Shown here piece by piece: positions 1 through 64,000 of a stretch of 64,000 nucleotides of DNA. The DNA lies in contig RSEH01000228.1 in the NCBI GenBank assembly GCA_006503475.1, positions 1 to 64,000 of the forward strand, read 5' to 3'. This DNA comes from Stentor roeselii (taxonomy: Eukaryota > Ciliophora > Heterotrichea > Heterotrichida > Stentoridae). How positions within the stretch are numbered: the first letter of the stretch is position 1; the number at the start of each line of letters is the position of its first letter. A program made the translations under genes and the position numbers. The notes under the pieces were generated by a model. The model was given only the letters and a program-made list of their open reading frames with translations. It searched no databases and was not told the origin of the DNA.

Positions 1-2322
1 TGACATGAAAAACAAGATTAACCAGAATAATGCATTTACTGCAAAGATGCATAATAAGACTCCTGAATTAAGGACTATAATATTAGTTTTATACCCGAAT
101 TTTATTAATTTTTTTGAAAGTTTAATACCTTGATTTTCTTCAACAAGATATTTGAAAGGATTTGGAATCTTTTTTTCAACTCTGATGCCTAAAATAAACT
201 CTCGAAGTATTGGATGCAATTCTAGATCCAAGAGATAGACTGAATATATCAACTCATTAGTGTTAACAAGATCGAAAAAACTGGATGAATCAAGTGAAAT
301 TAAAGACATTCCTAATGCTGATATATGCAAAGCGATGCTGATTTTGGAAGAAAATTTCTGCTGAGCACTCGCTTCATCTTCGAATTTCTGTTCAATCAAA
401 TCATATTTATTGAAATTTATTTTGGATTTGAATAGTTTTGTTGAAAGTTTAGATAGATGCACAGAAAAACAATCATTTTTCAATTTTACCTCAATTTTAG
501 AATCTTTAGCAATTTTTGATAATTTAGGCTCTATTCCGTATTTTTGTTTTCCATCAATTTTTACAATTTTGAACTTTACCTTCTTAGAATCCACCAAAAC
601 TATTAAATCATTTCGATTCAGATCTTTGAGCAAAGTTTCATTAAAAACAATCCAAAAAATGTAGGAATCTTCAACGTAAGATATTCCATGGAAATACTTT
701 TGAAGACATTCATCATTTTTTAGCATAAATCCAGGGATACACTCACAGTTTCCATTCACTAAAATGGTATTTGAAGTGCAATTCAAACACATGGAACTAT
801 TAATGCAACTAATGCATAGTTCTTGACATCTAATACATGAGTTTATATTGTTCAAAGATGAAATACTCCAAAATCCATCTTCACAAATACATTGTCCTTC
901 GACTAACTTTGCATTTAGTGCTTTGCATGAAGTGCAAAATGAGTAATTTTTGCATATTAAACAATCATCATTGCATTTCACACAGTCATTTGTGTTATTT
1001 TTGAAATAACCTGGACTACATTCGCATATTCCATCAATAAGGAAACTGTTTTTATCAATGCATTCTAGACATTCATTCAAAGAAGTGCATTTTGAACAAC
1101 CTATATTGCAAGGAATACAAATAATTGAAGGGTCCCCAAAATAACCTTTATCACATAAACAGATTTCTCCAACAGCAGAAGCATTTCCGACCATACACTC
1201 TAGGCACTGAGTATTCGAACATTTTTTGCATCCAATACCTTTAAAACAACAAGAATCATAAGAGTTTAGTGGAAGGACTCCATAGTAATTCTTCTCACAA
1301 TTACAGATTCCTGAATCTATAAGACTATGAGAACTTCTGCAAGTAAGACAAAGCCCTGATATATTACAACTGCTGCAATCTGATCTACAGCATTGATTAT
1401 TTATACTGAAGAAGCCAGGTCTGCATCTGCAAGCAACTATAGTATACGTAAAAGGAAAGACTGACTGCTTTTCAAAGCAGGTATTATTTGATCTATCATA
1501 ACCACACATGACCAAAGTCGAACTACAGTTATACACAGTAGTAACTGAGCAACCATACATGGAATCACATGTTTTTCCCAATGAGTCTTGTAAAGAATTC
1601 ATATTTGTTGGTAAGCATCCAATGCCAAGACTAATGTCAACGATTGCAGGATAACAGTAGCAAATTCCAGGAATTAAGCAATTTGACGCCCAATCATTGA
1701 GTAAATAACTTGAAAAATCTGGTTTACCATTGATGATAATAAAATTCCAGATAAAACCCTTCACAGCAGTGAAATGTGAGGCTGAACTGGTTCCAATGCC
1801 TGTCTGATATCCAGTTGCCAATGTTTCAAACAAACTTGAAATACTCATTCTTAGAATTCCATTTATAAATGCTTGAAAAACGTTGCCATCATAAGTCAGG
1901 GCTACAAATGACCAGATCCCAGCAGGAAAACTATCGGAAGGACCGACTTCTTCTAAAGTTTTATTATCGAATCCGATTAATAAATAAACAGCGTTTGAAT
2001 CTACCTTTCTTCCTAAAAAGTATCTATGATAAGTACTTAAACTTCTGTAGATTAAACGATATTGAGAGTTTTCAGGCATAATCCACATCAAGTAGGATAC
2101 TGAAACAGGCAACACAAGACCATCAGGAGTATTTATTTTACTGTCGTCAGTGGCCAGGTAAATTCCTCTGTCTGTATGAATTGTTGAGCCTTCTCCTGAT
2201 ATTTGGATGCCGTGATTATTGTTTCCTGAATAATCCCAAAACATTCGACCGTAATCAATCCCGAATCTATAGTCGACTATTGCAGCTTGGACAATAACCA
2301 AAAACAGAGAGAAATTCAGCAT
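1..2322 (-). CDS. LamG-like plus Cys-rich repeat surface protein, 3' end outside window
   Basis: An uninterrupted minus-strand reading frame of 774 codons runs from the ATG at 2322 to the window edge. It begins with a hydrophobic signal peptide (MLNFSLFLVIVQAA). Residues about 20-220 resemble a LamG/concanavalin-like fold (FWDYSGNNNHG, GIWSFVALTYDGN, FINGIL). Residues about 230-500 are many short Cys-rich repeats of the furin/EGF type (CNIGCSKC, CLECIDKN, CICEDGFW). A less Cys-rich region follows, and a hydrophobic stretch near the window edge (about residues 750-774) is probably a first membrane segment. This architecture is known from large ciliate surface proteins; the ligand is unknown. 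I infer an extracellular N terminus and a membrane-anchored C terminus beyond the window. No intron is needed. Confidence 0.85.
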   Translation of the reverse strand, partial: MLNFSLFLVIVQAAIVDYRFGIDYGRMFWDYSGNNNHGIQISGEGSTIHTDRGIYLATDDSKINTPDGLVLPVSVSYLMWIMPENSQYRLIYRSLSTYHRYFLGRKVDSNAVYLLIGFDNKTLEEVGPSDSFPAGIWSFVALTYDGNVFQAFINGILRMSISSLFETLATGYQTGIGTSSASHFTAVKGFIWNFIIINGKPDFSSYLLNDWASNCLIPGICYCYPAIVDISLGIGCLPTNMNSLQDSLGKTCDSMYGCSVTTVYNCSSTLVMCGYDRSNNTCFEKQSVFPFTYTIVACRCRPGFFSINNQCCRSDCSSCNISGLCLTCRSSHSLIDSGICNCEKNYYGVLPLNSYDSCCFKGIGCKKCSNTQCLECMVGNASAVGEICLCDKGYFGDPSIICIPCNIGCSKCTSLNECLECIDKNSFLIDGICECSPGYFKNNTNDCVKCNDDCLICKNYSFCTSCKALNAKLVEGQCICEDGFWSISSLNNINSCIRCQELCISCINSSMCLNCTSNTILVNGNCECIPGFMLKNDECLQKYFHGISYVEDSYIFWIVFNETLLKDLNRNDLIVLVDSKKVKFKIVKIDGKQKYGIEPKLSKIAKDSKIEVKLKNDCFSVHLSKLSTKLFKSKINFNKYDLIEQKFEDEASAQQKFSSKISIALHISALGMSLISLDSSSFFDLVNTNELIYSVYLLDLELHPILREFILGIRVEKKIPNPFKYLVEENQGIKLSKKLIKFGYKTNIIVLNSGVLLCIFAVNALFWLILFFMS

Positions 2323-4340
2323 TTATTACTAGTTATAAGATTATTTTAATTAGGTCAAGACGAGAAGTTTAGGTATATTTATTTACTAATATTGGCTGAT
2401 TTTATATAAACTTCCTTAGGATTAAATCCTTTTAAAATAAATAGGGATTCTTCTTATACTCGAAAATTAAATGAACCCTTTGTGATAAAATTAATATTGA
2501 AACCTTGTTAAAACTCAACTTGGAAATATATAATATATTATAAGCTTTTTCTTTAAAATTCACAAATTGAGGCAAAGATCTTTATGAATCAACTTATATA
2601 AAGTAAATTTTATAGTCTTTCAGTCTTTTTAAAATTTACTTTTTTCTTTAGTAATCCAGATTTAAGAGTTTATTTATCGGAAACTGATGAAAAACAGTCA
2701 ATAAGTTGAAAATAGCATTTACTTTGAATATATAATATATTCTGATTTTTTTCATTTTATTGAGCTCTTATACTTTTTCCATCCTGTTGGTTTAACTCTA
2801 TATTTTCCAACTATTTGAAAAAGTGATTGAATTTGCAGGGCTTGACAATCTAATTAATTTCGAATAAAGCATCAAACCCTGTTTAGACACGAAAAACATC
2901 TAAAAATTCTCAATCTTTCTAAGTAGTTTAAAATTAGTCTAAATAGAAGAAAAATCCATAACAGCCCAATATGTTTCCTCAGTGTCCCGAATTTCTGCAG
3001 TTTCTACCATAGAAGACGCGGACATATTAATCCAAATTATAAAGCAATTTTCACCAAGATCAATCTTGCGTTTGATTTGACTGGATCTTTATTGAGACAA
3101 ACTGATGAATATTACCGTTTGTCTTTGAATTGGCGATTTTAATATTCTAAATTTATTTTTATCTTAATTTGTCCGCATTTACTTAACTGATTGAAAATCT
3201 AACGGAAATAAGGACAATTAATAATTATTGTTCATATTTCCAAATTATCTGGTTCTGAAGTAAAAATTCAAAGAGAATAATAAACTGACAGATTTTGATC
3301 TGGATATTGCCGATTACTGGAACTGAACATGAGGATTCTTTTTAAGTGAATTAAGCTAGAATCTTTTGAATAAATGATTTATTATTTACCTTACCTATAA
3401 TTATATATAACGAGTCGTTTGCAAGAATGAACAGATAGCCATTCCTATCATTATTATTTTCTTCAATATATATTTTATATTTCTTATTAAACAGATAGCC
3501 ATTACTATCATTATTATTTTCTTCAATATATATTTTATATTTCTTATTATCAAGAAAAGATGCAAGCACGATATTTCAGACAGTTAAAAATTAAGGCCAA
3601 ACGATTTTAAGATCCAATTGAATGGACTTCAGAGTATTATAATGTTTACCCAAACCAGAGTAAAAAACTGGACCTTGTAACGAATGCTTATGATTTGTGA
3701 ACTCAATACAAGTTGAATATTCTGGAAAAAAAATCATCGCTGATGCAATGAGAAGGGTCAGTTTTCGATGGTTTGCATGATAATTTTGAAATTGTTTTAG
3801 TTTTTTCAAGTGAAGAATCCTTAATTTTTACATATACAGGATAAGAAAATTTAATTTTGAATAGCAGGGATGATTTAATTCTGGGTATATTAGTGTATTC
3901 AATCATATCTCAGTGGATTTTGTGAGTTTTTATTAATAATTTGTTTATCTTCCTTTTCTTTATTTCTATTTGTCCAATGTGCTAAATATATAAGGAAAAA
4001 TGTTTTCCAGTAGAGGGATGTGTGTTGCTGTAGCTACCGACTGGTAATACGCCTTCGTTATTTTTTTGATATTTAATTTTATAATTATTTATAGATGATT
4101 GAACTTTAATTTTAGTTCTTTGCTCTGGTTAACTTTATTAGGTTGGCTGAGTTAAACTTTAATTTGCATAGGAAAAATGGTTGATAAACATAAAATGGCT
4201 TAATTATTTTGGATAAGACATTAAAAGGGTTTTGGCTTGTCTGAAAACTCGAATATCAATAGTTTTTACTGATAAGTTTTAGTTTAAAATAACAGGATTA
4301 TTCACCAAAAATAATAATATTCCAATTTTAAGTCTTATAA
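2323..4340. other. Gene-poor interval, possible coding relics
   Basis: This 2-kb AT-rich stretch separates two divergent genes (minus-strand start at 2322, plus-strand start at 4341), so it includes both promoters. I see no convincing gene. On the minus strand between about 3351 and 3906 there are three overlapping open stretches in different frames, which could be a decayed gene; none matches a family I recognise. A 60-bp tandem duplication lies inside it (separate entry). Confidence 0.5.
3431..3550. repeat. 60-bp tandem duplication
   Basis: Two adjacent 60-bp copies (3431-3490 and 3491-3550), each starting ACAGATAGCCATT. They differ at one internal base (C versus A) and at the last base. 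Near-identity indicates a recent duplication. The unit is a multiple of three, and on the minus strand both copies stay open in one frame (peptide KYKIYIEENNND twice). Confidence 0.9.
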
Positions 4341-6339
4341 ATGGGATCCTCTGAATCACTGGCAATTCACCAATACTCGATTGAAGTTCCTGGAACGAAA
4401 AAGCCAGGTTCATCATCGATTTTTGTAAATCCCAAATCAAAAGCTTATCTATTATCAACTTGCAAGTCTGGAAATACTTTATATGAGATTTTCCATTCTA
4501 CTGCAGCACTCTACCCAGACAAACCGTATTTGGGGACAAGGGTAAAAGTCGGAAATATTTTCGGACATTATGAGTGGGTCACTTATTCTCAGGTAAGAAA
4601 TACAGTACAGCGTGTGAGTTGGGCTTTGGATAATTTGAATCTTAGTCAAAAAGATGAAGATGGAAATTCTTTTCTAGGAATTTATTCGAAAAATCGCTAT
4701 GAATGGATAGTAATGGATCTTGCTTGTATGAGCCAGGATATAATATCTGTGCCAATATACGAAACTCTTCAAAGCGATGCACTAGAATATATTGTGAATC
4801 AGACCAAAATGAAAGTTGTAGCTTGTGAAAGTAAAGGTTTAGATTTAATCCTGAAACTCAAGAGATCTGGTGAATTAAAATCCCTCAAGGTAATAATCAA
4901 CTTCGATAATATTTCTCCTGAAAATCAAGAAGAAATCCAATCACTAGATTTAAGTCTTTTCCTTAAAAGACCTTGAAAATTTAGTATCAAGTGGTTCAGA
5001 CAACCCTCCAGCGCCGACATCAGTATTCACAATATGCTACACCAGTGGAACGACAGGAAAGTCTAAAGGTGCGATGATAACTCACAAAAACTTAATATCT
5101 GTGATACTCGGTGCAAGTGAGCATTCATTACCATTGCTGCCTTCAGACATACACTTATCTTACCTTCCTCTAGCTCACATAATGGAGAGACTCGGAATAT
5201 TTAACACAACCTTCAGTGGAGCCTCAATCGGGTTCTTTCAAGGAGATCTTCTGAAGCTCAGAGAAGATCTGGCAGAGCTAAGACCAACCGTTTTCGGGTC
5301 AAGTCCACGAGTTTATTATCGTTTTTATGACCTGATTTCTCAACAGTTATTTAATTTAACAGGCCCCAAGCGTCTTCTTGTAAATCGTGCCTTAGAAGGA
5401 AAACTTTTTTATTATAGAAATCAAGGGACTCTTACTCATAAGCTTTGGGATTCTTTGGTTTTCAATAAAATCAAGAACTTGCTTGGCGGAAGAGTTCGAC
5501 TTATGGTCACTGGATCTGCTCCGATTTCGGCTGAGGTCATGGATTTTTTAAGAGTTGTGTTTTGTTGTCCTTTTGTTGAAGGATATGGACTCACAGAGTC
5601 TTGTGGATCTACTTGTCTCACTGTCAGCCAAGAAAAAACTGCTGGTATAGTTGGAGGGCCTGTTACTACTGCTGAGCTCCGAATAGAAGATGTACCAGAA
5701 ATGAACTATCTAAGCACAGATGTTGATGAAAAAGGAAATCCATGTCCTAGAGGAGAACTTTGTATACGAGGTCCAGTAGTTTTCGCTGGATACTACAAAA
5801 ATACTCAAATTACTGCAGAGACGATTGATTCTGAAGGTTGGCTTCATACTGGAGACATTGCTCTCCGATATGATTACAATGGTTCCTTCAAAATCATCGA
5901 CCGCAAAAAGAACCTCTTCAAACTGCAACAAGGGGAGTACATATCTCCTGAAAAAATTGAAATGGCCTACAGTAGAAGCATGTATGTTATGCAGATATTT
6001 GTGTATGGAGAGTCACTTCAGGCTTATTTAGTTGCTGTTGTCGTGCCTGATGAAGCCTTTGTTAGAAGAAACTGGGCAATTCACAATGGGTTTAATGACC
6101 AATCAAGCTTTGAAGATATCTGCAAGAGTGAACAGCTGAAAATCATTATTATGGAAGACATGAAAGAAAAAGCGAGGGATGCAAAGCTACTAGGGTTCGA
6201 ATTGGTGAAGAATATTTACTTGGAATGGAAACCATGGACTATTAATGACATCCTCACTCCGACCCAGAAATTGATGAGGTTCAACGCGAAAAAACATTAT
6301 CAATCAGTTATTTACGAACTGTATGAGAAAGCTTTATAG
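4341..6339 (+). CDS. Long-chain acyl-CoA synthetase (ACSL family)
   Basis: An AMP-forming long-chain fatty acid-CoA ligase, which activates fatty acids with ATP and CoA. Motifs in order: the AMP-binding P-loop YTSGTTGKSKGAM (around 5032-5076), the substrate motif GYGLTESCGSTC (around 5581), GWLHTGDIA (around 5839) and IIDRKKNLFKLQQGE (around 5893). The total of about 660 aa is normal for eukaryotic ACSL. The N terminus MGSSES fits a possible N-myristoylation signal, which would place it on membranes. The reading frame changes once near 4954-4970: codons from 4341 end at a TGA at 4974, while the rest lies in the +1 frame. Alignment logic (LKDLENL before the P-loop) suggests one surplus A in an A4 run; a 16-nt intron is the alternative. 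Family assignment is secure; the junction is not. Confidence 0.88.
4954..4969 (+). other. Frame discontinuity in ACSL: possible 16-nt intron or extra A
   Basis: GTCTTTTCCTTAAAAG is the only GT-AG segment that would join the two frames of the ACSL gene. It lacks the GTA donor and the A at position 10 seen in all six good introns here. Dropping one A from the A4 run at 4965-4968 also restores the frame and gives a more natural ACSL sequence. I favour the single-base explanation. Confidence 0.4.
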
Positions 6340-7529
6340 ATTAGTTTTATGATATAAATTTTAGTTAAGTTGAAAATTTATTATCTCATTCAGTTAATAT
6401 TTAAATAAATTTTAAACTATTCTAGTTATACTAAAATTTGTCTTAATTTAGAATGTATACTATTTATTACTAGGTCGTAAATCTAACTTTAGATCAATTA
6501 TCCTTCAAGCCCAGACAATAAGAATTTTTAAGTCTTTTGATTAATTTTAATGACAAGCCGCAATCCTGATTCGGTTGTTTAGTTTTAGAAAGATTCACAA
6601 AAACTGTGGATAATAATAAAGGATAAAAGGCTTTCACAATGATCTGACAGATGAGCTAAAATTTTATAGAAACCGAATAGAGAACTGCAAAAATATAAAG
6701 AAAAATATAGAAGACCTTGATAGAGTAGTAGACAGTCACACTGTAGAATATTGTAATTTATGAGATTTTTGTGTTTTAGCATGATTTTGAGTTTTCTTCA
6801 GAGTCACTCTCCCAAGATGATTAACATTGGCAATAGATTCAATCAACTTGCCACTATATTCTCATATTCCAACAATTATAAACATTTTATTCAATGAAAT
6901 TTCGATATTTTCAGTTGAAGAATAATTATAATTGATGGTATTTATAAAAATAAATACTTATATGTACTTTAAAATAAACATAAACAACTCATCTTTTTAT
7001 AATTTCAATGTGAATAGATATCGATATAATTTCATTGCAAACGATGGTAAAAATCATTTTATTGGATTAATATAATATTTTTTGCAGAATTACTTAATTA
7101 TTTTAGGTAAAGCTTCAGTCTAATTTATAGATTTTATCTACCGCCTAAACATAAACAAAAACATATTCTACGATGCGGTTTATTCATTTGTCTTTCTATC
7201 AGTTCATTCAAGCCATTCGAAATAACTAAATCCCTACTTGAACTACACAAGATAAGAAAGTAGTTATATGAATACATAGCTTGTAATTGTGAATTATTTT
7301 GTATTCTCAATATTTTACAATTTTCAAGTTCCTTTAAATCAAGTGCAAAACACTTCAGTTCTAATCGATGACGAGTGCTTGAATTAGCAGGTTTGTCTAG
7401 AATGAAACAATCTGGAAAGTAGGAATACATCTAACCTGCTCTAGAAGTTTAAATTGTTAGTATTCATAAAAATGTTCATTTATCAAAAAACTTTCTCTTT
7501 ACGATGATGGAAGATGCCTCAGTACAACC

Positions 7530-7860
7530 TTCAGCAAATTCATGAACTGTTCAGATGAATGTCTCACATGTAGAGGGTCTTTGAACAAGTCTGCCTCTCT
7601 ATAATAAAAATGTAATCAAACCTGCTAATGGCTTAGTTCTTATATAGATGAACTGTACATAGATCAGTACACTGTGCCAGAAAGGGATTACAGTGATTTA
7701 AGTCAGATCATTTGCCCTTCTTGCTAAATATCTAAAATACTCAGCTGATTAAGAGAATCGCTGTATTAGTTGTGGTGTGAACTCAAGAATAGTTGAAAGT
7801 GAATGTTTGTTTAATCATGGATTGTTTTTCTTTTATAACGCATGTGCTACTCAACCGTAA
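7530..7860 (+). pseudogene. Possible relic of a Cys-rich/RING-like gene
   Basis: Short plus-strand stretches carry regularly spaced cysteines: CSDECLTCRG near 7540, IICPSC near 7710, and RCISCG followed by SECLFNHG near 7760-7830. The spacing resembles zinc-binding RING or furin-like repeats of ciliates. The pieces are separated by stops and frame changes, so a functional gene is unlikely. The family is a guess. Confidence 0.3.
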
Positions 7861-8539
7861 AATTTGCAGCATAATCATTTGCAATACTTGAAAATGCTTC
7901 GTAAATTTTGTGGGGTAGGGTGATCTCTAGCGCGTTAAGGGGAACGGTAAATGGAATTCAATATAAAAATTTTAATGTTGCAAATGAATCTGACTGTAAA
8001 ATTTTCCGATTTCAAGTCATGCCTAAGTTTTCGATATATTTTCAGATCGTTTTAAAACTTTTGTCTGGTCCAAAAGTGGTTGTGGAGTGTTTCTTGGCGC
8101 ATGATATTTATCTGATATAATAAGACTTCCATAAGAACATCATTAAACACTGTAAATTCTGCTATAATATCTCTAGGTTCATTATAGTATGATTTATCTG
8201 TTGAGATCTACAATTTTAAGGCTTTGATAGAGCAGATCGCTTTTCTTTGATTACGAGCTAGCTAATCAAGTATTATAAAGATACCTGACATTCTATTTAT
8301 TTTATCCCGAATTAAATTTAATTAAGTCATCTCAGTTGTTGAAATATCCAAAACTTGTAAAAAAATTATTAAAGATTGGCTTTTTCTTGAGAATTTAAGT
8401 TGCCTACCTTTTCGATGAAGACTTTTAATTTTTTTGAATTCTTTTATTTACTAGCCTTAAAAATTAGAAATCTTGTTGATAAATATGTACAAAAATTACA
8501 AGAATCAAGTAATCTAGTTTATTTCATTTAACTGCATAA

Positions 8540-9950
8540 GTTTAATAGTTCAAAAAACCTAGATCTTTATTAAAATTTGAAAATAATATCTCCTGAAATC
8601 TGACATCATCTATTTCTAAACAAGTAACTTGAAAAGAAGTAGTTGGATAAGAATTTGAACTTAAGTTTGATTTGTTTTGGGTTTGCACATAGCTCAGCTT
8701 TAGAGCAGTTGACAAAAATTCGAATTGAGAACCTTTAGAAAGATTGGCTTATAGTTTAGATGATCAAAGATTTGAATCTTTCTGTGAGTAATAGTCATAC
8801 TCTTGCAAAAACTTATGGAAAAGTCTAAGATTTAATCTAAAAATTTCGAATTTACTAGAAACCATCTTTCATTCCAGGTCTTTACTGAATCCTTTGAATA
8901 AGTTGCAGAAACCCATCACTAAGCAGCTGGATGTTGATTCCATAAATGAAAGACCTTTTTCGAACTATTGAAAATCCCTTTGGCTATGTAAAAATGGATT
9001 AGTCTCATAATTAATCCCATCCTTTTCTATCATGCAATTTAATTAATGATCTTCCACAAATTACTTTGTTTTTCAAGTAAATCAGCATATCGACTGGCTG
9101 TAGCAGAAGAAGAAGCAATTAATTAAATCCGAGACTTCAAAAACATTCCTCATTTCAAGTTTCAGTTTGGTTACTGCCTCATAAGCCAAAGACAGCATAT
9201 TATAATTCACAAACCATTCATATTTCAACCCAGAGAGAACCAGCAAGTCCATCGAAGAGGGTCCATCTACTTGTCAGCTTTCTGTTCAAAACTCTCTAAA
9301 AATATTAATATCGAGTCCGTCCACACTTTAATTCATAATACTCCTCACTTTGCTTTGAAAATTTAACTGAAAGTAGATTCTCTTTTTAGATCACTAATCT
9401 TTGATTTTGATCGAGTTCGCTGTAGTCAGGAGTATGAGTTTCAGTAACTGAAGCAGGCCGCAAATGCGAATTAAACAAGATGTTATTTTGTATAATAAAC
9501 TTGAATAACTTAGAGTCATTCATAGTTCTTATGAAATTAATTATTTAGCTATGCTTACTTTATCTATAAACTAAAAACCTTTGAGAGCACTTTGAATGCT
9601 CTGAAAACCAAGTCGTTGAGGTCTTATTGAGAGAGTTTTAATAAGTAAGTTTATCAAGATTCTTAATTTTTTCTGATATCTCTTTGGCGTGGGAAAAGTA
9701 TTCAGCATAGAGCATGACCTTAGTGTGTAATCGGAGGATCAACAAGATAGATCTGAAGAGGATCTTCAAGTTATAAGGCAGCTAAACTTATCGACATAAT
9801 CTTGTTATTAGTTGATGAAGACGCCCAGAAGCGGAAGTCAGATTGTTTCTTCTTAGTGCGATTTATTGACAGCAGATTCTGGGTAAGACTGTGAGGACCT
9901 CATTATCCTTGTCTAGTGCTGACATGGTGAATGTAATGATGGTAATTAAC
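8540..9950 (-). pseudogene. Decayed protein-coding gene, family unknown
   Basis: On the minus strand, reading from about 9950 down to 8540, long protein-like stretches appear in alternating frames, for example MLYAEYFSHAKEISE (around 9705), NDSKLFKFIIQNN (around 9510), MDLLVLSGLKYEWF (around 9250) and FEIFRLNLRLFHKFL (around 8840). GC is higher than in flanking DNA. Stops are frequent, and at least one frame change is needed. I take it as a host pseudogene of a large helical protein; I do not recognise the family. Stops occur nearly as often as in random AT-rich DNA, so part of the signal may be chance. Confidence 0.4.
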
Positions 9951-10194
9951 ATTAAGGTCATCTATCTGCAAATTCTTTTAATTCACAACGTTAAGAGCTA
10001 GTAGAGGAATATTAAACTAATAATTAACTAATCTAAAATTTATAACTGCACTCCGGGTAGAGACTCTCCATTTTTTTGTAGAAGTTAGTCCAGCCCTCAC
10101 CTTCCTGAGGTTTTTCGAGTCTCTTGTTTTTCAAGTTCCAAACCTGCACTAAAGTTGCTGATACTATCTTCTATATCAATTACCTAAGTATAGT

Positions 10195-10345
10195 CTACGA
10201 TCTTCTTTTAAAGTTACACTCTTGGTTGAATGTTACCATCTTCCTTGAAGGTTACTGTCTTCGATATAGGTTACAGCCTTCGATGAAGGTTACTGCCTTC
10301 ATTGTAAATTACGATCTTCGATTTAGGTTACAATCTCAATCTTTC
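10195..10345. repeat. 19-bp minisatellite, about 8 units
   Basis: TTAC (CTAC in the first unit) recurs at 10195, 10214, 10233, 10252, 10271, 10290, 10309 and 10328, exactly 19 bp apart. The unit is approximately GGTTACNGTCTTCGATGAA. The CTTC-GAT-GAAG part of better-preserved units is an inverted repeat and could form a small hairpin. Units are diverged from each other. The array overlaps the 3' end of the B-box gene. Confidence 0.85.
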
Positions 10346-11004
10346 ATACCTATATGACCCATACAATAAAATAGGTATTTTTTATCATTTGAAATTAAAA
10401 GTTGCTGTGATTTTGACTGCAATTTAACGAAAGCCCAGTTTTTATTCACTTCCTCTAGTTTTTCTTCAAGATTCATTTGATTAAAAGTTGTCTTGATATT
10501 ACATTTCAATACATCTTCGCTTTTACTAAAAGACAGTTTTTTTGGTAAGTCTTTAGAGTGCAAGCCCCTGGTTTCTTCCTCAATAGAAGTGTTTGTGTGG
10601 AATGAAAATTCTTTTATATAATTTTCTAAATCAGAAATTTTTCGAAGATCAGAATAAGGGACCTGAAATTGATCCAAAGATTTGACATTCCTATTCAGCT
10701 GTTTTAAGGTTTTTATCGTCGATACAGTAGCATCTTTAATTACTGAAATAGCTCCCTTAGAATTTTCACTGACCCTTGAAATGTATTTCTTAATTTCTTG
10801 TTTTAAATCTCTAAAAGAAAGTTTTTCGATTTCTAAGTCATTTATAAACTCAACTTGGTGTTTTAATTCAATTGCGTGATGCATTCCGTGATTAGTACAG
10901 AATAAGATATTGGTCTTGCAGGTTTTACATATACATTTCGCTTCAACTTTACAGGGATTCAGATTGTTCCTTGACCCGCAGGACATATTTATAGACATAG
11001 GCAT
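10336..11004 (-). CDS. B-box-like zinc finger/coiled-coil protein, probably truncated
   Basis: A 222-aa open frame from the ATG at 11004. The N terminus (residues 9-50) has a Cys/His pattern like a B-box (CKVEAKCICKTC, FCTNHGMHH, then another His). Residues 55-200 are helical and Lys/Glu-rich, probably coiled coil. The last 25 residues (LLISNDKKYLFYC) look like the first strand of a WD40-type repeat, but the frame stops at once as it enters the 19-bp minisatellite. I infer a B-box plus propeller protein that has lost its C-terminal domain. It lies in an otherwise gene-poor island, so it may be a pseudogene. Confidence 0.55.
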   Translation of the reverse strand: MPMSINMSCGSRNNLNPCKVEAKCICKTCKTNILFCTNHGMHHAIELKHQVEFINDLEIEKLSFRDLKQEIKKYISRVSENSKGAISVIKDATVSTIKTLKQLNRNVKSLDQFQVPYSDLRKISDLENYIKEFSFHTNTSIEEETRGLHSKDLPKKLSFSKSEDVLKCNIKTTFNQMNLEEKLEEVNKNWAFVKLQSKSQQLLISNDKKYLFYCMGHIGMKD

Positions 11005-13704
11005 TAACCAATCAGAAATAAGTAATAAATAGGTTAAATATATTAAAGTCTAAGATAATTGATAGCCAAATGGAAAGGACCGATTTGAGTTTAAGAAACC
11101 TAAATTTGCAGTTGAAGAGTATTTCAATGAAAAAACCGATACTAGACTTTGAAAAATGACATAGAGATTCATAGGATCGATAATTTAAAGAGATATCAAA
11201 TATAAAAATCAAAATAGTTGCTAAGAGGTTATCAAAATCGGCCAGAACAGATCATAAGTACTTGAAATATGCAAATTTTGAGATTATTACCAAAATCAAT
11301 TTGAAGCACAAAATAATTTATATAATTCTCATATCTGTATAAAAATCTTATAAAATTAAACTCACGATAAGGTCTCTTTATCTAAAACCTAAAGTAATGA
11401 TTGAGATCTTCCAAGATTTCTTTGCGATATCATCGTTTCAACAAGATTTAGAAAACTTAATGCAAAAATTTAAACTTAAATAGAAGATTGAATTTAAATT
11501 AACTCCAATAATCACTCCCTCTCGTTGGAATCGAAAGGTAAAAAAATTCAAAGATTTCAAAAAGTTTTAAAGCAAAATCTTATCTACTTATTTCAATAAT
11601 TTTTTGTATTAACTTAAAACTTTTTTAAAATCTCTAAAATATTATTCATTGATTCGAACGAGAAATTCTTCTAGTTTTAATAAGTTAATAGAAGTAAATC
11701 TTTTATTAGTAAAGTAGATGGTGAGTGTTAGTTTTAAGTCTGTGAAGACTTATTTCATTAAAATAGAATTCTCGAATGAATTTTCTAACTTCAATAAAAA
11801 TATTGTAATATTAAATACTGAAATTATCATAAATTTTTGAATACTAAATATAAAGGGTAATTGTTGAAATGTTATATATGAAAACATAAATAGCTATATT
11901 ATTTTGTAGAAAAATATGGAGACTAATTGTTGAAAAAGTAGACATGAAAACAAAAAATGACTATATTATTTTGTAGACAAAATATGTAGCCCAATTGCTG
12001 ACATAGTTGAAATTAAAATACAAATTGATTCTATTATTTAAAATTTTGTAGATCTAAAATTGATTTTATTATTATGTAGATAATATTTCTATCCTGATTG
12101 CTGGTTTATTAGACATGAAAATTAAAATTGATCGATTATTTGGATCTTATAGGTATTGAATAAAGATCCACTCTTAAAATTATTATATTGATCTAAAGAT
12201 TAATTTGCTTTTGATTGAATAATTATCTACTTTCAATTCCAAAAGGACTTCTAAGTTTAAAAGATAATTAACTATTGTGAAATCCTTTGTTTGGTATGAT
12301 TTTTATAAATTTTTTTTTCTATTTTTTCTAGAAGAATATATGAATCTGTAAAATTAGATATTAGTATGAATTTCTCAGTGATTAAGTTGCATCTTGGAAT
12401 TGTTTATATTAAGGCTTGATTTCTTTGAATTAGATATTAAATTCTAGGATATTTGAAAATAATACCTCATTTAACCTAAATTACACAATTTGTAGTTTTC
12501 ATAGTATATTATTTAAAATTATTACAGAAGATTAAAATTTAGGAATAATATTTGAAAATAAATATTCAAATAAAGGTAAAAATTTAGCGAGGAGCAGTAA
12601 TATTTAAAGAAAAACTTAGATTATCATCAAATATTTAATAAAATATTAATATCATCATAGTGAGGCAAGTTTGTTTAATCTAAAATCTTCGATAATTAAT
12701 TGAATTCGAAATATATACTGAAGAAAAATATTCAGATAAAATTAAGTAATAAATAAGAATACACAACATTTAAAGATACTATGATACAATGCTCGAAACG
12801 TTCTTGCAACTTGTGAAAAATACTTAATTCATTAGTGTTTATTTACTGCTCAGCTTATTTTATCATGATTATATTTTGGATCTATAGAGTTTATGTTTTT
12901 CTTGTTTTGTTTGTATTAAATATATTTAGCTTTAAATCAACTTAAGTGTTTTTATTTACTTAATTGTTCTTTATTGCAGTTTCCAGTCACTTATCCTCAG
13001 CTAAAAGAATGGTTTTCTTACTTTTTTAAGATTTCAATGTGCAAGCTAGATCAAGAGCATTTTTCTGTGATTTTTATAATGATAAGAGTTTTTTTTCCTA
13101 CCAGTATCATTTAAATAAAGGTGTCTTTCAGGTAACTATCGAGATTCCTTTTGTTTAATTTTAAATAAAATTCACAAAATTTTACCTTCTGATTATCAGG
13201 CTGATTCCGCAATTTTCAAGGAATTATATATTTTATATTAAATATTGTTGTTGGGTTGTCTCCGACTGATCATAAGATAACTTTGACTTATGGAAGTAAA
13301 ACTATAAAACATTGCCGCATTCAAATCAGGGATATAATCATCACCTTGGACTTTAATATATTATTGAATGTATTATTGGTTATTAAACTATTCAAAAGAC
13401 TAAGTTGAATATTTTCACAAGGTTAAATTGAAAATTTTCAGTTATCAGTTTAAATAAAACTTTTCAACGCTAACCAACAGATCTCTGAAAATGAAATTGA
13501 AAGCAATTCTACTCCCTTAATAAGAAAGTCACTTAAATGTAAATTTATAAATAAACTAGCCCTAAACTTATCAATTTCTAATTAATTCAGATTGCTAGAA
13601 ACCTATACTGACAAAACTATCTCCAAACAAAAATTTCAATCTATTTCAATCAAAACCTAAATTCTTCTTATTTCAATAATCATTAAAAAATTTCGCAAGT
13701 TCAT
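11005..13704. other. Gene-poor island, right part
   Basis: These 2.7 kb are very AT-rich and contain no open frame that looks like protein. The only structure I see is the diverged ~66-bp repeat at 11859-12160. The last ~150 bp before 13705 presumably hold the promoter of the pseudokinase gene. Confidence 0.65.
11859..12160. repeat. Diverged ~66-bp tandem repeat, about 4 copies
   Basis: Copies start with AATTG(T/C)TG-like sequence at 11859, 11925, 11993 and about 12096, and include TATTATTTTGTAGA-like and GACATGAAAA-like blocks. Spacings are 66, 68 and about 103 bp; the long one contains an extra partial duplication. The region is noncoding and extremely AT-rich. Confidence 0.6.
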
Positions 13705-14799
13705 ATGAAAGACAATGTGAAGGGCAGCGAAACCGAAGACCTTCCATCGCCAAAGTTTCTTTCAACCCTTCTCGAATCCACTGAAACCCTAGACGAGTTC
13801 CAATCCTTTTCAATCTTCACAGATCTTTGCATAAATCTTTCGCCCTTACATCAATCCGGTTCAATCCACAGCAAGATAAATCCAAAGTCAATCGAGTTAT
13901 CCTTCCAACAACAAAAGCCATCAGCATTTCTTCCAAGTCCTTCAAAACACTTAGAACCAGGAGATGATCTTCAATATCAATCTCCAGAAGTATTAAAAGG
14001 TGGGCAGCCCTCATGTAAAAGCGACATCTGGTCGCTAGGAGTAGTTCTTTACGAGATGCTCCACGGCCACCCTCCGTTCCAAGGTAGAAGTGCGAGGCTT
14101 CTGGTACGGAGCATATCACAGCGAGGGTACTCCTTCAGCCCGAGTCTTTCAAATTCAGTAAAAAAGCTTCTTTGCGACCTTCTCACAGAAGACCCCAGCC
14201 ATCGTCCTAATGTGAAAAAAGTTCTTCAATATCAGTGGGTCCAGGACTACTTCTCACCCAAACTCAAAAAACATTGGCAAGTGCAACATGAAGACCTGGG
14301 AAATGGAAACATCGTCGATACCGTCGGAATGATCGTCATCGTCCAATTCGGTCATCGAGAAACAGAATTCATTGAAAACGAGTTGGTTCGTAATTCAATG
14401 ATCGTTGATGAAAACGGCAATATTTTTGTGGATAACTTAAAAAAACTCAAGGACCAAAAGGAAAGTTCTAAACATCTTTCAGTTAATCAATCGAAACTCA
14501 AATCTGCAATTAGGTCTGCTGGAAGCTCCAGGGCTAACTCGCCCACTGTGAGATTTGATTTGAATTTGAAAATTTTTGGAGATGAAACTGTTAAAAGTCC
14601 CACTTGTCGTAATAATAAACCTCCGAAAAGTCCAGCGAAGGAAGAAGTTAAAGTTTCTTTGAAGCCTCGAAGGGAAAGTCGACAGGACTATGAAGGAATC
14701 ACACTTTCTCCATGTCAGAGTCCAGTGGTATCGAGAAGGCTCTCGGCTCCTAGAAGCAGGTTTTTACAGAACTTTAGGGAAAATCATTCGAAGAGTTAA
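13705..14799 (+). CDS. Atypical pseudokinase lacking an N-lobe
   Basis: A 364-aa protein. Residues about 50-190 match only the C-lobe of a Ser/Thr protein kinase: YQSPEVLKGG replaces the APE motif (about residue 91), DIWSLGVVLYEML is the F-helix motif (about 107), and RPNVKKVL carries the conserved Arg. The position of the HRD/catalytic loop reads HSKINPKSIEL, so the catalytic Asp is absent; I see no DFG, Gly-loop or VAIK lysine. Catalysis is therefore unlikely. The C terminus is Ser/Lys/Arg-rich and probably disordered. No upstream exon with an N-lobe is apparent; the 5' flank is AT-rich. A scaffold role is inferred. It converges on the SIAH gene with a 10-bp gap. Confidence 0.75.
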   Translation: MKDNVKGSETEDLPSPKFLSTLLESTETLDEFQSFSIFTDLCINLSPLHQSGSIHSKINPKSIELSFQQQKPSAFLPSPSKHLEPGDDLQYQSPEVLKGGQPSCKSDIWSLGVVLYEMLHGHPPFQGRSARLLVRSISQRGYSFSPSLSNSVKKLLCDLLTEDPSHRPNVKKVLQYQWVQDYFSPKLKKHWQVQHEDLGNGNIVDTVGMIVIVQFGHRETEFIENELVRNSMIVDENGNIFVDNLKKLKDQKESSKHLSVNQSKLKSAIRSAGSSRANSPTVRFDLNLKIFGDETVKSPTCRNNKPPKSPAKEEVKVSLKPRRESRQDYEGITLSPCQSPVVSRRLSAPRSRFLQNFRENHSKS

Positions 14800-14809
14800 A
14801 ATGAATAGA

Positions 14810-15592
14810 TTAAACGAAAGACTTCTTAAAAGGTAACACCTCGACTTTTATTGTGAGTCTCTTGTAGCCTTCGTCTAGACCTTCTGCGGGTTCTAAAAAG
14901 AATTTTTCGATTTCAGAGATATTCATGTGAAGAGGCATACTTTTTACTTTTCGGTATTTCTTGACACTTGTCGTCATTAATTTGTAAGATGTTTTTTGAG
15001 AGGCATTGCCGATAGTGAGTCTGAGTCGTAATGGTTCTTCCTGTATGTTATAAACCCATAAAAAGAAGAAGTTTTTATTGCTTATTGACTGATTGAGCAC
15101 TTGTCTTCCATTAAAATTCCAAATACTGAAGCCCCAGTCAGCATCTTTCCAAGTTTTCGAGTTCCATCCTCTAGTTCCACAGTCTTCCATATTAAACTCC
15201 TTGATAGAATGCGTCGTTTTTAAATGTGAGCAAAGATCAAGTCCTTTCCAAAGACAGTCAGGGAGGGTGCAGTCAATAAACGGGTTGAATCGACAAATGT
15301 TTTCATGTTCTAGTCTTTCAGAAAGCTTGAAGGATTCACTGCATCCATCGAATTTGCACTTGATGGTGATATTTTCTAGAATCTTTTCTAAAGAATAGTT
15401 TCTCAAATCACCTGAAAAATTACTGCGACAGATAGGACAGACCTTTAAACTCACCCGTTCTGATCGTGAACACTGAGGACATATCGAGTGCCCATTAGTG
15501 CACTGATAAACAGGAGCACAGAGTAAATCCATGCAAACAGGACACTCAAGACAAGAGTTGATATTGAATCCAAGTACTACTGATTCATTCAT
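14810..15592 (-). CDS. SIAH/Sina-type E3 ubiquitin ligase
   Basis: 260 aa with the full order of the SIAH family. A RING finger occupies residues 15-60 (CPVCMDLL, NGHSICPQC, VCPICRSNF). A SIAH-type double zinc finger follows at residues 75-130 (CKFDGCSESF, ENICRFNPF, LKTTHSI). The rest is a beta-rich Sina/TRAF-like substrate-binding domain. Known members dimerise and ubiquitinate target proteins for proteasomal degradation. All zinc ligands appear present. The length is close to animal and plant SIAH (about 280-330 aa). Target unknown. Confidence 0.92.
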   Translation of the reverse strand: MNESVVLGFNINSCLECPVCMDLLCAPVYQCTNGHSICPQCSRSERVSLKVCPICRSNFSGDLRNYSLEKILENITIKCKFDGCSESFKLSERLEHENICRFNPFIDCTLPDCLWKGLDLCSHLKTTHSIKEFNMEDCGTRGWNSKTWKDADWGFSIWNFNGRQVLNQSISNKNFFFLWVYNIQEEPLRLRLTIGNASQKTSYKLMTTSVKKYRKVKSMPLHMNISEIEKFFLEPAEGLDEGYKRLTIKVEVLPFKKSFV

Positions 15593-15611
15593 TTAATACA
15601 AAAGATATTAA

Positions 15612-16997
15612 TTAACCTATTGTCTTTCGTGCATCAATGCTTTTCATAGTAAGCCAGTTATTCGAGTGGGTTCCTAAAACAATGCTATGTGCCCGAGTGT
15701 CATTTTTAATGACATGCACAGGAGAGCTCTTATGAGTGAACTCAGATTTCGCAGTGCTCATCATGCTCACTTCGTCGTTTCCGAAAGAGTAATGAGCGAT
15801 TTTCAACTCATTCAAGAATTTCTCATCCACCTGCTGCCGAGGACCAGTCGAGCTTCCATATCCTCGATTCACTGGCTGGTACTTCGTCGACGTGCTTCCA
15901 AAGGAAAAGTGTCGCTTTTTGATATCCTCTGAGGTGAAATCATCTAAACGGTTCTGGTTATTCCCTGCATATCTTTTGTAATTATCTTGAGTCGTCGTCT
16001 TGCCCTTCATATCATCAAAGCCCATGACAACAAACGATCCTTTATAAGGATAGTCAGCTTTTTCCACCTTGTAAAAACTGCTGTTTGTTTTATTCGAAGT
16101 TTCCCAGATGTTTTTAGAAGTTCCAAGTTTTACACTTGTCATTTTAGTCTCTGGTAAAATCTGACTGGGGTCTTTTACTTGCGTGTTTGAATAGACTGAC
16201 TGGTGAATTGTTTTGTGGTCGCGTCCGTCAGCTCCTAACATGAAGTGACAGTCAAGCATGTCGTCAATAGTTTTAGTGGAATAGGTCAAGTCGTTCAAAG
16301 GCTTCGGCGTGAAAAGATGACTGTTAAGTGTTTTGAATGAAGGCTTATGACCGCCGAGGTTTAAGGTGTACTTGTTCGGCGAGTAGTACCTCGGCTTGCA
16401 TTCGCTGAAACTGTCTTGGAAGGCCTCGTCGTGGGAAGTTCGGTATTTTACTTCTTTATTGCCGATGTAATAGTGGTTTTTCTTGTGCTCGTCTCGGATT
16501 GTGTCTCTCTCGACTTTCACGTTTGATGGATTTTTTGCTGGGTATGAACTCTTCGTTATTGACACTCGACCTGGAGATGAACTGCCAAAGGTGAAGTTTA
16601 TTTTACGGTTCTGGTCGAGATATGTCCTGAAATCGTGAGGTCTGAAGTTTTCGTGCTTTTTAATGAACTCTGAAGCCGTTGTATTGAAATTAGAACCGTC
16701 GGTTCCTAGGTCGAAGTGGTGCTTGCTTGTCTCAAGCCTACTTATTCCGCTGTAGCCTCGGTCATTAGATCTACTCGATGACTTATATCGAGACTTTGCT
16801 TCAGACTCGCTTGTTTCTTTCGATGTCCCGAATATAAAGTGGGTGGCAGTTGAAGTAAGTGAACTATCCACAGCAGCTGAGCAAGCCCTTGGTGGATCAT
16901 AAGCTCTTCCATAAGCCGTCTTATATTCCGGTGAGTGTTTCCCGATATAAAAGTTAGTTTTTCTCAATTCCTTCGACTTGGCCTTGTGAAACTCCAT
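15612..16997 (-). CDS. Twelve-repeat protein, probably axonemal
   Basis: 461 aa built almost entirely from about 12 degenerate repeats of roughly 35-40 residues. The core is an aromatic/hydrophobic pair, a hydrophobic residue, Gly, then an aromatic and Thr a few residues later and a closing aromatic, for example NFYIGKHSPEYKTAY, HHFDLGTDGSNFNT, HYYIGNKEVKYRTS, HFSFGSTSTKYQ, SIVLGTHSNNWLT. There are no membrane segments. Such short basic repeats are typical of microtubule-inner or axonemal proteins, but I cannot name the family. It starts 56 bp from the divergent start of the EF-hand/IQ gene, suggesting a shared promoter. Confidence 0.75.
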   Translation of the reverse strand: MEFHKAKSKELRKTNFYIGKHSPEYKTAYGRAYDPPRACSAAVDSSLTSTATHFIFGTSKETSESEAKSRYKSSSRSNDRGYSGISRLETSKHHFDLGTDGSNFNTTASEFIKKHENFRPHDFRTYLDQNRKINFTFGSSSPGRVSITKSSYPAKNPSNVKVERDTIRDEHKKNHYYIGNKEVKYRTSHDEAFQDSFSECKPRYYSPNKYTLNLGGHKPSFKTLNSHLFTPKPLNDLTYSTKTIDDMLDCHFMLGADGRDHKTIHQSVYSNTQVKDPSQILPETKMTSVKLGTSKNIWETSNKTNSSFYKVEKADYPYKGSFVVMGFDDMKGKTTTQDNYKRYAGNNQNRLDDFTSEDIKKRHFSFGSTSTKYQPVNRGYGSSTGPRQQVDEKFLNELKIAHYSFGNDEVSMMSTAKSEFTHKSSPVHVIKNDTRAHSIVLGTHSNNWLTMKSIDARKTIG

Positions 16998-17053
16998 TAA
17001 TAATGGACTTCAGCTTGCCAGATTAAAGTCTATTGAAATCCTTTTATCTAAAT
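16998..17053. promoter_or_regulatory. 56-bp divergent intergenic region
   Basis: It separates the start codons of the 12-repeat protein (minus) and the EF-hand/IQ protein (plus). All promoter and 5' leader sequence for both must fit here or overlap coding sequence. I see no recognisable motif. Confidence 0.5.
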
Positions 17054-19522
17054 ATGGCTGCGGCTGAATCAGAAGAACTCGAGGCTTACCACGAGTCAAT
17101 AATCAACAAGTACAAACAATCTGGCGTCTCATCTTTGACCCCAAGTGAAGTTTGTCTGACATTTTTGTCGCCTTCCTGGGAGTTCGACTTCCAAAAAGCC
17201 TGTAAAACTTCTTGGTTTTCAGTAGTCTCTGGGTACAAAAGCACTCTTTCACTTCATTTAAAGAACTCATCAGCTGAGCACTTGAAAGCAAAAGAGCAAG
17301 AAAATGTGATTTTAAGACAACAGGCAGGGAAAAAGTTCTTAGAGTGTCTTGACATGGCAACCAAGACAAAAGTAGGAAAACTTTCAGATCCGACATTAAA
17401 AGACGATGCGATTTTAGAAAGACTTAAAGACCTTCTTAGCAAGAAAAACGTGTCGATGATAAACCATCTCTTGAAGTTCGACTCAAATCACGACGGAATG
17501 ATGAACAAATCTGAATTCGTCACAGCCCTCGAGTCGCTAAGTCTCTCGCCGCAAGACATAGTCGCCTTGATCCGCATCGCCGGGTACCGTCCAGGGGTGG
17601 ACCTGATTCCGATCTCAGGTTTTTCTGACTTCCTGACACGTCGAGGCGAGGACCGTAAAAAAGAAGAATACGCTTTATTCACCAAGCTCTTAAACGCGTT
17701 AACTGCTCAGAACAGGTCTCTTGAAAAGGCCTTTTTACTTCTTGACACTAACAAGGACGGAGTCGTTACCATCGACGAGTTCCGCGCAGAACTCAGTAAA
17801 ATGTCGGCAGGGTTCAACTTCGCTGAATGCAAAGAAGTCTTCACTGTCATCGACAAAGACCGAAGTGGCTCCATCTCGCTTGAAGAGCTAAAAGGAAAAC
17901 TTGCAGTCCTTCTTCCAGCTTCAGTGAAAAAAGAAACGAAAAAAGCAGGAAGTCTTCTTACAGTCAACGTGCTTAAAGGACAGAAGTTTAAACCAGGAAG
18001 TAGAACAGTTAAAGTCAAGTTCGGCACAGCGGAGTTCACGTCTCAGTCACTGGCAGATGCGAATCCTGAGTTTAAATTTAAAAACCTCTTCGAAATCACG
18101 GAAGCCAGTCCTAAAGAAATCGAGTTCGAAGTGTTTTCAGGGAAAAAGTCAGAAGGCAAGGCCGTGATTCTTACCTCTGAAGTCACTAAAGCTGCTGAAT
18201 TGAAAAAAAAACTTGATATCTTCGCATCCAGCAAGGCAGTCATCGGGACTCTCTTCATAAAAGCGACTATTACTGAAGTTGAAAGCAATGAGTCTTCACC
18301 AACAAGGGGTTCTCTTCTTGTCACTCTTGTCAAAGGTGACTTGCTGGACTTGAAGTTGCAGGTGTTTGACAGGATTTACACTATAAATGCTTCGAGTGTT
18401 GCCAAGACTATCACTGTGTCTCCATTGCCGAGGCCTTCAACTCAGCGATTTGTTTTAGCCACGAGTCTTGAAAAACCTGAACATGACTTAGACCTGGCTG
18501 AAATGATTCAAAACAACGGGTTGACTCCTGTTGAGTTCAGGTTTGGAACTAAAAAGGTCTTTATACAAGTCGTCTGGGAAGACTTCGACGAACAGGACGA
18601 GTTGGAACATCGAGCTGCTGCGAAAATTCAGAAAATGTGGAGAATTTACTCAGTCTTGCATAGCACTAGACTGAAAAGTCGCAGAATCATGGTGAATAAA
18701 AAAGTGGTCAGTTATTTTGATAGAAGGTATCTACTTGTTGTTTATAAGGTTGCAAGGAATTTGGAAATTGAAGTTCATCCTGCTGATGCCAATGTTGGAG
18801 TTGATACCGTTTTGAGTTTGAATAGGTTTCCTCAACAGGATTTGAATGATTTGATTCCGACGGTTTCTTTGAAACCTGACTTTCGACTTGCTTCGGTTAT
18901 TGAAAAGGTGGTGCTTAGAGGGCATCTTTATTTGGAATTTTCACAGTTTAAAGGATTGCATGAATCTTTGATTGTTTTTAATCTTGAAAAATCGTCATTT
19001 GCTGTCAATCCGAAAGAAAAAAATCATGTTGAGTTCTTTAATTTGAGTTTTAAACAGGTACCGAAGGAAATTGAGGTCAATGCTGTGACTAGTCATTCTA
19101 AAGTTATAATCGGACATGGGCAACTCTTTTGGATGCATTCTATTAACAACAAGGAAGAGTGGACCAGTAACATTCTTGTAACCCTGAACAACAATTCCAG
19201 TTTCATAGTCAAAGCAAGGTGGGAAGGACTTGACGACTTATCCAAAGAAGAAGAAGCCGCGATTCTTATTCAAAAACACTGGAGAGCGAAAAAGGAAAGA
19301 GAAGAAATGAAGCTGAGACTAAGAAAAAATTCATTAATTGCAAGAAAAGTTGTAATTCAGGACAAGAAGATGTATCTGGTGTCAGTTAGAGAAGTCAACA
19401 ATCAGTGGGTTGCACAGTACAACCCAGCAAACAACCCTCAAGTCCCGCTTTTTGAAGTGGAAAAAGAAGTCACTTTCCCGATAATGGAAAACGTGAGTGA
19501 ATTATTTGCTAGGTTAGGGTAA
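17054..19522 (+). CDS. EF-hand, C2-like and IQ-motif protein
   Basis: 822 aa from the ATG at 17054 (MAAAESEELEAY); upstream in-frame codons have no ATG. Three EF-hands: FDSNHDGMMNKSEF (about residue 141), LDTNKDGVVTIDEF (about 229) and IDKDRSGSISLEEL (about 265); all keep acidic ligands and the central Gly, so Ca binding is likely. Beta-rich, C2-like segments follow (about 300-500). Two IQ motifs, AAAKIQKMWRIY (about 520) and AAILIQKHWRAKKERE (about 733), should bind calmodulin or centrin. Each IQ motif is followed by a beta-rich module with a pattern like RRYLLVVYKV or KMYLVSVREV, also present in the TPR/IQ protein at 23557. A Ca-responsive cytoskeletal or cortical scaffold is inferred. Confidence 0.85.
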   Translation: MAAAESEELEAYHESIINKYKQSGVSSLTPSEVCLTFLSPSWEFDFQKACKTSWFSVVSGYKSTLSLHLKNSSAEHLKAKEQENVILRQQAGKKFLECLDMATKTKVGKLSDPTLKDDAILERLKDLLSKKNVSMINHLLKFDSNHDGMMNKSEFVTALESLSLSPQDIVALIRIAGYRPGVDLIPISGFSDFLTRRGEDRKKEEYALFTKLLNALTAQNRSLEKAFLLLDTNKDGVVTIDEFRAELSKMSAGFNFAECKEVFTVIDKDRSGSISLEELKGKLAVLLPASVKKETKKAGSLLTVNVLKGQKFKPGSRTVKVKFGTAEFTSQSLADANPEFKFKNLFEITEASPKEIEFEVFSGKKSEGKAVILTSEVTKAAELKKKLDIFASSKAVIGTLFIKATITEVESNESSPTRGSLLVTLVKGDLLDLKLQVFDRIYTINASSVAKTITVSPLPRPSTQRFVLATSLEKPEHDLDLAEMIQNNGLTPVEFRFGTKKVFIQVVWEDFDEQDELEHRAAAKIQKMWRIYSVLHSTRLKSRRIMVNKKVVSYFDRRYLLVVYKVARNLEIEVHPADANVGVDTVLSLNRFPQQDLNDLIPTVSLKPDFRLASVIEKVVLRGHLYLEFSQFKGLHESLIVFNLEKSSFAVNPKEKNHVEFFNLSFKQVPKEIEVNAVTSHSKVIIGHGQLFWMHSINNKEEWTSNILVTLNNNSSFIVKARWEGLDDLSKEEEAAILIQKHWRAKKEREEMKLRLRKNSLIARKVVIQDKKMYLVSVREVNNQWVAQYNPANNPQVPLFEVEKEVTFPIMENVSELFARLG

Positions 19523-19765
19523 TTTACTTCCGAAAACTCAATTTCTTGTCAAAGATTAAAAAATACTTCAATCAAAATGCGATTTAATTATTTTAATATC
19601 TTGAAATAGTTTTTTCGCATTTAATTGATAATTCTTGTCATAATCACGAAATAAAACTTTTCAGTGTTTAATCCAAATATCTAGAAATCCTTATTTCACT
19701 TCAAATCAAAATCCTGAAAATCAAAAACCAAATCAAGTTAAAAATTATTCTCTATAATATATTAA

Positions 19766-20206
19766 ATGCTGAAACTGAAGCCATTACCAGGAAGACCTCC
19801 CATCAGAAGTAAATCAACAACCAAGAAGCCAAATACAAGAAAAAGCATATCTCAATCTTCATTCCACCCAAAGAACTACCCATTAATAACCGACTGCGGG
19901 TTACTCAAATCAACGAATAGTCATCCACTTCTATCAGACCCGAACTCGTTAACAAGCACTTACACAAAAATCTGCATGGCAGATTTCTTAGGAGAACACA
20001 ACACTTCCTTCATCGAGCACAAAAAAATCCTTTTTCCAGTCCGAATGCAAGTGAAACGGAAAGTGTTTTGCGAAGAAATCCATGAAAAAAGAAACCTAAG
20101 AAGACCGACGACTCCTCACATGATGGACCAGCATCTAAAATTAAGAATGATTATCGAGAAGAGAAACAACAGTCATGAAAGTTTCAAATCAGGAGGTTTC
20201 GAGTAA
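19766..20206 (+). CDS. Small basic hypothetical protein
   Basis: 146 aa, very basic at the N terminus (MLKLKPLPGRPPIRSKS) with Ser/Thr/Lys-rich sequence and a helical C terminus. No domain or signal peptide recognised. It is preceded by a 243-bp gap after the EF-hand/IQ gene and followed by a 116-bp gap. Codon use resembles neighbouring genes, so I take it as real. Confidence 0.6.
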   Translation: MLKLKPLPGRPPIRSKSTTKKPNTRKSISQSSFHPKNYPLITDCGLLKSTNSHPLLSDPNSLTSTYTKICMADFLGEHNTSFIEHKKILFPVRMQVKRKVFCEEIHEKRNLRRPTTPHMMDQHLKLRMIIEKRNNSHESFKSGGFE

Positions 20207-20322
20207 TAAACAATCTGTATTTTAATTAAACTTAGAATATCTACAATTATCAAGTTCTTTCAATTTCTACTAAAAGTAAGAAAAAGTTTTTTATATGTTA
20301 AGATTTTTTGTCATCCACATAA

Positions 20323-21390
20323 ATGCCTCCTGAAAATCTTTCAAACATCGTTATTCTTCTCGTGATTCAAAGTGTATTCTGTGGCTACTTTCTCTACCAG
20401 ATCAAAAAGCAAAAAGAATCAGCTCCATCAGCGATCTTCGAAAGGTCTTTACCCCTGCTGCTTCTAGCAAACACTTTGAATTACTTAGAATCGATGCTTA
20501 ACATAGCCCAAGGAGTTCTATACCGAAAAAACAACCGCGAAGTAACTTCAGTTCAAGTTGCGATCTTATTCACTTTGATATACTTATCACGTTTTTACTC
20601 ATTTTGCATGTGTTTAAGGATTCTACGTGTTTACTTCCTTTATCGATATCGTCGAGGAATGATAAAAAGAAAGACCTTAACTCGAGCAAGTTCCTGGAAA
20701 TTCTTCATAATAACCTCGAACATCTATTCACTTCTATGCCTTATGGTGATTGCCCTGCTGGTTTACTATTTAGAACTGCAAAGTATTTACTTAAGCCTGA
20801 TAAACAACTTGTGTTTCGGATACGAGTCGTTAAGTTTTTTGATTTTATCTTCAATTGAGCAAAAAATGAACTCGCATCCTACTCTTTCAGTCGAGTACCT
20901 CATGTATTCAGTCATTTGGAGCTCAGGGTGCATTTCTTCCGTCAACCATCTGGACTACCGCTGGATGATTGAAGCTCCAATTCGCAATAACATGCTTTTA
21001 CTTATCTCATGGTACTCTATTAAAAGACACTTGGACTTTGTAAGACCTCCTCTGCCTTTAGAACTCGAAATTTATCATGTTTTTCAATTCAAAGAACTTT
21101 TTGAAGACTTTAACGAATATATTAGGAATTGTGAAGTTGATGACTGGACCTCTGCTTGTTCTGTACTTGGGGAACTTGCAAAAGCCAGCTTTTTCGGGGA
21201 GTATGATCGTCTGGATCTTAGCTTGAATGGATCGTCTTTTGACTGCCAGGTCGGTGAGTGGATTGAGAATAAAAAATTCACACAGGTTAAAGAGCGAGCT
21301 TCGGATTGCTTAAGTCAGGCTTTTGGGGCTTATAAAGAGTCAGAAGAGCATAAATCGTTTAAAAGGAAGTATGATGTTATATTTAATTAA
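20323..21390 (+). CDS. Seven-membrane-segment protein with C-terminal RGS domain
   Basis: 355 aa. Seven hydrophobic segments are visible, including IVILLVIQSVFCGYFLY, LPLLLLANTLNYL, VAILFTLIYLSRF, FFIITSNIYSLLCLMVIALL, YLSLINNLCFGY, YLMYSVIWSSG and NNMLLLISWYSI. Residues about 255-345 resemble a regulator of G-protein signalling domain: helical, ending in the typical LSQAFGAYKESEEHKSFKR block. Plant AtRGS1 and several protists combine 7TM with RGS in this order; there it accelerates G-alpha GTP hydrolysis. That function here is inferred. No intron is seen. Confidence 0.72.
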   Translation: MPPENLSNIVILLVIQSVFCGYFLYQIKKQKESAPSAIFERSLPLLLLANTLNYLESMLNIAQGVLYRKNNREVTSVQVAILFTLIYLSRFYSFCMCLRILRVYFLYRYRRGMIKRKTLTRASSWKFFIITSNIYSLLCLMVIALLVYYLELQSIYLSLINNLCFGYESLSFLILSSIEQKMNSHPTLSVEYLMYSVIWSSGCISSVNHLDYRWMIEAPIRNNMLLLISWYSIKRHLDFVRPPLPLELEIYHVFQFKELFEDFNEYIRNCEVDDWTSACSVLGELAKASFFGEYDRLDLSLNGSSFDCQVGEWIENKKFTQVKERASDCLSQAFGAYKESEEHKSFKRKYDVIFN

Positions 21391-21545
21391 AGTTGAGTTT
21401 CTCAGATGAACTTAAAGAATTTTAGAGAATTTAATAAATTACGATTCCTCAGATGTTTCAAGTAACTTAAAGACCTTAGAAGGTTCGTCAATGCTTTAAC
21501 CTACCCTTTTCAACAGTTAACTATTTTCAATAAATTAAGTTTCAT

Positions 21546-22241
21546 CTAAAACAAAAAACATCCACAAGAAGGTTTTTTGAACTCTTCTTCTTCTGTAATC
21601 AAAACATGATTCAAATTTCCCTCTAAACTCTTCAACTGTTCTCTTAAATAAAGGTTTTCACGATCAGTTTTAACGATTTCTTCCTCGCTATCCAAGAGTT
21701 TCTTGCTAGCCATTGAGATCTGTTCTTGAATTCTATTAATTTCCTGATAAACTTCTTGTAACTCCCTAGCATCAGTCTTGTCATCCATGAAAGAACTCAT
21801 GCTTCTACTTCGACTTTCTTCAATAACTTCAGCGATGTTTCTCTTCAGTATATCAAGTTCATTTAAAATAACTGAAGTGCGATTTGAATGAACAGAGTTA
21901 TTCAAAAAGTCTCGAGAGGCACTTTGGAAGACGTTTATAGTTTTTTTTATTGAAGTTCTCATTTCAGCGTTGCAAGATTTGATCTGGTCAATATTTTCGA
22001 ACTGGTTGATTTTCTGCTCTTCTGAAGAGGACTGGCTCTCCAAGTTGCTTAAAAAAGAGTTGCTGCAATTAGACATTTCGTCGTGAGGCGGAGGAATTCC
22101 TTGACTTTTACTGTTTTCTGAAATATTATTGATGCTTTGGACTAGATCGTTTAGAAGACCTGGCCTGTTGCTTTCGTCGGCGACTTTCAATTGGTTCACT
22201 TTGTTTGACAGGCTCTGAACTATTGACTCGAAATCATTCAT
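21546..22241 (-). CDS. Coiled-coil protein with C-terminal CaaX box
   Basis: 231 aa, mainly helical and Glu/Gln/Ser-rich, with heptad-like stretches (VYQEINRIQEQISMASKKLL, residues about 165-185). The last residues are SCGCFLF: the final four (CFLF) fit a CaaX prenylation box with Phe at the end, favouring geranylgeranylation, and the cysteine two positions earlier could be palmitoylated. Membrane tethering of a coiled-coil rod is inferred. It is divergent from the ArfGAP gene with 61 bp between starts. Confidence 0.72.
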   Translation of the reverse strand: MNDFESIVQSLSNKVNQLKVADESNRPGLLNDLVQSINNISENSKSQGIPPPHDEMSNCSNSFLSNLESQSSSEEQKINQFENIDQIKSCNAEMRTSIKKTINVFQSASRDFLNNSVHSNRTSVILNELDILKRNIAEVIEESRSRSMSSFMDDKTDARELQEVYQEINRIQEQISMASKKLLDSEEEIVKTDRENLYLREQLKSLEGNLNHVLITEEEEFKKPSCGCFLF

Positions 22242-22302
22242 TTTTTACTTTTTTAGTTTAGAGTTGGATTTAAGGAAACTCCTGAATCGTTAACAAATAA
22301 TA

Positions 22303-23070
22303 ATGTCTTTCGAAAAAGAAGTACCGACAGAAGTCGCACAAAATTTAATTTCTAAACTGCTGGAATGCAAGGAAAACTTGGTTTGTGTGGACTGTAGATT
22401 TGAGCTTTCTACTCATTGCTCTGTGCCTCATGGAACTTTTGTTTGTAACACTTGTGCTGAGATTCATAGAAATTTACCCTTTTTCCCAGTCAAAGGGCTT
22501 AGAAGTGACCAGTGGTCTTTACGTGATCTAAAGTTTTTAGTCTCAGGAGGTAACCAAGCATTTATAGAATTTTTTTCATTCTATTCCCTAGAAGGATATC
22601 CAATTGAAATGAAATACAAGTCAAAAGCAGCTTATTTTTACCGAGAAGTTCTAAGTATCTTAGCCTTTGGAGGTTGTTTCGAGGGAGACTACCCTTCAGC
22701 CGAAGAAGGAGTCGAGATATTCGAAGAGATTGAGCTGGGCGACCTTTCAAATGACTCAACTTTTCACAGCATGGTCCAGCCTCAGAGTAAATGGAACTGG
22801 ATAAGGGAGTTTTATAAGAGTTACCCAAATGTTAGTAGAAAAAGTCTGCAGGTTGTTGATGAAAGTGTCAGAAAAATACGCGAAATCACTCGAGTTGATC
22901 ATCTTGTCTCTAATGCCAGGAGGAGCTTTGCTATGTTCAATGTTGGAAGGGTCACTGATGAAATGCAGAAGATTATTGCTGATGTTGAAAGGTATGTTGT
23001 CAAGGGTGGAGAGTATTTTAATATCGTTTCGGCTTGCACGAACCCGAAAAGGAATGTTCAGGAAGAATAA
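22303..23070 (+). CDS. ArfGAP-domain protein
   Basis: 255 aa. The N-terminal 120 residues form an ArfGAP zinc finger: CVDC (about residue 32), FVCNTC (about 50), directly followed by AEIHRNL, which keeps the Arg of the catalytic IHR motif, then the LKFLVSGGNQAFIEFF and SKAAYFYREVL helices. ArfGAPs stimulate GTP hydrolysis by Arf GTPases in vesicle traffic. The remaining ~130 residues are acidic then basic, with no recognised domain. The protein is short for the family and lacks PH, ANK or SH3 modules. Confidence 0.85.
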   Translation: MSFEKEVPTEVAQNLISKLLECKENLVCVDCRFELSTHCSVPHGTFVCNTCAEIHRNLPFFPVKGLRSDQWSLRDLKFLVSGGNQAFIEFFSFYSLEGYPIEMKYKSKAAYFYREVLSILAFGGCFEGDYPSAEEGVEIFEEIELGDLSNDSTFHSMVQPQSKWNWIREFYKSYPNVSRKSLQVVDESVRKIREITRVDHLVSNARRSFAMFNVGRVTDEMQKIIADVERYVVKGGEYFNIVSACTNPKRNVQEE

Positions 23071-23293
23071 GGATAATTAATAATGGCTTAGATTTGCTTG
23101 TTTTACTGGATTATCAGTGGAATTGAGACTTGTTTAAATTTTAAAATGATGGGATAGGAGGAATATTATACTATTCCACATCTCATCGGTACCTTCATCC
23201 TCCCAACTAACCCCTAATGATGCTAAAAATCTTCTAGCAATTCATTCATATTTAAATATGAAAAACTTTCAAAGCTTGTAAGTTTCACTCAGC

Positions 23294-23506
23294 ATGAAAA
23301 GTTTCAATTGTTGCACCCACGACCATTTTTCCGTAGATGTCGAAATAGACTGCAGTACCCCTAAAAGCACGGCAGGGAGGTCAAGATCAGAAAAATCTTT
23401 TCATTTTTCGAGTGAAGAAAGGCGGTCAACAGATGCAAGTCACCGCAAATCAACAGGTTTGCTCGAGACGATCTACGAAGACGAGATCTCAATTGACTTG
23501 GTCTGA
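23294..23506 (+). CDS. Small Ser-rich hypothetical protein
   Basis: 70 aa (MKSFNCCTHDHF...), Ser/Arg-rich, ending in an acidic ETIYEDEISIDLV. NCC near the start could be an acylation site. No family recognised. It lies 50 bp upstream of the large TPR/IQ gene on the same strand, in a different frame. Its composition is coding-like but it is short. Confidence 0.45.
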   Translation: MKSFNCCTHDHFSVDVEIDCSTPKSTAGRSRSEKSFHFSSEERRSTDASHRKSTGLLETIYEDEISIDLV

Positions 23507-23556
23507 GTCTTTTCGCAGTTTCTTATAATTAAATAAGTTCTTCTAATAATTAATCT

Positions 23557-26500
23557 ATGGAACTCGAAGAACTGATTATCGACAATGAGCCATCTGTTGG
23601 TTCTTTAAAAGTGACGAAAATTTCCAAGTCTCTTGATTACTTCAAAAAAGGGGAATGGAAAAAAGCGCTTTATTACTCAGTTAAAGCTTTTACTGACCCT
23701 AAGGTTTCTGTGGCTCAACTTGTGGAAGTTTATGAAGCTGGGTGTAATTTGGCTTGTAAGGTTATTGGTGCTAACAATATTCAATTGGGAATTCAAATCA
23801 CGAAAAAACTCAATAAACTTATGCCCCCTGAGCATATTGAAAAGTTCATGCAGTTTCAGTGTAGTGTTTTGAATAGCTTAGCTTGTGCCTACAAGCAAGG
23901 ACAAAAGCTCTACTCAGCCAAAAAGTACATCGACAAAGCAATGAAAATCGTCGAAGACTTTCCAAATGAAACCTGGGACAAGTCAACCACCTACCTAAAC
24001 ATGTGCGTGATTCTATCAGCAATGGGAAAGCACTCAGAAGCAATCCCAATAGCAAAAGACGCGATAAGCCTAGCAAAAGAAGAGATGGTAGAGCTAAAAT
24101 TCCACCAAGAGCCTGAAAAAGTAAAGAAAAAAGCAGCAGTCCTCTCAATCGCCTACCACAACTACGCAGTCGAAGAAGAATTCTTAGGAAATCTCAACGT
24201 AAGTCTCGAGTTCTTCAAAAAAGCTTTTCAGTTCCTCGAAAAAAACGACCCTGAAAATCTTGAAATGATTGAAAAATTCCGAAATTGCTTTCTTGACTTA
24301 AAACAAAAGATTTTTCGAAAGTCTCGACCTGAAAGTGCGAAATCGGCTTCTTCTCATGTCACGATCAAGTCCTTCAAATCAGTCAAGAATTTCACACAAA
24401 GTAAGAAAAAAAAAAGTATTGAAAAAGTCTCGAAAATTAAAGAAAAGAAGTCTGAACCTTATGTGAATGGCAACTCGGAGAAGGAATTTTCGGAATTTCG
24501 AAGTAATTGTCATAATTTCCTGGTGAATGACTTTCAATGGGCTCTTAAAGAACTCAGACCTCAAAAGAAAGAAGAAGTAGAAAAAAAAGAAGTGGTTAAG
24601 AGACAATTACCGAAAACCAGTCAGTCTATTAAAGCTCTATTTGTTCCTGCTAAGGTCGAAATAGTATCGGCCCCTGTAAGAGGAGTGGAAAATGTAAGAA
24701 AAGCTGTTTTACATGAAATTGAATTCGGAAAACCTCCAAGATCTTCAGCTCCTAAGATGGAAGAAAAAAATGAAGACTTATTCAAAGAAAATCAAAAATC
24801 AAATTCACGTCGTCCAAGTACTGCAAATTTTAAAAGGCAGTCAATAGTGAGCCAAGATTTCCCCTCACAAGAAAAACCTGTTTCTTTCGAAGAGTTCGAA
24901 GAAGTGATAGTCTCAAGTGTCCCAGGGCCGAAGAAGCCACAACCATCTCAAGTCAAAACCACTTCCGAGCCCCATCTCGAAATAACAGCATCAGCAGGTC
25001 TTTCAATAGTTTCTCATCAAGAGGCTCCTTCATTCAACGAAAAATTCTTGCAAGATAAAAAAAATCAGAAATCCAAAAAAAAAACAGTTTTCGACGAAAA
25101 TTTCATAAAAATTATCTGCAAAATTCAAGCACGCGTTCGAGGAATCATTGCTCGGGAAAGGTTCCGAATCCTGAAAAAAACTCCTAAGATTCTCTTCCGT
25201 GGGGCTAAAAAAATCGGTGGAAACCGTTGTTTTGTAACGATTTTGCAAAAAGACCAGAAGAAAATCGTGAAAATAAATGATGGAAATGAGGACCATATTT
25301 GGGTAACTTCAGAAGATCTTCCAGCAGAGGAGATTTTTGCGAAACTTGATAAAAATGAGAAAGGTTTTCACTTGAAAAAAGCTTCGAAACCAGCGAAAGC
25401 AGATCTTTTAAACACTTGTAAATTGAAACTTTCAGATGATTTCTTTAATGTAAAGTATTTCTTTGATTGGCAAACAAAAGTACTTAAAATCGAAGCGACG
25501 AAATACTCGAACTCAAAAGTTTTCTCGACTGAAAAGCCAAACCTTGCTTTTAACTCAAAAGCGCTGATTATTCGCTATATAAACGACGAGATCCAGCCGA
25601 ACCTCTGCATAAAAGACCAGAAACTCGTGATTGACAAGGAAAAACAAGTCATTGAAAGACAGTTTTTCGCGAAAGGGTCAAGAATTTTTTACAATAAAGA
25701 AGTTTTTTTCACTGTCTTTAAAATAATCACGGAAGACGGCGAGTCAGTTGAAGTCTTTGCAGATTCTTCAGGTCTTCCTGTTTCTTTCAAAATTTCAGAG
25801 TTTTTCCCTGTCAGTGAAATTTTACCTTACCTTGAAATGCTTCAGATCAAGTCAATTGATGAAGACCCTCACGCGATTTTCCTTGTTTTTCATCTACAAG
25901 ACAGTAAAATCGTTTTAAGAAAACTTGATAAGAACTGGTTGAAACTGGTTTATAACCAAAAAGGATTTTTCATAGGAAATGAATTTCAAGTCAAGATTTT
26001 TAAAGTCCATGACGACGCCTGTTCCTTTTTTTTTCAAGTCTTTGCAAAGGACTGTCCAATGATCAGTTCTTTTTCAGTTCCTGACAAGCGATTGAATGAC
26101 ATGTTTAAACTAAACGGGAAAAAAGTAGAAGCAAGTTTAGACCGGATCGTAAAAACTTTAGTCGTAAAGGACTTTTCACTAGAGTTGAACCCGGTGTATG
26201 TGAAGTCGGAGTCTTCTTTCATCAAGGAAATCAGAATCATAATAAAAATTCAGTCTTACATTCGAGGGCACCTGACTCGTGACAGGCTGAGACTCGTTGG
26301 AGAAAAAAACCCTTTAGTCTACTCAACGACTCGTTTTTTCGATGAAAATCCAGCGAATTTCAACTTTTTTAAACTTGGGTCGGGGATGCTGATTGAAGTG
26401 CTTTTTGGCGACTTGAATAAAAGTTTTTACACTTTTTTGATTAAACCTGAACTGTTCTTTTCTAGATTTTCGAGACTTTATGATATCAAATGCATCTGCA

Positions 26501-28020
26501 ATACCATCGTTTTCAACATGGAGACCTTTGTTTTGCCAACTCTTAAAGGAAACATCGGCTTCGCGCCTTGTGCGTTTTTCGCTGTTGAAGAACTGGTAAA
26601 ATCGAAGAGCTTTCCTGTCATTCGAACGAAATTGAATAGTGTTGGAGACTTTGTGATGATTATTAGAGAAATTCAGAATTCTGATTTGATTGTCAAGGTT
26701 TTGAGACTTTCTTTACAACCTGATTGTGTTTTTAAGGTTTTTACTCGAAATTTCATGGAAGAAATAGTGCAAAAGCCTTTTTCTCTTGAGAGTTTTATTA
26801 AAAAAATCGAGGTGGTTAATGGAAAAATCATTGTTTTTCAAAGGAACGAGGTGAAAAAAATAGAAAATTCTTTAAACTCTCCGAGGGTCATCTTCAGGAC
26901 GATAAAGGTTTTTGAAGCTAAATTGTACCAGGTAGTTCTTACGATTGAACATGAAGATCTTCTCGTTTTTACCTTCAGGCAAGGGTCAGAAATCGATTCC
27001 GAGCAAGTCCTCAAGATTTCCAAGTCAAACGCTTTTGTAATGACCGGCTATTCAGAAGAGTTTCTAATCGCCATGTGCGACTTTATCGTGAAAAAAATGG
27101 TAGTGATGGAAAATGGCGAAATAAAAATCATTCCTCCTGAAGTGAAATTTGATATGTCTTCAACTTTGGTTAAAATCCAGTCATTTATTCGAGGTTTCAT
27201 TTGTAGAAAAAGGCTGAAATTCCACCTGCAGTTTAAAATCTTCTTTTCCACTGTACTCAAACTAGACCATATCACTTACAAGGCACTTCTTTACCATTGT
27301 ATTGATGACTACTCCATAGCCTTAATAAAAAACACTCAGGTGATTTCAGCAAAGCTCAACAAAAAGCTTCTAAAAGAAAATCAAGAACGAATCGAAAAAA
27401 TAGCAATTTCAAAAATCCTGCCAAAACTCAAATTAAAAGAAAAAGACGGAAAAAAGAAAATCACAGGTCTTCAAGAATGGAAGAAAAAAAACTCAGCTTT
27501 TATAAACATCTTCGAAAACGCTTCTCCTCTTCCCACGAACAGGTCAAGGGAGTCAATTATCAGTCGTTCTTCAGACCAGCCAGTAAAAGTCTTAAAGTGG
27601 AGAGCGAGTCGTGATTTAAACGGGCAGGACTGTCTTCTCAGTTTTTTTGAAGTAGCTGGCTCTGGACTTGTCGAAGTTTTAATAAAAAAAACAGGATCAG
27701 TGTTAAAACTTGATGTTAAACTCGAACTTATCGAAGACCCTGAACTACTCGCTGCTCAGTTAGAGATCAAATCTGGAAAACTTTCAGTGAAAAATGAAGA
27801 ACTTGAAGTGGTTTTGACTGATAAACGATTTATTTCGAATAAACTTGCGGAAGTTAGCATTTTTTTCACTGATAAGGGTTACTTTGCAACTGCGTTCTTA
27901 GTGGATGAAAGTAGAAGTTTAAATGCTTTTATTGGAACGGAAGTCAAGCCTGAAGATGCAATCAAATCGTTGAAGATCAGAAATGTGATGGGACAAGATG
28001 TTCTTTTAATGGCGAGTTAG
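23557..28020 (+). CDS. Large TPR and triple IQ-motif protein
   Basis: 1487 aa without interruption. Residues about 20-250 are helical repeats of TPR type (for example SKSLDYFKKGEWKKALYYS, AKKYIDKAMKIVEDF, NVSLEFFKKAFQFLE). A Lys/Glu/Ser-rich linker follows (260-500). IQ motifs occur at about 520 (KIQARVRGIIARERF), 896 (KIQSYIRGHLTRDRL) and 1204 (KIQSFIRGFICRKRL), so spacing is about 310-375 residues. Each is followed by long beta-rich segments; related segments occur in the EF-hand/IQ protein at 17054. It probably binds several calmodulin- or centrin-type light chains and acts as a cortical scaffold; the partner is inferred. Confidence 0.82.
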   Translation: MELEELIIDNEPSVGSLKVTKISKSLDYFKKGEWKKALYYSVKAFTDPKVSVAQLVEVYEAGCNLACKVIGANNIQLGIQITKKLNKLMPPEHIEKFMQFQCSVLNSLACAYKQGQKLYSAKKYIDKAMKIVEDFPNETWDKSTTYLNMCVILSAMGKHSEAIPIAKDAISLAKEEMVELKFHQEPEKVKKKAAVLSIAYHNYAVEEEFLGNLNVSLEFFKKAFQFLEKNDPENLEMIEKFRNCFLDLKQKIFRKSRPESAKSASSHVTIKSFKSVKNFTQSKKKKSIEKVSKIKEKKSEPYVNGNSEKEFSEFRSNCHNFLVNDFQWALKELRPQKKEEVEKKEVVKRQLPKTSQSIKALFVPAKVEIVSAPVRGVENVRKAVLHEIEFGKPPRSSAPKMEEKNEDLFKENQKSNSRRPSTANFKRQSIVSQDFPSQEKPVSFEEFEEVIVSSVPGPKKPQPSQVKTTSEPHLEITASAGLSIVSHQEAPSFNEKFLQDKKNQKSKKKTVFDENFIKIICKIQARVRGIIARERFRILKKTPKILFRGAKKIGGNRCFVTILQKDQKKIVKINDGNEDHIWVTSEDLPAEEIFAKLDKNEKGFHLKKASKPAKADLLNTCKLKLSDDFFNVKYFFDWQTKVLKIEATKYSNSKVFSTEKPNLAFNSKALIIRYINDEIQPNLCIKDQKLVIDKEKQVIERQFFAKGSRIFYNKEVFFTVFKIITEDGESVEVFADSSGLPVSFKISEFFPVSEILPYLEMLQIKSIDEDPHAIFLVFHLQDSKIVLRKLDKNWLKLVYNQKGFFIGNEFQVKIFKVHDDACSFFFQVFAKDCPMISSFSVPDKRLNDMFKLNGKKVEASLDRIVKTLVVKDFSLELNPVYVKSESSFIKEIRIIIKIQSYIRGHLTRDRLRLVGEKNPLVYSTTRFFDENPANFNFFKLGSGMLIEVLFGDLNKSFYTFLIKPELFFSRFSRLYDIKCICNTIVFNMETFVLPTLKGNIGFAPCAFFAVEELVKSKSFPVIRTKLNSVGDFVMIIREIQNSDLIVKVLRLSLQPDCVFKVFTRNFMEEIVQKPFSLESFIKKIEVVNGKIIVFQRNEVKKIENSLNSPRVIFRTIKVFEAKLYQVVLTIEHEDLLVFTFRQGSEIDSEQVLKISKSNAFVMTGYSEEFLIAMCDFIVKKMVVMENGEIKIIPPEVKFDMSSTLVKIQSFIRGFICRKRLKFHLQFKIFFSTVLKLDHITYKALLYHCIDDYSIALIKNTQVISAKLNKKLLKENQERIEKIAISKILPKLKLKEKDGKKKITGLQEWKKKNSAFINIFENASPLPTNRSRESIISRSSDQPVKVLKWRASRDLNGQDCLLSFFEVAGSGLVEVLIKKTGSVLKLDVKLELIEDPELLAAQLEIKSGKLSVKNEELEVVLTDKRFISNKLAEVSIFFTDKGYFATAFLVDESRSLNAFIGTEVKPEDAIKSLKIRNVMGQDVLLMAS

Positions 28021-28050
28021 TGGTTATATTATTTGCATTATCTAAATCAA

Positions 28051-29268
28051 CTATTCGGCGAAGATTGCCTGGTATTCGTAACTTCCTGGACCTGGAGATT
28101 TTTCTTGGGATGCTTGAAGCTTTTCACTTCTGCTGAAACCCCATCGGGGACCAGTGAAGGTTTCACCTTTTTCGTATGTGCCTGGACCTGGCACTGCTTT
28201 TGAGTCTTTTTTCACTCGTGGCTCTGAACCGATCACCCACGCAGGTTCTTTTTTATCAAATTGTCCAGGGTTATATTTTCCAGGTCCCTAACTAAAAAAT
28301 ACAGGAACAAAATACCTTGGTTTAGCTTCATTTTTCATCCTTAAAGTATAACAAGGTCCATCATTCACCTTCCTAGCTTCATACGCCCCAGGTCCCGGAT
28401 TCTCAAATCCATTAACAACGAATTTCCTTTTACTAGACCCAATAACAACAGCTCGATTCCACTGACTTTTAATCAAGTAGCTCGAAGGTCCAGGGCCAGT
28501 TGAGCAAAGCTTGACATCTTTAGAGGCATTTCCAACAGTGAACCCTTTCGACGAGTTCAAATCTCTCGGAGAGTAGCTTCCAGGTCCAGGTCCCGAAGTA
28601 TTACTTCCACTTGTAGAAGGTCTCCGAGCAGTCATTGAAAATGCAGGCATTGAGCTGTCATTCAAATAGTTATAAGCCCCAGGTCCAGGGGAGTCAATCA
28701 TGGAAAGACTCAGTTTTTTCTCAGTGCCGACCTTCCAGTGAGGACCTGATTTTTCTTCTGTTGAAATGTTGTAGCTGCCTGGTCCTGGGTTTTCGTTTAA
28801 AGACTTTTTGGATCTTGATGCTTTTCCTATCGCGTAGGATGGACTTTTTGTTTTGGTTGTTAAAGAAGGCGAGTAGTCCCCTGGACCTGGCACCTTCGCT
28901 GGATAACTCTTGTCGAAGGTCTGGTTAAATGAAAATTGAGGGCCGTTAGACTGAGATGTTGACAGGTACCTACCTGGCCCTGGAGTCGCTTTGAAGGAAT
29001 GGATGTTGGACCTGGGAGACTTTCCTATTCTGAATGGAAATTACGTCGCTCTTGGGGATAACTTTGAAGAAGAGTTTGGAGAGTAAGACCCTGGACCTGG
29101 ATTTATCGTGATCGACTTTGCTGTTTTAGAGGATTTACCTATCATGCAACCTGGAGGGTTCTCTAAATGGATACTAGAAGGGTTATAAGCCCCAGGTCCA
29201 GGTACCGAGAATTTCTTATCAGGAAGTCGGCCTCCTTGAAAAGTCCAGGCAGGTTCTTTTTTAATCAT
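28051..29268 (-). CDS. SHIPPO-repeat (STPGR) protein, ODF3-like, two 15-nt introns
   Basis: Exons complement(29045..29268, 28303..29029, 28051..28287) give 395 aa. In-frame stops at both junctions disappear when two 15-nt GTA...AG segments are removed, and splicing restores perfect motifs (VPGPGKYNPG across 28288-28302; RATIGKSPR across 29030-29044). About 12 PGPGxY repeats span the protein, each followed by a short spacer with basic and aromatic residues. Human ODF3/SHIPPO1 and CFAP relatives with this repeat sit on axonemal microtubules, so a ciliary or cortical microtubule role is likely. It converges on the TPR/IQ gene with 30 bp between stops. Confidence 0.9.
28288..28302 (-). other. 15-nt intron in SHIPPO gene
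   Basis: GTATTTTTTAGTTAG on the minus strand. It contains the in-frame TAG that would end the protein; removal joins VP to GPGKY. A at position 10. Confidence 0.9.
29030..29044 (-). other. 15-nt intron in SHIPPO gene
   Basis: GTAATTTCCATTCAG on the minus strand. It contains an in-frame TAA; removal gives RATIGKSPR. A at position 10. Confidence 0.92.
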
Positions 29269-29271
29269 CTA

Positions 29272-30174
29272 TTATATAGAAAATTTTTCCTTAAGCAAAC
29301 TTTGCTGAATAGCCTTAGCCTCCTTAAGCCTTTCCTCATTCTTCGTCATCATTTCATGTAAGCTTCTTTTGCTTTTATCCCCAACCGACAAGTCAAGTTC
29401 TGACAATGTTTGATTCATATCAGCTTTTTCCTTCTCTAATTTGACAATCATATTACTGATGCTATCCAATCGGCTTTCACTTTTACTAGCGTAGCTCATC
29501 GGGTTACTGACAGTATTGCTGATAGTAATGATCTTACTCAGTGAACTTGTCGTTTTTTTTGATTTTGACCTTTTGTGCATTGCGTGGACTGGGTTAAAAC
29601 TGCAGACTCTGGAACACTTGCCTTGTTCAAGCTGCACCTGAAGCTGATGGATATGTTTGTCCTTGTCTCTGATTATTTTCATCAGTTCTTTTTCCTTAGC
29701 TTCTAACTTTCCTTGGAATTTTTTAGATATTGACTTATTTTTCAGCTTTTCTTCATCTAGTTGACTCTCGAGTTCTTGGATCTTCAGGCGAAAAAGTTGA
29801 AGACTTTTGGATTGTTCTTTGTTTTCATTCTGGAATTTTGAGGATAGGTCTTTGATTAAGGACTCCAGTCGCATTTTTTCCTTTGCGTGGGCTGAGATGT
29901 GCATTTCTTTTTCCTTTTCAAGCACCTGGATTTGTGCTTCAAGGTAACAGTTCTGAGATCTGAGCTTAAGCACTTCTTCACCAAGATGATTCACGTCCTC
30001 TTCCAAGTAATTCAAGGTTTCTTTCACAGATGACCTATCCGTTGAAGTCATCTGAGCCTTATGTTGTTTAAACTTCCAGCTCTGACTTGGAGACTCATTT
30101 AACAGATACGAATAATCTTCTCCTTGTGAAAGACTGTCACTGATTGAAATGTTCGAATGTTCTTGAATTGACAT
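29272..30174 (-). CDS. Coiled-coil protein
   Basis: 300 aa from the ATG at 30174 (MSIQEHSNISISD); codons further upstream contain no ATG. The N terminus is Ser-rich. Residues about 40-190 form a long coiled coil rich in Leu/Glu/Lys (for example LKLRSQNCYLEAQIQVLEKE). After a basic Ser-rich linker a second short coiled coil lies near the C terminus. No catalytic motif. The stop is only 3 bp from the SHIPPO start codon on the same strand, so the two genes are nearly continuous. Confidence 0.72.
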   Translation of the reverse strand: MSIQEHSNISISDSLSQGEDYSYLLNESPSQSWKFKQHKAQMTSTDRSSVKETLNYLEEDVNHLGEEVLKLRSQNCYLEAQIQVLEKEKEMHISAHAKEKMRLESLIKDLSSKFQNENKEQSKSLQLFRLKIQELESQLDEEKLKNKSISKKFQGKLEAKEKELMKIIRDKDKHIHQLQVQLEQGKCSRVCSFNPVHAMHKRSKSKKTTSSLSKIITISNTVSNPMSYASKSESRLDSISNMIVKLEKEKADMNQTLSELDLSVGDKSKRSLHEMMTKNEERLKEAKAIQQSLLKEKFSI

Positions 30175-30355
30175 ATTATGAGAAGAGTGGATGAATAGAA
30201 CTATCAAAAATCTTAAAAAAAATCTTAAACCTGAATCGTGTCTTATGAATATTTGTGAATAATTTTGATATCCGTTTTAGGATTGAAACGAATACCATTT
30301 CTGATATAAAATATGATTATCTTTAGAAGATTTTAGGTTTAAAGAAAAAATTTAG

Positions 30356-30823
30356 TTAGTCTCTTTTAAAAAACTTCTGAAAAGTAAGTTCTTCAAGTAT
30401 ATTGGTTTTCCAGAGACTTTTAACGAATTTACTTTTTTCGTATATTTTTTTGAGTTTACCGTTTTCAGTGCATTCTGTGTGGACAGCCTTGCAACATTTG
30501 AGTATCGTTTTAACAGCTTTCATGTTTGGTTGAGTTTTTTCTAAGATTTGCTCTAGTTGAGAGTTCAAAGTTTCAAAGGCGGTCAAAACTATTTCTTCCC
30601 AACTTTCCATCAGCTTTACTGATAAGCTGCAGATGGATCTCGAGTAGGCTTCGATCTCAAATTCACTTAAATTTTTTTTTTCCTCGAATTCTTCTTTGAT
30701 TCTTTGAGTTCTGTACAGAACCCCTTCGAACAGCTGCATGTTTTTCTTGTACAAGTCAATTTGACTTTGTTCACTCAGCTTTAAGTGCTTTAAAATGTTT
30801 ATCCATCTTCGTATCTCTAGCAT
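30356..30823 (-). CDS. Hypothetical helical protein
   Basis: 155 aa, all-helical prediction by composition, Lys/Glu-rich (MLEIRRWINILKHL at the start; KKIYEKSKFVKSLW near the end). No signal peptide, membrane segment or known motif. It is flanked by gaps of 181 and 246 bp. Confidence 0.6.
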   Translation of the reverse strand: MLEIRRWINILKHLKLSEQSQIDLYKKNMQLFEGVLYRTQRIKEEFEEKKNLSEFEIEAYSRSICSLSVKLMESWEEIVLTAFETLNSQLEQILEKTQPNMKAVKTILKCCKAVHTECTENGKLKKIYEKSKFVKSLWKTNILEELTFQKFFKRD

Positions 30824-31069
30824 TATAACGACTACTAGAGAAAAATTACTTTGAAAATGGGGAATTTTTGTGGTATTCTTCTGTAATGAAAAAATTGTTG
30901 ATTTTTTCGCCCAATTAAATTAAATAAAAAATTTTTAGTGAATTTGTAATTTTTAGGGTTTATCATGGATTTCTTCTTTTTTTATTGAAAGAATTCAGAT
31001 TAATTGATTTTGCTTGGAAAGTAATCCTAAATAGATATTTAGTTTTTTATACTAAATGGACTAAGAAAC

Positions 31070-32128
31070 TCAAGGATAATGATAGGCAGGGACTTGCAAG
31101 CCTAACCTCCTGAAAATCGCTCTTTTCTTGAATTCCTTTATAAGTCTTTCAATTCTAGAATCATTCACCACTTGCCAAAGCGCAGTTTTAGCGCGAGTTT
31201 TAATCATTAAATTCGCTCCTTTTTCAACTAAAAACACGAAAATTTCCAAGTTTCCAGCTTTGACAGCATTAAATGCGGGGGTTCTTCCAATCTACATAAA
31301 CCTTACATCATCATTAACATCCACATAAGTTTTAAACTCGACCAAAAGCCTGACGATATCAAAATGTCCGCGAATGACAGCCCAATGAAGTGCAGTCTGT
31401 CCATTAAAGTCATAAACATGCGCAAGCCACCTATTTTCCTGCAGCATTTTCGATACCCCGAACAAATCACCTTCCTTTGCCAACTTGATAAACCTTTTAC
31501 TGTCCTTCAAGCCGTAAGGAACTCCAGGAAATCTTTCTTTCAATTTAGAAAAACTCACTTGTCTCAGTTGAAGACTCTGAAAATGAGAAGCAGCAGCAAA
31601 GACCTTTCTAATCATTTCCCATTTCGACAGATGACGATTTTCATAAGTTTTTACTCGAAAGTTGTCCAGGTTCACTTTTCCTGAACTGTGAACCGGCAGA
31701 GGGTTCGTTGGAGGAAAATGAGATTTTATTGTTTTTGTTCCGAGGTTGAATGAACTTCGAGACTGCTTAATGGAAAAAACGATTTTTTGGAAAATTTCAG
31801 AAGTTTTTTGATTGCTTGAGGCGAGGTTTGGAGACTTTTGAACAGGGTTCAACGGTTTTCGATGTTTTGGGTGAAATTGGGTGGATTTTAAAGTTTTGAA
31901 CTTTTGGGCTTGGAATGACTCGGGACTTAAAAATTTAAAGGCTCGTGATGGGGTTTTAGGACTTTCTAAATAAAGCTTTGGTTTCAAGACTTCAGGGGAT
32001 AAAGGTCTGAACAGGTATCTAGTTGTTTTTAACTCTGATGAAGGAGTGATGGGCGTTTTGATCAGTTTTCGAGGGTAAAGCTCAAGAATATCAAGTTTTT
32101 TACTGTGCCTCACATCATTTCTTCTCAT
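31070..32128 (-). CDS. Ankyrin-repeat protein, one 15-nt intron
   Basis: Exons complement(31307..32128, 31070..31291) give 347 aa. The first ~190 residues are Pro/Ser/Lys-rich without a known domain. Ankyrin repeats follow: KLAKEGDLFGVSKML, GQTALHWAVIRGHFDIVRLLV, GRTPAFNAVKAGNLEIFVFLV and a last degenerate one. The intron lies inside the repeat array and its removal restores the repeat register (DDIGRTPAFNA). It starts 141 bp from the divergent ankyrin/poly(A)-polymerase gene. Confidence 0.85.
31292..31306 (-). other. 15-nt intron in ankyrin gene
   Basis: GTAAGGTTTATGTAG on the minus strand. It contains an in-frame TAG; removal continues the ankyrin repeat. A at position 10. Confidence 0.92.
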
Positions 32129-32269
32129 CAGCTAATATAATTTACTATCTATTTAAAATAAATCCTGAAACAACCTCCTAATCAACCCTTCACCAAATCA
32201 TCATCTTACCTTTCACTCTAAACCCCTACAAAAACCAAAATTCTCTAATCTTCCAACAATTCTTGAATT

Positions 32270-34444
32270 ATGATTCAAACAGATATCCTAAAAAACTTCG
32301 ACACAGGAAAACTCAAAGACCTGGAAACCCATCTCTCTAAAAACACCTTCGAAAAACCCTTTCTTTCCCAGGCTTTCTTTTTCTTGATGGAATCTCGGGA
32401 CTTTTCAAAAGACCACGAAGAAGCGATTGGCCTTTTGCTGCGCCATGGACTAGACCTGTCCTTAAGAGACAAGAACAACAAGAGCCTTTTGATGTTCTCT
32501 TGTTTTAAAAATCGTCCTGGCGTCGTGAAAATGTTAGTCGCTGCAGGAGCAAATGCAAGAGAAATCGATCGAACAGGGAAAACCACAGTCATGGTCGCTT
32601 TGAACACGGCAGGTCCTGACCCTTTAGAAAGTGTGAAAATTTTAGCAGAAAAAGGTGCAGACCTCTTCGCTGTTGATGCAGATGGAGCCACTGCTCTTCA
32701 TTACGCGGCTTATTCCGGTCATCATCATTCTCTTGACTTTCTTCTTAGGCAGGGCCTGCTGCCCAATGCGCAAGATCATGATAAGAACACGGCTCTTCAC
32801 TTCGCATTTCAAAGGGATAAAAAATTCTGCGTTGATCTTCTGTTAAACATCACGAACACAAGTCTTAAAAACACTTACGGCAAAAGCCCTTTGGATGATG
32901 CACACTCGAAAAGCCTTGCAAGTCTTAATCATAAAAAATTCGCAAAGGAAGAAAATTGGCATGACACAAGAAGAGGAAGAGGGAAAGGAAAAACTAGAGG
33001 ATTTACTAAGTTCAATGGAAGGAATGATAGGACTGAAAAATATGAAAGGCATGAAAACTTTGAAAAATCTGAAAGAAGGGAAAGGGTTGAGACTTTTGAG
33101 AATTTTGAAAAGGATTTTAGACTTGAAAGGAATGTACGTGAAAATAGTGAGAAAGTTGAGAAAAGTTTAGAAAAAAATGAGAAGGGTTTCGGTAAAAATA
33201 GTAGGGTTAGTGATTCTGCGTGTTTAAATTGCACGAGAGTTACTGAGTTGTTTTGTCTTGAATGTGCAAAGTTTATTATAGAAAAAAATAACAGTCAGAG
33301 TGTTAAGGAACTTGAATCACTGCTTGCCTTGGCAAGACAACATGAAAATGATCTGGAGAAAGAAAATCAGTCATTGAAAGAAACTATTCAAAGTAAGACA
33401 TTTCTTCCGAAGCCACGGTTAAATCCACTTTATCTGACAGATTTAGAAAATAAAAAGCAAGATCTGATCATTCACTGCCTGCAAAACGACATCCTAACAT
33501 TTATAACCGATCAAGAGCATTTCCTATCAAAAGTAAATCAACCCTACCAAGAATCCGTAAATCTCTTCAAATCACTAATCTCTGAATCATTTCCAGAGGC
33601 AAGTATCGAGGTCTTCGGTTCTTTTTCAACAGGTCTCCTTCTTCCTTACTCCGACATCGACATCGTGATAACAGGTTTACCCTCTCCAGTCTTTTCTTCA
33701 TTAACTCTAAAAGATCTAGGTCCAAAACTCGACTCTCAAAAATTCGTGATCCGTTCAGACAAGATCCTAACAGCGAGCATTCCAGTGATAAAGACATTAA
33801 TTCGCTACAAGGAAGAAACAATAAAAATCGACATAACAGTTCAAGAAGAAAAGCACAAAGGCATCCAATGTTCAAATCTAGTAAAAAAATTCTTAGGAAG
33901 CTTCAACACGATAAAACAAGTTTATTTAGTCTTAAAGCAACTGATGTTCTTTTGCAACTTTCACGAGCCTTATCGAGGAGGTATCAGTTCTTACGGTCTT
34001 TTCTTAATGGTTGTTTTCTTTTACCAGGAGCGAATGAAGGACTGGCGATTTAAAAGTTGTGATAAAGAAGGTAATTATTCCACAATATTTATTCAGTTCC
34101 TCGAGTTTTACCTTCAAAGTTTCCAGTTTAACAGAATGATCGTGATTGACTACGAGAACTGGGAAAATAAAGACTTAAAGCAGAAACCTGTACTTTTTAA
34201 ATAGATTCAAAGGGCTCTTCGCATTCCAGACCCTTTGAACCCAGGGAACAACGTTGCCCATAAAACTGATTTGGACTACTTTTGTGTAAGAAACATTCAG
34301 ACAATCTTGCAATGCGCCTATTCTTACATTTACAGGACTTCGCTTTGTGACTGCTCTGAATGTTCTAACTTCATCATCAAGATCTTATATGAAACAAGAC
34401 TCACTCTCCTCACGTATGACTCAGCAAGATTCCTCAGTAGTTAA
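32270..34444 (+). CDS. Ankyrin-repeat / TRF4-type non-canonical poly(A) polymerase fusion
   Basis: Exons 32270..34189 and 34205..34444 give 719 aa. Residues about 20-220 are ankyrin repeats (LLLRHGLDLSLRDKNNKSLL, GATALHYAAYSGHHHSLDFLL). A charged Lys/Glu/Arg linker follows (about 225-315), then a short Cys-rich CLNC...CLEC element and a coiled coil. From about 400 it is a nucleotidyltransferase of the Cid1/TRF4 class: FGSFSTGLLLPYSDIDIV holds the GS motif and two catalytic Asp (about 461-463), and KIDITV supplies the third (about 520). After the intron the family signature IPDPLNPGNNVA appears. Such enzymes add nucleotides to RNA 3' ends. The ankyrin fusion is unusual for the family as I know it. 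Confidence 0.88.
34190..34204 (+). other. 15-nt intron in poly(A) polymerase gene
   Basis: GTACTTTTTAAATAG. It contains an in-frame TAG; beyond it the frame continues with the conserved RALRIPDPLNPGN segment. A at position 10. Confidence 0.93.
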
Positions 34445-34456
34445 TAGGTTTTTGTA

Positions 34457-36220
34457 ATGGACGCTGAAACTGAAAATCTCATCAAATTCTTAAACAGTCA
34501 CACAAATCCTCCTCATCCTGGAAGAGGCTTCCGAATCCGCCAGACCCGAACCAACAAGTCTCTGGTAAACCCTTCAAAATCCACGAAATTCTTCAATACA
34601 AGGCCAGGCAACAGGACTTTCAATGAGAAGTCCTCAAAGACAATGACTGAAAAATCGAGAACCTTGAAACCTGAGCCTCCTTTGAAGAAAATCGAGGCAG
34701 AACTTGAAGAGGAGGTTATTTTAGATGTACTTGAGTTTTATAGAGAAGAAGATGAAAAATACCGCAATGAAATCGCGTGTAAGACAGGAGCTCCTGTCTT
34801 GTGGCTTCGGACAACAGAAGTGGAGACTAAGGCTTCGATAAAGGTGAAAAAGTTTTTATGCTTCAAGCCTTACATCGACCCGATGACGATTCGGCCAGTT
34901 TCTTCATCATCTTCGGAGTACTTCTTCAAGATGCAGAATTCTGACGTGAAGCTCATTCGATACACCCTGGAAGACAACGGGTTTAAAGAGACAAGCAATA
35001 CAAACTGGACTATCATGTGGCATGGGGGTCCTTTAAAGTCAAATCAATACCAAACATTGACGAAGTACCAGAAAGTGAATCATTTTCCTCGTAGTCATGA
35101 AATCACTCGTAAGGACCTGATGTATAAAAATCTCGCAAAAATGCAAAGTATTCATGGAGCTCGGGTTTTTGACTTTGTACCGAAAACCTTTATCATGCCG
35201 CAAGACGCTGGACAGTTGGAATATGAAATGAACCTTATGGAAACTACTTGGATAGTAAAACCAAGTGCAAGTAGTCAAGGAAAAGGAATTTTTTTAACTG
35301 GAAAATTTTCAGAAGTACCGAAAAAGGACCATGTCGTTTCTCAGTATATTGACAACCCCCTGCTTATTGATGGACTTAAATTTGACTTGAGGATTTATGT
35401 CGCTATTACTTGTTTCAACCCTCTCAGGGTGTACATGTTTAAAGAAGGACTAGCAAGGTTCGCTACTCAGAAATATAATGATAAGTCTAAAGGCAGTCGT
35501 TTCATGTTTCTTACAAACTACTCGGTTAACAAGTTTTCTGAGAATTTCGTGGAAAATTCAAATGCTTTGGAAGATGATAAAGGAAGTAAATGGAGTATCT
35601 CAGCCTTGAGGAAACTTTTTGCTGAACAGGGTGTTAATGATGAGAAACTCTGGGCGAAGATTAAAGATCTGGTTGTTAAAACGATTATTTCTATTGAAGG
35701 GATCGTTTTTAGTGGGTGTGAAATGAATTTGCCTTTTAGGAATAATTGCTTTGAATTACTTGGGTTTGATGTACTCATTGATGATACTCTTAATCCTTGG
35801 CTACTTGAAGTCAACTTGAGTCCGAGTATGAACTGTGACGCTCCAATCGACCAGAAGATTAAAGGAGAACTCATTGCTGACCTCTTCACTTTAACTGGAG
35901 TTGTTTCTGTCGCACATCGCAGGGCTAAACCTGGAGCCACTCAAAATAAAAGCTTGAATTATTTGGCTTATATGGAAAAGTTCACTGGAAAAAACTCGAA
36001 AAGGGACTCGAGAGTGGAGAGTGCTGAAAATATCAATAATGAGGAAAATGCTATTTTGAAGGAAACTTTGCAGGAATTTAAGAGAAGGGGAGGGTTTGAA
36101 AGGATTTTCCCTGCTGAAAACGCTGCGAGCTATAAGGGTTTATTTGAAAGGGAAAGGCCTTATAACAACATCTTGTTGAATCAGTTAAGTAAAATCAACA
36201 AGAAAGTTAAAGAAAACTGA
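34457..36220 (+). CDS. Tubulin tyrosine ligase-like (TTLL) protein
   Basis: 587 aa, starting 12 bp after the previous gene on the same strand. The TTL ATP-grasp domain covers about 150-490: WIVKPSASSQGKGIF (about 263, ATP-binding), SQYIDNPLLIDGLKFDLRIY (about 295), GCEMNLPFRNNCFELLGFDV and LLEVNLSPSMNCD (about 447, metal/ATP-binding E and N). These are the diagnostic TTLL motifs. TTLLs attach glutamate, glycine or tyrosine to tubulin tails in cilia and cortical microtubules. The extended C-terminal tail is basic. The pattern resembles the polyglutamylase subgroup more than tyrosine ligase, but I cannot fix the substrate. Confidence 0.93.
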   Translation: MDAETENLIKFLNSHTNPPHPGRGFRIRQTRTNKSLVNPSKSTKFFNTRPGNRTFNEKSSKTMTEKSRTLKPEPPLKKIEAELEEEVILDVLEFYREEDEKYRNEIACKTGAPVLWLRTTEVETKASIKVKKFLCFKPYIDPMTIRPVSSSSSEYFFKMQNSDVKLIRYTLEDNGFKETSNTNWTIMWHGGPLKSNQYQTLTKYQKVNHFPRSHEITRKDLMYKNLAKMQSIHGARVFDFVPKTFIMPQDAGQLEYEMNLMETTWIVKPSASSQGKGIFLTGKFSEVPKKDHVVSQYIDNPLLIDGLKFDLRIYVAITCFNPLRVYMFKEGLARFATQKYNDKSKGSRFMFLTNYSVNKFSENFVENSNALEDDKGSKWSISALRKLFAEQGVNDEKLWAKIKDLVVKTIISIEGIVFSGCEMNLPFRNNCFELLGFDVLIDDTLNPWLLEVNLSPSMNCDAPIDQKIKGELIADLFTLTGVVSVAHRRAKPGATQNKSLNYLAYMEKFTGKNSKRDSRVESAENINNEENAILKETLQEFKRRGGFERIFPAENAASYKGLFERERPYNNILLNQLSKINKKVKEN

Positions 36221-36364
36221 AAATCTTAATTCCCGAGTATGTAAAAGTAATAAATCTTTATTTACCTCTCATTAAATTCCTAAACCAATAATTACGATTT
36301 AATATAAAAAATAAGAATTTAAAAAAAAGTCTAAATTTCAAGTGATAGTTGATTATTAAGATTC

Positions 36365-36739
36365 TTAAACGATTGGAATACTCGCTAATTCATTTTCACA
36401 ATGAGGACAAACATGCCTTGTATCCAAACATGGAGTACATATCAGAGGATATATGCAGAAAGGGAAACAAAACAAGCAGAGAATAATGCAGAGTACCCAG
36501 GCAGTGACTCCTCTGGTATGTACCACGCGGGTAGTGACAAGATTCTTACACACAGGGCAGACGACTTTTTCAGGATCTCTTGAGTAAGAACTCTGTTGAT
36601 TTAAAGGCAAATCAGCCTGATAATACCGATTCTGAGGAACCTGAGGAAGACTTGGATACACAGGTTGATAGTTAGAATAGTCATAAACAGGAGTCACTCC
36701 CTGGTACTCTACTTTCGGATCTCTTTGATAATGCTCCAT
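36365..36739 (-). CDS. LITAF-like membrane zinc-ribbon protein
   Basis: 124 aa. The N-terminal half is Pro/Tyr/Gln-rich, typical of LITAF family tails. The C-terminal LITAF domain has CPVC (about residue 61), a hydrophobic hairpin (AWVLCIILCLFCFPFCIYPL) and VCPHC near the end. Known members (LITAF/SIMPLE) are monotopic proteins on late endosomes and lysosomes, with a zinc ribbon formed by the two CxxC pairs. All four cysteines are present. Confidence 0.92.
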   Translation of the reverse strand: MEHYQRDPKVEYQGVTPVYDYSNYQPVYPSLPQVPQNRYYQADLPLNQQSSYSRDPEKVVCPVCKNLVTTRVVHTRGVTAWVLCIILCLFCFPFCIYPLICTPCLDTRHVCPHCENELASIPIV

Positions 36740-36831
36740 ATCAGATTATTATTCAATTTAAATTCAATTGAAAATCCCTTTAATCATCATCTCTTTCAAC
36801 TTAATCCGAAAGGCCAAGCATTCAATAAATA

Positions 36832-37254
36832 ATGACGGAGTCGTCAATTTTAGAAGTTTTAAGCAATGTGAGCGACTTACTGCTTGAAGAAACTGAAGCG
36901 AAATACCCTGTATTTGATACTGAAATATCAGCTTGGAAGAAATCAGCTGCGAGATGTTCAACGATGATTTACCACATCGCGGAACCAGTAAAAATCCGCA
37001 TCCGAACAGTTGAATCCTGGAAAAATTTAACACGTCACTCGTCAAGTACCAAGTAATTAGGCACTTTCAGTTCAAGCAACGACAGCCACAGCGATTCTCC
37101 TCATTCTGAAAGAAGAAAATCTGAAGGTTTCAGTCAAACAGCTTTAAAAATAACAAGCTTTTCATCACCTTTACAGATATCAGGAGCTTTTTATCAGTCA
37201 AAAGTCTCGAAAGTCCTGAAATTGCCGAAGGTTCTTCAAGGTGACGAGGAATAA
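36832..37254 (+). CDS. Small spliced hypothetical protein
   Basis: Exons 36832..37045 and 37061..37254 give 135 aa. The first exon has a helical segment (SILEVLSNVSDLLLEETEAKY), the second is Ser-rich (FSSSNDSHSDSPHSE) and then basic. A 15-nt GTA...AG intron removes an in-frame TAA; an 18-nt alternative starting at the next GT also keeps frame but is less typical. Family unknown. It converges on the Sfi1-like gene with 11 bp between stops. Confidence 0.65.
37046..37060 (+). other. 15-nt intron in small hypothetical gene
   Basis: GTACCAAGTAATTAG. Removal joins SSS to TFSSSN. A at position 10. An 18-nt alternative would end at the CAG further downstream. Confidence 0.8.
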
Positions 37255-37265
37255 TTAGATATAAA

Positions 37266-40200
37266 TTAATTAAGACGAGTCGTTTTCATTATGATGTCTT
37301 CAGCTTTCATCAGTGCAGTTAAAAGACTTTTATTTTCAACGACGAGTTCTTTATTTTCAATGTCGAAGTCTTTGCATTTTCTTCTGCTGTATATTAGCTC
37401 TTGTTCCAGGTCTCGAATGTGAAAATCGTTTTCGACTATTCTAGAAAGTTGGGTGTTAAATAACCAGCGAAAGAGACAGTCTTGCATTGTTTTGTGAACT
37501 TGTCCTGCACATCGGGCTAAGGCTTGGTTTTGACCTCTTCTTACGTGTTCTTCTAAGATGTCAGTGTAACTTTCTAGGTACTTTAAAGAAACGTGTTTTT
37601 CTTTCAGACTCTCTTGAAGAGACCTTTCTTCACGTTCGAGAAGGGCCAAGGACTGGATCAATGCATGTCTTGGAAGCCTTTTGATTGAATCACTGAAACT
37701 TGGACAATATTTTTTCCAGATTGCGAACTTTTGTAAAAGTTTTCCTTTATTCCGAAAGACATTCATTCGAAAAGCTGAAAATTGAAGTTTTTGCCGTTTC
37801 AAATAAAATATCTTCCATAATAAAAAACGATAAGATAAAAAATCACTCTTGTCTATTGAACGACTCCAAAGGTAAAGTCTGGCTGGAAGATGAGTCATTT
37901 GGTACTCGTCGAAGAACCTGCTTGAAAGACCTTCTGATTTGATAAACTTTTCAAGGACTGACTTGATTTTAAATAATTTTCGTAAGGACCGAGCGGATTT
38001 TCCTAGAGACTCGGTTTTTGAGACTGTTTTAAGTAGCTCTAGTTTTAATGACCAGCTTTGAAAACCTTTGCGTTGCAAGCGAGACTTGGAAGTTTTAAAG
38101 ATTTTTTCTAGTTTTGAATGAATTCGGGCGATGTGAGTGGATCGACTTGCCCAGAACTTGAACTTTTGAAGAAGGTCTTGTTTTGTGAAAATATTTAAAG
38201 TTACTTTAATCAGATGTTCTCGGCAGTAAAGAAACCACATCGAATGAGTACCTCGATGTACTGAGAAAGTTTGAATTGAATGAAACCCGAAGGTCAGAAG
38301 GTCTCTTTTAAAGTGATAACTGATTGTTTTTAAACCTTTTTCTATCATTTTTCCAGTTAAATGAAAATTTTTCCAAGAGTAAAAAGTGATTTTTTCTAGT
38401 TTTTCTAATCGACTTGCCTTCATCACCCTTGCGAACTCCTTGTTTCTCAGTTTTAAACAGGTGAAAAACTGCCACTGGTCTACAGCGAACTTGCATTTTA
38501 AAGAAGCGACTTGAAATTGAAAGGTTTCTGAAGCTTCTCGAATTGTTTTTTCCTTTCGAGTCACTTTTTTCCAGGATAAAAGAATTGAACGTTTTTTTCT
38601 GTCATTGATGAACTTTAAGGATTTGTTTAAAGAAGATTGTTTGGACTTGTAAAGACGCATCGACAGGGCGTTTAGTTTGTGGCTGAAGACTTGGAGTTCT
38701 TTTGACTGGTTCCCTTGAAGGCATTGATGTGAACGGTGAGTCCACCAGTGAAAAGCGTGTTTAAGTTTACGTGATCTGAAAGATAAGAAAAGTTCCAGTT
38801 GTTTTAATTGTAATGATCGAATTTTTTCTAAGATTTCAACGTGGTGCTTTATTGATAAGAACCCTCGAGCTTGTTTCGCTTTTATTGTTGTTTTGATCAG
38901 GTTTGAAAGGATTTTCTTTTTGTGTTGGTAAAGTTGTTTCCATTTTGTAAATGTTAAATGGGACTTTGGCAAGGTAATAGTTTCGTTTTCTTTTCTAATT
39001 GAATTTTGAAAGATCTTTTCTAATCGAGTTATCAAAATTTTTTTTTCTTGAAGATGTTGAGAAATGCATTCTTCTCTATCTTTGATTTGTGTTTCAAGAT
39101 TCACCTTTAAAGAATTCATATCTCTTCTAAGGTTCTTTTTCTCAGCAACTAGCGAAGAAATGTTTGAAGTGCTTTTCATTCGATTGGCAAGATTTTTCTG
39201 GTTAAGCCAGACCTGGATGCAAGCTTTGATATCAATTTTTTTATTATAATTCAAAATTTTGATCAAATATTTTAGTTTAAGTCGTTGACAGGTGACAAAA
39301 CCAGTCCATTGAAAAATAGACTTTTTCAAAACTCTTGTGTGAATAGACTTGAGACTAAGCACAAGTCTTCTAAGATACTTAAACCTCAACAACTCTTCTA
39401 AAGTCCAAGTCTTGTCTTTTTCAATACTAAGCGAATTGCATACGTCTTCTAGTTCTTCTCTTACTTGATTAAATTGATTCTCTAAGACTTCAAATCGCAC
39501 TTCGCCTTCATTTCGGTTTAAAAGGTGAAGCCAGGTCTGCCAGGAAGAAATAGAAAAAAAAAGTGTTTTTCTGTATTTTTTACTTAAAATTTTCATCATT
39601 TTCGCTCTATGGTACTTGTTAAGTCTAACGAAATTCAGCCAGTTTTCAATCATGAAGCCGTTAAACTTTTTCCATTTCTTGAAAGTAAAAACATAGAGTT
39701 TTTTATTGAGAACTTCTTTTCTGGCCTTTTGTTGATGAAACATTTTCAATGAATCCAGGCCAAAGCCAACTAAATTAAAATAAAAAATCGATTCAATCCT
39801 CTGTCCTCCATTCAAATAATTAGAAACCTTTAAAGCGACTTGTGCCCATTTTCTGAATTTATTGATTTTCGTTTTCCTTTGAACGACATTCAAAGACTTC
39901 GCCATGTTTAACACTGAAACAACAGTCTTGGCTTCAGTCGTTCCTTTCAAGCACGCTTCTAAGTTGCTGATATGTTCAAGTAAGACCTGGTTCTCATCAT
40001 TGACTTCTTGATGACTATTCGCTAATTGAGCTAAACGTGACTTTTTTACAAATTCTTTCCAAGCAATAAAAGAATCTTGACATAGTTGGGTGTAAACTTT
40101 ACAAAACTTTAAAGAAATTCGTTTTTTGCTTTGGTTGAATGAAAAAACAAGGCCTTCCCAAGTGAACCAGTAAGACCTGAGGATGTTTTTACTGGATCTC

Positions 40201-41735
40201 ATCATGTTTTGAACGACTTTCGTCATCATTGCTTTGTGGTTCAAGGAAAGTAACTCGCTGTAGTCCTGTTCAAATTTTTCTCTTCTTGGTTGCTCGGAAG
40301 CTAAAGTTTTTGAAGTTCTTTGCAACTTGTTTTGAATAACAAAGAGTTTCCAAGCTGTGTAAAACTTGTTTACACCCAAAAAACTTGAGTGTTTCAAGTG
40401 AGATTTGAAGACTTTGGAAAGATTTGAGGTCTTTTTTAGGGTTTTTAGAAAAGATTGCCATTTTTTGTAACTGGATTTTAGGGAACGGTTTGAGAAATAC
40501 AGGCAGAGGTGACTTAGTCTTGACTTTCGATTTTTTTGAAGGGATTTGTAAAGAGATAACTCGGTGAAGACTTTTTGTTTGTTTTTGTGGACTTGAAGAC
40601 GGTGGGTGAAAAGGGTTAATTTTTTTCTTTGGGTTGAAAGTTGGGTTATTCTTTTAAATTCGTAGAAAATTGATTGTTTTAGAGTGAATGCTGATAGATC
40701 ACTGGCCAGATCCTCATTGGCCTGAAGCTGCTTTAAAGTTTTCTGAACCTTCTCCCAATGTCCAACTGCAATTTCAAGAGCCTTCAAATGTTTCCTTCTA
40801 ACAATACTCCACAAAATCCTCCTTCCATACAAGTCCTTCACCTTAACATTTTTCCACTGAGTTAAAAACCTCAAAACTCTAACTTTGACTTTGCTCCTTT
40901 CAACAATATTTGTTTTCGCGATTCCTTTAATCAACATTTGGCGAGTCCTAAGCCTTCGATTTGCTAATTCCTTGAAAACTTTCCAAACCTTCTTCAAAAC
41001 TTTATTTTTTCTATTCCCTTCAACAAACCTCTCAATAATAACTCTAACTTTCTCTTCCCTTACAAAGTCCTTCAATCCTCTCAAGGCAAACTTTGCACGT
41101 TTTTCCATCATCTTCCTCAAAATCTTAAAAAAAACTTTTCCAAGAGCAGCCTTTTTCATGCCCTCAATCCTCATAACACCAAAAGCCCAATTTTTTCTAA
41201 AACAAGCAACTCTTGCAATAGAATCAAACAAAATCTTCGAAGTAAGAACCTTTGAATGTTTTCCATGAACATTTAAAATAGTTTCCTTTTCATCATTATA
41301 AGAACATGCGAGGTTTTCAATATAAACTTCTTTATCAGAAGCCTGCATTTTAGTGACTTGTACCTCATCTTGAAGTTGAGCGACAGTAAGTTTCAAGTTA
41401 CTTCTTTCTTGAACAAGGCTGTTATAAAGACTTTCAATTTCCTCTAATCGACTTTGAAGACTTTTCATTTTTCCAACAAGTTCATCATTTTCACTTTCAA
41501 GGTTTTTTATATGTTCAGCTTGATAGTTCAAATTTCTGCCAAGTTCAAAGTTTTTTTCTACTTCAAGTTCGTTTTTCTTTTGGACTTCTCGCAAAGACTG
41601 CAACAAATGATGACGGTCTTGCTCCATCAGGCTGAGAGAAGACCTGAACTTGTCCTGGTCTATCGAGTTGACTCGCTGAGCCTTTGAAGAGCGGGTCAGC
41701 TTCTCAGGGTTCATTCTTTTTTCATGGCCAATCAT
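37266..41735 (-). CDS. Giant Sfi1-like centrin-binding repeat protein
   Basis: 1489 aa from the ATG at 41735 (MIGHEKRMNPEKL). Codons upstream to 41849 lack an ATG and overlap the kinase gene's end, so I do not use them. An N-terminal coiled coil (about 20-150) is followed by many helical repeats of about 30-40 residues with the Sfi1 signature of hydrophobic residues before F..W, for example FRKWAQVALKV, FYSWKNFHL, FKFWASRS, FHWWTHRS, LYLWSRSID. A last coiled coil ends the protein. Sfi1 repeats each bind one centrin on an extended helix, forming Ca-sensitive fibres at basal bodies or in contractile myonemes. Centrin binding here is inferred from the motif. Confidence 0.85.
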   Translation of the reverse strand: MIGHEKRMNPEKLTRSSKAQRVNSIDQDKFRSSLSLMEQDRHHLLQSLREVQKKNELEVEKNFELGRNLNYQAEHIKNLESENDELVGKMKSLQSRLEEIESLYNSLVQERSNLKLTVAQLQDEVQVTKMQASDKEVYIENLACSYNDEKETILNVHGKHSKVLTSKILFDSIARVACFRKNWAFGVMRIEGMKKAALGKVFFKILRKMMEKRAKFALRGLKDFVREEKVRVIIERFVEGNRKNKVLKKVWKVFKELANRRLRTRQMLIKGIAKTNIVERSKVKVRVLRFLTQWKNVKVKDLYGRRILWSIVRRKHLKALEIAVGHWEKVQKTLKQLQANEDLASDLSAFTLKQSIFYEFKRITQLSTQRKKLTLFTHRLQVHKNKQKVFTELSLYKSLQKNRKSRLSHLCLYFSNRSLKSSYKKWQSFLKTLKKTSNLSKVFKSHLKHSSFLGVNKFYTAWKLFVIQNKLQRTSKTLASEQPRREKFEQDYSELLSLNHKAMMTKVVQNMMRSSKNILRSYWFTWEGLVFSFNQSKKRISLKFCKVYTQLCQDSFIAWKEFVKKSRLAQLANSHQEVNDENQVLLEHISNLEACLKGTTEAKTVVSVLNMAKSLNVVQRKTKINKFRKWAQVALKVSNYLNGGQRIESIFYFNLVGFGLDSLKMFHQQKARKEVLNKKLYVFTFKKWKKFNGFMIENWLNFVRLNKYHRAKMMKILSKKYRKTLFFSISSWQTWLHLLNRNEGEVRFEVLENQFNQVREELEDVCNSLSIEKDKTWTLEELLRFKYLRRLVLSLKSIHTRVLKKSIFQWTGFVTCQRLKLKYLIKILNYNKKIDIKACIQVWLNQKNLANRMKSTSNISSLVAEKKNLRRDMNSLKVNLETQIKDREECISQHLQEKKILITRLEKIFQNSIRKENETITLPKSHLTFTKWKQLYQHKKKILSNLIKTTIKAKQARGFLSIKHHVEILEKIRSLQLKQLELFLSFRSRKLKHAFHWWTHRSHQCLQGNQSKELQVFSHKLNALSMRLYKSKQSSLNKSLKFINDRKKRSILLSWKKVTRKEKTIREASETFQFQVASLKCKFAVDQWQFFTCLKLRNKEFARVMKASRLEKLEKITFYSWKNFHLTGKMIEKGLKTISYHFKRDLLTFGFHSIQTFSVHRGTHSMWFLYCREHLIKVTLNIFTKQDLLQKFKFWASRSTHIARIHSKLEKIFKTSKSRLQRKGFQSWSLKLELLKTVSKTESLGKSARSLRKLFKIKSVLEKFIKSEGLSSRFFDEYQMTHLPARLYLWSRSIDKSDFLSYRFLLWKIFYLKRQKLQFSAFRMNVFRNKGKLLQKFAIWKKYCPSFSDSIKRLPRHALIQSLALLEREERSLQESLKEKHVSLKYLESYTDILEEHVRRGQNQALARCAGQVHKTMQDCLFRWLFNTQLSRIVENDFHIRDLEQELIYSRRKCKDFDIENKELVVENKSLLTALMKAEDIIMKTTRLN

Positions 41736-41845
41736 ATTTATAGCGAATGAGGAGAATGTTTTGATTTGGGTGTTAAAAGATTTGAGGAATGATTGAAGTT
41801 TGATGAAGATTTTGTAGTTTACAAGCTTTAAGTAGATTAAGGCCT

Positions 41846-42949
41846 TCAACTTTGTAGTTCTAAGAGAATGTCGTAGTCCGTTGGGTTCGGAAGGATGGAA
41901 ATTCGTCGATTTAGGTAAAGAAGGTAGTTTGAATGAAGTAAATTGGTTTGATTCAGTTTTTTACTTTCATATTCTATTGTTTTTAATATTATATCCACGA
42001 GTTTCAAGTCAAATGAACTTTTGTTGTAATGCTTTGCAAATGACTTTAGCTCTTTCACGTAAATTGATATTTCTGACTGGAATAAAGGATCTGTGCAGAA
42101 ATTCAAACTTATTGCTGATCGAATTATTCTTGCATCTTGATTGTTGAAAGGGAGGTAAAAGTTGTAAACGTTTTCTAAGTTCTTTGATATTTTTCTTATG
42201 TAGGACTGGATAAGTCTTGAATGAATCAAGTCGTCAATAGAAGCTCTCATGTTATGGTTATATTTAAAAATCATCTCAAAAAACTGAACTTCTTTTTCTT
42301 TTAACTCAGTTAAATCGACTTGATTTTTCTGCAATTCCATCAACTCTCTTCTAGAAGTGGCTTGAAAAGGATGTTTTCCTTTTAAAATCCTGTAAATAAC
42401 ACATCCAAGACTCCAGATATCGACTTTTTGGTTATGTTTCTTTTGTGTAAACATCTCAGGAGCCATGTTGATAGGCGTGCCGCATGATGTGCTTGGTTCT
42501 TCAAAATTCACAATTTTCGAAAGGCCGAAGTCTGAAAGTTTTAAAGTTCCTGACTTGAATAAAATGTTTTCAGCTTTAATGTCTCTGTGGACGAGACCTG
42601 CTTTGTGCACTGATGAAACAGCTCTTATCAGGTCGCATATGATTTGATATCTGTAGTCTTTTGCTCGCTTAAGACAGTATTCCAGGTTCTCTTCTAATGT
42701 GCCACCTTCACAGTACTCTAAGACTAGGCAAAAGTCTTCTTTAGTAGAAAAAGATTTGAGGATTCTTACGATATTTGGAAATGAACGAAGTTGTTCTAAG
42801 GAATGGAGTTCTCGTCGGTAATTTACTGAATCTTTCGAGATGGGTATGTGTTTAATTGCTACGAACTCGTTTTTGATTAGATCTCTGTAAAGTTTGACTG
42901 ATCCGTTGGATCCATGGCCAAGTTCTCTTATATATTCGTACTGTTCCAT
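41846..42949 (-). CDS. Serine/threonine protein kinase, NEK/ULK-like
   Basis: 367 aa with a complete kinase domain at the N terminus (residues 4-255): ELGHGSNGSVKL (Gly loop), VAIKHI (catalytic Lys), CEGGTLEEN (hinge), HRDIKAENIL (about 120), SDFGLSK (DFG) and APEMF, then DIWSLGCVIYRILKG. All catalytic residues are present, so it should be active. The C-terminal ~110 residues are helical without a recognised domain. The best family guess is NEK or ULK; both act on cilia or centrosomes or in autophagy. Confidence 0.88.
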   Translation of the reverse strand: MEQYEYIRELGHGSNGSVKLYRDLIKNEFVAIKHIPISKDSVNYRRELHSLEQLRSFPNIVRILKSFSTKEDFCLVLEYCEGGTLEENLEYCLKRAKDYRYQIICDLIRAVSSVHKAGLVHRDIKAENILFKSGTLKLSDFGLSKIVNFEEPSTSCGTPINMAPEMFTQKKHNQKVDIWSLGCVIYRILKGKHPFQATSRRELMELQKNQVDLTELKEKEVQFFEMIFKYNHNMRASIDDLIHSRLIQSYIRKISKNLENVYNFYLPFNNQDARIIRSAISLNFCTDPLFQSEISIYVKELKSFAKHYNKSSFDLKLVDIILKTIEYESKKLNQTNLLHSNYLLYLNRRISILPNPTDYDILLELQS

Positions 42950-43071
42950 TCTATTATAATGATGTTTTTTTGAAGAATCTGTAGAAAAATAAAAATTGCT
43001 TTTTATTTAAATGTAGAATAAATACCTTCAATCATTATTTTAAACTTAATCTAAAAAGATTCCTTAGAGGG

Positions 43072-46000
43072 TTATTCGAAATCTAGGTTATTTACGTTTG
43101 AAACCGGGGTATAAGCGATCGAATCCAAGTCCATCGAATCCCATTCACTGATCTTTCCAGGACTTTCAGGTCCTTGATACTCTGAAATCCTTGCAAAGTT
43201 TTGAGCTCCGTGAAGATTCAGCAGAGCTTCTAGTTCTTTGAACCTGATGAAATGTTCTTCAGAAGCTGAATGACTGAAACTATCAAGTAAAACATTTTTA
43301 TCTTTCTGAGGAATTTCAGATAAATTAAGTTCGTTTAGTCCTTGTAAGAAATAATCAGTGCTTATAAGTCCCTGTTCATTTGCTTTAAAAACAGTTTTCA
43401 CTTCTTTTCGATTATTAGCAAGTCGCTTTGCCATTAAGCTCAAGTAATACTCAACAGTTTTCATATTCTTCTGTTTCATTTTTTCTTCCTTGCTGTTCCT
43501 GCTTAAAAAGTCCTGTAATAACGACAAGTACGGGACTTGATCTAAAAAGTAGTCAACTTTGTAACAAATCAATTCAAAGTACTTCAAAAGTCTTTCAGGG
43601 AACTCGATTTTATTTTCTTTTAAAAGTCTGAAAAACTTAAAAGAATTAATTTTTCCTGAATTTTGAGTGTCGACATTTTTACAGATTTTATCTATTTGAG
43701 CTGAATTCCTGCTAAAAAAAAAATTCAAGTCTTCTGATTTTTTCAGCTCTTCACTTGAAGTTAAAATTTTCCAGTTTTCAAGAGTTTCTGTGAATTTCAC
43801 ATTAAGCAAGTCAAGAGTTAGTGGCTCTTGAAAAAGGTAAAATCTTGAAATTGTTTTGCTTTGAGCTGAGGTGAAGTTGAATAAATTTGATTCAAGTTTC
43901 AACTCGAAGTCAATGTGGGAAACTTTTTCTGATGGAGTCTTTTCAGTGAAAATTTGATATGAAAGCTCGCTTAAGGGGAAACTGTTGAGTTGGGATCTTA
44001 ATGAAAAGTGACGAAGTAAAGTTTTTTCTTGTTTTGCTTTGATTTCTGGGTTTTTTTCTCTTGGAGAGAACCAGGCTAGAGACTTTTCAAGTGGTTTTTC
44101 ATTTTCAGATGTTTTGAATGGCGGGATTAAAAGGGTGTCTTTTGTTGGAACTGAATGATTTAAAGGGTTTTCTGAGGGTTTTTTGGATTCTGAGAATTTT
44201 AATGACTTGGTTTCAGCTGAGACTTCATGAAATTTGTTTGAAGATACAGCAGATTCTGAATTTTTCATATTGGAAGGGAATTTTGAGACAAAGTCTATTG
44301 ACTCTTTTTTTTCTGGGAAGTTTTGGAGGTCTATTGAATTTGATGCGAATGGAAGACTTGAGAAATCAGCGGATTGTTTTACTTCGATAAATTCAAAAAT
44401 TTCGGATTTTTTGGAAATTTGGTCATTTTGTTCAGGTTTTGTTTGAGATTTTTCGTTTTGTTCAGGTTTTGTTGGAGATTTTTCGTTTTTTAAAGGTGTT
44501 TTTTTAATGATATCTTCCTGTTCAACATTTTTTAATATCTCTTTTTCTTCTGTTGGTTTATTATCAAGATTTTTTAAATTTTTTCTGTTTTTTTCATCTG
44601 TTTTTCCGAGTTTATTTTTTTGTGAACCTTCTTCATTTTTTTTATGTATTCTTTCACTTTTCTTATTATTTTGTGAGATTTCCTCATTTTTTTCAATTAT
44701 TTTTGCACTTTGATTACTTTTAAGTAAGCTTTCCTCAATTTTTTCATCTATTTTTTCTCTTTTATCATTTTTTTGTAAGTTTTCTTCATATTTTTCATCA
44801 ATACTTTCAACTTTATTATTTTGTGAACTTTCCTCATTTTTTTCATCAATTTTTCCACTTTGATTAGAAAATTCTGATCCATGTCTTTTATTTTCATTAT
44901 TTTTTGCAATTTGATTGATTTTTTCCGAGATTTCTGTATTTTTTTCATTCTCTTCAAAATTTTCATTTTTTCCATTCTCTTCAAAATTTTCTGATCTTCG
45001 ACTTGGAAAAGATGATCCTTTTTCAGCATCAAGGATAATAACACTAGAGCTGCTTTCACAAAGAAACTTATTTTTTTTCCCACTAGGAGAAGAATTTTCA
45101 TAAGACTTAATCGAGTACTGAGCAGATTCATCAACAAAAGTGGCAGACTGGCCAGTTTGAGTAAAAGCATTATTTTGAATCATATCAAAAGACTCCTCAT
45201 CACTTTCATCCTCATAAGAAAATTGTTCAAACAAAACTTGCACCTGGTTTAAATTAACTTTTCCACTTTTTTTTACGAACCCAAAGACTTCTAAAATCCA
45301 GGACTTTGAGACTTTCGAGTCAAGTTCTTGAAGTTTTTTATAAAAAAGGTCAACTTTAACCAATTCTTTCAAGAAATTTTTTTTCAAAAACTCAGAAATT
45401 TCTAAGTTTTTTTCAGTCATTTTTTCCTTTAAAAACCGAAAAAGTCTTGGTGGAAAATTTTTCCAAGAATTGATATTTTTTGCAATAAATTCCTGTAAAT
45501 TTCTAACTTCCTTATTTTTTTCACTTAATTCCAAGAGTTGTTCTTGTATTTTTTTCTTTAAAATTTCATAATTTTCAGTGATTTCTTTATTTTCTTTGAT
45601 TTTTTGATCAAATTCTTTTTGCATCTGATTTTTAATTTTTTCAGCTTCTCGATTATGAGTATTTTCCAAGTGATTCCAAGAGTTTCTAACACCTGATTCT
45701 CCTCTTCCATTATTCCTTTTTAAAAAAGTTTCAAGATCAGCAACTCGTTTATTGAGTTCTAAGATATTCAAGTCTTTTTCCTTGATGACATCAAGTAACT
45801 TCTTATTTTTCATTTTATACTTGGCACAAAATTTGAATTCCATGTTTTCAGAGTTGTTCAGAGCACGACAAGCAAGAGCCTCCTGCAGCTTCCTTTTAAG
45901 TCTAAGACACTCCTCACTAAGCGCAACGACCTGAGTCTGACATTCTTCAAGTCTAGAAACCTTCAAATTTTTCTTCAATGCCTGATTTTCCGCAACTTTC

Positions 46001-46422
46001 AAGCTAAGTTCTTTCCTAAGTTCTAAAATCGTATTTTTCATTCCAAAAACCAAGAATTCCGAAGTTTTCATATCTTTATCAGCAGTTTCCTTATTTCTTT
46101 TAATCAATTCGTTTTCCAGATAGTTAATCCTTGTTTTTAACTTAGAAGTTTCAGTCAACATGACATTTGATTGTTTTTTTAATTCAATGTTTTCTTCATA
46201 AAGTTTTTCCTTTTCGATTCTGACGACAGACTTCTTCTTGCTGGCATGATTCGCTGTTAAAGGCCTGAAAGGTTTGTTTTTTTCAAAAAAATGGGCAGCG
46301 TAGGTCCTGGTGTTAACGATTTTCACTCTCGGGTCACCCTGTTCGGACTGGTCAAGTTTTCTCGTCGAGACAGGCGAGTGACTATTAAACTTTCTGCTTT
46401 TTCCTTACGTTTCAGCCGACAT
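43072..46422 (-). CDS. Large coiled-coil protein with EF-hand-like C terminus, one 15-nt intron
   Basis: Exons complement(46409..46422, 43072..46393) give 1111 aa. The ATG at 46422 is followed by a 4-codon mini exon (MSAE), a 15-nt intron with an in-frame TAA, then TKFNSHSPVST and the long frame. This extends the protein by 36 residues over the first downstream candidate start, which is only GTG. The first ~370 residues are coiled coil. A Lys/Glu/Asn/Ser-rich centre carries a 17-residue repeat. The C-terminal ~300 residues include degenerate EF-hand-like segments (KNVDTQNSGKINSFKFFRLL). A structural role is inferred; family unknown. Confidence 0.78.
44585..44860 (-). repeat. Coding 51-bp repeat (17 residues), about 5-6 units
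   Basis: Within the large coiled-coil gene, the peptide recurs as IDEKNEESSQNNK, IDEKYEENLQKND, IDEKIEESLLKSN, IIEKNEEISQNNK and IHKKNEEGSQKNK with 16-17-residue spacing. The DNA is correspondingly T/C-rich on the plus strand. A short 10-residue TKPEQNEKSQ-type repeat lies nearby around 44430-44490. Confidence 0.7.
46394..46408 (-). other. 15-nt intron after a 14-nt first exon
   Basis: GTAAGGAAAAAGCAG on the minus strand. It contains an in-frame TAA directly after ATG-TCG-GCT-GAA-AC; removal connects that ATG to the long frame. A at position 10. Confidence 0.85.
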
Positions 46423-46435
46423 TATACAATTATTA

Positions 46436-47134
46436 TTATCCTGGGTTAGCCTGAAGCAAGATCTGCTGTCTCCAAGACTCTGAAAACTCATGAAACTTCG
46501 ACATGAACTCCTCTTGATAGTCCTGAAACTTGTACTTCGAAGTCTCAGTAGTAGTCCCTGTTCCTTTTCCACTTTCACCTCTACTTCCAATGCTGCTGAT
46601 TTTCAGCTTTGGAATAGAATTTCCAGGATTTTCTCCATGATTCACCCGGATTAGCTTATTTCGACGATTTGAAAACCGTCGAATTTGGATTCGGTTTAAA
46701 AAAGTTGAGTCTCTTGATTTTGGAGTTGCTGATATCGAGTCTAAGACTTGAGGAGAACTTTTTTCATAAACTTTTTCTTCGAAGGCTCTTTGAATATGCC
46801 TGAGGACTTGAGAGATAGGATGAGGGTGACTTGAAAGTTCATCAAGTGCACGACGACAGTCGTTGAAGTAGGAAGAACTTGTTGGTTTCAGTCGATTTGC
46901 CCAGGACTGAGAGACTGCTTTTAACTTCAGATGACTTGGAAGGGGTGATTGTCTTACTGGCTTTTTCAACTCACTTGACGGAGAACGGATCAATGACAGG
47001 TTTTTGAACTTCCTGGAGAAATTCACAAGTTTTCTAGTGCTAGTCGATCTAACTCGACTCACCAGTTCAAAACTTTCACTGCAGAAGGGGTCACTGAGTA
47101 ACTCTCGAGATTTTTTTTTACTTTTTTTCTGCAT
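46436..47134 (-). CDS. Basic hypothetical protein
   Basis: 232 aa, strongly basic and Ser/Arg-rich (MQKKSKKKSREL; STSTRKLVNFSRKF). No domain recognised. Its stop is only 13 bp from the start codon of the following coiled-coil gene on the same strand, and its start is 42 bp from the divergent RPC19 start. A structural or nucleic-acid-binding role is possible but unsupported. Confidence 0.65.
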   Translation of the reverse strand: MQKKSKKKSRELLSDPFCSESFELVSRVRSTSTRKLVNFSRKFKNLSLIRSPSSELKKPVRQSPLPSHLKLKAVSQSWANRLKPTSSSYFNDCRRALDELSSHPHPISQVLRHIQRAFEEKVYEKSSPQVLDSISATPKSRDSTFLNRIQIRRFSNRRNKLIRVNHGENPGNSIPKLKISSIGSRGESGKGTGTTTETSKYKFQDYQEEFMSKFHEFSESWRQQILLQANPG

Positions 47135-47176
47135 TTATAAGAAAGTCTTAAAGAATATTTGAAAGAGTTAATAATC
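47135..47176. promoter_or_regulatory. 42-bp divergent intergenic region
   Basis: It lies between the start codons of the basic protein (minus) and RPC19 (plus). It is AT-rich with no recognisable element. Confidence 0.45.
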
Positions 47177-47458
47177 ATGGAATGCAAAAGTTTTTCAGTT
47201 TTAAATGAAAGTCGAACTGAAGCCACTTTTTCATTTACAGAAGAAGGACATACTTTAGGTAATGCGATTCGTTATTTCTTGATAAAAAACTCAGATGTGG
47301 ACTTTGTTGGGTATAGCGTCCCTCATCCTGCAGAGTCTCGGATGAACATCAGGGTACAGACAAAGACAGCTGAGCCTTTAAGTACTTTAGAAGCAGCTTT
47401 GTTTAACCTAGACGAGTACTGCGACCTGCTGTTAACTAAGCTAGAAAAGTTATCTTAA
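47177..47458 (+). CDS. POLR1D: RNA polymerase I/III subunit AC19 (RPC19)
   Basis: 93 aa from the ATG at 47177 (MECKSFSVLNES); upstream codons hold no ATG. It matches the whole alpha-like small subunit shared by Pol I and Pol III: FTEEGHTLGNAIRYFL, FVGYSVPHPAESRMNIRVQT and a C-terminal helix. It pairs with AC40 in the polymerase core assembly platform. Length is normal for a minimal RPC19. Its TAA stop overlaps the SPT5 stop on the other strand. Confidence 0.95.
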   Translation: MECKSFSVLNESRTEATFSFTEEGHTLGNAIRYFLIKNSDVDFVGYSVPHPAESRMNIRVQTKTAEPLSTLEAALFNLDEYCDLLLTKLEKLS

Positions 47459-49440
47459 TACATGCGACTGTAAGGAGGAGTCCCCTGGCCTTCAAAGGGA
47501 GACTGGTAGTTAGGTGTATAAGCAGGAGAATGAACAGCAGGAGTCCTTTTTTGTTCATGAATAGTCATCAACTCTCTCACTTCTTCAACTTTTTCACAGG
47601 CAGAAAGCTCGACATCAACGATTTTACTGACAGTTGAAAGTTCGATTTTCAGTCTTGAGTCTGAAATTTCAATCACTTTTCCACTGTACCCTCGATAAGG
47701 ACCTGACTTCAACCGGACCACTGCACCTTTAAGTTCAACTTGAAGTTCTTTTTCTTCTGAGTTTGAACCTTGGATCATACAAAAGCTGCTTTTCGCAGCG
47801 ATGATCACTTGTTCTAAGTAATCAGCGATTTGAATGAAGACCACTCCACGAAAGGCGTTTTTGACAGACCCGACTTTATTGAAGTAGGGATGTTTAGAGA
47901 ACACGACTTTGACCATATCATTAAACCCTATCTTGTTGTTATCCCTGTCGAGTGCCCAGAACTTTTTCCTTGAGAATCTCTTGGAAATGTCATGAAGCCA
48001 GACGTTTTCAGTTTCCCCATTGTCGAGAACGGCTAGGACTCCTCCTGAAGTTAATTTTGTGATGATTCCGAAACTGATCTCGTTTTTTAACACAATTATT
48101 TCATTCACTCGGAAGTCTTCTGACTTGTCTTGCCCTGCGCTGATCTCTTCACTTAACTTCAAGTCATTTGCGAGGACTGTGTAAATAGAACGGTTGATAT
48201 CTGCGATGAAGTCAACTGTTTCGTCTTTCCAGGCAACGACCATTCCTGTGATTCCCACATATCGACCTTCGATTACTTTCACGTGGTCTCCTACTTCGAA
48301 GTACTTGCACAGGTCGAATACTGAGAATTCGAATCTTTTATCGCAAAAGTCTTCATCGAATGGGTAGATAAAGACTAAAAAACCGTCACTACTGTCGACT
48401 GAACCGCGAAGACCTTTACTGTCGCCTTTTGTTACTTTTACCTTGTCTCCTGGAGTGAATAAGATTTTTTTTGATTTTAGGCAAAGGTCGAATTTACCGT
48501 CTTCGAAGTTTTTTATTTCGGTTAATGTTGGCTTTATTTCGTCTGCTCGAAGGCTTCGCAGGGCGAGGGACTTGTGAAGAAGACCTCCTTTGAATATGCT
48601 TCCGTGAAGGGAGTAGTAAGTCTCTTGGGTTGATAGGTCTCGCTTACGGTCGCAGCTTGGGTAGTCTTGGGGATTGAATAACTTTGATGGAGGACGCACA
48701 CGTTTGTTGCCTGAGGTGTCAAGACGAGGGACTACTCGAACTATTACTTTTCCGATGTGCTCTTCTAGGCTTACGACCTGAGCCAAGTCATTTTTATAAG
48801 TTCCAAAGTTAATCCTGACAAAATCTCCTGGTTTCAACCTAATCCGAGGTCCAATATCCATACTAAAAACATCAGCCATCTCCTTAATCGGAACAACCTG
48901 AATGCGATTAAGATTAACCGAAGAAATTCCTTTAACAGCACAAACCACATCATTTTTCGTAAAAGCCTCCAAATAAAAGCAATCAGGAATAACACTCGAT
49001 GCAAAAGCAGATAAAACAGCAGATCCCTGTTTTCTCCCCCTTTGACTCAAACTAATAACAACTTCTTTTCCCCTTCCCGGTCTACAAAAAATCTGCCAAA
49101 GTCTAGGGTCATTAACAGAAGGCAAAATCTGTTGTTTCGAAACTTCAGAAATTTCAGAAGGTACAAAAGTCGCCTTTTGATAAGCGACACGATCTTCAAA
49201 TTTTTCAGCGATTTCTTCAGCAGTCATATTTTCATACAAAGGCTTTCGTCTAGGCAGTTGTTTCTGCATCTTCAAGGCTTCTGCGTATTCAGCTTCATAT
49301 TCAGAGTCGACTTCACTTTCAGACTCATCAGCACTTTCAGCGTATTCATCAATGAAATAAGATTTATTGAATTTCTTCTTCGCTGATTTCGACTTTTTTT
49401 TCGATTTTCTTTTTTGAGGCAACTCGTCGCTTGAAGACAT
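47455..49440 (-). CDS. SUPT5H: Transcription elongation factor SPT5 (DSIF large subunit)
   Basis: 661 aa. The acidic/basic N terminus (KRKSKKKSKSAKKK, then ESADESESEVDSEYE) is typical. The NGN domain follows (about 108-195: DPRLWQIFCRPGRGKEV), then several KOW domains (GDFVRINFGTYKNDLAQVV, GDKVKVTKGDSKGLRG, GDHVKVIEGRYVGITGMV, GAVVRLKSGPYRGYSGKV) and a short Pro/Tyr/Ser-rich C-terminal tail (SPAYTPNYQSPF) like the phosphorylated C-terminal repeat region. With SPT4 it forms DSIF, which controls Pol II pausing and processivity. The protein is shorter than human SPT5 (about 1087 aa). Confidence 0.95.
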   Translation of the reverse strand: MSSSDELPQKRKSKKKSKSAKKKFNKSYFIDEYAESADESESEVDSEYEAEYAEALKMQKQLPRRKPLYENMTAEEIAEKFEDRVAYQKATFVPSEISEVSKQQILPSVNDPRLWQIFCRPGRGKEVVISLSQRGRKQGSAVLSAFASSVIPDCFYLEAFTKNDVVCAVKGISSVNLNRIQVVPIKEMADVFSMDIGPRIRLKPGDFVRINFGTYKNDLAQVVSLEEHIGKVIVRVVPRLDTSGNKRVRPPSKLFNPQDYPSCDRKRDLSTQETYYSLHGSIFKGGLLHKSLALRSLRADEIKPTLTEIKNFEDGKFDLCLKSKKILFTPGDKVKVTKGDSKGLRGSVDSSDGFLVFIYPFDEDFCDKRFEFSVFDLCKYFEVGDHVKVIEGRYVGITGMVVAWKDETVDFIADINRSIYTVLANDLKLSEEISAGQDKSEDFRVNEIIVLKNEISFGIITKLTSGGVLAVLDNGETENVWLHDISKRFSRKKFWALDRDNNKIGFNDMVKVVFSKHPYFNKVGSVKNAFRGVVFIQIADYLEQVIIAAKSSFCMIQGSNSEEKELQVELKGAVVRLKSGPYRGYSGKVIEISDSRLKIELSTVSKIVDVELSACEKVEEVRELMTIHEQKRTPAVHSPAYTPNYQSPFEGQGTPPYSRMY

Positions 49441-49468
49441 TTATGAGGGGGATACGAAAAAATAGTTA
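49441..49468. promoter_or_regulatory. 28-bp divergent intergenic region, SPT5/MORN
   Basis: Only 28 bp separate the SPT5 start codon (minus) from the MORN protein start (plus). Both starts are well supported (SPT5 acidic N terminus; MGVKCAC acylation signal), so promoters and leaders must overlap coding DNA or be extremely short. Confidence 0.6.
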
Positions 49469-50548
49469 ATGGGAGTAAAATGTGCATGTATGAATGAACA
49501 GTCAAAAGATGAACATTCTGCTATTTTCCTTCCTGAAAAAATCATCATTCAAGAAGAACTCGTTGAGGCAAGTCCTGAGTCGATTGACCTTCGAGATCTT
49601 GTCAAGTTACAAGGAGTCATTCGTGGGTACCTCGGAAGAAAAAGGGCAAAAGTGCTTATTTCTTCAAATCGCAACACCCGCGTTAAACAAAGTAAAAAAC
49701 CTGCGAATCCTGAAGTTGGAACAGTTGAGTCTTTATCTTTATTAGAAAAAATCCCAGATTACTCTTCACCGGTTGTCACAAAGTTGCAGAAAAAACTAGG
49801 AATTTATCTTTTTGATAAAAGAAATGACGGCAACACTCGCATTTCTCGTGGTCCTATCTTGATGTCGAATAAAGCTGTTTATATTGGAGAATGGAACCAG
49901 TCTGATCAAAGAGATGGCTTCGGAATGCAAATTTGGAATAATGGAAGTTTATTTGAAGGCCTCTGGAAAAGCAACGCGATGGTCAAGGGCCGACTTATTT
50001 TTGACCATGGAGAAGTTTATGAAGGCGAGTTTTTTGAAAATCAAGCCTGTGGAAATGGAACTTTTTATAGTCTTTCTGAATCTATTTACTCTGGACAGTG
50101 GCTGAGAGACTTGAGACATGGTCTCGGACATGAAAGCTCTGTGAATGGCGATATTTACAAAGGAGAATTTTATGAAGACAAGAAGAATGGAAAAGGCTTG
50201 ATTGTCTTTAATGATACCAGTGAGTATGATGGAGATTTCTCTGATGATCACATTCATGGCTTTGGAAAGTTTTCTTGGGCTGATGGAAGAGAGTATTTAG
50301 GAGAGTTCGCTTTTGGTAAAATGGAAGGAAAAGGCACTTTTGTTTGGCCTGATGGGAGGAGGTATGAAGGTGAATATTTAAATGACCAGAAACATGGATT
50401 TGGAAGATTTTTCACTTCAGAAAAAAATATGTATGAAGGGTTCTGGAAACATGGAAAAAAACATGGGACTGGAATACAGACCTCTGAAAATGGCTTGACT
50501 CGGAAAGGACAGTGGCTTGAAGGCAAGAGGATCAAGTGGGTTGATTAA
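49469..50548 (+). CDS. Dually acylated IQ/MORN-repeat protein
   Basis: 359 aa. MGVKCAC at the start fits N-myristoylation at Gly2 and palmitoylation at the nearby cysteines, which supports this start codon and a membrane location. One IQ-like motif lies at about 48-65 (LVKLQGVIRGYLGRKRAK). From about 130 to 355 there are about nine MORN repeats, for example YIGEWNQSDQRDGFGMQIW, YEGEFFENQACGNGTF, YEGEYLNDQKHGFGRF. MORN proteins organise membrane-cytoskeleton junctions and bind lipids. Lipid-anchored MORN/IQ proteins are common in ciliates. Its stop overlaps the next gene's stop. Confidence 0.9.
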   Translation: MGVKCACMNEQSKDEHSAIFLPEKIIIQEELVEASPESIDLRDLVKLQGVIRGYLGRKRAKVLISSNRNTRVKQSKKPANPEVGTVESLSLLEKIPDYSSPVVTKLQKKLGIYLFDKRNDGNTRISRGPILMSNKAVYIGEWNQSDQRDGFGMQIWNNGSLFEGLWKSNAMVKGRLIFDHGEVYEGEFFENQACGNGTFYSLSESIYSGQWLRDLRHGLGHESSVNGDIYKGEFYEDKKNGKGLIVFNDTSEYDGDFSDDHIHGFGKFSWADGREYLGEFAFGKMEGKGTFVWPDGRRYEGEYLNDQKHGFGRFFTSEKNMYEGFWKHGKKHGTGIQTSENGLTRKGQWLEGKRIKWVD

Positions 50549-51579
50549 TTTAAGTACGGGGTTAATTCAGCTATGATAGCGATGTTAATTGACATGTTAC
50601 ATCTCGGACAGTTTGAGTATGATAAGGCTTTTCTGCAGCATTCAGTGCAAAACTTGCATAGGCAAATTTTTCCAGAAAGGTTTCTGTTTGGGTTATTTGA
50701 ACATTTTTGACATTCTGAGGAAAGAGGTCCTATGCTGATTTTTGCATTTTGGTCTTCATATTTGCTGATTAAAGTACTTTCTTTTATGATGCCATTTACC
50801 TTTGTGAATATTTCTCGAGGGTCAGGAATTCCTTGGCTTGTCAAGGTTTGAACTGGAGGATTTTTCGGAATTTGATTGTAAAATTCATTTATTTTCACTT
50901 CTTCTGTGATTGGGTGAAAGTGACGAAGTCGGGCTTCAACATTTTCACTTAATTTAAAGCTTTTTGGAATTGTTTCACTGATCTTTTGAATGATTTCAGA
51001 ATTGAGAAGTGAAAAGTTCTCTTCGTTTAAAAGGGTCTTTAAAATATTTTCTAATGATTTTTCGATTTCGTTTTCTTTTCGATTGATCAGAACTGGAATT
51101 ATTTTTTCTGGAGTTCCTTTGAAGAGGAGGTGAAAAGAAACGTTGGATTCTTTGAAAATGCCAAGGATCAGTGATCTTTTACTTATTTTAGGGAAGAACT
51201 TTTTTAGGTCTTCTGGAGAGGAATAAAGAAAAACCTGCAAATACATGTTTTCTAAAGAGTTTTCAATGTTTTTATCAGAAAATAACATGAGACCTAAACG
51301 ATCTATGTCAGAATCGAGTCTTCTACATTCATTTCTAAACTCTTCAAAACTTCTTCTTCTTTCAAACAAGTCATTCAAAAGTGGTTCAACATTCTCAAAC
51401 CCCTTAATATTTACCTTCAAGTAGTTAAAAACATGTGCAAATCTCATCGGTTCATAAAAAAGATAAACAAGTAAACTTTCCAAAGCCGCTCCAGTAAACT
51501 TATTAGAAATCGACTGTAAATAAATTTCACTTCCCAGTTCTCTAAATTTTATCCAACTTTCAGTGACTTCCTTAAACAT
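50545..51579 (-). CDS. Hypothetical protein with C-terminal Cys-rich zinc finger
   Basis: 344 aa. The first ~290 residues are helical with no domain I recognise. The C-terminal ~55 residues are Cys-rich (CQKCSNNPNR, CLCKFCTECCRKAL, NCPRCNM) with RING-like spacing, suggesting two zinc sites. A ubiquitin-ligase role is possible but not shown. Start codons with Beclin-1 are 27 bp apart. The stop overlaps the MORN gene's stop. Confidence 0.68.
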   Translation of the reverse strand: MFKEVTESWIKFRELGSEIYLQSISNKFTGAALESLLVYLFYEPMRFAHVFNYLKVNIKGFENVEPLLNDLFERRRSFEEFRNECRRLDSDIDRLGLMLFSDKNIENSLENMYLQVFLYSSPEDLKKFFPKISKRSLILGIFKESNVSFHLLFKGTPEKIIPVLINRKENEIEKSLENILKTLLNEENFSLLNSEIIQKISETIPKSFKLSENVEARLRHFHPITEEVKINEFYNQIPKNPPVQTLTSQGIPDPREIFTKVNGIIKESTLISKYEDQNAKISIGPLSSECQKCSNNPNRNLSGKICLCKFCTECCRKALSYSNCPRCNMSINIAIIAELTPYLN

Positions 51580-51606
51580 TTATTAACCCTGAATGAAATA
51601 TTAAGA
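51580..51606. promoter_or_regulatory. 27-bp divergent intergenic region
   Basis: It separates the start codons of the Cys-rich protein (minus) and Beclin-1 (plus); Beclin's N-terminal CYYC zinc element is conserved, fixing its start. No motif recognised. Confidence 0.6.
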
Positions 51607-52695
51607 ATGGAAGGGAAGTCCAGGTGTTATTATTGCAAAATCCAAGTAGTTCTCACTGATAACCAAGGAGAATTCATAGAAAAAGACAAGATTCTCTCTC
51701 TTTTGCCTCATCAAGACGAAAAAATCATGGAGACTGACAGAGTTCTTTTATTATCATCTTTAGAATTCCCAGATAGACAACTGGTTTGTTTGAATTGTCT
51801 TGAAAACCTATTCGACCCGGTCCTCAAAGAAATCGACGTCGCCAGTCAAAACAAAAAATCCTTAGAAGAACATCTGAGTCTATTCAAAAAAGAACTCGCT
51901 GAACGTTCAGAAAACGACTCAGATGATGAAACAATCTTAAAACTCGAAGAGACCTTAAAAGCAATGAAATCAAAAAGTGAAGATCTTTCTAAAGAATTAA
52001 CAGTCCTCGAAGAAAATTTAACTGGACTTAGAAATGACGAGCAAAATTACTGGGCAATTGCAAACAGCACTGAAATGGACCTGCTTACATTTGAAGAAAA
52101 ACACTCTGAAGTGACTCAAAGGTTAAAAGTTGCTGAAGACGAGATAAAGTATCTATCAAACATCAACGTTTTAAATGAATTGTTTTACATTTCAACTTCA
52201 AATCAATTCGGAACAATTTCAGGACTTCGTTTAGGAAGATTAGATTCAGAAGTAGTCACTTGGGACGAGATAAACGCGGCTTGGGGCCATTGTGTGTTAT
52301 TATTGTCGACGTTATTCAAAATGAAAGGTCTTAGCAGTGCTCAATGCATTTTATACCCTTTGGGAAATTCATCAAAAATCTGCCAGGTTCACGACTCAGA
52401 CAGAAAATACGAGTTATTCTTAAACGACACTTCTTATTCCAAGATGTCAGGAAGATACAACACTGCTCAAGAGCTTTTCATTGAAGTTATTTACGAACTT
52501 TCCCTTATGCTTGAAGCGGACAACCAGGACCTCAGCCTTCCAGTTAAGATCGAGCGAAATTTATTCATCATCAACAACGTGAAAATCCGACTAGACGTCA
52601 GTAACAAAGAGACTTGGACTCGTGGATTGAAATACATGCTTCAAGACCTGAAGTACCTTATTTATATCTGCATTAGAGAAGATAATAAAAATTAA
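51607..52695 (+). CDS. BECN1: Beclin-1/Atg6
   Basis: 362 aa. N-terminal CYYC and CLNC pairs form a zinc element (about residues 7-80), a coiled coil spans about 85-180, and the evolutionarily conserved membrane-binding domain fills the rest: NVLNELFYISTSNQFGTISG, LRLGRLDSEVVTWDEINAAW, ILYPLGNSSKI and WTRGLKYMLQDLKYLIY. This is the autophagy and endosomal subunit of the class III PI3-kinase (Vps34) complex. It is shorter than human Beclin-1 (450 aa), mainly N-terminally, lacking the BH3 region. Confidence 0.95.
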   Translation: MEGKSRCYYCKIQVVLTDNQGEFIEKDKILSLLPHQDEKIMETDRVLLLSSLEFPDRQLVCLNCLENLFDPVLKEIDVASQNKKSLEEHLSLFKKELAERSENDSDDETILKLEETLKAMKSKSEDLSKELTVLEENLTGLRNDEQNYWAIANSTEMDLLTFEEKHSEVTQRLKVAEDEIKYLSNINVLNELFYISTSNQFGTISGLRLGRLDSEVVTWDEINAAWGHCVLLLSTLFKMKGLSSAQCILYPLGNSSKICQVHDSDRKYELFLNDTSYSKMSGRYNTAQELFIEVIYELSLMLEADNQDLSLPVKIERNLFIINNVKIRLDVSNKETWTRGLKYMLQDLKYLIYICIREDNKN

Positions 52696-53300
52696 TGACT
52701 GGCAAATTCGTCAATTTTAACTATGAAAAATCGATTTCAGTTCAAAATCTCGAATCACATCTTTCACATGAAGATATTCAAGAGTTCATCTCAAGATTCG
52801 CTAGAGTCTCGAGAATTATCGTAAAAAAAAACAAGTTCGCTTCAGGAAATTATGCCTTGGTCGAGTTCTTCACTGCTGAAGCCGCTAATAGTGTTTTACA
52901 GGAACTCAATGGAAAGTCTCTTGGAAAAAATCTATTAAAAGTTGCAAAGTTGCAGGAAAAAAAGAATTTATTTGAACATAAACAAGAGTTTTACTCAAGA
53001 GTTTTGGAAAATATTGAAAATGTTTTGATTCTTGCGAAGACTAGAATAAAAGATCAGTACCCAGAAGACCCGGTTCAAGAAAAGCCGATTGTAAAGCTAG
53101 GAAATGTTGGAGTTATCAATAAAAATCTCCATGCTCACGACCTTTGTGAGTACCTCGAGAAAAAAATAGTAGAAGCCGCTCCAGAACTTCGAAATAAATG
53201 CAAAAGAATGTTGAAAAAGTTGACATTAAACAACTTACACAGTCTTTACAACGACGAGCAAGTCTTTCAAGAATTTTTTCTTTCTTTGAAGTCAGATTAA
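52695..53300 (+). CDS. RRM-domain RNA-binding protein
   Basis: 201 aa. One RRM fold at residues 12-88: SISVQNLESHLSHEDIQEF (RNP2 side), GNYALVEFFTAEAANSVL (RNP1 side) and ELNGKSLGKNLLKV. The C-terminal half is basic and helical. Its ATG shares a base with the Beclin-1 stop (TAATG). No other Met precedes the RRM, so the start is well supported. RNA target unknown. Confidence 0.82.
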   Translation: MTGKFVNFNYEKSISVQNLESHLSHEDIQEFISRFARVSRIIVKKNKFASGNYALVEFFTAEAANSVLQELNGKSLGKNLLKVAKLQEKKNLFEHKQEFYSRVLENIENVLILAKTRIKDQYPEDPVQEKPIVKLGNVGVINKNLHAHDLCEYLEKKIVEAAPELRNKCKRMLKKLTLNNLHSLYNDEQVFQEFFLSLKSD

Positions 53301-53360
53301 CTATTACCTAGACTAATCCCATTTTCCATGTTCTTGATAATACCAGCTGAGTAAATCTTA

Positions 53361-53687
53361 CTATTTACGAAGAATCTGGTAAAGACCTGTGATGCCCATA
53401 AACATATTCACTGCGAATAGGTTTAAAGATATCGGGTAGATCTGCGTCGAGTACCTGGACCACACAAAGCCTGTCATTGAAACTGCTGTTTGCTGAGGAA
53501 GTGAAATGTTTTGGGCTGGCACGTTCAGGTCTTTTATATTCGCGATCACGATGCCCCATTTAAACCAGGGACACCAGAAGAAGATAGTAAATGGTCCCTT
53601 ATCAGAAAGCATATAGTTCTTCATTCGCTCAGGCCATGGAAACCCATTTACTATCAACTTTTGAAGTTTAGGCACAATTCCAACCAT
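53361..53687 (-). CDS. MPC2: Mitochondrial pyruvate carrier subunit 2
   Basis: 108 aa, the full family length. It contains HWP-like PWPERMK, FFWCPWFKWGIVIANI, LPQQTAVSMTGFVWSRYS and NLFAVNMFMGITGLYQILRK, the conserved MPC2 blocks across two to three membrane helices. MPC1/MPC2 import pyruvate through the inner mitochondrial membrane. Its start is about 22 bp from the telomere-like repeat array, so that array lies in its promoter region. Confidence 0.95.
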   Translation of the reverse strand: MVGIVPKLQKLIVNGFPWPERMKNYMLSDKGPFTIFFWCPWFKWGIVIANIKDLNVPAQNISLPQQTAVSMTGFVWSRYSTQIYPISLNLFAVNMFMGITGLYQILRK

Positions 53688-53708
53688 ATTTATAAACTTT
53701 CATTCTCT

Positions 53709-53756
53709 TGTTAGGGTGTTAGGGTGTTAAGGTGTTAGGGTGTTAAGGTGTTAAAG
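53709..53756 (+). repeat. Interstitial telomere-like array, six 8-bp units
   Basis: Six consecutive octamers: three TGTTAGGG, two TGTTAAGG and one TGTTAAAG. The complement of TGTTAGGG is CCCTAACA, the telomere repeat reported for Stentor and Blepharisma. The G-rich strand is the plus strand, as at a right-hand chromosome end. A lone AAGGTGTTA occurs at 53784-53792. The array sits between the MPC2 and aquaporin starts. Confidence 0.85.
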
Positions 53757-53844
53757 TCTAAAATCTTTATTTTACTGAATTTTTAAGGTGTTATCAATTT
53801 TAAAGATTTTGTTATTCACACTTAAATTGTGGTAGAAAAAATAA

Positions 53845-54576
53845 ATGTGGCATCGAGTCTTCGGAGAAGCGATCGGAACATTTATCTTCGCTTTTATCTT
53901 AGCAGCAGCTGACAATTCCGAGATATTCACAGGGAACTCAGGACATCCATTTGCGACAGGTGGAGGTGCGATAATTATAATGATGTTAGCAGGTTTTTCA
54001 GCAGATCCTCACTTGAACCCAGCAATCACTTTAGGTCATTTAGTTCGTCATTTACTGTACAAGTCTCCATCAGCGATGGCTTTTATCGAGCACTTTTTGA
54101 TAATTTTTGTTCAATTCGCATCAGCAATGCCAGGGGCGTACCTTGGATGGGGACTTAACCGAACATTGACTTACTTCGAGCCTACTTACGAGTCAACTAA
54201 TAACCAGGCCTTTGGAGCTGAATTCGTATTTAGTGCTTTGATAACAACTGTCGCGTTAATGATTGGAAAAACGAAAGACTCTCGGATTTTAGGATGTGTT
54301 GTGTTAGGAGCTGCTTATTTCGCAGGTGTCATGTGTGTGAGTTATTATAGTGGAGCTTGCTTTAACCCGGCACTGGGACTTGCTTTGAACACTGTGAAGT
54401 ATACTGAAAGTGGACATCATATTAAAAAGACCTGGATTTATATCTTTGCTCCGTTTTTAGGAGGAGTCACTGGTGGTATTATGAACTCTATCTTTTTAAT
54501 TGGATCGAAAGAAGAAGTCGCTTTCAGTGATGATGAAGATGCTTATGACGTGTTGAAACTTAAGCTGAGTGGTTAA
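53845..54576 (+). CDS. Aquaporin/MIP-family channel
   Basis: 243 aa with six hydrophobic segments and the two family boxes: NPAITLG (about residue 58) and NPALGLA (about 174), the pore NPA motifs, plus the N-terminal EAIGTFIFAFILAA. Water or small-solute transport is expected; the selectivity filter cannot be assigned by eye. An acidic C-terminal tail (SDDEDAYDVLK) may regulate it. It starts about 90 bp downstream of the telomere-like array. Confidence 0.93.
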   Translation: MWHRVFGEAIGTFIFAFILAAADNSEIFTGNSGHPFATGGGAIIIMMLAGFSADPHLNPAITLGHLVRHLLYKSPSAMAFIEHFLIIFVQFASAMPGAYLGWGLNRTLTYFEPTYESTNNQAFGAEFVFSALITTVALMIGKTKDSRILGCVVLGAAYFAGVMCVSYYSGACFNPALGLALNTVKYTESGHHIKKTWIYIFAPFLGGVTGGIMNSIFLIGSKEEVAFSDDEDAYDVLKLKLSG

Positions 54577-54628
54577 ATAATCATTGAAGTTTCTTTAATT
54601 TTTTAAAATCTTTCATTCCTTATTAAAT

Positions 54629-57377
54629 ATGCTCAACTCACCTCGAAGGAAAAACTTGTCACCCCTCGCAAATCGGACTTTACCTGAAGTACTAAAACCT
54701 AAAACTCCTCATTCAATCCGAGTCACAACAAGCAAGTCAGGAAAAGCTTTTCCAGAAGTTTTACAAGTAAAGCCTAAACTCAACCTTCAAATGAAATCTT
54801 TTTCTTCAAGAGACTTGCATCTTTCTCTATCTTCCGAGCAGTTCGAACTGAAACTTTCAGAAGACCTGAAAAAGTTGAATTCTTTTTACGTTGATTCTTC
54901 CTTAAACAAGGTCTTTTTTAAGGATTTCACATTTGAAGAACCTTCTTCAGGACAAGCAGACCGAAAAGACGCGCAACTTTTAATAGAGTGGCTTGATTTC
55001 ATGTTACAAAAGGTCCAAAGTGAAAAACATGACACGCCTCAGAAGTTATTTGACCTTGCAAATGAAATTTACTCGATTTGCTTTGTGGAGATCATCCGAC
55101 AAGTGACTGCGCATTGCAAAGAACGTGGATATCTGATTTCAAGAGTGTGGAAAACTTATTCAAACCTTTTCGAACAAGCATTAAAAATCACTCAAAATCG
55201 TTATCAGGCCTTGCAAGACTCTCTTAATTCTGAAACGTTTAAAATGGTCGCATGGCTTGAAGAAAGACTGAGAAACGTTGAAGACCAGCTAGGAAAGGAA
55301 AGGTCAGAAAGGGAAAATCTTCAGAGTCAGTTAGAGTCTCATTCTGCTTTACTTAAAAGTAAAACTGAGAAAGAAATCAAGTTGATTAATAATTTGGGAA
55401 TTTTACAAGCGCAGTATAAAATCACGAAAAAAGAACTTCTTACGCTTAAGGAAGATGCAAGGATCTTGAAGGTCCGATATGAGAATATTGGAGCTGAAGA
55501 CGAGTTTAACAATGTGGTAAAAAGACTTGTTATTCCTAAAAGGTTTAAAAGAAAAACAAGCATTGAATTAGATAAAGAACTCTCAAAAGATCCTCTAATC
55601 AGCGATTTTTTCTCAGAATCCGACTCAGAGATTTTCGACCGTATCACGAAATATGGTAAAAAAAATTTAGAAAAAAGTATAGAAATCCTTTTTAACCAAG
55701 ACGACTTCGTTGAAAAAGCGACTGAAACCAACAAGTCCATCTTCATCTCCACTGAAGTCCAAACCGACGTGAGAGACTTATGTGGCGAGACAGTGGGTGT
55801 AAAAAAGCGTCAAAACAAATTAATTTACAGTAACTCAATTCGTTCAAAAAATCAGAAACCGATGTACTTCTCAGAATTTCGCCCTTACAACCAAAGGACC
55901 CTTACCCTTGAAGCTCATAAACTCGCAGGTGACGCTTTCAGCAGTGAGTTAAAAAAAAAACATGTAAGACTTAGAAGACTGCTAAGTACAATAAAAAACG
56001 TAAGAGATTATCAGGAACATCAGCAATGAACTGTCAAATGAAGACATTCCTCATAGTCATGTCTTAGCTGGACTATTAAAAAATCTTTCACAGGCAAGTC
56101 AAGTCATTTCTAGTCATCCTTTAGAAACACTTCCTGATACTGTTGAAGAAGTTGAAGAAGAAGCTGAAATCTTGAAAAAACGAAAAATGATTCAAACTGT
56201 GCAACAAGCTGATGATGAGAAAAAGGAAAAGTTTAAAGGAAGTGATGCTTCTAATACTTTAAGAAAAGTCTCACATACCCCTGTGCATAAGTTAAAAAAT
56301 GTGATGTTCAAAAAAATGCTTTTGAAGTTGATTCTTTACTTTTATGAAGAAAGAACTAAGGAAAGGTCGAATGTTGAGCATTTTTGTGATTTTGTCTTCA
56401 ATTGTTTAATGAAAAAATATATCATGAAAAAAGCGGCTGAGTCGAAATTTCATCATCTTCTTGCAAGTTGTGTCAAGTATAAGTTCATCATCAGAGTTAG
56501 AGTCTTTGGAAGGTTCCTCGGACTTTACGATGGCTTCGACACTGAAGACTTAAACTTTTACATAGAATGTCTTCAGTTCTTTCAAAACTTACCTCTTGGA
56601 ACTATCACAATTTCTCAAGATTCTTTAGAAAATATCTGGGTTCCTTATTTTCGCTGCACTGAGTGCATCAAGTTCTTTGAAAAAGTTCTTCCGAAAGCGG
56701 AAATTCCTTCTTTGAAAGCGAAATTGGAGAAGATGAAAAGAGAAGATAAAGTAAGTAAACAAGGAGTTGTTGATTTTGATGAGTTTTTGGAACAATTGGT
56801 GGAAACTCATAATGATCATAATAAAAGTACAAAACATTTCATGGAGTCTATTTATGGAGCTGCTGACCTTAATGATGATGGGTATCTTCAATTAAAAGAA
56901 TTTGAACTTTTGATGAGGTTTCTTTCGAGTTATCAGTTTAAAGAAATCACTGTTAGAAGACTTTTTGATGAATATGCAGAAAATTTTATGTCGGAAGAAG
57001 ATGATGAAATTAAAGCTATCAGCTTTGAAAATCTTTGTCAGATGAATTTAACTCATAAGGTCTTTCAGGCTGGAAATGTGAAAAATTTTACTGGGGTTAG
57101 TAATGGTGAAGAGGCATTGGAAAAGCTGGAAATTATGGAACCTGTTGTTGAGGACCTTATAAATGAAATTCATTGGAGATTCAGTGAAACTCAGACCTGG
57201 GAAGAACACATCGATGAACTCACTGCATTGCTTGGAATTATCAAAAGTAAAATATATGCAAAAAGAAGTCCAGAAAAAACATTTTTAGCATATTCCTTGA
57301 TAGAATGCGAATCAAAAAGGATAATTATCGAAGAAAGAATGAAAGAATTTTTACCTAATTTTGCATATGGATTTTGA
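54629..57377 (+). CDS. Axonemal dynein light-chain-like/EF-hand protein, frame junction unresolved
   Basis: I treat two frames as one gene of about 910 aa. Part 1 (54629-56029) has a segment like the axonemal inner-arm dynein light chain p28 (EIIRQVTAHCKERGYLISRV, about residue 155) followed by coiled coil. Part 2 continues in another frame; it stays open and protein-like from 56004 (EIIRNISNELSNEDIPHSH) with no ATG until 56187, which argues against a separate gene. It ends with an EF-hand (DLNDDGYLQLKEFE). AXDND1-type axonemal proteins share the dynein-light-chain-like domain. A non-standard intron or a one-base error near 55985-56014 must join the parts. Confidence 0.6.
55985..56003 (+). 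other. Candidate 19-nt intron joining two frames
   Basis: GTACAATAAAAAACGTAAG is the only GT-AG segment in the right place whose length shifts the frame correctly. It has an A at position 10 but is longer than the six 15-nt introns here. Alternative: a 15-nt intron GTAAGAGATTATCAG (56000-56014) plus one surplus A in the preceding A6 run. Confidence 0.35.
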
Positions 57378-57525
57378 AAGAACCAGTTGTTAAATTATTC
57401 ATGAATAGTTAATGATGATAGCAAAATAAATCATTTCTTATATAATTAAATCTAAACTCCTTAAAAACAAAGCTCTAAATAAAACCCTCTGAAAAACCTA
57501 TAAAAAACTATCAACAATATTCAAA

Positions 57526-59571
57526 ATGAAGACAAAATTCATTATTCTAATTTTATCCCTGCTCATACTGTATTGTGTAGTCTCCATAGGCACCTTGACC
57601 TATTTTTCGTCAGGTTCCTCTCAATCACTTTCATTATCTTTCACAGAAAACAATCCTCTCTCAGAGCAACCGTCAAATTCTTATCTATCCCTCTTCCAAA
57701 ACTCATCAAACACAATTCAATCCCCAAAAGACCGCGAAAAACCTGATAAAAACTTTGACTTCCTCCAGTCCTCCGAGTCTTTACTTCAAAAACCACCTGA
57801 AAATCTTTATTACTGCCTTCAACGAAAGCCGAATTTCACCGAAAGAGAATACAACTTCTACTGGAAGTACAAAAGTTACTCACCTTGCAAGACATCTACT
57901 CAAGATACTATCACAGTGACTGGAAACCAAATAACTGCAAATTGCGCTGATGGGACCCCTGCGAAGTTTTACTATGATCCAGGGGAACCGGAGTATCTTT
58001 ATCCTGTTAGAAGGCCTCGAGCTGAGTGGAAGCCAATTCAGCAGAATATCGGAAAAAGTCAGTTCGTGTTGATTAAATGTGGAATTAGTATTTATACAAG
58101 AGTTTTCTTTACTTTTAATGAACAAGTCGCTTCTAAAAGCGTGGAAAAGCAGAAGGCGATTAATTCAAAGGTCAAACCGTTCACAGTGGCTGTTCTTATC
58201 TTTGATTCAGTTTCTGAGATGAGTGCAGAGAAAAACCTTCCGGAGTCTTGGAAGTTTCTGAAAAATTTGAAGAATTTTCCAGTTTACAGATTTCCTTTTT
58301 CTAAAGCTAATCCTTTTACTACTCGAGAGAATATAATTCCGATGACATATGGAATGCATTTAAGTGATCAAGTAGAGTTAATCCAATCCGCTTCTTTAAA
58401 AAGCCCTTCGACTCATAAAATCTTCGAAAAAGTCCAAGAAAATGCTATTTGGAGAGATTTTTCTAACTCAGGGTTTATCACTTTTTTCGGGTATGACTCA
58501 GCTTTTGACTTTCTAGCGAAATCACTTGGACCTAGTATTTTGACTGATCACAAATTTATTAATTTCTATAAAATATCGCAATCAGTCTACAGGTTCACTG
58601 ATATGACTGAAAATCACAGATGTGCAGGAGACCAAGGAGGACATAAGCCGATGCTTGATGCAACTTTGAAGTACTATCAGACTTATCAAGGGTATCTGAG
58701 GTTTGGGTACACTCATATTTCCAGTGCTCATGAAAATACCGGGAATATTAAAACTGTTGATTTAGACCTTCTTGATTTTTTACAGAGTTTTTTAGAGACT
58801 TTTGAGAAAAATCAAGAAGATTTTGTACTTTTTATCATTGGTGATCATGGAAGGATGAACATGCAGCTTCGATTTGATCCGAGGGGATATTGGGACGTGC
58901 TTAACCCCATGCTTTTTGTTGTGACTAGTGAAGGGGTTGATGGGAGAATACTTAAAAAAAACACTGATAAACTCATTGGAAGGTTTGACTTGCACCTTAC
59001 TTTAAAGGACTTGGTTAAGTTTCCTTATGGCGGGATGACTGATCAGGAGTACTCAAAAGCTAAAGCGAGTTACAAGGCAAGTGATGTGGTCAGCTTGTTT
59101 CGAGAAGAAATCAGTTATTCCAGGACTTGTGAAGATATCGGAAGCAATAAAAAGAAATGCTTTTGTGATACTTATAAAAAAGTTGAATTGGGTAAAAAAT
59201 TTTATGGGAATATCGTTGCTGCCATCATCGTCGCCGTCAGTGATCATCTCGTTGAAGACTTTAAAGATGTTCAAGAATGTGTTAGACCTGAGGTGAAGGA
59301 AATTCTTTCTGCTTATCATTATGAAATCAGGGAGATTGATGATGGTTTAGAATCAGTTTATGTCATCAAATTTAATACACAGTTTAAACATATTATTGAA
59401 ATTGAAAATTACTTCTGGTTTGATAAAAAGGATAAGTTTCTTGATGATTTCGCTAAGAACTCGAAAAGACCTTGGAAAAAAATCAAGGTTGAGGATATGA
59501 ATGCAAATGTTTTGATTTGGGATTTGAAAATTGGAGGATCTTGTGGAAAAACTGGATGCTTTTGCAAGTAG
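57526..59571 (+). CDS. DUF229 sulfatase-like membrane protein
   Basis: 681 aa. An N-terminal hydrophobic anchor (FIILILSLLILYCVVSI, residues 4-20) suggests a type II membrane protein with a lumenal or extracellular domain. The body matches the DUF229 branch of the alkaline-phosphatase superfamily: AVLIFDSVSEMS, FITFFGYDSAFDF, DFVLFIIGDHGRMN (metal-site DHG) and NPMLFVV. Cysteines are spread through the C terminus, fitting disulphides outside the cytosol. The substrate is unknown; sulphate or phosphate ester cleavage is only a family-level inference. Confidence 0.82.
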   Translation: MKTKFIILILSLLILYCVVSIGTLTYFSSGSSQSLSLSFTENNPLSEQPSNSYLSLFQNSSNTIQSPKDREKPDKNFDFLQSSESLLQKPPENLYYCLQRKPNFTEREYNFYWKYKSYSPCKTSTQDTITVTGNQITANCADGTPAKFYYDPGEPEYLYPVRRPRAEWKPIQQNIGKSQFVLIKCGISIYTRVFFTFNEQVASKSVEKQKAINSKVKPFTVAVLIFDSVSEMSAEKNLPESWKFLKNLKNFPVYRFPFSKANPFTTRENIIPMTYGMHLSDQVELIQSASLKSPSTHKIFEKVQENAIWRDFSNSGFITFFGYDSAFDFLAKSLGPSILTDHKFINFYKISQSVYRFTDMTENHRCAGDQGGHKPMLDATLKYYQTYQGYLRFGYTHISSAHENTGNIKTVDLDLLDFLQSFLETFEKNQEDFVLFIIGDHGRMNMQLRFDPRGYWDVLNPMLFVVTSEGVDGRILKKNTDKLIGRFDLHLTLKDLVKFPYGGMTDQEYSKAKASYKASDVVSLFREEISYSRTCEDIGSNKKKCFCDTYKKVELGKKFYGNIVAAIIVAVSDHLVEDFKDVQECVRPEVKEILSAYHYEIREIDDGLESVYVIKFNTQFKHIIEIENYFWFDKKDKFLDDFAKNSKRPWKKIKVEDMNANVLIWDLKIGGSCGKTGCFCK

Positions 59572-59674
59572 ATATTTAAAGATAGGGGATTTAAGGGCGA
59601 GGTTAGGATTTGATGGTTTTATTATGGAATGAGATTGAAATTTTAGGTTTTATGTTGAATATCTATATTTTTGA

Positions 59675-60526
59675 ATGGAAAAAGAATTAAACGAGTTACT
59701 ACTTCATCTCTTCCCGTTGATTGATCCTATGAAGATTATAGCCGCTGGACAATCGACTGAATACTTTGAAAAGATTAAAGAGTATTATGAGTATCTTCCT
59801 TCCATGACCCAGGCTCAAGTGTTGAAACAATGTGACTCGTTTTTGTGTTGTAAATGCAAAAAATATCTAATTGCTAAAGAGTTTACGTGTGGACACAAGA
59901 TATGTTCCACCTGTTTCAAGGAGTCTTCATTCAGCAGTACTTGTCTATGCAATGCAGGCCAAATCAAGCTATCTCCAGAAGACCAAGAAAAGCAATCAAA
60001 AGGCAGCCTATGTTTAAACTGTTTGAAATCCTGCAACAATTTAGACCTAAACTGCAACCACTTCTGTCAAGAATGCATAAAATATTTTTACTTACAAAAT
60101 TCAAAATATTGTTTTGTTTGTCACAACCCTTTTAAGGTCTACGAATCAATAGGAATTTGCACAAAATGCTTTAAAAGTGATGTAAAAGTCGTTTATTCCT
60201 GTGATTTTCATGCGCATTGTTCTGAGTGCGCAAATATTGATCTTTATTATATGGCCTGCCAGGAGTGTCAAATAGAAATCGACATTTCAAGACTTTCGAA
60301 AATTGTTGGATTTGTTAAGCCTGAGTGTAATCACTGTGGAAATAGAATGAAATGTGATGTTGTTTGGACTATGAATTGTTGTGGAAAGAACTTTTGTTAC
60401 TTTTGTTTGGGGAAAAGTCAGAATTGCTATTGTGGAAAAAGAAATGATTTCTTTGAAAATCTTAGAGGGTATGATGAGTATGCAAGACAATTTTTGAATG
60501 ATTTTAGGAATATTGAGAGATGGTAA
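59675..60526 (+). CDS. Cys-rich RING-like zinc finger protein
   Basis: 283 aa with about 35 cysteines in regular CxxC pairs. The first finger is CCKCKKYLIAKEFTCGHKIC...CF (about residues 54-85), RING-like. Further repeats are LCLNCLKSC, NHFCQECIKYF, YCFVCHNPF, ICTKCFK, HCSECANI, CQECQIE, CNHCGN and NFCYFCLGKSQNCYC. The last part resembles an IBR/RBR type end. E3 ubiquitin ligase activity is plausible but not shown. Confidence 0.72.
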   Translation: MEKELNELLLHLFPLIDPMKIIAAGQSTEYFEKIKEYYEYLPSMTQAQVLKQCDSFLCCKCKKYLIAKEFTCGHKICSTCFKESSFSSTCLCNAGQIKLSPEDQEKQSKGSLCLNCLKSCNNLDLNCNHFCQECIKYFYLQNSKYCFVCHNPFKVYESIGICTKCFKSDVKVVYSCDFHAHCSECANIDLYYMACQECQIEIDISRLSKIVGFVKPECNHCGNRMKCDVVWTMNCCGKNFCYFCLGKSQNCYCGKRNDFFENLRGYDEYARQFLNDFRNIERW

Positions 60527-61263
60527 TTGAATGAGATTATTGGAATTAGGTATAATATAGGTTAGTGAAATGGTATAAGGATGTTTAGGGGTTTTGGATT
60601 TGAAGAGTTAAATAAATTTAACTATAATTTACTTCTTATAATCTAAGTTATTATTAATAGTTCTAAACATTAAAAAAGTAAAATTTCTGAAGAAGTTTAT
60701 AAAAAGAAGTCTCTTATTAGAAACTTAGAAACAAAATTAGCTCAAACTTATCTTAATCTCTTTTCTTAAACTTACAAAGTTAAACCAGAGGCTCTTAATA
60801 TCTAAGATAAATTTTTTTTGTACAAATCAAATTTTTTGAAGGATAAATACCTTGCAGAAGGTAAGTTTAAAAACAAGTGACCTAAAGTAAATCATCTAAT
60901 TCCAACTTAGAGTCTATCAGAACCAGAATTAAACAGGAAAAAAATGAATATTATAAGAATCAGATAGAGTTTTAATATAAAACAAGAAGACTAACTAATT
61001 ATGGACTTATTCATATCTTGATTGATGAATTAAAATCCTTATAGTTCATTTTAGAGTCATAAGTTAAATCTGCTCATTTTAAATAATCATCTAATCATAT
61101 ATCTTGAATCTTCAAACAAAATTACTTAAAAATCCTTATAAAATACACCTAAACATATTTTGTTTATCCAGTATAAAGTTTTAAGCTAATTAGTTAATAG
61201 TAAAAATAATGATAATCTAGAAAATAGTTAAAAAATCCTTCATAAATTATCTAACTTAAACTT
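60527..61263. other. Gene-free AT-rich interval
   Basis: A 737-bp gap between convergent genes. It is very AT-rich, with no open frame, repeat or RNA gene that I can see. Confidence 0.6.
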
Positions 61264-62691
61264 CTAATATTCAAGCATTTCCAAAACAAATACATATTTC
61301 CCCACTAAAATAATACAAATATCATCAAAACAGCTACTATTTAATATTAGTTTTTTGCCAGGTTTTCTTCTACTATATTCTTCGAAATTCTTCAGTAAAA
61401 TAAATGTTCCATTTTCTGAATAATCTATCATTTTCCATATTTTACATGAATCATCAAACTTCAAAACAAGATGTTTTTTACTAACACCTGTTTTCATCGG
61501 TATTCTCAAGTCTGGGACATCATAGCCAAATTTATGCTTAATTTTCTTTAAATTCGGATTTTTTGTTTTTGTACTCAAATTATATTTTATTTCTTCGAAA
61601 ACTCCTTCAATAAACTTAATAGTTACAACAGAGTCTACATTTTCTTCAATATAATCATAGAAAAATATAAAATTTTCATCTGATTCCATAATATTTGATT
61701 CTTGTTTTATATCTTCTACATGAAAAGTTTGAGTTCCTGCTAAATTAATTAACATTCCTTTTTTTAAAAAATAATTTTCATTATCTTTCATCTTAATTCC
61801 AATGTTCATCTTTTTTGAAAGATCAATTGCCATGATACCATCTCTTAATTTAACCAAGATCAATGTTAAAGTTTCTCTCAATTTTTCATCTGAAGGTAAA
61901 ACAATGTCTGAATCCGGATGACTTCCAAAGATTATCAGCCCATCTTTTCTAATATCAGGCCATGTCATTAGTAATGACTCGTTTTCTTTTTGAATCGATC
62001 GGTCGTCTGGGTATTGCCAGTTCGATTTACTCAATTTAATTTCGTAATTCAAATATCCTTGATTGATTAATTTTTCTTTAAATACGTCGACAGATCGAGC
62101 AATTTTCACATAAAACTTGTAGTTTTCAATTGGTCCAAAGAAAAATATCAAAAATTTCTCAAGTATTTCCATGTTATAATTTATATCATTACCAAAATGA
62201 TTATTTGCTATTCTTTGAACATAAAAATTATAAGGTATTTGAAAATTATTGAAAATATTAAAAATTTGCATCTCAAAGATAGATCTTAAAAGATAGGAAT
62301 TTTTCATTTTCAATCTAAAGTATTTTAAGAGAAACTTTGGAAGAATCTCAGATAGTTTAAGTTTTTTATTGTTTTCGATGACCTGAGAGTATAAAATTTC
62401 GAATTTAACTGCAGGGATATTTAGTCCTACCACGAGTGTACTGATTACTTCTTTTTCAAGTTGTTTAAGCTGGGAATCTATGATATTGGGAGGGTTAATT
62501 TTCAGGTGACTGATGAAGGTTTCGGTATTTTCCAAAAGAAACTCAATCCAGATTGCTTCAACATTTATGTCACTAAGTCTGATGATCATTTCTTTCAAAC
62601 TTTTTAGTCGATTAGTGAGTTCTCTTGAAAGATTTATTGTTTTAATTGCAGTCTTGAGTGCTTTTCGTAGGGCGATGCAGTTAAGCTCCAT
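61264..62691 (-). CDS. FHA-like domain protein
   Basis: 475 aa. The N-terminal ~240 residues are helical and unassigned. From about 250 there is a split FHA-like fold: GLIIFGSHPDSDIVLPS matches the strand/turn that starts FHA domains, and further on GVSKKHLVLKFDDSCKIW and DYSENGTFILL give the SxxH and NGT residues that bind phosphothreonine. Two FHA units, the first degenerate, or one with a long insert are possible. Phosphopeptide binding is inferred. Confidence 0.65.
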   Translation of the reverse strand: MELNCIALRKALKTAIKTINLSRELTNRLKSLKEMIIRLSDINVEAIWIEFLLENTETFISHLKINPPNIIDSQLKQLEKEVISTLVVGLNIPAVKFEILYSQVIENNKKLKLSEILPKFLLKYFRLKMKNSYLLRSIFEMQIFNIFNNFQIPYNFYVQRIANNHFGNDINYNMEILEKFLIFFFGPIENYKFYVKIARSVDVFKEKLINQGYLNYEIKLSKSNWQYPDDRSIQKENESLLMTWPDIRKDGLIIFGSHPDSDIVLPSDEKLRETLTLILVKLRDGIMAIDLSKKMNIGIKMKDNENYFLKKGMLINLAGTQTFHVEDIKQESNIMESDENFIFFYDYIEENVDSVVTIKFIEGVFEEIKYNLSTKTKNPNLKKIKHKFGYDVPDLRIPMKTGVSKKHLVLKFDDSCKIWKMIDYSENGTFILLKNFEEYSRRKPGKKLILNSSCFDDICIILVGKYVFVLEMLEY

Positions 62692-63049
62692 ATTGTCTAT
62701 ATTTTACAATGAATAATAGAAATGTCTAAGGTTAGGATTATTTAGTCAAGATAAAAATTCTTTGGGCCAATTTAAATTTGCTTAATATTATTTGTATTAA
62801 GATGACTAAGATCATAAAATTATTCAATCATCTCTATTAAGAACATTAAAGATACCATTACAGCTCGAAATTTCTTCAAGTTATCAACATTAGAAGCCTT
62901 ATTTTTTAGATGCCTATTTTCTATCAAACAAAATCGATAATCTTTCCAATATAATTTTTTTCTTGCATAATTATCAACCTCAAGCATAAAGTTCAATTAT
63001 TTCATACCTAAAGTATTCGGGCACCATCTGATGATCAAAAAGCTTATAA
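62692..63049. other. Divergent intergenic region, no gene
   Basis: A 358-bp AT-rich gap between the FHA-like (minus) and WD40 (plus) start codons. It presumably holds both promoters; no specific element seen. Confidence 0.55.
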
Positions 63050-64000
63050 ATGGAAGCAATAGTTAAAAGTGTCTCTGAAAAATACGAAATTATCCTTGAT
63101 TATTTCGAAGCTCTTCCAAGCGCAATAAAAATTATGAACAATTCAGACTACTTTTTCATCTCAAATATTTCAATCTTTCAAGTTTCAACCAAAACTCTTG
63201 AAATAAAATTAAAAATTGATAATCCTTTGAGTTTAATCGATTTTTTAGATATTTCATCTGATGACAACTACCTGGCCGGAGGTAACTATAAAGGTCAGAT
63301 AATCATTTTTAATATACTTAATCAAAAGCGATTTTTCGGATTGCCTGCGGATTATCTAGGGTTAAGAACTATTAAATTTTTAGAGGACTGTGAAAGAATC
63401 TTACTTGCACATCAAGAAAGTTCAATTGATGTGTGGGATTTCAAGAGAGGTGTTAAACTATCAACACTTCTTTATCCTGATATAATTGTCAATTTTGTAA
63501 TTTCTCATTCAGAGCAGGTGTATATTGTTGGAGCGTACTCACTTGAAATTTCAGACCTTAATTGTGAGGAAATAAGCGAAAGTATTCCGAATTCTACTGA
63601 AATTTTTGTAATTGGTAAAACATCAGATGATACAACTTTTATTATTGGTGATGAATTTGGAAATGTATTCACTTATAAACCGGGAACTATGCATTTAGAA
63701 CGGTTGGAAGATGCTAAACATAATAACTGGGTTTATGTTATTGCTGTTTCTCATAATAATAAATTTGCTGCAACTGGTGGTTTGTGTAGGTTTATTTTTA
63801 TTTGGGAAATTGAAACTAGAAGGTTAAGGATGCAACTTGATAGGGACAAATCTTGCGAGACAACGTTTTTGATATTTTCAGAAGATAGCACGAAAATATT
63901 TTCTAGTTTCAAAAACATTTATTTCGCTGTATGGGATATCAGCGATGGTCATATGAGAATCATTGGACAACATGAAAGAACCATAAGAAAAGGAGAAATT
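63050..64000 (+). CDS. WD40-repeat protein, 3' end outside window
   Basis: 317 codons from the ATG at 63050 to the window edge, no stop. It shows beta-propeller repeats: SSDDNYLAGGNYKGQIIIFN, ERILLAHQESSIDVWDFKRG, NKFAATGGLCRFIFIWEIET and IYFAVWDISDGH. These carry the usual strand pattern ending in W/F-D. No N-terminal extra domain. Ligand and complex unknown. Confidence 0.85.
   Translation, partial: MEAIVKSVSEKYEIILDYFEALPSAIKIMNNSDYFFISNISIFQVSTKTLEIKLKIDNPLSLIDFLDISSDDNYLAGGNYKGQIIIFNILNQKRFFGLPADYLGLRTIKFLEDCERILLAHQESSIDVWDFKRGVKLSTLLYPDIIVNFVISHSEQVYIVGAYSLEISDLNCEEISESIPNSTEIFVIGKTSDDTTFIIGDEFGNVFTYKPGTMHLERLEDAKHNNWVYVIAVSHNNKFAATGGLCRFIFIWEIETRRLRMQLDRDKSCETTFLIFSEDSTKIFSSFKNIYFAVWDISDGHMRIIGQHERTIRKGEI

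What the first reader, a model, noticed from the sequence alone, without database searches (positions are those of the whole stretch)
53709..53756. Telomere-like octamer array inside a two-gene promoter
Six adjacent units of TGTTAGGG or close variants lie 22 bp upstream of the MPC2 start and about 90 bp upstream of the aquaporin start. The unit equals the heterotrich telomere repeat and only three units are intact. It may be a scar of a former chromosome end, an old fusion, a site where telomeres are added in some macronuclear copies, or a recruited promoter element (telomere-binding proteins act as transcription factors in other organisms).
Basis: partly seen in the sequence, partly recalled or inferred. 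Interest (0 to 1): 0.75.

Follow-up and report, generated by a model that had tools for sequence, protein, structure and literature searches.

The report
Telomere-like repeat between two ciliate genes
A short stretch of repeated DNA that looks like a chromosome-end sequence known from a related ciliate sits in the small gap between two oppositely facing genes; it is most likely an old scar of DNA repair, a known sort of thing in a somewhat unusual place.

Summary
Six head-to-tail octamers (TGTTAGGG and G-to-A variants) fill 53709-53756, in the 157-bp gap between divergent MPC2-like and aquaporin-family genes. It is the strongest short-period tandem repeat in the window: TRF score 76, against at most 52 in 60 simulated windows. 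An exact 11-mer of the array recurs at 53783, in the same 8-bp register, so the array may once have been longer. The unit equals the telomere repeat published for the heterotrich Blepharisma (PMC9942806, passages). The window looks like a Stentor-like heterotrich, but this species' own telomere was not seen. Best reading: a short interstitial telomeric sequence, inserted and then partly decayed. TGTTARGG occurs in no other intergenic stretch of the window and the array points one way, so 'promoter element' and 'two-telomere fusion' lack positive support. The same octamer forms arrays in bacterial and viral contigs, which keeps a plain microsatellite alive. No genome, reads or related locus was available. 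Known kind of feature; interest low to moderate.

The parts
53709..53756 (+). Array of six head-to-tail octamers, TGTTA(G/A)(G/A)G; G-rich strand runs 5'->3' towards the aquaporin gene
53783..53793 (+). TTAAGGTGTTA, an exact 11-mer of the array, in the same 8-bp register (unit boundaries 53781 and 53789); possible relic of a longer array
   Evidence: a shared word of 11 or more in 4 of 5000 shuffles of the 88 bp beside the array and in 0 of 1219 sampled 88-mers from 1-53600
53757..53780 (+). Three unit lengths between array and relic without visible octamer similarity (5, 5 and 6 mismatches of 8)
53361..53687 (-). MPC2-like mitochondrial pyruvate carrier gene, 108 aa
   Evidence: Pfam MPC E 1e-27; PDB chains named MPC2, best E 3.7e-22
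53845..54576 (+). Aquaporin-family (MIP) gene, 243 aa
   Evidence: Pfam MIP E 1.6e-14; one PDB sequence, aquaporin 1, E 1.8e-5
53688..53844 (.). 157-bp divergent spacer that holds the array
53701..53703 (-). Upstream ATG, out of frame, 16 nt before the MPC2 ATG; weak hint that the MPC2 mRNA starts past the array (4 of 26 other ORFs tested also have an ATG within 30 nt upstream)
53760..53810 (.). 10-bp perfect inverted repeat (53760-53769 / 53801-53810) around the relic unit; not significant as a fold
   Evidence: 14 of 200 shuffles of 53705-53815 fold at least as well

Best explanation
It is a short interstitial telomeric sequence (short ITS). Telomere repeats were added, probably by telomerase at a double-strand break in the germline spacer between the two genes, and the ends were rejoined. 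The array then decayed by G-to-A changes, perhaps with slippage copying, and at present acts mainly as tolerated spacer DNA. Shown here: the array, its unit, its one-way orientation, its setting in a divergent spacer and the in-register 11-mer. Inferred: telomerase origin, a former longer array, and absence of an essential role.
For: The unit equals the telomere repeat of Blepharisma (PMC9942806, passages). The array is far above chance as a tandem repeat, and a random octamer would be this unit in some rotation or strand with probability about 1.7e-4 by composition. [quoted passage not shown] Single head-to-tail orientation fits insertion at a break. The 11-mer in register fits decay of a longer array. 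Divergent spacers in this window can be as short as 27, 28 and 61 bp, so the 157-bp spacer has room for an insert. Internal telomeric repeats are reported in other ciliate macronuclear genomes: 36 in Stylonychia lemnae and 39 in Oxytricha trifallax (PMC7285179, passages).
Against: This species' own telomere was not seen, and no empty orthologous site could be compared. Arrays of four or more exact TGTTAGGG units occur in 15 stretches of prokaryotic genomes, so the octamer can arise without telomeres. The 24 bp between array and relic keeps no octamer similarity, and the unit length just left of the array has 6 mismatches of 8, so no flanking bases in register were seen.
Confidence: 0.58

Rival explanations
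1. An ordinary octamer microsatellite that grew by slippage from a chance TTAAGGTGTTA-like seed; the likeness to the telomere is a coincidence.
For: Four or more exact TGTTAGGG units occur in 15 stretches of prokaryotic genomes, from 11 assemblies by accession, and three units in 4 stretches of viral contigs, of which L002 and L004 share the same flanks. Three permuted octamers gave 3, 2 and 0 stretches in the viral collection, so this unit is not special there. Two units of the array share the same variant.
Against: It is the only array of periods 4-12 of this strength in the 64 kb, and a random unit would be the telomere unit with probability about 1.7e-4, in a class of ciliates in which one known telomere is this unit. 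The prokaryotic arrays are 15 stretches in a collection stated by the tool to hold 257 billion bases.
Confidence: 0.22
2. A working promoter element for MPC2, or for both genes: a telomere-repeat-binding protein, such as a Myb-type factor, binds the GGTGTTA repeats, as plant TRB proteins bind telo boxes or (recalled) yeast Tbf1 binds TTAGGG in promoters.
For: It lies 22-69 nt before the MPC2 ATG, a likely core promoter position. Six copies of GGTGTTA in the spacer are unbroken, five in the array and one at 53787. All four changes from the unit are G-to-A at positions 6 and 7. Most telo boxes in 5' flanks of plant translation-related genes lie within -50 to +50 of the transcription start (PMC3022908, passages).
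Against: TGTTARGG in no other intergenic stretch of the window; CCCTAA in 1 of 29 and TAACAC in 2 of 29 upstream regions, both counts including MPC2. By hand arithmetic, if every change is G-to-A, four of four in positions 6-7 has a chance of about 0.05, and shared variants make it weaker. Divergent spacers of 27 and 28 bp hold no such block.
Confidence: 0.12
3. A site of alternative telomere addition, or an old chromosome end: in some macronuclear copies the chromosome ends here, or a telomere-capped end was once joined to broken DNA on the aquaporin side.
For: Blepharisma has 46,705 potential alternative telomere addition sites (38,686 of them seen in one read) and one in eight HiFi reads bears telomere (PMC9942806, passages). 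The G-rich strand points outward from the MPC2 side.
Against: No reads to test. The published sites are positions where telomere-bearing reads map, which needs no telomere array in the uncut sequence. No facing CCCTAA-type run, and the degenerate units do not look like fresh telomere.
Confidence: 0.06
4. An assembly artefact that joined a telomere-capped fragment to other DNA.
For: No read data or genome to exclude it.
Against: Units carry G-to-A changes and a related 11-mer lies in register further right; a captured telomere read should show near-perfect units.
Confidence: 0.02

Closest known systems
Short interstitial telomeric sequences of human and horse (PMC7215372, passages seen)
   Same: A few telomere-type units at an internal site, with older copies decayed; here in one head-to-tail orientation
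   Different: Octamer unit of a heterotrich type; no empty allele or ortholog could be compared here
Internal telomeric repeats in Stylonychia and Oxytricha macronuclear chromosomes (PMC7285179, passages seen)
   Same: Telomere-unit repeats inside ciliate macronuclear DNA, few per genome
   Different: [quoted passage not shown] this one is degenerate and lies in a multi-gene stretch
Plant telo boxes in promoters (PMC3022908, passages seen)
   Same: Telomere-unit sequence just upstream of a gene
   Different: Telo boxes are short motifs shared by many co-regulated genes; here one array, not shared in the window
Blepharisma alternative telomere addition sites (PMC9942806, passages seen)
   Same: Same octamer unit, apparently the same class of ciliate
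   Different: Those are telomere-bearing reads at internal positions, usually a minority; here the units are in the assembled sequence, which runs on into the next gene

Membership tests
[quoted passage not shown]
   Six units, 4 mismatches in all; criterion from PMC7215372, transferred from a hexamer
Short interstitial telomeric sequence | Unit is the telomere repeat of the same species | tested here: inconclusive
   Equals the Blepharisma unit; the window is heterotrich-like but the species and its telomere were not seen
Short interstitial telomeric sequence | Internal position, not at a chromosome end | tested here: met
   Genes on both sides within the window
Short interstitial telomeric sequence | Inserted as a block into an ancestral site without it | not testable with these tools
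   Own genome not held; the one search for a related locus, MPC2 in viral contigs, confirmed no relative
Telomere-telomere fusion site | Facing arrays, TTAGGG-type against CCCTAA-type | tested here: not met
   All 5 dimer matches are on the + strand
Promoter telo box or telomere-factor site | Motif shared by promoters of several genes | tested here: not met
   No other intergenic TGTTARGG; CCCTAA in 1 of 29 upstream regions; only this 64-kb window was examined
Promoter telo box or telomere-factor site | Bound by a protein and needed for expression | not testable with these tools
   No binding or expression data
Alternative telomere addition site | Telomere-capped reads at the site | not testable with these tools
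   No reads held

The most novel reading that the evidence does not exclude
A telomere insertion that became a working regulatory element: a telomere-binding protein of a heterotrich ciliate sits on the GGTGTTA repeats and sets expression of MPC2 and aquaporin together, so that telomere state and energy or osmotic genes are linked; or, more boldly, a somatic telomere-capped end that was joined back into the germline.
Probability: 0.07. Interest if true: 0.7.

Novelty: new member of a known kind. Interest (0 to 1): 0.3.

Why it matters
If it is a short ITS, it is one trace of telomere-repeat insertion in a heterotrich, a group in which macronuclear telomere addition can be very frequent (Blepharisma). 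Counting such arrays genome-wide, and asking whether they fall in promoters more than expected, would say whether telomerase leaves marks in the germline of these cells and whether any are used for regulation. A single array proves neither.

Tried and rejected
Own genome search: none held. Related loci: MPC2 protein in viral contigs gave 5 pattern matches and 0 relatives; the aquaporin was not searched this way. The four-unit pattern in prokaryotic genomes gave 15 stretches, which I read only around the match; one (L015) ends, it seems at its contig end, in 11 units but has 64% GC over the piece; I annotated none of their genes. Fusion of two telomeres: not supported for lack of a facing array. 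G-quadruplex: three GGG runs remain (units 1, 2, 4; read), one short of a three-layer intramolecular quadruplex. DNA folding of 53705-53815 gave z -1.6, the main hairpin outside the array and one 4-bp stem in it. A 10-bp inverted repeat around the relic was considered as an insertion mark and set aside. Six-mers in 29 upstream regions: the top word was TAGGTT, 4 of 29 against 0.62 expected; CCTTAA 4 of 29 (MPC2 itself being one) against 0.91, AACCCT 4 of 29 against 0.95; many words were tested without correction, so I give these no weight. Constraint on GGTGTTA: not significant by hand arithmetic. tRNA and Rfam scans: 0 hits. Stentor telomere unit: the Stentor genome paper is not held; the passages seen of four other papers did not name it. 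Passages of PMC8899921 and PMC9942856 were seen and not used. A listing search for the octamer and its relatives as words returned 257 papers, 20 listed, by their titles mostly not about telomeres; PMC9942806 was the one ciliate paper among the 20 listed.

Full report
Observation. All 3 exact TGTTAGGG of the window are in the array, though that count alone is reached by 6 of 100 shuffles. The tandem order is what stands out: all 5 dimer matches with up to 3 mismatches are in the array; shuffles average 0.18 and 0 of 100 reach 5. By TRF it scores 76; the next best period 4-12 array in the window scores 48, and 60 simulated order-3 Markov windows reach at most 52. It is well beyond chance as a repeat.

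Setting. The array lies in a 157-bp gap between divergent genes. The minus-strand gene is an MPC2-like mitochondrial pyruvate carrier (Pfam MPC; of 7 PDB sequences matched, 6 are named MPC2, best E 3.7e-22, and one MPC1-like, E 3.6e-5). The plus-strand gene is of the aquaporin family (Pfam MIP; weak match to one aquaporin sequence). Array-to-ATG gaps are 21 and 88 bp. The 7 divergent gaps are 27, 28, 61, 141 and 157 bp, plus 2700 and 2768 bp; the last is inflated because 6 of the 35 ORFs, those without an ATG at the listed start, were left out (one dropped ORF starts at 17033, 35 bp from its neighbour), and the 2700-bp one lies in the gene-poor left part. Spacers of 27-28 bp evidently suffice here, so the array is not needed merely to make room for promoters; this is an inference.

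Organism. Six candidate 15-nt introns that reopen a reading frame all carry A at position 10 (6 of 6). In Stentor coeruleus 15-nt introns with the branch-point A at position 10 are 90.9% of all introns (PMC9505925, one passage). The count itself is weak: of the other lengths tested, 12, 18 and 21 gave 4 each. The 35 ORFs end in TAA 20, TAG 9, TGA 6, though at least two of these ends (28288, 31292) lie inside proposed introns. This fits a Stentor-like heterotrich with the standard code (the code of Stentor is recalled). The species was not identified and no genome is held.

Telomere identity. Blepharisma telomere repeats are permutations of CCCTAACA, the reverse complement of TGTTAGGG, and its macronuclear genome has 46,705 potential alternative telomere addition sites, 38,686 of them seen in a single read (PMC9942806, passages). 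The Stentor genome paper is not held. So 'equals the heterotrich telomere repeat' is shown for Blepharisma and only likely here. By composition, a random octamer would be this unit in some rotation or strand with probability 1.7e-4.

A counter-result. Four or more exact TGTTAGGG units occur in 15 stretches of the prokaryotic genome collection, from 11 assemblies by accession, and three units in 4 stretches of viral contigs, two of which share flanks. Three permuted octamers gave 3, 2 and 0 stretches in the viral collection. So the octamer can form arrays without any telomere, and an ordinary microsatellite stays the main rival.

A longer array? An exact 11-mer of the array, TTAAGGTGTTA, recurs at 53783-53793, in the 8-bp register of the array. 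A shared word of 11 or more was found in 4 of 5000 shuffles of the 88 bp beside the array and in 0 of 1219 sampled 88-mers from 1-53600; the register adds a factor of about 8 by hand. The three unit lengths between (53757-53780) show no likeness (5, 5 and 6 mismatches of 8). A decayed longer array and a separate single element both fit.

Promoter role. TGTTARGG lies in no other intergenic stretch (7 in all: 5 in the array, 2 in ORFs; 35 ORFs, 72% of the window, were taken as coding). Among 29 upstream regions, read towards the gene, CCCTAA occurs in 1 and TAACAC in 2, MPC2 included. CCTTAA occurs in 4 of 29, MPC2 included, against 0.91 expected, uncorrected for the many words tested, and I give it no weight. 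An out-of-frame ATG lies 16 nt before the MPC2 ATG, between it and the array; this hints that the mRNA starts past the array, but 4 of 26 other ORFs also have an ATG within 30 nt upstream (27 of the 35 ORFs were used). All four changes in the array being G-to-A at positions 6-7 is only mildly unusual if decay is G-to-A anyway (about 0.05, by hand).

Known context. [quoted passage not shown] Internal telomeric repeats in ciliate macronuclear chromosomes are reported as 36 in Stylonychia lemnae and 39 in Oxytricha trifallax (PMC7285179, passages). Telo boxes in plant promoters are a known regulatory motif (PMC3022908, passages). In the listings I saw no title or abstract start that reports such an array in a heterotrich promoter; most of those papers I did not open, and the library lacks most subscription journals.

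Verdict. A short interstitial telomeric sequence in a divergent spacer, most likely an insertion scar that has partly decayed; membership is met on sequence and position, inconclusive on the species' telomere, and untestable here on the empty site. A role in transcription is possible but has no positive evidence.

Noticed in passing
1-14000: The left part is more AT-rich (GC 26-32% in six of seven 2-kb bins) and has fewer long ORFs than the rest (GC mostly 33-43%, with three bins below 30%); the shift lies near 13.7 kb.
   Followed up: no
13705-14799: Protein kinase ORF whose best match begins at profile position 85 of 263, so its N-terminal part is missing or lies upstream, near the composition shift.
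   Followed up: no
4341-6339: AMP-binding (acyl-CoA synthetase-like) gene in two frames, with a change of frame near 4950-5000 and no 15-nt intron found there; frameshift, pseudogene or sequence error.
   Followed up: partly
3403-3549: Tandem pair of a 60-bp unit (98% matches for 3430-3549) in the AT-rich left part.
   Followed up: no
11858-12039: Tandem repeat of a 66-68-bp unit, 2.1-2.4 copies.
   Followed up: no
28288, 29030, 31292, 46394 (minus); 34190, 37046 (plus): Six candidate 15-nt introns, all with A at position 10, as reported for Stentor.
   Followed up: partly
L015:2859-2952: A contig piece from a bacterial MAG ends in 11 exact TGTTAGGG units; 64% GC, so perhaps a bacterial octamer array at an assembly break.
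   Followed up: no
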